This document shows positions 1 through 32,133 of a DNA stretch of 32,133 nt, piece after piece (the first letter of the stretch is position 1; each line of letters opens with the position of its first letter). The stretch comes from Chloroflexota bacterium. Lineage in GTDB: Bacteria; Chloroflexota; Anaerolineae; Anaerolineales; Anaerolineaceae. Where the stretch lies: positions 1 through 32,133 of the forward strand of contig JAAZNB010000335.1 in the NCBI GenBank assembly GCA_012798515.1, in the 5' to 3' direction. The notes beneath the pieces were generated by a model, which saw only the letters and a list, made by a program, of their open reading frames with translations, ran no database searches and was not told the DNA's origin. A program made the position numbers and the translations under genes.

Positions 1-390
1 ACCGGCCAGGGGATATGTACCGGGTTGGATGCCCATCCCATTCCCGATGAAGTGCAATTCTCCCGACGTGAGGGTATGGAAGACGATCGACGAGGTGTTG
101 TAGGCGATCAACGTGTACTGGCTGATCGCGCCGCTGCGCCGGAGGGCGTCCAGTTGGGCCACATGTTCGGAGAGGACAGGCTCGCCGGACTGGCGCACCA
201 GGCTGAGGTCGCCGCCTACTAGCTGGGCCGGTTCGATCAGGAGGGCGCCCTGGATGGACTGGGCCATCATGGTCATGGCCACCAACACCGTGGTCCCCAA
301 GAGGATACACAACCAGGCGATCACAATACGCTGCCCCCCACGGCGCAGGTTACGGATGGCCAGACGGAAGAAATAAAACAGGGTGGTCAT
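1..390 (-). CDS. ABC transporter permease (FtsX/MacB-like), N-terminal part, truncated by window edge
   Basis: My translation of the minus strand from ATG at 390: MTTLFYFFRLAIRNLRRGGQRIVIAWLCILLGTTVLVAMTMMAQSIQGALLIEPAQLVGGDLSLVRQSGEP..., open to the window edge. One TM segment then an extracytoplasmic segment, typical of the MacB_PCD/FtsX N-terminus. Absent from the ORF track because it is truncated. Confidence 0.75.
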   Translation of the reverse strand, partial: MTTLFYFFRLAIRNLRRGGQRIVIAWLCILLGTTVLVAMTMMAQSIQGALLIEPAQLVGGDLSLVRQSGEPVLSEHVAQLDALRRSGAISQYTLIAYNTSSIVFHTLTSGELHFIGNGMGIQPGTYPLAG

Positions 391-717
391 GGGCGTGCCT
401 CGTCTTTACCACACAGGTGGAAGAGCTGGCTGCCTGCTTTCCCTGGTCTCGCCTGGCCATGCCGGTTGGGGATTGAAAGGAAGGGGATGCAGGGGAAATG
501 GGCCATAGCGCTCTCCAGGTGCGTTTTAGAATATGGCCAGTATAGGGCGCACAGGGGAAGAGCGGCTCGGTCACAGGTCTGAAAACGGATCGGCCCGGGG
601 TCGGATTCTGGTGAAGCCGGGGAAATAGCGGCCAGGCAGATCCCTCGCCAGATATCACCAGAGGAGCGGGTGGCCGAATTTGCCGGGCTGGTCGAGCAAG
701 TTGCGGAGATCGGGTAC

Positions 718-749
718 AAAAAAAGAACTGCCGGGAGAACCCCGGCAGC
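718..749 (-). terminator. Rho-independent terminator downstream of the PD40/PBP lipoprotein gene
   Basis: Minus strand reads CTGCCGGGGTTCTCCCGGCAGTTCTTTTTTTG: 8-bp GC stem followed by a T-run, just past the stop at 756. Confidence 0.8.
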
Positions 750-755
750 TCCTGC

Positions 756-2741
756 TCATTCGAGAAACCATTCTTCCTGAATGGCGGCTGGGGCCATCCT
801 TTCGTCCACAATATAGGGGTCGTTTTCAGTTCCGATCTTTTCCAACCATTCTTGCAGGTTGTCATTGGTGATGACCGGGCTGTTCACGTACAGGCTGCGT
901 CCGTACGGCCCATCCAGGGCGGACGGGTCGATCTGTGCGCCGGTGAGCAGGTAATAGGCAGCATACACGGCATCGTAGGCAATGCCGGGAGGGTTGCTGA
1001 CTGCAATGCAGCGCATTGCGGGGAAGTCGGTGAGCCGGTCCTTCCAGATGTACAGGCCCTCTTTGCTCGGCTCACACATCAATAGAGGCCACGTCTGTGA
1101 TGGCATCCGGTTGTCAGCTACCCCTAAAACAATGGTGGATAAAGAGTCATTGGACCAGATGGCTTGCAGATTGGGATATTCCTCCATCAAAGTGTTGACG
1201 TAGCCTTTACCTTCCTTGAAGGTGTATTTGTCTTCCTCGTGGGTGACGACGGTGACCCCTGGATATTTCTCCAGTAGATCTTCAATGATGGCGGCCTGCG
1301 GGTGGTCGGGTTGGAAATCAAAATAGGCCAGATCGCCCGCTCCGCCCATGCCCTCCAGCATCCATTCCAGGCTGGTATTCACCCATTGGCGGGGGTCGAT
1401 GGTAACGCTATACGTGCCCTCCAGGTCGGATTCGGCGTCCAGCACGAACACGGGAATCTGCCGGGCCTGGGCCTCCAGAAGCGAGGGAGTGAGCTCCTCT
1501 ACCCCGGACGGGCCGGTGTTGTGCACAACCGCGTCCACCCCCTGGGCGATCAGCCCGGGGACGTCTCCATACAGACAGCGCAGGCCCAGTTCTTCACAGG
1601 CTTTTTGGAAATTGTCTTTCCTTTGCGATTGTTCGGGCCGGTCACCGGCGTAGCCGATGACGATGGTGTGGGAATCCTGGACCGGTTGGATTACAGCCGC
1701 GTCCGTTCCGGCCCCCGGCCCACAGTTGGCGGGGTAGTCGGGATTGCTGTCCCGGGCGGGGTTATTGGTGAGATTGACTGCACCGATGCCTATGTCCAGG
1801 ACGTCCGGAAGGGCCTGGCCGATGAGATAGATTTCCTCGTTCCCATCGAAGCTGTCCGTGTTGGTCAGTTCCACCCGCTCACCGGAGACGGTCCAGAAGG
1901 GCATATAGCGCTGTAGCTCGCCTTTGCCGCCCACGTCGACGATGTCGCTGCCATCCGGGTTGACGACGCAGTTGTGGCAGAACTCGTCCTGGCCCGTCCA
2001 GCCCCAATTGGTGAAAATTCTACCATCCACCGTCCAGGCAAGGGTGGAGACCTGGCCGTTATCGGTGATCTGCCGGACGTGGCTGCCGTCTGGGCTCATG
2101 ACGAAAACGTTCCATTTCCAATCCTCGCCCGACAACCAGGCGATCTGGCTGCCATCCGGGGACCAGGTGGCCTGGGCGTCTTTTTCGGGGCTGTGGGTCA
2201 GGTTGGCTGCCTGGCCGCTACCGCCGGCATCCATGACAAAGATGTCGCCCTGGCTGGTGTAGGTGATCTGGCGGCCGTCAGGCGACCAGTCTGGCCAGTC
2301 ACTGTCGTTCTCGCGGGTCAACTGGCGCACCTGGCTGCCGTCGGCGTTCATGACGTAGATGAACTGGCCGCCGTCTGGCTCGTTTTCACGGTTGGAGACA
2401 AAAGCGATGCGGCTGCCATCCGGCGACCAGGCGGGATTGAAATCGTCCCCCGGGTGGTTGGTGAGATTGACGCTATGGCTGCCGTCGGGCTCCATGCGAT
2501 AAATCTCACGGTTGCCGTCGCGATCCGAATCGAAAACGATTCTACAGGTCAAAGGCGGCGCTTCAGTGGGCGCCAGGGTTTCGGTAGGCGCCGGGGTCCC
2601 AGTTGGGGGTGGTTCCGTGGGCAGGACTGGGGTGGCTGCCTGGACGGCAGGCGCTTGTGGCGCGGCGGCCGGACTGCAAGCGGTCAGGAGTAGTACAATG
2701 GCGAAGGTGAGGAGCAGGCTTGAAAGCGCATTTTTCTTCAT
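756..2741 (-). CDS. Lipoprotein: TolB-type PD40/WD40-like beta-propeller fused to a C-terminal periplasmic-binding-protein (sugar-binding-like) domain
   Basis: 661 aa. Lipobox LLLTAC. Repeated WSPDGS(R/Q)IA(F/W) PD40 motifs in the N-terminal half. C-terminal half (HTIVIGYAGDRPEQSQRKDNFQKACEELGLRC...GVDAVVHNTG...IPVFVLDAE...LQAIWSNDS...) resembles RbsB-like Peripla_BP_4. Confidence 0.8.
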   Translation of the reverse strand: MKKNALSSLLLTFAIVLLLTACSPAAAPQAPAVQAATPVLPTEPPPTGTPAPTETLAPTEAPPLTCRIVFDSDRDGNREIYRMEPDGSHSVNLTNHPGDDFNPAWSPDGSRIAFVSNRENEPDGGQFIYVMNADGSQVRQLTRENDSDWPDWSPDGRQITYTSQGDIFVMDAGGSGQAANLTHSPEKDAQATWSPDGSQIAWLSGEDWKWNVFVMSPDGSHVRQITDNGQVSTLAWTVDGRIFTNWGWTGQDEFCHNCVVNPDGSDIVDVGGKGELQRYMPFWTVSGERVELTNTDSFDGNEEIYLIGQALPDVLDIGIGAVNLTNNPARDSNPDYPANCGPGAGTDAAVIQPVQDSHTIVIGYAGDRPEQSQRKDNFQKACEELGLRCLYGDVPGLIAQGVDAVVHNTGPSGVEELTPSLLEAQARQIPVFVLDAESDLEGTYSVTIDPRQWVNTSLEWMLEGMGGAGDLAYFDFQPDHPQAAIIEDLLEKYPGVTVVTHEEDKYTFKEGKGYVNTLMEEYPNLQAIWSNDSLSTIVLGVADNRMPSQTWPLLMCEPSKEGLYIWKDRLTDFPAMRCIAVSNPPGIAYDAVYAAYYLLTGAQIDPSALDGPYGRSLYVNSPVITNDNLQEWLEKIGTENDPYIVDERMAPAAIQEEWFLE

Positions 2742-2840
2742 GGTGGCCCTTGGGGCGCGGATCGGTTGGGTAGGAGGGCGTCCGCGGAGAAGTACAAAGG
2801 TTAGGATACAGAGCTGACCATAACGGCCAACCCCGGTCTG

Positions 2841-4820
2841 TCAAAATGCATACGGGTTGAACCCATTAACGGCCATGACGTACCACGCGGCGGGGGCGAT
2901 ATGGGGAATGTTCTTGTAGGTCCACGCGTCCCCGGTAAACAGGTCGAATCCCGTCGATAACTCCTCGACGGTGGCGGCGGGAAAGGCGCCATTGGGCTGC
3001 TGGATCGATTGCATGGCGTCCAGCGCTGACCGGGCCTCATCGTGCAAGCCTTGTTCTCTCAATGCCAGTGCGGTGAAAGCCGTACCTTCCGGCCACCAAC
3101 CGCCGTTGGAATTTGCGGCGTGGAAGGGATATCCGCCGGCTTGTGTTTTCATGGCCATGGCTGTAGAGAGTGCGGCGCTGTAGGGGGCGTACGCTTCCTG
3201 ACCGAGGGAAAGCAGCGACCAGACCTGGGCGTCTAACACCAGGTTGTTCTGTTCGGGAGTGACGCCATCATTGCCGGTACCGGTGTAAAAATAGCCTTTC
3301 TCTTGCGCGTACATGGATTGGATAAATTTCCATGCGCTTTCACAGGCCTGTTGGTATCTGGCATCGCCGGTCAGGGTGTAGAGTTGTTTGAACGCCGCAT
3401 AAGCATCGATATTGTGCTCTATGGATTTATAAGTAAAGCGGTATAGCGCCTCGCCATCTCCCTCGGGCCAGCCGTCGTATCCGGCCGTGAAACCAGGGGA
3501 GTCATCGGCGCAGTTTTCGAGCACCCAGTCCATGATCGTCTGGGCGAGGGTGAGATATTCCTCTCCGCCATACAGCCGGTAATATTGCAGTAAGGCCAGG
3601 GCTACGAAGGAACTGTTGCCCACGTTCGTTCCCACCTGGTAACGATCTTCATAGTAGGCCTGATCTGCCACGCTGTACCAGCCCGGCAGGCGTGTGCCAC
3701 TGCCCCAACCCGGAAAAGGCCGGATATCGCCGGCGGCGTATGCGTTACGCAGCCGGTCGGGGCGGTAGCGGTCGTTCTGGACGGCAAAAAGGAAGGCGTC
3801 TACTAGCTGACGAGCTTCATCCTGCATTCCTTCAGACAGAAAGGCCATCGCCGCCAGGGCATTGTCATAACTGAAAGCAGCGTTCTGGATGTATAACTGG
3901 TCTTTGTCGTTACGGGTGTCCGTTTCGTAAGATGGGATCATGCGCGGTGCCCCCTGTAGCGCAGCCATGGGGCCCTCGAAACGAATTTCGTCCAGGTAGA
4001 AACGCGTCTCCTGATCGCCGCTCCGGTTGCCACTGAGCACAAAGCCGAACCCGCAACCAATATTGCTGAGGTCCGCCTGGGTTAGATCGATGTCGTATTG
4101 AACCCATTCCCCGGTGAGGGTGACAAAGCCAAGAGAGCGTTTGGTGCTGCTATCCGGGTAGGGCGCGGTGGGGGCGTTGCTTTCCCCATCATAGCCGAGG
4201 CCGGCCGTGAAGAACTCAACGATCTCGCCGCCCTGCGCGCCCCTGGCCATAAACGAGAGCCGGGTCGCGCCGCTCAAGTCCAGCCCAGCGCCGTCTACTT
4301 CACCGAAGGAAAGGGTGGGGTTGGTCTCCCCTTCGGGCAGGTAACCGTTGACGAACAGCCAACCTCCCCAGGAATTCCCCTGCGTCTTTACCCGCACTTC
4401 GATGGCGCTGTCGCCTGCGTAGGGATCTATCTGCCAGTTCTCGTTCATGTCGTACACAAAATCGGAATGGCCATCGTCGATCTTCGCCTTCTGGGTGAAG
4501 TGATTGGCCGTGGCGGAAAAGTCCCGGTAAACGTATAGCCGGTCTGCCCCATCCTCCTGCCGCGTTTTAAGGTAATTGATCGCGGCGACTTTGGAAGACG
4601 TATAGCGCCCATAGGGCGATTCCTCTTGGGCCGGAGGCGTTTCCTGGGAGGGTAAATCCGGCAGGGCCGGGGTGGCCTCTGGTGAAGAAGCGTGAGGCGT
4701 GTCGTTTGTGGTGACGTCGGGAGCAGGCAGCGGGGGTGTGGCTGTGGCCAGGGATACCGGTTCAGGCATGCATGCGGCTACCAGCAGCCCGCAAATTAAA
4801 ACGGTTGCCAGCTTTTTCAT
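2841..4820 (-). CDS. Lipoprotein, putative glycoside hydrolase/lyase-like with (alpha/alpha) barrel and N-terminal carbohydrate-binding-like beta domain
   Basis: ORF 2841..4952. Preferred start is internal Met45 at 4820 (MKKLATVLICGLLVAACMPEP), which gives a lipobox and has an upstream GAGGGAG RBS. C-terminal helical repeats (QTIMDWVLENC...GYDGWPEGDG...LYTLTGDARYQQACESAWKFIQ...GGWWPEGTAFTALALREQGLHDEA) look like a six-hairpin glycosidase fold. Confidence 0.6.
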   Translation of the reverse strand: MKKLATVLICGLLVAACMPEPVSLATATPPLPAPDVTTNDTPHASSPEATPALPDLPSQETPPAQEESPYGRYTSSKVAAINYLKTRQEDGADRLYVYRDFSATANHFTQKAKIDDGHSDFVYDMNENWQIDPYAGDSAIEVRVKTQGNSWGGWLFVNGYLPEGETNPTLSFGEVDGAGLDLSGATRLSFMARGAQGGEIVEFFTAGLGYDGESNAPTAPYPDSSTKRSLGFVTLTGEWVQYDIDLTQADLSNIGCGFGFVLSGNRSGDQETRFYLDEIRFEGPMAALQGAPRMIPSYETDTRNDKDQLYIQNAAFSYDNALAAMAFLSEGMQDEARQLVDAFLFAVQNDRYRPDRLRNAYAAGDIRPFPGWGSGTRLPGWYSVADQAYYEDRYQVGTNVGNSSFVALALLQYYRLYGGEEYLTLAQTIMDWVLENCADDSPGFTAGYDGWPEGDGEALYRFTYKSIEHNIDAYAAFKQLYTLTGDARYQQACESAWKFIQSMYAQEKGYFYTGTGNDGVTPEQNNLVLDAQVWSLLSLGQEAYAPYSAALSTAMAMKTQAGGYPFHAANSNGGWWPEGTAFTALALREQGLHDEARSALDAMQSIQQPNGAFPAATVEELSTGFDLFTGDAWTYKNIPHIAPAAWYVMAVNGFNPYAF

Positions 4821-4939
4821 CTTGGTTCTCCCTCTGGATAGAGCGATTTGAAGAAAATGGACTGTGTTGTGCCAACCAACCGTGTTTATACATTCGTCAC
4901 CCAGCGTACCGTTCAATTTGGACGGCAGGAGGGTATGAA

Positions 4940-4963
4940 GGAGCCGGCGCATGGGCCGGCTCC
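4940..4963. terminator. GC-rich hairpin, possible terminator at the end of the catabolic operon
   Basis: GGAGCCGGC-(6 nt)-GCCGGCTCC perfect inverted repeat between the RidA-like stop (5034) and the next gene. The T-run is weak, so function is tentative. Confidence 0.45.
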
Positions 4964-5033
4964 ACTTTTGGGTAATTATATCCTTTTTAAGCCGGGGGTG
5001 TGTGAACCGGCCGGGTGAATTGTTCCCCGTCTC

Positions 5034-5495
5034 CTAACGGGAGATAGCAGCCAGCAGCTCGATCTCTACCGGGGCGTTGGAAGGCAGCTCGGCCACGCCG
5101 ATGGCCGAACGGGCATGGCGTCCATGTTCGCCAAATACTTCGATCAGCAGCACAGAAGCGCCTTCGACGACCTGCGGCTGGTCGTTAAACCCCGGGGCCG
5201 AGGCCACGTAGCCGGTCACTCGCAGGATGCGCTCGACCCGGTTCAGGTCGATTAACACGGCCTGGAGCTCGGCCAGGCAGTTCAGGGCGGCCAGGCGGGC
5301 CGACTTTTTGCCGTCTTCCAGCCCCACTTCGGCGCCGAGCTTGCCGGTATAGACCAGTTTCTGATGTACGGTGCCGGTTTGCCCGGAGGCATAGACGATG
5401 TTCTGGTGGACCACGGCGGGTTGATAGGAAGCCACCGGCCTGGGGAGCTCTGGGATCACGATGCCCAATTCTTTCATGCGTTGGTAGATGTTCAT
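5034..5495 (-). CDS. RidA family (YjgF/YER057c/UK114) enamine/imine deaminase-like protein
   Basis: Met40 start of the 5034..5612 ORF: MNIYQRMKELGIVIPELPRPVASYQPAVVHQNIVYASGQTG...LNRVERILRVTGYVASAPGFNDQPQVVEGASVLLIEVFGEHGRHARSAIGVAELPSNAPVEIELLAAI matches the RidA pattern. Confidence 0.85.
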   Translation of the reverse strand: MNIYQRMKELGIVIPELPRPVASYQPAVVHQNIVYASGQTGTVHQKLVYTGKLGAEVGLEDGKKSARLAALNCLAELQAVLIDLNRVERILRVTGYVASAPGFNDQPQVVEGASVLLIEVFGEHGRHARSAIGVAELPSNAPVEIELLAAISR

Positions 5496-5529
5496 CTTTT
5501 CACTCCAGTATGTATTTTCCCTGTTCCGG

Positions 5530-6654
5530 TTATTGGATCGAAAAACGCCGGACCTTGTCTTCATCGACCACAATGCCAAGCCCCGGTCCGTCTGGGATGG
5601 TGAAAGCGCCATCCCGGATGGACAGTTTCTCTGGCAGGATGTCGTCCTGGTGGGTCATGTAGGTGCTGTCCATGGGGCGTGAAAATGCCGGCTTGGCCGC
5701 ATAGACCTGTAAAATAGCCGCCGTCTTGATGCCCAGGTCGAATCCGCAATGGTGGATGAGTGGCAGGCCGGCTTCTTCACCCAGGTCTGCGATACGCACG
5801 AGCTCTGTAATGCCGCCCAAAGGATCCATATCGACCACGGCGGCATCGATGGCGTTCGCTTGAACGTAATTGAACAGATTATGGGGGACGTAGCAATCCT
5901 CGTTGACGGCAATGGGGGTCTTGAAGCGTTTGTGCAGCTCGGCCAGGGCGTTGAACTGATTGACGCGTAGGGGCTGTTCCACGTATTCAAGCGCCAGGGG
6001 TTCGGCCTGAGACAGGAAATGGGCGGCTGCGATGAAATCGTAAGCCTCGTTCATGTCCACCCGGATGTTCAAGCGATCTGCTCCGATCTGGCGCATGAGC
6101 TCTGCGCGGCGCAGGTCGAAGGCAACGTCGTTTCCCCCGGTGGTTTTTATAGTATGGTAACCGGCATCGAGGATCTCTTGCACCCGTTCAGCGGTTACGG
6201 TTAAATCTTCCAACCCCAGGCAATAAGCAACGTTCACCCGGTCCCTGATTTTTCCACCCAGCAGGGTGTACACCGGCAGGCCCAGTGCCTTGCCGGCCGC
6301 ATCCCAACAAGCCATGTCGATTCCGGAGAGGATCCCCCGCACGCCCACCGGCGGCTCGATGGATTTGGCGGCGCGATACTGGCGGGCGTTGGCTTGAAGA
6401 CAATCCATTCCGAGCACCAGGGGACGGATGTAATGTTGGAACAAAGCAGCCTGAACGGCCGGGTTGATGACCGCGTTGGTTTCCCCCCAGCCGGTGATGC
6501 CTTCACGGGTGGTTACCTTGACCAGGCAGCTGGCTGCGCTGCGGATGCCTTCCCCGGGGGGGAGGTCGTGGCCGCGATAGGGGGCGATACCGCCTTTCTC
6601 GACCGGGGTAACCGGGATGGACACAAAGAAAATCTCTGCCTCTTGGATGATCAT
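5530..6654 (-). CDS. Mandelate racemase/muconate lactonizing enzyme family protein (enolase superfamily), paralog 1, altered KxK motif
   Basis: Start chosen at MIIQEAEIFFVSIPVTP (6654; GAGGG RBS), aligning with paralog 2. Motifs: RVDMNEAYD, EYVEQPL, AVNEDCY, VVDMDPLGG, HHCGFDLGI. The ORF can extend to 6690. Confidence 0.85.
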   Translation of the reverse strand: MIIQEAEIFFVSIPVTPVEKGGIAPYRGHDLPPGEGIRSAASCLVKVTTREGITGWGETNAVINPAVQAALFQHYIRPLVLGMDCLQANARQYRAAKSIEPPVGVRGILSGIDMACWDAAGKALGLPVYTLLGGKIRDRVNVAYCLGLEDLTVTAERVQEILDAGYHTIKTTGGNDVAFDLRRAELMRQIGADRLNIRVDMNEAYDFIAAAHFLSQAEPLALEYVEQPLRVNQFNALAELHKRFKTPIAVNEDCYVPHNLFNYVQANAIDAAVVDMDPLGGITELVRIADLGEEAGLPLIHHCGFDLGIKTAAILQVYAAKPAFSRPMDSTYMTHQDDILPEKLSIRDGAFTIPDGPGLGIVVDEDKVRRFSIQ

Positions 6655-6686
6655 GCTTCCCTCATTCCCATACACGGGGTGCCGTT

Positions 6687-7826
6687 TCATTCCTGGCCGG
6701 CGCTTTCCAGCGAATAGCGCCGGATCTTATCTTCGTCGACCGTTACACCCAACCCGGGACCCTGGGGAACCAGATAATGCCCCTCCACAATCTGAATGGG
6801 TTCGACCAGGATGTCGTCGGCGTGTCCCATGTAGGTGCTGTCCACCGCATGCGACAGCGCCGGCCTGGCCGCGTAGACCTGCAGGATGGCGGCCAGCTTG
6901 ATGCCCATGTCGAACCCACAGTGATGGGCCAGGGGCAAGCCTGCTTCGGCGCAGTAGTTGGCCACCTTGACCAGCGCGGAGATCCCGCCCAATGGGTCCA
7001 GGTCTACTACGGCCAGGTCGATGGCCTTTTGGCGGATGAACTCAAACAGGTTGTGGGGGATGTAGCAATCCTCGTTGATAGCCACAGGCGTTTTGCAGCG
7101 GCTGCGCAGGGCCGCCATAGCATCGAACTGGTTCACCGGAAGAGGCTGTTCGATGTACTCCAGATCCAGGGACTCTGTGCTGTTCAAGAAGCGCGCCGCC
7201 TGGGTGAAGTCGTAGCCCTGGTTCATATCGATGCGTAAATTCATCTCGGGGCCGGTGTGTTCTCGGGCGGCGAAGGTGCGCTGCACGTCGGACACGACGT
7301 CGCCGCCGCCTTTGATTTTCAGGGTGGGGAACCCTTGCTCGCGGATCGACAGGATCTTTTCCCGGGTGGCTTCTTCCTCGAAGATGCCGATGCAGTAGGC
7401 AATGCCGACCCGCTCACGAATCATGCCCCCCAGCAGGTCGTAGACGGGGCGGTTGGCAGCCTGGCCGAGTATGTCCCAGCAGGCCATGTCGATGCCGGCC
7501 AGGAGGCTTCTGGAGAAGAGGGGCGGCACGAAGCTAGGGGAGATTTTCCTGCAAATTTCTTCACGATTCAGCGGGTCCGAGCCGATCAGGGCCGGCCGTA
7601 GAACTTCTTCGAAAAGGGCCCGGTGGAAGGAAAAGTTCACAACCGGGTTAGTCTCGCCCCAGCCCACCAGGCCGTCATCTGTCACCACTTTGTAGATACA
7701 GCTGGCGGCGCTGGTCAGCCCCTGGCCGGGGGGAAGGTTGTGTCCCCGGTAGGGGGCGATCCCCCCGGCGGCAATGGGGATCAATGGAATCCGGACGACA
7801 AATAATTCGATTTGCTCGATTTTCAT
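6687..7826 (-). CDS. Mandelate racemase/muconate lactonizing enzyme family protein (enolase superfamily), paralog 2
   Basis: MKIEQIELFVVRIPLIPIAAGGIAPYRGHNLPPGQGLTSAAS...PTLKIKGGGD...LRIDMNQGYD...EYIEQPL...AINEDCY...VVDLDPLGG...HHCGFDMGI. Confidence 0.9.
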   Translation of the reverse strand: MKIEQIELFVVRIPLIPIAAGGIAPYRGHNLPPGQGLTSAASCIYKVVTDDGLVGWGETNPVVNFSFHRALFEEVLRPALIGSDPLNREEICRKISPSFVPPLFSRSLLAGIDMACWDILGQAANRPVYDLLGGMIRERVGIAYCIGIFEEEATREKILSIREQGFPTLKIKGGGDVVSDVQRTFAAREHTGPEMNLRIDMNQGYDFTQAARFLNSTESLDLEYIEQPLPVNQFDAMAALRSRCKTPVAINEDCYIPHNLFEFIRQKAIDLAVVDLDPLGGISALVKVANYCAEAGLPLAHHCGFDMGIKLAAILQVYAARPALSHAVDSTYMGHADDILVEPIQIVEGHYLVPQGPGLGVTVDEDKIRRYSLESAGQE

Positions 7827-7863
7827 ATTGATCTTTCGCCGAACTTGCGTAGTGATCGACGGC

Positions 7864-8718
7864 CTATCCCTTGACGGCGCCCTGGGCCAGGCCGCCCACG
7901 ATGTATTTCTGCATGAAGAAGAAGATGATGATGACCGGGATGGAGATGATCACCGAAGCGGCCATGGTGCTTCCCCAATCGATCTTGAACAGGGAAGCAA
8001 ACTCGGTCAGACCGATGGGAAGCGTCCGCGACTTGTCCGAAGCAGTCAACACGGAGGCCAGGGTGAATTCGTTCCAGGATTGTACGAAGGCGTACATGCC
8101 GGCGGCCGCCACGCCGGGCGCGGCGATGGGGAGGATCACCAGCCGGAGGGCCTGCAAGCGAGAACAACCTTCCATCTGGGCGGCCTCTTCCAGGTCGATG
8201 GGAATGGTATCGATGTAGCCTTTACACAACCATGTCACCAGGGGCATGGTCAGGGTCAGGTGGGCCAGGGCCAGGCCAAAGACCGTGTCGTACAGTTCGA
8301 AGCGGGAGATGAACAGATACAACGGGACCATGACCACCGTGGCCGGCAGCATCTGGCTGCCTAAAATAAACATGGAGATGCCGCTGGTACCTCGGGATTT
8401 CCTGCGCGCCAGCCCATAGCCGGTAACGCCGCCGGCCAGCACAGAGACAACCGCTACGATGGAACTGACCAGAACGCTGTTCAAGAAATGGCGCGGAATA
8501 GACGAGTTGGTGAGAACGTTGATGTAATTCTCCAGGGTGGGGTGGTCTGGTATCCACCGGGGTGGAATCGACATGACCTCATTGGCCGGTTTGAACGAGG
8601 TGCTGATGATCCATAATAATGGGAATATCACGAACAGGGACAGGATAATCAACAAGGCGTAGACCACGGTCCGGTTGACGTACTTGGGAATGATGTATTT
8701 CCATTTCGGGTCGATCAT
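7864..8718 (-). CDS. Carbohydrate ABC transporter permease (MalG/UgpE type)
   Basis: Start at Met69 of the 352-aa ORF (MIDPKWKYIIPKYVNRTVVYALLIILSLFVIFPLLWIISTSFKPANEVM). The TAATG overlap with the upstream stop (8718-8720) suggests translational coupling. EAAQMEGCSRLQALRLVILPIAAPG matches the EAA motif. Confidence 0.9.
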   Translation of the reverse strand: MIDPKWKYIIPKYVNRTVVYALLIILSLFVIFPLLWIISTSFKPANEVMSIPPRWIPDHPTLENYINVLTNSSIPRHFLNSVLVSSIVAVVSVLAGGVTGYGLARRKSRGTSGISMFILGSQMLPATVVMVPLYLFISRFELYDTVFGLALAHLTLTMPLVTWLCKGYIDTIPIDLEEAAQMEGCSRLQALRLVILPIAAPGVAAAGMYAFVQSWNEFTLASVLTASDKSRTLPIGLTEFASLFKIDWGSTMAASVIISIPVIIIFFFMQKYIVGGLAQGAVKG

Positions 8719-9602
8719 TAAGCACCTTCCTTGTTGGTCCGGCTGAGGTAAAAGACCGTAATCAGCATGCTGATGCACAGCTGCAGCATGGCGGTTGCCG
8801 ATGCGCCACGTAAATCGAACATCAAGAACTTCTGGTAGATGTCGAGAGACAAAACGCTCGTCGCTCTGGCTGGGCCGCCCTGGGTTACGATCCAGATCAC
8901 AGCGAAGGTGTTGATGGCCCAAATGGTGGAAATGAGGATGGCGATAAAGATGATGTCTTTGATGAGGGGAATCTGGATGTGCGTCAGGTATTGGAACCAG
9001 TTGACGCCATCCAGAAGGGCGCTATCCCGGTAGTCTTTGCTGATGGTTTGCAAGCCGGCGCTGACCATCAACATGGTGTAAGGAAATTCTGACCATACCT
9101 GGATGATGACCACTGCCATAAAGGCAATGTGGGGATCCGTGAGCCAGGAGACCGGTTCTTTGACAATGCTCAAGGAAACCAGCAGGTGGTTCAACATTCC
9201 AAAATCGTAGCTGTAAAGCCATTTCCAGGATTGGGCTTTGACTACGCCAGGGGTGATCCAGGCCAATAACAAGATGGAACGCCAGACATTCTTGTGGGTG
9301 ACGAAGTCTTGATCGATCAAGGTGGCGGAACCGAAACCCAGGATGAATGAGAATATGACGGTCAGGATCATCCAGACCAGGGTTGTCCTGAGCATATCGA
9401 AGAAATGAGAGCCATTCAGCACCCGGATGTAATTGGCCAGGGTCAGGGAAAGGTTATCATCGGACGCCGAAAAGCTTAAGAAAACTGTCCTGCCCAGGGG
9501 ATACAAAATGATCAAAGCGATGATCAGGAATCCCGGAAGGATGTAAATATAATCCTGGAAGGCTTTTTTATAGTATCGCTGGAGTTGGCTCATGGTGATC
9601 AA
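8718..9602 (-). CDS. Carbohydrate ABC transporter permease (MalF/UgpA type)
   Basis: Six predicted TM segments by eye; EAA-like loop DSALLDGVNWFQYLTHIQIPLIKDI. Alternative start at Met4 (9593). Confidence 0.9.
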   Translation of the reverse strand: MITMSQLQRYYKKAFQDYIYILPGFLIIALIILYPLGRTVFLSFSASDDNLSLTLANYIRVLNGSHFFDMLRTTLVWMILTVIFSFILGFGSATLIDQDFVTHKNVWRSILLLAWITPGVVKAQSWKWLYSYDFGMLNHLLVSLSIVKEPVSWLTDPHIAFMAVVIIQVWSEFPYTMLMVSAGLQTISKDYRDSALLDGVNWFQYLTHIQIPLIKDIIFIAILISTIWAINTFAVIWIVTQGGPARATSVLSLDIYQKFLMFDLRGASATAMLQLCISMLITVFYLSRTNKEGA

Positions 9603-9813
9603 CCTGTTCTACAAGGCGCCCCTGGGAAAAAGAAAACCGCATTCCAAAGTCTTTCAATAGGGACCACAATTTTGAGAAAATCTGAATCCTGGAATGGGTC
9701 CGAAGACATACTCCGCAGCTTATTTTATCCTTCCGTCTGCGATGCTGGTGCTTTGAAAAGAATCCATAAGCGCGGAGCATGTATCGGATCTCTAATAATC
9801 TCCCGGAGGGGCC

Positions 9814-11181
9814 CTATTGGGCGAGGAGTTGGTCGACCTCAGCGCACATATCGTTGAGCGCCTGGTCTACGTCTTTGCCGTTGATCATAACTTCCTGCAT
9901 TTCGGCGAAGATAGCGGTCTGCATGGAAGGCCAGTTGACGAACGTGGGGCCGGCTCTCCCGGAGTCCATTTGCTCGATGAAGGGCTGGAAGAGCGGTTCG
10001 GAGAACTTTTCGAGGCTCATGGCGCTTCTACGGGCAGGGAAGGTCGTGGTCAGGCGGCCACTGTTTTCGGGCAGGCCGATGAAGTTGAGCAGCTCCCAGG
10101 CCGCGTCTTTATTCTTGGCGTTCTCTGGGATGTACAGGCTGAACCCATTGACGATCGTCAGGCCGATGCCGTCACCGTTGCCAGGATAAGTCGCCGTTCC
10201 GATGTTGATGTCGGGGGCCTGGCTCTGGATTTCAGGAATGTCGAAGGCGCCGTTGCTGTAGATGGCAATCTTCTTGTTGATGAACAGGTTCCGCAGGCCG
10301 GTGTTATCCACTTCCAGAGCGCTGTGCGGGGTGACCTCGTCGACGTTGAGGTTATTGTTCAGGTACTCCATGGCCTGTTTGCCGGCTTCGGAGTTCAATT
10401 CACACTGGGTGCCTTCTTCGTTAGTGATCGAGCCGCCGAAATTGTAGGCCATCTGGTAGAAGCGAACCACGGCATTGCCTTCGTTACCCAGCGGCCAACC
10501 GATGCCGTACTGGTCGATGGTCCCATCGCCGTCGGTATCCTTGGTCAGCAGTTTGGCGACCTCGTTCAGTTCGTCCCAGGTGGCTGGGAATGCGTCGGGG
10601 TCGAGACCGGCTTCTTCGAACATATCTTTGTTGTAAATCATGGCCGGCCCGTCGTGGCGCATCGGCATGGCATACAGGCTACCATCATACGTGGCCAGGT
10701 CGATGGCTGAGGTGAAGAAATCGTCCATGTCGACGTTGCTGGCCGTGTAATATGAATCCAGGTTAGCAAGCAGGCCCTGAGAGGCATAGGAAGCAACCCG
10801 CGATTCCAGGTCGGTGATCACGTCGGGGGCATTGTTGCCGTTCAATGCGGTCCGAATTTGCCCTTCCATCGTGTCCCAGGTAGTGATGACGACCTCGACC
10901 TTGATGTTGGGGTATTGAGCTTCGAACTCGTCGATCAAGACGGTAGCAACTTCCTCGTCCCAGTTCGGTACCCACCAGGTGATGGTAACCGGTTCACTGG
11001 ATTCCGCAGCGGCCGGTTCTTCCACCGGAGCGGTTTCGGTTTCGGCGTCACTGCTTTCAACGGCGGTCGCTTCCGGAGCGACCTGGGTGGCGGCGTCTTG
11101 GGCCGGCGCGGCGGGGGAACAAGCGCCGATGAGCGCCACTAAAACCAGCATGCAAATAACATAGTAAACGCGTGACTTCAT
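9814..11181 (-). CDS. Extracellular solute-binding protein (family 1), sugar ABC transporter lipoprotein
   Basis: Signal peptide and lipobox (MKSRVYYVICMLVLVALIGACSPAAPAQ); ITWWVPNWDEEVATVLIDEFEAQYPNIKVEVV...MPMRHDGPAMIYNKDMFEEAGLDPDAFPATWDELNEVAKLLT is typical of family 1 SBPs. Confidence 0.92.
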   Translation of the reverse strand: MKSRVYYVICMLVLVALIGACSPAAPAQDAATQVAPEATAVESSDAETETAPVEEPAAAESSEPVTITWWVPNWDEEVATVLIDEFEAQYPNIKVEVVITTWDTMEGQIRTALNGNNAPDVITDLESRVASYASQGLLANLDSYYTASNVDMDDFFTSAIDLATYDGSLYAMPMRHDGPAMIYNKDMFEEAGLDPDAFPATWDELNEVAKLLTKDTDGDGTIDQYGIGWPLGNEGNAVVRFYQMAYNFGGSITNEEGTQCELNSEAGKQAMEYLNNNLNVDEVTPHSALEVDNTGLRNLFINKKIAIYSNGAFDIPEIQSQAPDINIGTATYPGNGDGIGLTIVNGFSLYIPENAKNKDAAWELLNFIGLPENSGRLTTTFPARRSAMSLEKFSEPLFQPFIEQMDSGRAGPTFVNWPSMQTAIFAEMQEVMINGKDVDQALNDMCAEVDQLLAQ

Positions 11182-11224
11182 GTTAGTCCTCCATGTTCTT
11201 GAGAAACAGAGTCTACTCCATTTA

Positions 11225-11236
11225 GTAGATATCTAC
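11225..11236. repeat. Perfect 12-bp palindrome GTAGATATCTAC upstream of the SBP gene
   Basis: Direct reading; overlaps an inverted repeat TCTACT(11212-11217)/AGTAGA(11224-11229). Confidence 0.6.
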
Positions 11237-11317
11237 GACTGAGCTATCCGGTTTTTCCGATGTTCACCTCCTCTACGCTCGAGGCTTGCCAGGAGTTTTC
11301 CCTGGCTATCTACCCCG

Positions 11318-12067
11318 TCATCTGCTGTGAGCCTCGTTCAGGATGTGCTCTGAGAATCTATGCAGGTTGTCGATGGATAAACGCAGCAGGGTGCGACCGA
11401 TTTCCAGATCAGTTTGGGTTGGGTCGCCGGTTGCCCCACTTTGGGAGAAGTCTTTCACCACCTGTGAGGCTAACGTGCCCTCGATAAACTTGCCCCACAC
11501 GGGCGATGAACCTTGGGTAGATGCCTTGAATTGGTCCGGGTGGACCAGGGAGGCATTGATGGCCATGAGCATGGCCGTTTCGGCTTCGTCGGCGTGCAGC
11601 GGCGGACGGCGCCCAAAGATTTCGATGATTTGGGCTTCGATGGCCTCGAACCACGTCCATACGTACACGTGGTAATCGCCCTCCAGTTGGAGGTAACGCG
11701 CCATCTCTCGCAGCGGTTCGCGGTTGCCGCCGTGCCCGTTGACGATCAATACGTGGTCTATGCCGTGATATTTCAGGCTCTTTACGATTCCGCCCACGTA
11801 TAGTTTCAACACCTCCGGGCTTACCCATAAAGATCCGAAGAAATCACGATGGTATTCTGAGACGCCCACGGGCACGGCCGGCAACAAAACGGTGCGGTCA
11901 AGATCCAAAGTGGCCGCGGTGGCTTCGGCGATGAACAGGTCCGTCCCCAGGGGGGCGTGCAAACCGTGCTGTTCGACGCTGCCCACCGGTAGCACCGCCA
12001 GTAAGGGCGCGGCGGACTTTTCTCTCAGCTCAGCCCAGGTGTAGTCGATCATCCGTTTTTTACTCAT
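11318..12067 (-). CDS. Creatininase family amidohydrolase
   Basis: MIDYTWAELREKSAAPLLAVLPVGSVEQHGLHAPLGTDLFIAEA...VNGHGGNREPL...ADEAETAMLMAI: classic creatininase-family metal-binding motifs (EQHG, NGHGGN, HADEAET). Confidence 0.92.
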   Translation of the reverse strand: MSKKRMIDYTWAELREKSAAPLLAVLPVGSVEQHGLHAPLGTDLFIAEATAATLDLDRTVLLPAVPVGVSEYHRDFFGSLWVSPEVLKLYVGGIVKSLKYHGIDHVLIVNGHGGNREPLREMARYLQLEGDYHVYVWTWFEAIEAQIIEIFGRRPPLHADEAETAMLMAINASLVHPDQFKASTQGSSPVWGKFIEGTLASQVVKDFSQSGATGDPTQTDLEIGRTLLRLSIDNLHRFSEHILNEAHSR

Positions 12068-13409
12068 GATGGATTTTTCCCAGCTGTTTCAGTTCTTCCC
12101 CAAAAGCGACGATGTTGTCTTTGGGAGCATCGTGGTACCACATGTGAAGCATGAAGCCGTCTGCCCCGGCTTTGGCCGCCAACTGCACGGCCTGACGCAC
12201 GTCATCAGTCGTGGCCGGCGAGTCGGCCACCAGGCCGGCGATGATGGGGTGGTGGGGGCCGACCTCCAACCTGGCTTTCCTGACCTCGTAGTAGACGTTT
12301 TCCACGCCAATCCCGTCTTTGACGAACTCGTCCATCTGGTATGAACCGCTGAAGCCTTTCAGACGATAGTACTGGTCCAGAATTTCCCGGTCACTGATTT
12401 CCGGTATGGCTCCCTGGATACGTTTCAGCGGTTTGGCCTCGAAGCTGCCGATGCATTTGTGGTAAAGCATCAGCTTGGTCATGTCAGTGAGCCCGGGCTG
12501 GTCGGCGTATACCTGCCCCAACGTCCACGAAAAACTGGGCGCCACCAGGTCGCTGGAGAGCTGCACGGTCGGGTCGATGTGCTTCAGAAAATTGCGGAAC
12601 TGCAGTACGAAATCGTTGACCAGGCCAGAGCGGAATTTGATCCAGGTTAACAGGTCCTGGTGTTGGAGCAGGTAGCGGACGATATCGAAGACGCCCCGGT
12701 ACGCGTCGCTCAGGTCCAAGAAGCTCTGGTAATTGAGGTGAGTGGCTTCCTTGTGAATGGCCCGAATTTCACGCTTGATACGGTCGACGTTGATGCCCTG
12801 CGCCTGGGCCCTTTTGACGCAGTGGTCACAGAAACAATTGCCAATAGCGAGGCGTCCCAGGGGGTTCAACTCGGGCAGGACCCAGTCAGGTACCACCTGG
12901 GGATCGTAAAAGTCGAGGCTCACCACGTCCAGCTCGACCTCGCGAATACCGGCATTGTGGCGAAGGATATCTTCTACCCGGCCCATGAAGTAGTTGCGCA
13001 CGTCCGGGTTGCTGGGACACATCCAGTGTTTGCTCTTATTGCCATCGATGTCCATGACGGCTACGTCTGGATAGGCGGCCACAATGGGCTCGCTCACGCC
13101 TGGGGTAATGTTAACCTCGAGGTTCAGGTCGTAACGCCGGGCCAGGGCACGCACCTCATTGAAATCAGAAGTGATCAGGTGGTACTTGGTCCCGAAGATG
13201 TCTCCCTGGTTTTTCTCGAAATCGATTTGAATGTGGGGGTCAATTTTTGTAAGCTCATAATATTGGGGATTAACGTCGAACGTATGGGCGATACCGGCGT
13301 ACATCAAGTGAGAAATGCCCGCTTCTTGATAGCGCTGAAAAGCCTTATCGAGACCTTCTGTATAGTCCTCATCAAAGATTGGCCAGGCTCCAACGTAGGT
13401 TTTTGTCAT
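12060..13409 (-). CDS. Putative TIM-barrel glycoside-hydrolase-like protein
   Basis: Start at Met7 (13409) with GGAG RBS: MTKTYVGAWPIFDEDYTEGLDKAFQRYQEAGISHLMYAG...MCPSNPDVRNYFMGRVEDILR...GNCFCDHCVKRAQAQGIN. CFCxxC and alternating beta/alpha pattern resemble GH-like barrels. Overlaps the downstream creatininase start by 8 nt. Confidence 0.55.
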   Translation of the reverse strand: MTKTYVGAWPIFDEDYTEGLDKAFQRYQEAGISHLMYAGIAHTFDVNPQYYELTKIDPHIQIDFEKNQGDIFGTKYHLITSDFNEVRALARRYDLNLEVNITPGVSEPIVAAYPDVAVMDIDGNKSKHWMCPSNPDVRNYFMGRVEDILRHNAGIREVELDVVSLDFYDPQVVPDWVLPELNPLGRLAIGNCFCDHCVKRAQAQGINVDRIKREIRAIHKEATHLNYQSFLDLSDAYRGVFDIVRYLLQHQDLLTWIKFRSGLVNDFVLQFRNFLKHIDPTVQLSSDLVAPSFSWTLGQVYADQPGLTDMTKLMLYHKCIGSFEAKPLKRIQGAIPEISDREILDQYYRLKGFSGSYQMDEFVKDGIGVENVYYEVRKARLEVGPHHPIIAGLVADSPATTDDVRQAVQLAAKAGADGFMLHMWYHDAPKDNIVAFGEELKQLGKIHHE

Positions 13410-13478
13410 GCACGTCTCCAAATCCACCTATAGAAATGCCTTATCATCTCTATAAGAATTAGAAAGAGTTTTCTCTAG

Positions 13479-13496
13479 AAAGGAAATATTTTCTTT
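13479..13496. promoter_or_regulatory. Candidate LacI-family operator 1
   Basis: AAAGGAAATATTTTCTTT near-perfect palindrome, about 16-33 nt downstream of the predicted start of the minus-strand operon. Shares the 11-mer GAAATATTTTC with site 2. Confidence 0.5.
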
Positions 13497-13518
13497 ATGT
13501 CTGGTTTGCTGTATGCAT

Positions 13519-13546
13519 ATTGTAGCAATATATTTCTTTAAGTCAA
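13519..13546 (-). promoter_or_regulatory. Candidate sigma70-type promoter for the catabolic operon
   Basis: Minus strand TTGACT (13546-13541) - 16 nt - TACAAT (13524-13519). Confidence 0.6.
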
Positions 13547-13609
13547 TACAAAAAACGAAAATACGGGGTAATATGACGGGTAAGATGGGTAAATATGGCA
13601 AATATCAGG

Positions 13610-13615
13610 TATAAT
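13610..13615 (+). promoter_or_regulatory. Candidate -10 element for the LacI regulator gene
   Basis: TATAAT; no convincing -35 at 17 nt. Confidence 0.35.
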
Positions 13616-13651
13616 TTAGGTCGTTGATGGAAAACAAACGAGAAAATAAAA

Positions 13652-13662
13652 GAAATATTTTC
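13652..13662. promoter_or_regulatory. Candidate LacI-family operator 2
   Basis: GAAATATTTTC identical to the core of site 1, about 30-40 nt downstream of the putative plus-strand start. Confidence 0.4.
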
Positions 13663-13870
13663 GTTGACGGGCGGTGGACTCTAGAAAAGTAATGGCGCTA
13701 CGGGCCTACTGAACTCACCCACCGGTGGGGCGTAGGATCACATCGAAACTGTTCCGGGGCGCCTGGTTCCACCAGTGAACGTTCGAACAGAAAAATGCAC
13801 GCCTGCATGCACTTCTGACAGGCGTAAGTCGGGATACAATTATGGTTGAATCTTTTTCAGGCAGGGAAAA

Positions 13871-14905
13871 ATGGCAGTAATTTTAAAAGATGTCGCTAAC
13901 AAGTTGAACGTATCGATTTCGACGGTTTCGAAGGCCATCAACAACCGGCCCGGGATCAGCGACGAACTACGGTCCAGAATCCTCCAGACGATCGAGGAGA
14001 TGGGCTACCAATCCAGTGTCCGGGTGGAACGCACATTTTTCCCGGCGGGGGGCAACACGGCGCCGACCATCAACCTCAGCATCCGGACCAACGACTCTTA
14101 CCTGACCGAGTCGTTCTATACGTTGATCTCTCAGGAGATTACCCGCCAGCTGCAAGAACACCAATACAACATCCTCTTCAACGTGATCAGCAAGAGTGAT
14201 CTCAGCCCGGACGAATTCACCTCGATCTTCGAATCGAACAATTCCAATGCCTTTATCATCATCGGCGCGGATATCGATCAGCGCCTGTTCGAAGAAATCA
14301 AGCAGACCGGTGTGACGACTGTGCTGGTGGACAATGACTTCGATGGTTTCAGTTCGGTGAACACGGACAACGTCCAGGGCGCGCAGAGCGCCGTCGAATA
14401 CCTGGCCGGCCTGGGGCACCGGGATATCCTCTGCCTGGCCGGTCCTTTGCACCACAAGAGTATCCAGGGCCGTTACCAGGGGTACTTACGCGCCATCCAG
14501 GCCCAGCGCCTGCCCGGCAAACCGCGCCTCATCGAGTGCCCCGGGGTGAGTATCAACGATGGACTGGAGGCCATCGCCAGCCTCAAGGAGATTGATTTTA
14601 CGGCCGTTTTCGGCTGCACGGATAAACTTGCCATCGGCGCCATGAAAGGCCTGCAAAAGCGAGGGATCAAGGTTCCCGAGCAGGTCAGTGTGATGGGCTT
14701 CGACGACATCGAATGGGGCCTGCACACCGAGCCGGAACTGACCACCGTCAAGACGGCGAAGCGACAAATCGCCCGCATGGCAACCAAGGTGGTGCTGGAT
14801 CTGCTCGAGAATCAAGAGAGCTATCGTATGGAAGTCGTCATTGGGACGGAGATCCTCGTCCGCGGGTCGACCGGCGAGGTAGATGGGGCCGGCCGTACCC
14901 CATAG
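13871..14905 (+). CDS. LacI family transcriptional regulator
   Basis: MAVILKDVANKLNVSISTVSKAINNRPGISDELRSRILQTIEEMGYQ HTH; C-terminal PBP-like domain ending ...SVMGFDDIEWGLHTEPELTTVKTAKRQIARMA. Confidence 0.95.
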   Translation: MAVILKDVANKLNVSISTVSKAINNRPGISDELRSRILQTIEEMGYQSSVRVERTFFPAGGNTAPTINLSIRTNDSYLTESFYTLISQEITRQLQEHQYNILFNVISKSDLSPDEFTSIFESNNSNAFIIIGADIDQRLFEEIKQTGVTTVLVDNDFDGFSSVNTDNVQGAQSAVEYLAGLGHRDILCLAGPLHHKSIQGRYQGYLRAIQAQRLPGKPRLIECPGVSINDGLEAIASLKEIDFTAVFGCTDKLAIGAMKGLQKRGIKVPEQVSVMGFDDIEWGLHTEPELTTVKTAKRQIARMATKVVLDLLENQESYRMEVVIGTEILVRGSTGEVDGAGRTP

Positions 14906-15258
14906 GTTTTACCTGGGAGGGGCCAGGTGATGGCCGGCCGGTGTGGAAGCCCGCTATGGCTTCCACCGGGCCAACCCTGGTCGGCAAGGGGGATATGCAA
15001 AATCGACGCAAATTGGGGATGGCCCGCAAACCAGCACGATGGGCGGGCATTAAATCAGCCATCCCGTGGGCAAATCGGTCTCAGCGCTGCTATAATGAAT
15101 AAGTGACGCCAATCACCTCCCCCAATTGATGTCTGTCTTGCGCCGCGTGTAATCCCCAGCAATAGCTCTGGGCAGATAGGGCTTGTCTGGTTGCGACTGG
15201 ACGGGTCATTGGGGTGAGACTGATTCACGCATCCCAATCACGAAAGAATTGTTAAAGA

Positions 15259-17475
15259 ATGAAATATATTGGCCAATCTGTTCCCCGAATCGATGCAGCC
15301 ACGAAAGTTAAAGGCGAAGCGGTTTTTGCCTCGGACATCAAGATGCCCGGACAGGTGTACATGAAGATGGTCATGGCCCGCCGCCCGCATGCCATCGTGA
15401 AGCATGTGGACATCTCTGGCGCACAGGCCGTGCCTGGCGTCGTATGCGTACTCACCTCGCGGGACGTGCCTTGCAACGAGTTCGGCTATTACACCTACGA
15501 TCAGCCGGTGTTGTGCGGCCCGTGCAGCAAACCTTACGCTGACCGGGTGCGGTTTGTGGGGGACCGGGTGGCTGCCGTGGTTGCAGAAACCGAAGAGATT
15601 GCCCAACGCGCCTGTGCTCTGATTCAGGTGGAATACGAAGATTTGCCTGTGGTGTGCGATGCCGAAGAGGCCATGCAGCCTGGCGCGCCCGTGCTGCACC
15701 CGGACGTGGGTTCCAACGTGTTCGACCACCACAAGCTTTACAATGGAGACGTGGAGGCAGGCTTTCGCCAGGCCGACGTGATCGTGGAATCGGTCTTCGA
15801 TACCCCTCCCCAGGAACATGCCTTTTTACAGACCGAATCGGGGCTGGCCTACATCGACACAGAAGGGCGGGTCGCCGTGGTCACGGCCGGGCAATGGGGG
15901 ATCAAGGACCGTAAACAGGTGGCTCATGCGCTCGGCCTGGCCGAAGATGCCGTGCGGGTGATTTACCCAATGACGGGGGGAGCTTTTGGGGGCCGTGAAG
16001 ATATTTCGGTGCAGATCATCGTGGCCCTGGCGGCGCTCAAACTGCAACAGAGGGGAACGCCGCGCCCGGTTAAAGTGGTCTGGACGCGAGAGGAGTCCAT
16101 GCTGGGCCATTGCAAGCGCCATCCCATCCGTTTCTTCGCTCGCTGGGGCGCCACCCGGGAGGGGAAGATCGTCGCCGCCGAAGTGCGGATGCTGGCCGAT
16201 GGGGGCGCCTATAAATTCACCACCAGCATCGTCACCAGTAACGCGGTGATTAACTCCCTGGGCCCCTATGAAATTGCCAACGTCAAGGTAGACGCCTACG
16301 ACGTCTATACCAATAACGTCCCGCGGGGCGCCTTTCGAGGCTTCGGCGGCCCCCAGGCGGTTTTTTGCTCGGAACAGATGGTCAACAAACTGGCAGAGGC
16401 GTTGGGGTTGGACCCCATGGAATTGCGCATGCGCAACCTGGCCAGAGAAGGTTCTCTGCAGACCATCGGCGCGCCTTATCCGCCGGGGATGACCATCCGC
16501 CAGGTGTCCGAGGCCTGCGCTCAAAAGGCGGGCTGGCAACCAGGGCAGGCTGGCTGGAAACTGGGACGCCAATTCCCCAGAGTCGACCCTGAACGGCCCT
16601 ACCTGCACCGCGGGTTGGGATTGGCCTGTGCGCACAAGAACGTGGGCTTTTCATACGGCTATCCCGAGAATTGCACCATCGGGATCGACCTGTACGGCGA
16701 TTCTGAAATCGAGCAGGCGGTGATTCGCCATAGCGCCAGTGAAGTCGGCATGGGGGCACACACGGTCATTACCCAGATGGCCGCCGACGCGTTGGGCCTG
16801 GCCATGGATCAAATCAGGCTGATCTCTACCGACACGGCCCTGGTCGCGGATTCGGGGTCTGTCTCAGCCTCTCGCATGACCTTTTTTATCGGCAACGCAA
16901 TCAAAGAGGGCGCCGAGAAAGCCCTGGAGTTGTGGAAAAGCGGGCCCCATCCTGTGCACATGGAACATACTTACTGGCCATACCGGACTACTGCGCCCGA
17001 CCCGGAGACCGGGCAATGCGATCCCAACGCAGCTTATGCATACACGGCCCAGGCGGTCGAGGTCGTGGTGGATACGGAAACCGGGCAGGTGAAGATCGAG
17101 AAGATATACTGCGCCATCGACGTAGGCAAGGCCATCAATCCCCAACAGGTACGCGCTCAAATTCAGGGCGGGCTGGTCCAATCGGTGGGCTACTCGATGC
17201 TGGAGAATTTCGTCGAAAAACAGGGCCGGGTTCTCACGCCCAGCCTATCCACCTACCTGGTGCCGACTGTGCTGGATATCCCGCCGGAATTGGACATTAT
17301 GGTCCTGGAAATCCCCGATCCTCGCGGCCCCTGGGGCGCCCGTGGCCTGGGGGAAGTAATGAGCATGTGCCTGGTTCCGGCTGTGACGGCCGCCGTATTT
17401 GACGCCACGGGCGTGTGGTTCGATCATTTCCCGCTGGTGCCAGAAGTGGTGTTGGAAGGTCTCACGAACCGATAA
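15259..17475 (+). CDS. Xanthine dehydrogenase family protein, molybdopterin-binding (large) subunit
   Basis: 738 aa; IGQSVPRIDAATKVKGEAVFASDIKMPG, GGAFGGRED, PRGAFRGFGGPQ, C-terminal GARGLGE. Appears full length. Confidence 0.93.
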   Translation: MKYIGQSVPRIDAATKVKGEAVFASDIKMPGQVYMKMVMARRPHAIVKHVDISGAQAVPGVVCVLTSRDVPCNEFGYYTYDQPVLCGPCSKPYADRVRFVGDRVAAVVAETEEIAQRACALIQVEYEDLPVVCDAEEAMQPGAPVLHPDVGSNVFDHHKLYNGDVEAGFRQADVIVESVFDTPPQEHAFLQTESGLAYIDTEGRVAVVTAGQWGIKDRKQVAHALGLAEDAVRVIYPMTGGAFGGREDISVQIIVALAALKLQQRGTPRPVKVVWTREESMLGHCKRHPIRFFARWGATREGKIVAAEVRMLADGGAYKFTTSIVTSNAVINSLGPYEIANVKVDAYDVYTNNVPRGAFRGFGGPQAVFCSEQMVNKLAEALGLDPMELRMRNLAREGSLQTIGAPYPPGMTIRQVSEACAQKAGWQPGQAGWKLGRQFPRVDPERPYLHRGLGLACAHKNVGFSYGYPENCTIGIDLYGDSEIEQAVIRHSASEVGMGAHTVITQMAADALGLAMDQIRLISTDTALVADSGSVSASRMTFFIGNAIKEGAEKALELWKSGPHPVHMEHTYWPYRTTAPDPETGQCDPNAAYAYTAQAVEVVVDTETGQVKIEKIYCAIDVGKAINPQQVRAQIQGGLVQSVGYSMLENFVEKQGRVLTPSLSTYLVPTVLDIPPELDIMVLEIPDPRGPWGARGLGEVMSMCLVPAVTAAVFDATGVWFDHFPLVPEVVLEGLTNR

Positions 17476-18490
17476 ACAAAATATCACTGGTGCCGCGTTC
17501 TTTGTTCCTGCCCAACGGGTTATTGACCACGCGTCCCATAAAGTACATCGTCGATGAGCCCCCGCCATCGATGTTGTAGGCGTCTGTGCAGCCCAGGTCT
17601 GCAAAAATCTGGGCAAATTCCGACAGGCTGACCCCGCGGCTGTAACCTGGGCTGCGCCCATCTACGACTACGAAGACAAAATGATTGTCAGCGATGATAC
17701 CGACGCCCGTCCTGGGATTATTGCTCTCGATGGTATGGTTGCCCAGGTTTGAATCGACGCGGGTCACGCCAAAGCCAGTTGCCGTTTCAGCGTTCTCGAT
17801 CAGTGCCGGGCCGAAAGATAGCGTATTCCAGACGCCATCTTCCACCAGTTCCTGAGCGGTGGTTTGCGTTTCGTCGTAAATCTGCATCGAACCATCCTTG
17901 TAGAAGGCCAGCCCAATGCGGGTACCCTGGTCGCGATAGATTACGCCGTTGCGGATGACGATTCCATCTGTGCGAAAGCCGTAGTAATCGCCGTTGACGG
18001 CCAGGATGGCATCGTTCTCCCCGGCGATTTCGGACGTGTTCGCGATGATATTGGTGCCAAACTTGTCCTCGGCGAAAGCGCTCTGCAACTGGGTGGCGTC
18101 GTTGAGGATCACGTCTGCCACAAAATAAGTGACCTGGTCCTTTCCGCTGCCGGTGGTCACCGGGTGGATAGAAATTGAGACTGTCTCGCTCTGGTAATTC
18201 CAATCGTCGCTATAGACTGTTCCCGGGTCGGCTGCCGGCAGTGAAATCGCGCTCTCTAGCGCGATTTGGTCTGCGGTGCTGGGAAGAGGAGCGGCTGTGG
18301 CGCTGGTTCCGGCCGCGGCCAGGGCGTAGGCGCTCACGTCGGCAATTTCGACGTGGGCGATCAGGTATCGATCGGCTAACAGGTACAGGATCCCCATTAT
18401 CACCACGAGGATGATGGGGATGATGGCTGCGGTAAGACGTTTTTTCTCTGGGTTTCCCATTGGATCACTTCTATCCATCATTTTTTCCAA
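17462..18490 (-). CDS. Phosphodiester glycosidase family protein (NAGPA-like), membrane anchored
   Basis: N-terminal TM (AAIIPIILVVIMGILYLLADRYL); NNPRTGVGIIADNHFVFVVVDGRSPGYSRGVSLSEFAQIFADLGCTDAYNIDGGGSSTMYFMGRVVNNP is the NAGPA signature region. Confidence 0.88.
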   Translation of the reverse strand: MEKMMDRSDPMGNPEKKRLTAAIIPIILVVIMGILYLLADRYLIAHVEIADVSAYALAAAGTSATAAPLPSTADQIALESAISLPAADPGTVYSDDWNYQSETVSISIHPVTTGSGKDQVTYFVADVILNDATQLQSAFAEDKFGTNIIANTSEIAGENDAILAVNGDYYGFRTDGIVIRNGVIYRDQGTRIGLAFYKDGSMQIYDETQTTAQELVEDGVWNTLSFGPALIENAETATGFGVTRVDSNLGNHTIESNNPRTGVGIIADNHFVFVVVDGRSPGYSRGVSLSEFAQIFADLGCTDAYNIDGGGSSTMYFMGRVVNNPLGRNKERGTSDILFIGS

Positions 18491-18693
18491 TATTCATCGC
18501 TATTTTATAGAATTGTGGCCCACGGCGGGTATAGAAATGGTATATTTGCTGTCGCTACCCGGCTTGAGGTGAGATTCGGAGGATTTCTCCGATTGGCTTT
18601 AGCGGTGAGGCCGGGTTTCAATTTCATCTGGCAGACGGCCAGTCTTTACCAGGGCTATACCATTTTTGGGGCTGCTTTGAATACAATGGGGAT

Positions 18694-19332
18694 ATGGATA
18701 CGTTAGCCGAATGGACTCTCAGCAATGTCATGGCCTATGGCATCCCTGCACTCTTGCTTGTGGCTTACCTGGGGTCACTGGGGATTCCATTCCCGGTGAC
18801 CCTGGTGATCATGGCAGCCGGGGCACTGACCCGGGCGGGAATATTCGATTGGCACCAGGCACTGCCCGCCTGTCTGGCCGGGGCGATGCTGGCCGATAAC
18901 AGCGAGTACCTGCTGGGGCGAATGGCCCAACCCTGGCTGTCGCGCCGTTTTGGCCAAAAAGCTGTCTGGCAGCAGGCTCTGACGACCCTTAACCGCCACG
19001 GGATCTGGGCTATTTTGCTGACCCGTTTCTGGCTGACCCCTCTGGCCCCGGCGATCAACATCCTGGCAGGCGGGCGGTATACCTTCCGGCGCTTCCTTCT
19101 GATCGATCTGGTGGGCCAGCTGTTGTGGGTGACGTTGTACGGTGGCCTGGGTTATATTTTTGCGGCGCAATGGGAATGGGTCAGCCAGGTGGTGGGGGGA
19201 ATAACCTGGATATCCGTAGCCGGCGTACTGCTGGCTTACGGCCTTTTCTTCTTTTTCCAACAGCACCGCCGCCAGAAGGCGGCGGTGGGGGAGGGCGTTT
19301 CTTCAGAGGAGAAGGTGAACCGGCAGGGGTGA
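18694..19332 (+). CDS. DedA family membrane protein
   Basis: YLGSLGIPFPVTLVIMAAGALTRAGIFDW...LLGRMAQPWLSRRFG...LNRHGIWAILLTRFWLTPLAPAINILAGGRYTFRRFLLIDLVGQLLWVTLYGGLGYIFA: DedA/SNARE-associated pattern. Confidence 0.9.
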   Translation: MDTLAEWTLSNVMAYGIPALLLVAYLGSLGIPFPVTLVIMAAGALTRAGIFDWHQALPACLAGAMLADNSEYLLGRMAQPWLSRRFGQKAVWQQALTTLNRHGIWAILLTRFWLTPLAPAINILAGGRYTFRRFLLIDLVGQLLWVTLYGGLGYIFAAQWEWVSQVVGGITWISVAGVLLAYGLFFFFQQHRRQKAAVGEGVSSEEKVNRQG

Positions 19333-19394
19333 ACGAGAATTTAAAAAGCCAATCGGGTAGGTTTCGCCTGGCCGTCTCTCCCTTGTGAAATGTG

Positions 19395-21605
19395 TCAAGG
19401 TTCTGGCGTAAACAGGCTGGCGAAGTCTACCTCATATTGCTGCTCGATATCGGCGATGCGTTCATCGAAGGTGATGCGCCAGGCCAGGGCCCCGTTCATG
19501 CCCCAGGGAGCATTATTGGTGCCTCGCAGCACGCGCATACCCTCGTTGCACCAGAGGTTTGTATAATAAGTGACGTCTCGTTTACCCAGTCCCTGCTTGG
19601 CCAACCAGACCCTTGGGTTGACGCCGGCAGGGAAATCGTGCTCGAAAAGATCGGTTTGAACGATGGACATACTTTTGATCAGGTTGGGGTAGGTCTCTGA
19701 AAGCATTGAGTCGTCGTTGAAGAAGGCTGCCAGCTGAACCCAGGTGACCAGCGAGCGAATAGAGCCGTAGTGTTGGCGAAACTCTTCCCAGGGGGCCACT
19801 TCGCTTCCGTACGTTTTGTAAATAGGGGTGCCGTCTGTAATGGAGTAATACTGGGTGTAATTGCCGTCTGAACCGGTATAGAGATTGTAAAAGATTTTAT
19901 AGATGTAAAGCGGGATGCGCTGTACGCTATCATAACGCCGGGTGTCTTGATAAAGTCGCCTGAACTGAATGTCGCGCTTCTCCCCGGTCATTTCGGAAAA
20001 GAAATCCAGCTTGCCCGCATCGAAGAGATCTTGATTATCGATCTGCGCTTGCAGGTTGTTGCCATACCATTCGTAGTTACGCATCCAAAAATAATAGAAG
20101 CGGTTGCCCATATCAAAATCGCCGTTGTACGTAAAAGTATGGCTGCCGTCTGGCGCGAATTTTACCCCAATCTCGTCCGGTACAAGATTGGCCGGGGTCA
20201 GTTCCTGCGCTTCGAGCACCAGTTGGAGCGTATTGGCGTAGCCTTCCAGCAGGTGGTCGGCGCGTTCCAGGTCGGTCTGGCGCAGTTCTTTGTAAATCTC
20301 CTGGATCATGATGGAGAGATCGTCCAGGACAATGGTCATTTCGCCGTTGGCGTCGATGCCGCCCGGCGCGTAGAACCACTTGCCGTTGGGCGCCGGCACA
20401 ATCTCTTGATCGATGGCCTGGATGAGGATATCCTGCAAAAAGGCTTCGTTTTGCGGATCGTGGTACTCGATCATATCCCATTTATTGCCGTAGCCATACC
20501 CACTGACGATGAGCAGGTTCGAGGTGACCCGGTCGGTAGCTACCAGCTGTTCACCGGGCGGGGCATCGTAATCCCAGACGCCATGGATGAGCCCGGTCTG
20601 CGGGTCGATCATGTGGTTGCGCATGATAGCGACGTCGTCATCCGCAGCGAAATCACACGTCATGGTAGTTTCGACTGCCCCAGGGTACAGCACCACGTCC
20701 GATTGGGCAACGTCCTCCAGCCCAAACTCGGCTGCCAGGATCTGGCAGGGTTGGCCATCGAAGCCCAGGTCGAAACAGCGCGGCATATCCATCTGCGGCG
20801 CGTAACTCAGGGAGCAGGCGCCGCTCCAATAATTGTCCAGCCAGGAGGCAGCCTGCGGCTGCGGCTTATCGTCCGCGGCCAGGGCCTGGATGACCGCGTC
20901 CCGTTCCAGGGCAATCCCCTCGACGGCCACCACCGGTTCAGAATAGACGCTGCCGGGCAGGAACTGGACCGCCAGGCTGGTCTTGCCACCCAGGAACTGC
21001 TCGTAGGGGATGGTGACCGTGTAATGGCGTTCGCCGCCGGCGCCGGTCTGGACGTGGTAATAGCGGTCCATCATTTCCCCAAAGTTGGGGTAACGGATGA
21101 CGCCCATGGGCGTGATGACGTTGAGATCGTGCTGAGAACCGTCCATGATAGTGTTCATATTGTACAATTCCACCAGCACGCCGCGGTCGAAGCCAATGAC
21201 CTGCTCGCCTTGGGTGGCATACACGTCAAATTGGACGATGATGTGATCGATGGGCAATCCGCTGTACGGGTTGATATTCCAGATATAGGAAGGCGATTCA
21301 GGGGCGTTGAAAACGCCGTCATCGGGGTAATCTTCCCAAAAATAGCTGGTGAAGGTACCATCTGGATTGGGTTCGATCCACTTTTCGAAGGCAATCTGTG
21401 TTACGGGCAGGTCGATCTGTACCGGCGCCGGCGTGGCCGTAGGGCTGGCCGCCGGTGTGGCGGTGGCGGACGGCAGGGCGGTAACGGTGATGGCCGGTAT
21501 GGTGGTAGCTGGCTCACCTCCGGCCGGAGCGGCCGGCGTACAGGCGCTTAGCAGGTTGGGCAGCAAGAGCAGGGTGGCGAGAATGAAATCGGCGGCTTTC
21601 TTCAT
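19395..21605 (-). CDS. Large lipoprotein of unknown function
   Basis: 736 aa; lipobox LLSAC; Pro/Thr/Ala-rich linker (TATPAASPTATPAPV), then about 660 aa with no domain I recognise. Confidence 0.75.
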   Translation of the reverse strand: MKKAADFILATLLLLPNLLSACTPAAPAGGEPATTIPAITVTALPSATATPAASPTATPAPVQIDLPVTQIAFEKWIEPNPDGTFTSYFWEDYPDDGVFNAPESPSYIWNINPYSGLPIDHIIVQFDVYATQGEQVIGFDRGVLVELYNMNTIMDGSQHDLNVITPMGVIRYPNFGEMMDRYYHVQTGAGGERHYTVTIPYEQFLGGKTSLAVQFLPGSVYSEPVVAVEGIALERDAVIQALAADDKPQPQAASWLDNYWSGACSLSYAPQMDMPRCFDLGFDGQPCQILAAEFGLEDVAQSDVVLYPGAVETTMTCDFAADDDVAIMRNHMIDPQTGLIHGVWDYDAPPGEQLVATDRVTSNLLIVSGYGYGNKWDMIEYHDPQNEAFLQDILIQAIDQEIVPAPNGKWFYAPGGIDANGEMTIVLDDLSIMIQEIYKELRQTDLERADHLLEGYANTLQLVLEAQELTPANLVPDEIGVKFAPDGSHTFTYNGDFDMGNRFYYFWMRNYEWYGNNLQAQIDNQDLFDAGKLDFFSEMTGEKRDIQFRRLYQDTRRYDSVQRIPLYIYKIFYNLYTGSDGNYTQYYSITDGTPIYKTYGSEVAPWEEFRQHYGSIRSLVTWVQLAAFFNDDSMLSETYPNLIKSMSIVQTDLFEHDFPAGVNPRVWLAKQGLGKRDVTYYTNLWCNEGMRVLRGTNNAPWGMNGALAWRITFDERIADIEQQYEVDFASLFTPEP

Positions 21606-21779
21606 GGATTTGTGCGGAATCCCCTTTCTGCGATGATGAGTTAATGCATCCCGGGGGCCTGTTCGGGAGCCGGGGCACAGCGGACGGCAGGGGCTGAGTA
21701 ATTTTAACTAACTTTTTTCAGGGTTAAAAGATCATATCTATGTGGCCAGGTTCTTCGAATCCAGCAATACCGTGAAAGG

Positions 21780-22400
21780 ATGTTTATGGATGAACTTGAG
21801 GCAATCGAACTCTTGAAAAGAGGAGACTTAAATGGGCTAGAACCGCTGGCAAAAAAATATTATTTCCAGGCCGTTCGTTCTTCCTATTTGATTGTACAGG
21901 ATTTTGGCCTGGCAGAGGACATCGTCCAGTCGGCCTTCTTGTCGTCCAGCCAGAAAATATATCAACTGTCATCGGATCGTTTTGGCCCCTGGTTTTTAAG
22001 AAGCGTTATCAATGCGTCCATCAAAGCTGCTAACCGGCAAAGCCGGCTGCTGCACCTGGATGCTCACGAAGATGAGTTTACCAACCAGCTGAAAGAATGG
22101 CTGCTGGACCGGCAGCCTTTGCCGGAAATGATGGTGGAACGCCAAGAGTTACGCCGCCAAATCAAGACAGCCTTGGGCCAGCTTACCCCTAATCAACGCG
22201 GGGCGGTAGTGTTGAAATACTACCTGGAAATGAGCGAGGCGGAAATGAGCCATTCCCTGGGCGCGCCGGTTTCATCTATCAAGTGGTGGCTACACATAGC
22301 CCGGCGCAAGCTGCGCCAACTGCTGGCCGGATACGATGACCGGTCTCCTTCGACGAACACACAATCCACTTCGCTGTGTGGCAAAGAAAAGGAGGGATGA
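21780..22400 (+). CDS. Sigma-70 family RNA polymerase sigma factor (ECF-like)
   Basis: LAKKYYFQAVRSSYLIVQDFGLAEDIVQSAFLSSSQKIYQL...RQIKTALGQLTPNQRGAVVLKYYLEMSEAEMSHSLGAPVSSIKWWLHIARRKLRQLL: sigma2 and sigma4 regions. Confidence 0.9.
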   Translation: MFMDELEAIELLKRGDLNGLEPLAKKYYFQAVRSSYLIVQDFGLAEDIVQSAFLSSSQKIYQLSSDRFGPWFLRSVINASIKAANRQSRLLHLDAHEDEFTNQLKEWLLDRQPLPEMMVERQELRRQIKTALGQLTPNQRGAVVLKYYLEMSEAEMSHSLGAPVSSIKWWLHIARRKLRQLLAGYDDRSPSTNTQSTSLCGKEKEG

Positions 22401-22401
22401 A

Positions 22402-24192
22402 ATGAACGAGAAACAATTAAAACACGCTCTGCTCGGTGAACTGGCCGAGGAGAATATCCCGGACAATTACGACCCCTGGCAGGCGCTGCAAGCAAGAATG
22501 GAGAGCGATGCTGCGCGTGCGATAATGCCGCAAAGACCAACAGGCCAATCCATGAGAGCCAGGGCTTTCCGTCCCATCACGGCGCTTATCACGCTGCTGT
22601 TGGTGGCGTTGGGGGTTATCTGGATCGCCAGCCCCCAGGGAAATGCCCTGGCGCAGGGGCTGCTCCGCTTTTTCAACCCAACCCAAGAGCCAAACGAATC
22701 TGCTCCCGTGGTCCCTACACCTTTGCCTTTGGTCGAGGTAACTGCTTTTGTACAGGCGAGCAGCGCCACACACAAGAATCCCAGCCTGGAAGAAGCGCAA
22801 CATGAAATCAGCTACCCGTTGATGCAGCTTGCTCAGCTGCCCCAGGGTTACCATTTCGAGTCGGTTCAGATCGATGGAGAGCGGGCCACGCTCTTTTACC
22901 AAAATGCTGCTGAGGGCATTGCCTTGTGGCTGGAACAACTGCCTTTGCACGGCAACCAACCGGAAGCGGTCAGCGTGGGTCTCAATGCCACGGTGGAGGC
23001 GGCCCAGGTTGGGAACGAGCCTGCCGAATACGTCCGGGGTTCTTACGCCGGCGAGCAGGGCGATTGGGATCCGGATTCGGGGGCGTCGTTCTTGCGCTGG
23101 CAGCACGACGATATGCTGTACACAATCAGCGCGGTGGTGGACCCGGCTTCAGCGCCATCGGAGAGCGCCCTTTCGAAAGCAGCTTTGTTGGCCATGGCTG
23201 AAAATATAACCGGTGACCTTGCTGTGCAGCTGGCCGTCGACCCCGGCCACATCGATCACCTGGAGGAGGCCGAAAGGTTGGCCGGGTTCAATTTTTGGAC
23301 GCCGGCGGTGCTTCCGGCGGGGTATCAATTCGATTTTGCCACCATCGAAGACGGCACCGGTTTTGTCTGCCTGCAATACGCTTACAATGACGCTGCTTTT
23401 CCCGCGTTGTTCATCCGGCAAAGCCTCACGGCGCCGCTCAGTGAGCTGCGTGCGGGCGCGGGCAATACACTGGATGTTTCGACGGTGGAAGTGGCAGGCA
23501 GTGAGGGCCAGGCGCAATATGTCATCGGGTTTGCCCCTCCGGAGCACGCCTGCGATTTGCAAAACGACATTTTTCGTGCCGGTCAGGCGCTGCAATGGAA
23601 AGCCGGTGGAATGAGCCTGGAGATGTACGCCGAGTTTCGCCTGCCGGAGGGCGGCGCCGGCCTGACGCAAGCGCAAATGATCGCCCTGGCGGAATCGATC
23701 GGGGGAGCCCCCTCGTCCGAACCGGGAGTGTTGGATGCCAATACCTACAGCGACTTGGATGCGGCAGCCCAGGCCGCCGGGCACGCCATCCAGATGCCAT
23801 CCAAACTCCCGCTGGGAAGTACGTTCACCTCGATCCAGGTGGTGGGGAACTCGTCAATGGCCCTGTTCACCAATGCGCAATCCGGCGGCCCTAACCTCAG
23901 GCTGTATCAGTGCCCGGGGGAAGCCAGGGCAGATTCTATATGCCATAGTCTGACGGAGAACATCCCGCAAAGCTCCCAGGTCGAGGTGACCCAGGGGGAA
24001 CTGAGTGCGGTCTATGCACAGGGCGATGGGGGGATGGCCGCGGGTGAGCCCGCGCCATCCTGGCATGCAGTGGACCCGCCCCTGACCCAGCGCATCTACT
24101 GGCAAAGCGGCGGCTGGTACTACGTATTGGTCAGCAATGGGGAAGGCATCGATCTACAGTCGCTGGCAGAAATCGCGGCTACGATTCCATAA
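22402..24192 (+). CDS. Candidate anti-sigma/membrane protein with three DUF4367-like extracytoplasmic repeats
   Basis: Start at 22402 (GGAGGG RBS), 1 nt after the sigma factor stop. Cytoplasmic N-terminus of about 55 aa, one TM (ITALITLLLVALGVIWIAS), then three related units each with LPxGYxF/LPLGSTF followed by (L)(F/Q)Y-type strands. Confidence 0.75.
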   Translation: MNEKQLKHALLGELAEENIPDNYDPWQALQARMESDAARAIMPQRPTGQSMRARAFRPITALITLLLVALGVIWIASPQGNALAQGLLRFFNPTQEPNESAPVVPTPLPLVEVTAFVQASSATHKNPSLEEAQHEISYPLMQLAQLPQGYHFESVQIDGERATLFYQNAAEGIALWLEQLPLHGNQPEAVSVGLNATVEAAQVGNEPAEYVRGSYAGEQGDWDPDSGASFLRWQHDDMLYTISAVVDPASAPSESALSKAALLAMAENITGDLAVQLAVDPGHIDHLEEAERLAGFNFWTPAVLPAGYQFDFATIEDGTGFVCLQYAYNDAAFPALFIRQSLTAPLSELRAGAGNTLDVSTVEVAGSEGQAQYVIGFAPPEHACDLQNDIFRAGQALQWKAGGMSLEMYAEFRLPEGGAGLTQAQMIALAESIGGAPSSEPGVLDANTYSDLDAAAQAAGHAIQMPSKLPLGSTFTSIQVVGNSSMALFTNAQSGGPNLRLYQCPGEARADSICHSLTENIPQSSQVEVTQGELSAVYAQGDGGMAAGEPAPSWHAVDPPLTQRIYWQSGGWYYVLVSNGEGIDLQSLAEIAATIP

Positions 24193-24207
24193 AGTTGTAA
24201 CAAGACG

Positions 24208-24251
24208 ATCCATCCTCACCAGGGAGTGTTTTGGCCCCGGTGAGGATGGAT
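24208..24251 (+). terminator. Hairpin downstream of the sigma/anti-sigma pair
   Basis: ATCCATCCTCACC ... GGTGAGGATGGAT, 13-bp perfect inverted repeat, 18-nt loop, followed by A/T-rich TATATATTAATCTT. Not a canonical T-run. Confidence 0.55.
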
Positions 24252-24426
24252 TATATATTAATCTTCTGGGCTGCCAGATCAATTTGAAGGATGGCCACCC
24301 TGCCAAAACGATGAATGAAAAATTTGGCGATATCGCTTCAATGATGTGACCCCGGTGGGTGGAAAATCTGGCCTTTGCTATCCTGATGCTCAAGGAACTG
24401 GTCAGCCTTATAGCTTCGTCTCCACA

Positions 24427-25650
24427 TTAACCATGTTGGGCCGGATAGATCTCCTGGTCGCCGGAAAAGAACTGCAAACCGCGAACCACCACGTAGCCAC
24501 TCTTACCGGTTTTAAAATCGAATTTCCAGCGTTGGGCTTTCGTCCTCGGAATTGACACCCGTGCATCGACCGTCTTGAGGGGAGACTCGGCGAGCAAACG
24601 ATACTCTTGCCGGCCGGTCATGGCCGAAATCCGAACGGCTTCGGCCGCGTGATAAATACCGCTATGTTGGGTGTGTATTCCAACCCCCGTTAGATCTACC
24701 GCGGTTGGAAATTCGATTTCAACAGCCACCCAACCTTTGGTGGTCTGTGCCGAATGCCACATCGTATTGCGATTGTAGGTCACTTTTCCAGTGTTGATGC
24801 TCGGGTGAATGACGTTCTCGACAATGTTCGAGACCTGGCTGTGGTACGTCTCCCCGTCGTGGGTACGCACGATTACCTTGCCGCGCGGGGTGGTGGGTTG
24901 GGATGAAAGGTAAAGGTATCGAACCTTTTTCAACCACTGGGCGCCCCCGGGATTCGAAGAGCTGGAAAGATATCGACCTTTTACCAGGTTGTCTTTGTCA
25001 CCAAAATATTGGCACATCGCCAGGTCGGCGAAAACCCAGTAATTACCGTTGTCATCGGTCTCCCAGGCAAACACTTTTCCGCTAGCGCGATACCGGTAAA
25101 ACGATTTCAGGTTATCACGGATCGTCTGCGCGTTCTGGACTTTACCGAAATTTACCTGTGCCAGACAGTGCCATTTTTCATCGGTTGAGCAGCATATCAC
25201 GAGGCGGGCAGGAATGCGGACCGCCGCGCACATGGAAGCGAATAGAATGGCCTGATCTTCACAATCTCCCCCACCGGTTTGCAGGGTTTCGAGGGGTGGA
25301 GAAATATAGTTATGCTCAGCCGGATCCATGACGTATTTGACATTCTGTTTCAGGTAATCATAGATGGCTGCGGGTTGGTGCCAGTTCCAGGCGTTTTGAT
25401 TGGCATACGGGGCCACGATTTTTACCGTTAGAGCGCGGACAGAAATCGGATCGATGGCGGTCACATAATCTGAATCTTGCAGCCCCACCTTTCCCCGTGA
25501 GACGGGAATTTCATCACTTTTGGGTTTTGACGAGCCGTCATCGGTTGCCAGAAGGGTATGGCAATAAGGACATTCGAAAAGTTTATCCAGATTTTGAAGA
25601 TGTGCGCCGCAATTCGGACATGAAATCGAGATAACTTTGGGAATCGACAT
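24427..25650 (-). CDS. Zinc-ribbon / transglutaminase-like / F5/8-type-C-like domain protein
   Basis: 407 aa: CPNC...CPYC ribbon at N-terminus; GGGDCEDQAILFASMCAAVRIPARLVICC...KWHCLAQV...YWVFADLAM (Cys-His-Asp order of transglutaminase core); C-terminal YNRNTMWHSAQTTKGWVAVEIEFPTAVDLTGVGIHTQH... discoidin-like. Confidence 0.75.
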   Translation of the reverse strand: MSIPKVISISCPNCGAHLQNLDKLFECPYCHTLLATDDGSSKPKSDEIPVSRGKVGLQDSDYVTAIDPISVRALTVKIVAPYANQNAWNWHQPAAIYDYLKQNVKYVMDPAEHNYISPPLETLQTGGGDCEDQAILFASMCAAVRIPARLVICCSTDEKWHCLAQVNFGKVQNAQTIRDNLKSFYRYRASGKVFAWETDDNGNYWVFADLAMCQYFGDKDNLVKGRYLSSSSNPGGAQWLKKVRYLYLSSQPTTPRGKVIVRTHDGETYHSQVSNIVENVIHPSINTGKVTYNRNTMWHSAQTTKGWVAVEIEFPTAVDLTGVGIHTQHSGIYHAAEAVRISAMTGRQEYRLLAESPLKTVDARVSIPRTKAQRWKFDFKTGKSGYVVVRGLQFFSGDQEIYPAQHG

Positions 25651-25787
25651 ATCCGTTCCTTTTTCCCAACGAGTATGATATTTTGATTGTTTCCTGGTTT
25701 TGGATCTTAATCCATTTTAGGCCAGGTTGGCCGTTCAGTCAAACCACTAGAGATTAAATCCTTTGAAGGGTCGCCGGAACCATACTG

Positions 25788-25832
25788 CCGGAGGAACGTG
25801 AGAGGAATCCGTCTCCGCCCACGCTCCTCCGG
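25788..25832. repeat. Intergenic inverted repeat
   Basis: CCGGAGGAACGTG ... CACGCTCCTCCGG, 12 of 13 paired, 19-nt loop. Confidence 0.6.
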
Positions 25833-25938
25833 TGAGCAAATTGAAACCGGGGAAATAATCCGTGCCCACTGCTTGAAAAAATTGGGCTGTGAGCCTATGC
25901 TGATATGAACGGTGATTTGATCTAAGGATTAGTTTCTC

Positions 25939-26115
25939 ATGCAAGTCAATTTCGAAGCATTTACAGAAAATGCACGCAGGGTAGCAGATCAGGTGGTGAA
26001 GATTGCCTTGCGGCCTGAGCAAACCCAGTATGAAGCCAATCCCTGCGGAAAAATGGTCAGCGAAATGGGAGTGACGCCCGATCGGATCAGAAAAATCGTA
26101 AACCAGATGGAATAA
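25939..26115 (+). CDS. Possible small protein, 58 aa
   Basis: My translation: MQVNFEAFTENARRVADQVVKIALRPEQTQYEANPCGKMVSEMGVTPDRIRKIVNQME*. Upstream AAGGA; length below the supplied ORF cutoff. No family recognised. Confidence 0.4.
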   Translation: MQVNFEAFTENARRVADQVVKIALRPEQTQYEANPCGKMVSEMGVTPDRIRKIVNQME

Positions 26116-26160
26116 CAAAAAACGCCGGGCGCAACGAAGATCTTCCTCGTCGCGCCCGGT
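26113..26160 (-). terminator. Rho-independent terminator of the LanFEG-like operon
   Basis: Arms 25-37/47-59 of 261xx: CCGGGCGCAACGA / TCGTCGCGCCCGG (12 of 13 paired). On the minus strand it is followed by GCGTTTTTTGTT. Confidence 0.8.
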
Positions 26161-26234
26161 CTTCGGGAACCGGCCAGGTCGTTGGAATCCCAATTGGTAA
26201 AGGGTTCCGTAACTCTGGTCAAATGCCTTTCATT

Positions 26235-26969
26235 CTACCCGGCCGTCACGTCGCGCTTCGACAGCCACAGCGTGGCGAACAGGCTGAACAGCGCGATAAA
26301 GACCAGGCTGTTGACCACAAACAGGATCGGGCTGGCGGCCATTTCACCGGTGGGGTTGTTGGCGCGCATACCCAGGCTGACCAAGGCATAGGGCATCCAC
26401 ACGCCAAAGCCTTTGGCCATTGTCAGCAGGCCGCCAATACCGCCCACCAGCGCCACGCCCACCGGCACGGCAAAGCTGCGGATCACCAGCGAAACACACA
26501 ATTGTAAGGCGCCAATTACCACCCCGCCCAATATGCCGCTGGCCAGCCACAGCCCCATTTCTGCGGGGGGCAGACCACCCAGACCGGATAGTTTACCGGA
26601 TACGAGGAACAACACGCCCACCCACGCCTGGGTCAATACCACCATCCCGGCGGTGGCCAACAGCTTGGCCCAATACAGATCCGCCGGAGGGATCGGTGCG
26701 GTCATGACCGTGTTCCAGTTGTAATGGGTATGTTCCAACCGCCAAAGGTAGGAACAGTAGACGCCAATCAGGGCGGGTAGGAAAAAATAGCAGGTGAACA
26801 GGGTTTGCTGCGTCCACAGGCTGTACCAGTCCTCGTCCAGAATTGCCAGGTTTTGTAAATAGTTGAAAGTGCCCATCACAGCCGGCAGTACCGGCATGAT
26901 CACAAATGCCAGCCAGACCGGGCTGCGATGCAGTTTCATTTGTTCGGCGCGAATTGCTCTGATTAACAT
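26235..26969 (-). CDS. ABC-2 type permease, lantibiotic-immunity-like (MutG/EpiG/SpaG type)
   Basis: MLIRAIRAEQMKLHRSPVWLAFVIMPVLPAVMGTFNYLQN...WYSLWTQQTLFTCYFFLPALIGVYCSYLWRLEHTHYNWNTVMTAPIPPADLYWAKLL. Confidence 0.8.
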   Translation of the reverse strand: MLIRAIRAEQMKLHRSPVWLAFVIMPVLPAVMGTFNYLQNLAILDEDWYSLWTQQTLFTCYFFLPALIGVYCSYLWRLEHTHYNWNTVMTAPIPPADLYWAKLLATAGMVVLTQAWVGVLFLVSGKLSGLGGLPPAEMGLWLASGILGGVVIGALQLCVSLVIRSFAVPVGVALVGGIGGLLTMAKGFGVWMPYALVSLGMRANNPTGEMAASPILFVVNSLVFIALFSLFATLWLSKRDVTAG

Positions 26970-26972
26970 TGC

Positions 26973-27725
26973 TCACTGCTCCTTGCGCGCAAACAGGAAG
27001 CGACCGATGGCATAAATGACGCAGAATTCCACGGCCACCAACACCAGGCCGCCCCAGTTGAGCGGCGTCCAGGAATAGTTACTGATGCGCGTGGCCTGGT
27101 CCCAATCCAAACGCACAAACATCAACACGCCATAGAGCCCCCAGGGCAGCAGCCCCTGCAACCCAGATGGGAAGAACAGTGAAAACAGACCGTAAAAAGC
27201 GCCCATCACACCTACCGCCAGGGGGATCATCTGGTTGGTAAACCACAGTGATAGCGCCTGCTGCACTGCCAGGATCAATAAATCTACTGCCATGGTCATC
27301 AACACATATGCCGCAAAACGATCCAGCGGAATCTGGCCCGGAAAACCTTTCCACAACCCGGCGATGAGCATCAGGGCCACCTGCAAGAACACCGCCGCCA
27401 GCATATACAGGGCGCCGTGCAAGAACTTGGCGTCGTACAGGCGTCCGGCAGACATCAACGTGTCCAACAGGCGCAGCGTCTGGCCTTTGTGCTCCAGATC
27501 GCTGAGACGCGAGGCTACCACTGCGACGATGACCGGCATCATCAGCGCGTTGAGCAGAGGAAAATCGTACAGCAAAAATAACCAGCCTTGCGGTAGATCC
27601 TCTGCGTCCAGATAAGTGAGGGACCACAGCGACCAGGCTGCCTGTGCGGCAACCAGGGCTGCCACCACCCACCAGACCCATTTACGGCGCGTCTTGAACC
27701 GCTCCAGAGACAGCGCTGTGATCAT
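26973..27725 (-). CDS. ABC-2 type permease, lantibiotic-immunity-like (MutE/EpiE type)
   Basis: MITALSLERFKTRRKWVWWVV...NALMMPVIVAVVASRLSDLEHKGQTLRLLDTLMSAGRLYDAKFLHGALYM; overlaps the ATPase stop by 4 nt. Confidence 0.8.
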   Translation of the reverse strand: MITALSLERFKTRRKWVWWVVAALVAAQAAWSLWSLTYLDAEDLPQGWLFLLYDFPLLNALMMPVIVAVVASRLSDLEHKGQTLRLLDTLMSAGRLYDAKFLHGALYMLAAVFLQVALMLIAGLWKGFPGQIPLDRFAAYVLMTMAVDLLILAVQQALSLWFTNQMIPLAVGVMGAFYGLFSLFFPSGLQGLLPWGLYGVLMFVRLDWDQATRISNYSWTPLNWGGLVLVAVEFCVIYAIGRFLFARKEQ

Positions 27726-28636
27726 AAACTCATCGCCTTTCCGGTCAGCTCCAGGAAGATGTCTTCCAGGCTCTTTTGGCGCTCTTCCACGCGCACCAGC
27801 CCCACGCGCTGTTCGGCCAACAGCGCCGTGCAGTAGGCAACCTGCTCGTCTTGCAGGTCGGGCAGGAGTAGATAATCGCCGCTGTGCCGGTAGGGGATTT
27901 GCTTTTCGCGCAGCAAGCGCGCACTGGCCGGATTATTCAAAGTACGCACGGCAATGTTGCGCTTGCTCTTTTCGTGCAACGCGCTCAGACTGCCCTGGAA
28001 GACCAGTTCTCCCTGGCGGATGATACCCAGCATGGTCGCCATCTGGTCGATCTCACTGAGCAGATGGCTGGAGACCAGTACGGTCATGCCATACTGTTGG
28101 GGCAGAGAATGGATCAACTCGCGCATCTCCTGAATCCCGGCCGGGTCCAGGCCGTTGGTGGGTTCGTCCAGCACCAACAGACGCGGTGAACCCAACAGTG
28201 CATTGGCCAGCCCCAGGCGCTGCTTCATGCCCAAAGAATACTGGCTGACCAGCTTATTCTGCTGGTTTTCCAGGCGCACAATGTGCAGCACACGGGCGAT
28301 GTCCGCCTCCGGCGCGCCGCGCAGCGTCTGCACGATGCGCAGATTTTCCGCCCCGGTCAGGTGGCCGTAGTAACTGGGCGATTCGATCAGCGAACCGACC
28401 TGTTTCAAGATCGCCAGGCGGTTGCGGGTGTTGACCGGCTGGCCAAAAACGGTAATCGTTCCGGCGGTAGGCCTGGCCAGTCCCAGGATCATTTTTAATG
28501 TAGTCGATTTGCCGGCGCCATTGGGGCCCAAAAAACCATATACCGCGCCTTCCGGCACGTTCAAATCCAGATCTTTCACCCGCAGGACTTTGCCGTATTG
28601 TTTGCAGAGCCCTTGAGTTGTAATGACTGCGTTCAA
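27722..28636 (-). CDS. ABC transporter ATP-binding protein (MutF/SpaF/BcrA-like)
   Basis: Walker A GPNGAGKST, signature YSLGMKQRLGLA, Walker B LLVLDEPTNGLDP. Confidence 0.93.
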   Translation of the reverse strand: MNAVITTQGLCKQYGKVLRVKDLDLNVPEGAVYGFLGPNGAGKSTTLKMILGLARPTAGTITVFGQPVNTRNRLAILKQVGSLIESPSYYGHLTGAENLRIVQTLRGAPEADIARVLHIVRLENQQNKLVSQYSLGMKQRLGLANALLGSPRLLVLDEPTNGLDPAGIQEMRELIHSLPQQYGMTVLVSSHLLSEIDQMATMLGIIRQGELVFQGSLSALHEKSKRNIAVRTLNNPASARLLREKQIPYRHSGDYLLLPDLQDEQVAYCTALLAEQRVGLVRVEERQKSLEDIFLELTGKAMSL

Positions 28637-28702
28637 AGGCGCACCTCCATCTATAAGAATGCGGCCAGTATAGCGGGTGCGCCTGACGCGGACCTGTCGG
28701 CC

Positions 28703-28724
28703 AGCTTACATTTAGCTTAATTTT
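28703..28724 (+). promoter_or_regulatory. Tandem 11-bp direct repeat, candidate OmpR/PhoB-type operator
   Basis: AGCTTACATTT AGCTTAATTTT, 9 of 11 identical, one helical turn apart, between divergent ABC and two-component genes. Confidence 0.5.
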
Positions 28725-28780
28725 TGCGCCCTACGAACATAACGTCCCGGGATGAGGTATGATCAAACCAGGAGGTTCGT

Positions 28781-29515
28781 ACGAAAGACATCTATCAATG
28801 CCGCCTGTTGATTGTGGACGACGAGCTGGAACTGCGCAAGATGATCCTATCGATTCTGCGCGAGGCGGGTTACCCACACCTGCTCAGCGCCGCGACCTGC
28901 CAGCAGGCGCGGCGCATGTTTGCCGCCGAAGACCCCGACGGCGTGATCCTGGACGTGATGTTGCCGGACGGCGACGGTTTTGAACTGATGCGCGAATTTC
29001 GCGCTGCCTCCAATGCGCCGGTGCTGTTCCTTTCGGCGCGCGATGAAGATGAAAATCGCTTGCTGGGGTTAGGCCTGGGCGCGGACGATTACATCACCAA
29101 GCCCTTTTTACCGCGCGAATTGCTGCTGCGGCTGCGCGCCGTGTTGACGCGTGTCTATTTCCCCGCCGTGCAGAAAAATACGGCGCGCCCCGTCTTCACC
29201 CTGGGCGATGTGCAGGTGGACCTGAACAGCGGCGCGGTGACTTCGCCGCGCGGGCGCAGTACACTGACCGCCAAAGAGTTTACCTTGCTGGAAAAGTTGT
29301 ATGAAAACCACGGCCGCATCGTCACCGGTGACCAGTTGTGCCGCGCTGCCTGGGGCGACAACCTGTACAGCTACGAAAATACTCTGATGGTACATATCCG
29401 CCGCCTGCGCGAAAAGATCGAACCCGATCCTTCGCGCCCGCGCTACCTGCTCACCGCACGCGGGCTGGGTTACAAGCTGGACCTGAACCCCTTTTCAGAA
29501 GATTCTCCGGCATGA
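28781..29515 (+). CDS. OmpR-family response regulator (apparent ACG start)
   Basis: IYQCRLLIVDDELELRKMILS...LDVMLPDGDGFELMREFR...LFLSARDEDENRLLGLGLGADDYITKPF...wHTH C-terminus. RBS GGAGG (28771-28775), then in-frame ACG at 28781; no in-frame ATG/GTG before the REC domain. Confidence 0.85.
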   Translation, partial: TKDIYQCRLLIVDDELELRKMILSILREAGYPHLLSAATCQQARRMFAAEDPDGVILDVMLPDGDGFELMREFRAASNAPVLFLSARDEDENRLLGLGLGADDYITKPFLPRELLLRLRAVLTRVYFPAVQKNTARPVFTLGDVQVDLNSGAVTSPRGRSTLTAKEFTLLEKLYENHGRIVTGDQLCRAAWGDNLYSYENTLMVHIRRLREKIEPDPSRPRYLLTARGLGYKLDLNPFSEDSPA

Positions 29516-30891
29516 AGAGCATGTTGAAGATTTCGCTGCGCTATATCCTCTCGGCGAGCGGCGTGGCGTTGCTATTGCTGGTGCTCAACATCACCGTGCT
29601 GCTGGCCTGGGGATATTACACTACCGCGGGCAGCCCCGCCAGTTCCCACATTGCCGAGATCGCCGGCAATCTCAATCCGCAGCCGGATGGTTCGTATCGC
29701 CTCTCGGCGGAGGGCCAGGCCATGCTGCACGAACAATACCAGTGGGCCATGCTGCTGGATGAAAGTGGTACGGTGGTCTGGGAAACGCGGCTGCCTGCCG
29801 ACCTGCCACGCCAGTATAGCGTGGCCGACGTGGCCAGCTTTACGCGCTGGTACCTGGACGATTACCCGGTTTACGTCTGGCGGCGCGCCGAAGGGCTGCT
29901 GGTGCTGGCCCGCGCGCCGGGTACAGAGTGGAAACACGCCATCGGCATGCCGGAGAGTTTTTTTGATCACATGGGCGCCTGGCTGAGCGCGGCGCTGCTG
30001 CTCAACATTGCCGCGGCGCTGTTATTGGCGCTGCTCTTCGGGCTGCGCCTGTTTCGCGCCCTGCGCGTCCTGGTGGGCGGCATCGAAGGGATGGCGTTAA
30101 AAAAGCCCCTGGCCTTGCCCACGCGCGGGCTGCTGGGCGACCTGGCTGCCCAGCTCAACCAGACCGCGGCGGAACTGCTGCGCCAGGACGCCGCGCTGCG
30201 TAAACGCGACACTGCCCGTACCACCTGGATCGCCGGGGTATCCCACGACATCCGTACCCCGCTTTCGATGACGCTGGGCTACGCCAGCCAGCTGGAAAAC
30301 AACCCCCAGCTGCCCGCCGAACAGCGCGAACAGGCAGGCATCATCCGCCAGCAAAGCGAAAAGATCGGGGCGCTGGTCAACGATCTCAACCTGGCCTCCA
30401 AGCTGGAATACGACATGCAGCCGCTGGACCTGCGCCCCTTGCACCCCGGCGAACTGGCGCGCCGCGTGACCGCTGAATTGCTCAACCATGGCCTGCCGGA
30501 GGGCTTCAGCCTGGAGCTGGACGTGGAGGCGGCGGCCGAAGGCGCCGAAATCTATGCGGACGAAGCCCTGCTGCGGCGTGCCCTGGGCAACCTGATTGCC
30601 AACAGCCTGCGCCACAACCCGGATGGCTGCGCCGTGCAGTTGCGCGTAGCCGTCCGATCCCTCGATTGCATCCTTGCCGTGGCTGACAACGGGGTGGGAT
30701 ACCCCGCCGCCGTACTGGAGCGCTTCGCTTTTCCCGATGAACCCGCACCGCTACAGCACCACGGCCTGGGCCTCACCATCGTACGCCAGATCGTCCTGGC
30801 TCACCACGGCGCCTTGCAGATCGGCAACGCCCCCTCCCACGGCGCCTGGACCAGGCTCAGCATCCCGCTGGGAGTGAGGGGAGATAGGTGA
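29512..30891 (+). CDS. Sensor histidine kinase (two TM segments, HisKA/HATPase)
   Basis: ATGA overlap with the response regulator stop; H-box TWIAGVSHDIRTPLSMTLGYASQLE; N-box NLIANSLRHNPDG; G-box VADNGVGYP, HGLGLTIVRQIV. Confidence 0.93.
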   Translation: MKSMLKISLRYILSASGVALLLLVLNITVLLAWGYYTTAGSPASSHIAEIAGNLNPQPDGSYRLSAEGQAMLHEQYQWAMLLDESGTVVWETRLPADLPRQYSVADVASFTRWYLDDYPVYVWRRAEGLLVLARAPGTEWKHAIGMPESFFDHMGAWLSAALLLNIAAALLLALLFGLRLFRALRVLVGGIEGMALKKPLALPTRGLLGDLAAQLNQTAAELLRQDAALRKRDTARTTWIAGVSHDIRTPLSMTLGYASQLENNPQLPAEQREQAGIIRQQSEKIGALVNDLNLASKLEYDMQPLDLRPLHPGELARRVTAELLNHGLPEGFSLELDVEAAAEGAEIYADEALLRRALGNLIANSLRHNPDGCAVQLRVAVRSLDCILAVADNGVGYPAAVLERFAFPDEPAPLQHHGLGLTIVRQIVLAHHGALQIGNAPSHGAWTRLSIPLGVRGDR

Positions 30892-31237
30892 GTAAGTCTC
30901 CCAGGGGAGCGAAGAGTGGATTCGAACCAATTACGGCCGGTTTCTGCGAGATTTCCTTGGGTTCGAAGTGCTTCCATGTCTGGCGTCCGGTGACTACCAG
31001 GTACCTCCTGTCTGTGCCAGTCGAGCCTGTGGGATGTACAGGATGATCGCAACGAAATAACTCCAGACAAAAGCAGTTCTATCCCCCTTCCACACTTTAT
31101 CCGGGAGGAGGAGCGATGGCAGACACAGCCCTGCCGACGATTGAGCAACACTTTGGGGGTCAAACTGATCCCCAATGGGCCGGACCAGGCTCCACAGATT
31201 GCACGGGTTTGGGGAGCAGTGCGTTCGCCTTGAGGGG

Positions 31238-31420
31238 ATCGAGAACAAGTGGCATTGGACTCTGGATATGGCCTTGGACGAGGATTACTGCCGGGCGCAC
31301 AAAGTTCATGGCCCAAAGAACTTTGCCCTGAATTTGTTCACGCAGGAGAAAACCTGCCAACGGAGCATCAAAGGCAAACGCCCCTTAGCCGGATGGAACC
31401 CGGCTTACCTGCTCAAGGTC
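31238..31420 (+). pseudogene. ISAs1-family transposase C-terminal remnant
   Basis: IENKWHWTLDMALDEDYCRAHKVHGPKNFALNLFTQEKTCQRSIKGKRPLAGWNPAYLLKV resembles the ISAs1 transposase C-terminus, with an apparent small deletion around PKN/FALNL. No complete transposase ORF. Confidence 0.75.
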
Positions 31421-31591
31421 CACGCCGGTTGCGTATGGATGGGGTGTGAAGATGCGTTTGCCCTGTATAATGGTTGTATAACATACGTTATTGGCTGGTT
31501 ATTCGGTGAAAATGCAGCGTATCCGGAATCCGTATCCTTAATCGTTAGGTCCTGACCGAGTCTATTCACACCCATAAGGAAATTTATCACC

Positions 31592-32133
31592 ATGGACATC
31601 CCACGGATATTCAACATCACTGAAAGTGCTCACCGCATCCACAACCCGATCACACCCGAAAAGCTCGCTACGCTTGGCGCGGCGCTGCGCCTGGAATCGG
31701 GAGCCCGGGTGCTCGACCTCGGCAGCGGTTCGGGGGAGATGTTGTGCACCTGGGCACGCGATTACGGTGCCATCGGCACCGGCATCGACATGAGCCAGTT
31801 GTTCACCGAGCAAGCGAAACTCCGCGCGGTAGAACTCGGCGTCGCCGATCAAGTCGAGTTCATCCATGGCGATGCTGCCGGCTATGTCTCTGACGAGAAG
31901 GTCGATGTGGCAGCCTGTGTGGGCGCCACCTGGATCGCCGGGGGAGTCGCCGGTACTATCGAGCTTCTGGCGCGGAGCCTGCGCACCGGAGGGATTATCC
32001 TCATTGGCGAGCCCTACTGGCGGCAGTTGCCGCCGACGGAAGATGTCGCCAAGGAGTGTTTTGCCAGCTCCATCTCCGATTTTCTCATGCTTCCAGAACT
32101 GCTCGCGTCTTTCGGCCGCCTGGGCTACGACGT
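31592..32133 (+). CDS. Class I SAM-dependent methyltransferase, truncated by window edge
   Basis: My translation from ATG at 31592: MDIPRIFNITESAHRIHNPITPEKLATLGAALRLESGARVLDLGSGSGEMLCTWARDYGAIGTGIDMSQLFTEQAKLRAVELG..., motif I VLDLGSGSG; open to the edge. Confidence 0.88.
   Translation, partial: MDIPRIFNITESAHRIHNPITPEKLATLGAALRLESGARVLDLGSGSGEMLCTWARDYGAIGTGIDMSQLFTEQAKLRAVELGVADQVEFIHGDAAGYVSDEKVDVAACVGATWIAGGVAGTIELLARSLRTGGIILIGEPYWRQLPPTEDVAKECFASSISDFLMLPELLASFGRLGYD

Follow-up and report, generated by a model that had tools for sequence, protein, structure and literature searches.

A conserved LacI-linked operon encoding creatininase-family, enolase-superfamily and Rid proteins, with a possible role in N-acetylhexosamine catabolism

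The window analyzed here, positions 1-32,133 of contig JAAZNB010000335.1 from a Chloroflexota bacterium, contains eight genes that run in the same direction on the minus strand (positions 5034-13409) and are divergent from a gene for a LacI-family regulator (13871-14905, plus strand; PF00356/PF13377). This arrangement had been described in an earlier note made from the sequence; open reading frame calling and Pfam searches confirmed all eight genes, and several of the starts were corrected. The first gene encodes a predicted TIM-barrel, glycosidase-like protein of 449 amino acids (12060-13409), identified from its open reading frame and its Paenibacillales copies; its most likely start is the ATG at 13409, as judged from alignment with the Paenibacillus copies. 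It is followed by genes for a creatininase-family amidohydrolase of 249 amino acids (11318-12067; PF02633, 1.9e-57), a CUT1-like ABC solute-binding lipoprotein (9814-11181; PF01547, 1.3e-44), and two permeases with BPD-type domains (PF00528), of the UgpA/MalF type (permease 1, 8718-9602) and the MalG type (permease 2, 7864-8715). The last three genes encode two proteins of the mandelate-racemase-type (MR/MLE) enolase superfamily, enolase 1 (6687-7826; PF13378/PF02746, alignment and tree) and its sister paralog enolase 2 (5530-6654; alignment and tree), and a Rid1-type protein of the YjgF/Rid family (5034-5495; PF14588, 8.8e-22). The labels previously given to the creatininase-family, enolase-superfamily and Rid proteins were thus supported by Pfam. 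Short gaps or overlaps had also been reported; an 8-bp overlap between the glycosidase-like and creatininase-family genes persists after correction of the starts (permease 2 at 8715, enolase 2 at about 6654, Rid at 5495), whereas between enolase 2 and enolase 1 and between Rid and enolase 2 the apparent overlaps give way to gaps of about 32-34 bp.

The gap between the regulator gene and the operon includes two copies of the sequence GAAATATTTTC (13483-13493 and 13652-13662), the only two in the window, as compared to 0.01 expected in shuffled sequences; these are candidate LacI operators. Searches of the window for tRNAs and Rfam families gave no matches. The importer is of the CUT1 sugar type and consists of the solute-binding protein and two permeases; to that extent the sugar ABC importer proposed in the earlier note stands, but the operon has no ATPase gene. 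As the note had stated, the operon also lacks a dehydrogenase, kinase or aldolase of a 2-keto-3-deoxygluconate (KDG) pathway. Candidates for these were found elsewhere in the bin to which the window belongs, and such genes are present at homologous loci.

Two Paenibacillales genomes, Paenibacillus sp. MSJ-34 (L034) and G413, carry gene-for-gene copies of the operon, with identities of 42-66%. The glycosidase-like protein is the most similar of these (65-66%), followed by permease 2 (60%), the creatininase-family protein (55-57%), the solute-binding protein (50-53%), enolase 1 (50%) and permease 1 (46%); the regulator is 42-46% identical to LacI proteins encoded in the same position at loci L034 and L109. 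In the Paenibacillales copies an SDR dehydrogenase occupies the slot held in the window by enolase 2. Because the same gene order recurs in both genomes, the grouping cannot be attributed to chance, and the set represents a genuine operon. The full gene set did not recur beside distant homologs of the glycosidase-like gene (25-30% identity) in other Paenibacillales or in the phylum of the window, and a broad enolase search of 400 genomes of that phylum returned distant members only, the best at 35%. Plasmid p42c of Rhizobium carries a distant glycosidase-like gene and a Rid gene without the enolase or creatininase-family genes, in a different setting.

More distant versions of the operon are located on haloarchaeal plasmids, where the proteins share 36-40% (enolase), 26-31% (creatininase-family) and 18-23% (glycosidase-like) identity with those of the window. 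These versions include the creatininase-family, solute-binding, permease, glycosidase-like, enolase, SDR and Rid genes, together with a ugpC-type ATPase. A conserved-neighborhood search had been suggested in the earlier note, and the gene set does indeed travel together, in both Paenibacillales and haloarchaea. Additions seen in some haloarchaeal versions are the KDG kinase together with the KDPG aldolase, a member of the DHDPS family, or a symporter of the gluconate type; in Haloferax, eda and kdgK1 adjoin the operon. A minimal module in Halostagnicola comprises a GntP-type symporter, the enolase, the creatininase-family protein and Rid, suggesting that the latter three are the core of the system and that the substrate imported there is probably an acid.

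We counted genes within 20 kb of enolases of this clade. On haloarchaeal plasmids this distance captured 27 of 29 creatininase-family genes (about 3 expected), 19 of 21 glycosidase-like genes (about 2.4 expected) and 10 of 11 genes for the exo-muramidase NamZ (about 1.1 expected), counts that are non-independent, as they come from related plasmids and several of the Halorussus and Haladaptatus records represent one conserved island. Genes for NagZ, AnmK, GH18, PIG-L and acetamidase are also recurrent near these enolases. At some loci the neighbors of the module are NagZ, NamZ, AnmK, GH18, PGRP and PIG-L; others have two NamZ genes, GH3 with NamZ and AnmK, a hexosaminidase with acetamidase, or acetamidase alone.

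The enolases of the window and their relatives form one clade in the phylogenetic tree (support 1.0). The metal ligands of enolase 1 (D200, E226 and E252) are invariant in 17 aligned sequences, and the protein keeps both lysines of the KxK motif (K170/K172) and a His/Asp pair (D275, H301/H302). Enolase 2, which is 54% identical to enolase 1 and its sister in the tree (support 0.979), is a lineage-specific duplicate. Alone among the 17 sequences, it has lost the second KxK lysine (K172T, leaving a KTT motif), and it also carries Q203E; with the His/Asp base as the only one remaining, it probably handles another epimer or another step. The best named matches of the enolases are arabinonate and galactonate dehydratases and muconate cycloisomerase. 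Identity with a named sugar-acid dehydratase was nevertheless rejected, as the NCBIfam equivalog scores are all far under their cut-offs (AraD, 148 versus 650; galactonate dehydratase, 146 versus 311; TalGalacDh, 126 versus 500). The earlier note had named two outcomes as contrary to its reading, assignment of every gene to a single known pathway and a gene set not kept together in other genomes; given these scores and the conserved neighborhoods, neither was observed. A search for solved structures gave no close enolase homolog of known function, and the structure predicted from the single sequence of enolase 1 had a pLDDT of 38.5.

The creatininase-family protein scores well above the PF02633 gathering cut-off (194.9 versus 31.3 bits), and its metal-ligand-like residues E32, H34, D43, H112 and E163 are invariant in 10 relatives. 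It resembles creatininase (creatinine amidohydrolase) in this pattern and in family membership, but it has NGHGGN in place of NGHYEN and falls below the TIGR04448 creatininase cut-off (61.9 versus 235 bits). The solved chain nearest to the Rid protein is PA0814 (8e-38), a Rid1 protein that deaminates imines in vitro (PMC5619798). The equivalent of Arg-105, the criterion for imine-deaminating Rid proteins taken from the same study, is R129 in the window, invariant in 9 sequences. The Rid slot of the archaeal versions is filled by a different Rid subfamily, and the Arg-105 equivalent is conserved in both types.

The glycosidase-like protein gave sub-threshold family matches only (GHL10/DUF4015, E = 0.003; 17.2 versus 27.9 bits), with weak matches in 9 of 16 members of its family, and the TIM-barrel hydrolase label of the earlier note is therefore plausible and no stronger. 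A CFCxxC motif, R260 and W295 are invariant in 16 relatives. The family also has a weak profile match (E = 0.002) to Cwp19, a peptidoglycan lytic transglycosylase (PMC6016235). A PDB search with the single sequence gave no match, and an AlphaFold model from a two-sequence alignment had a pLDDT of 38.8. As no signal peptide was evident by eye, the protein is probably cytoplasmic.

Together, these observations tentatively suggest that the operon could, under LacI control, serve the catabolism of an N-acetylhexosamine glycoside or of its oxidized (aldonate) form. Of the substrates considered in the earlier note (sugar acids containing nitrogen, lactams and amides), the first is favored over lactams by the archaeal N-acetylhexosamine genes and the KDG-type kinase and aldolase neighbors. 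The inference of the note, which included dehydration to an enamine/imine handled by RidA, receives partial support in a narrower form. We infer the substrate and every reaction of the route from gene content, conservation, patterns of catalytic residues and neighborhood association. The solute-binding protein and permeases would import the sugar using a shared ATPase, and the glycosidase-like protein would free the monosaccharide. Oxidation at C1 would then give a lactone or aldonate, by the SDR in relatives and by an enzyme encoded elsewhere in the organism of the window, where the duplicated, one-base enolase stands at the dehydrogenase position. The creatininase-family enzyme would cleave the amide (N-deacylation) or open the lactone, after which enolase 1 would abstract the proton at C2 and eliminate the group at C3 (water, or lactate in the case of muramic acid), yielding an enamine/imine. 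Rid would accelerate hydrolysis of this intermediate to KDG and ammonia, and KDG kinase and aldolase would complete the route. Such a route would be non-phosphorylative and PLP-independent and would pass through an amino-aldonate. Against this assignment, the amino-sugar evidence is entirely haloarchaeal and the proteins of the window are distant from the archaeal ones; the Haloferax and Haloarcula operons have no adjoining amino-sugar hydrolase; and the co-location counts overlap in origin. In addition, no amino-sugar gene was recognized in the roughly 9-10 kb around two Paenibacillales copies (reference set; Pfam on parts of L034), NamZ was absent from the bin of the window, and the window operon has no SDR.

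A nitrogen-free pathway is a real possibility, if not a probable one. Here the glycosidase-like protein would cut a glycoside, the SDR would oxidize the sugar, the creatininase-family protein would be a lactonase, the enolase an ordinary aldonate dehydratase yielding KDG, and Rid a general quencher. The eda and kdgK1 genes of Haloferax, the gluconate-type symporter at two loci, the named enolase matches and the SDRs of relatives, which exceed a loose 'glucose 1-dehydrogenase' subfamily cut-off, would all be explained. However, the low enolase equivalog scores and the NamZ, NagZ, AnmK and acetamidase neighbors argue against it, as does the persistence of the creatininase-family gene where an acid symporter is present and the SDR absent; recruitment of Rid from two subfamilies would be odd for a general quencher. 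Amide or peptide substrates (muropeptide stems or lactams), with the creatininase-family protein as a peptidase or amidase and the enolase as an epimerase, appear quite unlikely. Oligopeptide ABC importers, PGRP and a serine hydrolase at some loci, an M81 metallopeptidase at two, and the MftE peptidase as closest NCBIfam relative of the creatininase-family protein point in this direction, but the importer of the window and of the main operons is of the sugar type and KDG enzymes are encoded nearby in Haloferax. Dipeptide epimerases typically carry a lysine at the beta-6 position, which the enolase lacks, having the His/Asp pair instead, and this identity was rejected. Cyclitol degradation, with an IolN-like opening of a diketo ring by the creatininase-family enzyme, is highly improbable. 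A weak IolN match (2e-10, and 1e-16 with the Haloferax protein) points toward it, but the score is far under the 245-bit cut-off, IolN-type identity was rejected, and no inositol dehydrogenase or IolE-type gene was seen in the operons.

The amino-sugar assignment may be extended, in a form that we consider somewhat unlikely, to a PLP-independent, non-phosphorylative route for N-acetylhexosamines, including cell-wall muramic acid, in bacteria and halophilic archaea, with Rid catalyzing a true step. This would proceed by C1 oxidation, amide hydrolysis by the creatininase-family enzyme, loss of water (or of lactate, with oxidized MurNAc as substrate) catalyzed by the enolase, and hydrolysis of the imine to KDG with the help of Rid. 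No description of such a pathway was found in the open-access literature searched. If it exists, Rid would have a dedicated place in a pathway instead of a role in damage control, the chemistry of the enolase superfamily would reach amino-aldonates, and halophilic archaea would gain a recognizable route for consuming bacterial cell-wall sugars. The enolase clade, the creatininase-family subgroup and the glycosidase-like family, now functionless in annotation, would receive a testable assignment.

The operon resembles non-phosphorylative (DeLey-Doudoroff type) aldonate pathways in its dehydratase-like enolase-superfamily protein, in the SDR of its relatives and in the KDG kinase and KDPG aldolase genes that adjoin the Haloferax version, but its core adds the creatininase-family and Rid proteins, and its enolases score far under every named dehydratase. 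The proposed pathway would yield the same type of product as a known route to a 2-keto-3-deoxy acid and ammonia, although the window operon encodes no PLP enzyme; dehydration would instead be metal-dependent and enolase-type, with a separate Rid. A precedent for this chemistry is cis-3-hydroxy-L-proline dehydratase, an enolase-superfamily enzyme that dehydrates a beta-hydroxy amino acid to an imine; the window enolase matches its model (NF043002, 3.9e-37) but scores 128 versus a cut-off of 500, and no proline genes surround it. In Halorussus, Haladaptatus and Halomontanus the module is flanked by MurNAc/peptidoglycan salvage genes (NamZ, NagZ, AnmK, HAD phosphatase), which are absent near the window. 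Known MurNAc salvage routes use the MurQ etherase or AmgK/MurU, and the enolase/creatininase/SDR/Rid module lies outside them.

The window operon comprises eight genes, all on the minus strand (5034-13409), and ORF calling placed a divergent LacI gene at 13871-14905, in agreement with the earlier note, which had described eight co-directional genes divergent from a LacI regulator. Its family labels were upheld by Pfam for a creatininase, an importer (a solute-binding protein, SBP, and two permeases), two MR/MLE enolases and a YjgF/Rid protein, whereas gene 1, labeled a TIM-barrel hydrolase, had no Pfam hit that passed the cut-off. Aligned with the Paenibacillus copy, gene 1 most likely starts at 13409, and reading frames give starts at 8715 for the second permease, about 6654 for enolase 2 and 5495 for the Rid gene; the operon holds no ATPase gene for the importer. 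The exact 11-mer GAAATATTTTC occurs twice (13483-13493 and 13652-13662; 0.01 expected), both times within the LacI/operon gap and nowhere else in the window, and the two copies are likely a LacI operator pair. G413, a second Paenibacillales genome, has a perfect palindrome, AAATTTCGCGAAATTT, in its own LacI/operon gap. The gene that directly follows the operon, also on the minus strand, encodes a 703-aa protein (2841-4952) with only a sub-threshold match to GH127 (beta-L-arabinofuranosidase), and 756-2741 encodes an unusual fusion of WD40-like PD40 repeats to a Peripla_BP_4 sugar-binding domain.

When about 85,000 species genomes were scanned for gene 1, which encodes a glycoside hydrolase-like (GH-like) protein, one close relative (65%) emerged, in Paenibacillus sp. 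MSJ-34, where the genes run LacI, GH-like, creatininase, SBP, permease, permease, enolase and a dehydrogenase (SDR). The same order recurs in G413, where the next gene encodes a Rid protein with 62% identity to that of the window; conserved neighborhoods, the test that the earlier note proposed, thus show the gene set traveling together. Given this gene order, the window carries that operon too, but with a second enolase in the SDR position. Within the taxonomic order of MSJ-34, these were the only two genomes with close copies among 300, and no others were found among 121 genomes sampled from the order to which the window belongs or 400 from its phylum; this rare and patchy distribution suggests horizontal transfer. 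The window contig itself may be mis-binned and its placement is uncertain, since its GC content (57%) lies below that of nine sampled stretches (59-65%) of the bin (4.9 Mb, 768 contigs, contamination 8.96).

Plasmid tblastn searches with gene 1 and with enolase 1 both led to haloarchaea. In Haloferax mediterranei and H. larsenii the genes run IclR, UgpC ATPase, creatininase, SBP, permeases, GH-like, enolase, SDR and Rid, then eda and kdgK1; Haloarcula shares this arrangement, with a HAD phosphatase after Rid. Halostagnicola has a smaller version (IclR, gluconate-type symporter, enolase, creatininase, Rid), of which a Haladaptatus copy carries SDR in place of Rid. Halomicrobium adds to the same core a DHDPS-family protein and an acetamidase/formamidase, with a beta-N-acetylhexosaminidase upstream, and Haladaptatus DYSN1 adds an acetamidase and an enolase of a second type. 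At haloarchaeal loci L133 (15262-16392) and L106 (10580-11728), the clade enolase (a member of the clade holding the window, Paenibacillales and haloarchaeal copies) is accompanied by a second enolase-superfamily protein of a different kind, which echoes the window's pair but, by the tree, is not orthologous to enolase 2.

Islands in Halorussus and Haladaptatus combine GH18, creatininase, NagZ, NamZ (exo-muramidase), GH-like, serine hydrolase, HAD hydrolase, AnmK, SDR and enolase genes with an oligopeptide-type importer and a PIG-L deacetylase, and one of them also has Rid; identities to the Haloferax operon are 52% for the enolase, 60% for creatininase, 46% for SDR and 28% for the GH-like protein. 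Halomontanus has two NamZ genes with enolase, creatininase and GH-like genes. Two haloarchaeal plasmid islands, L129 (NZ_CP100402.1 238000-268000) and L132 (NZ_CP085329.1 524000-556000), carry GH18, NagZ, NamZ, AnmK, a serine hydrolase and the enzyme module, with an oligopeptide-type importer, a PIG-L deacetylase and, in L129, a PGRP; they resemble loci for the salvage of peptidoglycan or chitin-type material. The L129 GH-like query also matched 112 Rhizobium plasmid records, among them a distant family member (28% to the query over full length) on Rhizobium etli p42c (L136, 8995-10179) that adjoins aspartoacylase-like, Rid and amino acid deaminase genes.

In the tblastn ranking of clade enolases, the first 34 records were all haloarchaeal, and after them the values fell from 46.6% to 33.2%. 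Taking the best place per record on plasmids carrying both genes, creatininase lay no more than 20 kb from the clade enolase on 27 of 29 plasmids (3.0 expected), the GH-like gene on 19 of 21 (2.4 expected) and NamZ on 10 of 11 (1.1 expected). Since these plasmids are related to one another and a single island enters the counts more than once, the binomial values (1e-24 to 1e-9) overstate significance, though the trend itself is clear.

A tree that included outgroup enolases gave the clade a support of 1.0 and joined enolases 1 and 2 as sisters (0.979), which places the duplication in the window's lineage, after its split from Paenibacillus. All 17 aligned members keep the metal ligands D200, E226 and E252, together with K170 (the first lysine), D275 (the Asp on beta-6), H301/H302 (the His on beta-7) and D329. 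The second lysine, K172, is kept in 16, being Thr only in enolase 2, which also carries Q203E. Mandelate racemase is the model for base assignment; by this analogy, enolase 1 would have two possible bases and enolase 2 the His/Asp base only. No named dehydratase model reached its cut-off against these enolases, and the closest solved chains (4dye and 2oqh) are both labeled only "isomerase".

The solved chain nearest to the window Rid protein is PA0814, a Rid1 protein that deaminates imines in vitro (PMC5619798), and the arginine predicting this activity is present. The one haloarchaeal Rid protein examined is of RidA type, above the TIGR00004 cut-off, whereas those of the window and G413 are not above it; two Rid subfamilies in one slot argue that imine hydrolysis is probably a needed step. 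Identity as creatininase itself was rejected for the creatininase-family protein (61.9 bits against a cut-off of 235), which has NGHGGN where creatininase has NGHYEN. The GH-like family gave weak profile matches (E 0.002-0.035), no more than suggestive, to the lytic transglycosylase Cwp19 (PMC6016235) and to one beta-galactosidase and one beta-N-acetylhexosaminidase.

The operon is real and conserved; the analysis establishes its gene content and conservation, the residue patterns of its enzymes and the association with neighboring genes, and the reactions below are proposed from these. Its chemical core appears to be defined by the smallest version, enolase, creatininase and Rid with an acid symporter; the sugar importer, GH-like protein and SDR are added where the imported compound is presumably a sugar or glycoside. 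Nitrogen at C2 of an aldonate would account for a dehydratase requiring both Rid and an amidohydrolase. We infer that enolase elimination would give a 2-enamine/imine, which Rid would hydrolyze to 2-keto-3-deoxygluconate (KDG), while the creatininase-family amidohydrolase would take off the acyl group, either ahead of the dehydration or following it; alternatively, acetamide might be released and then cut by acetamidase, as hinted by the two loci carrying that gene. KDG kinase and aldolase would act downstream, and their genes follow the operon in Haloferax. In the window's bin, contig C322 groups a KDG-kinase-like gene with an SDR that shares 40% identity with the Paenibacillales operon SDR and a KDPG aldolase truncated at the contig end, and also has a sugar ABC importer, 4-carboxy-4-hydroxy-2-oxoadipate-aldolase-like and IclR/KdgR-like genes; a full KDPG aldolase is on contig C77. 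Directly beyond the LacI gene, the molybdopterin-binding subunit of a xanthine-dehydrogenase-type oxidoreductase (15259-17475) is a possible alternative candidate for the missing C1 oxidation.

A nitrogen-free sugar acid is a strong rival substrate, although we consider it somewhat less probable. The amino-sugar link is drawn from distant homologues, no substrate clue was found near the close Paenibacillales copies, and the substrate may have shifted. The literature searched gave no description of the pathway. With a C2-nitrogen aldonate as its proposed substrate, the operon yields a specific, testable hypothesis, and we read it as a variant of the enolase-dehydratase sugar-acid pathways.
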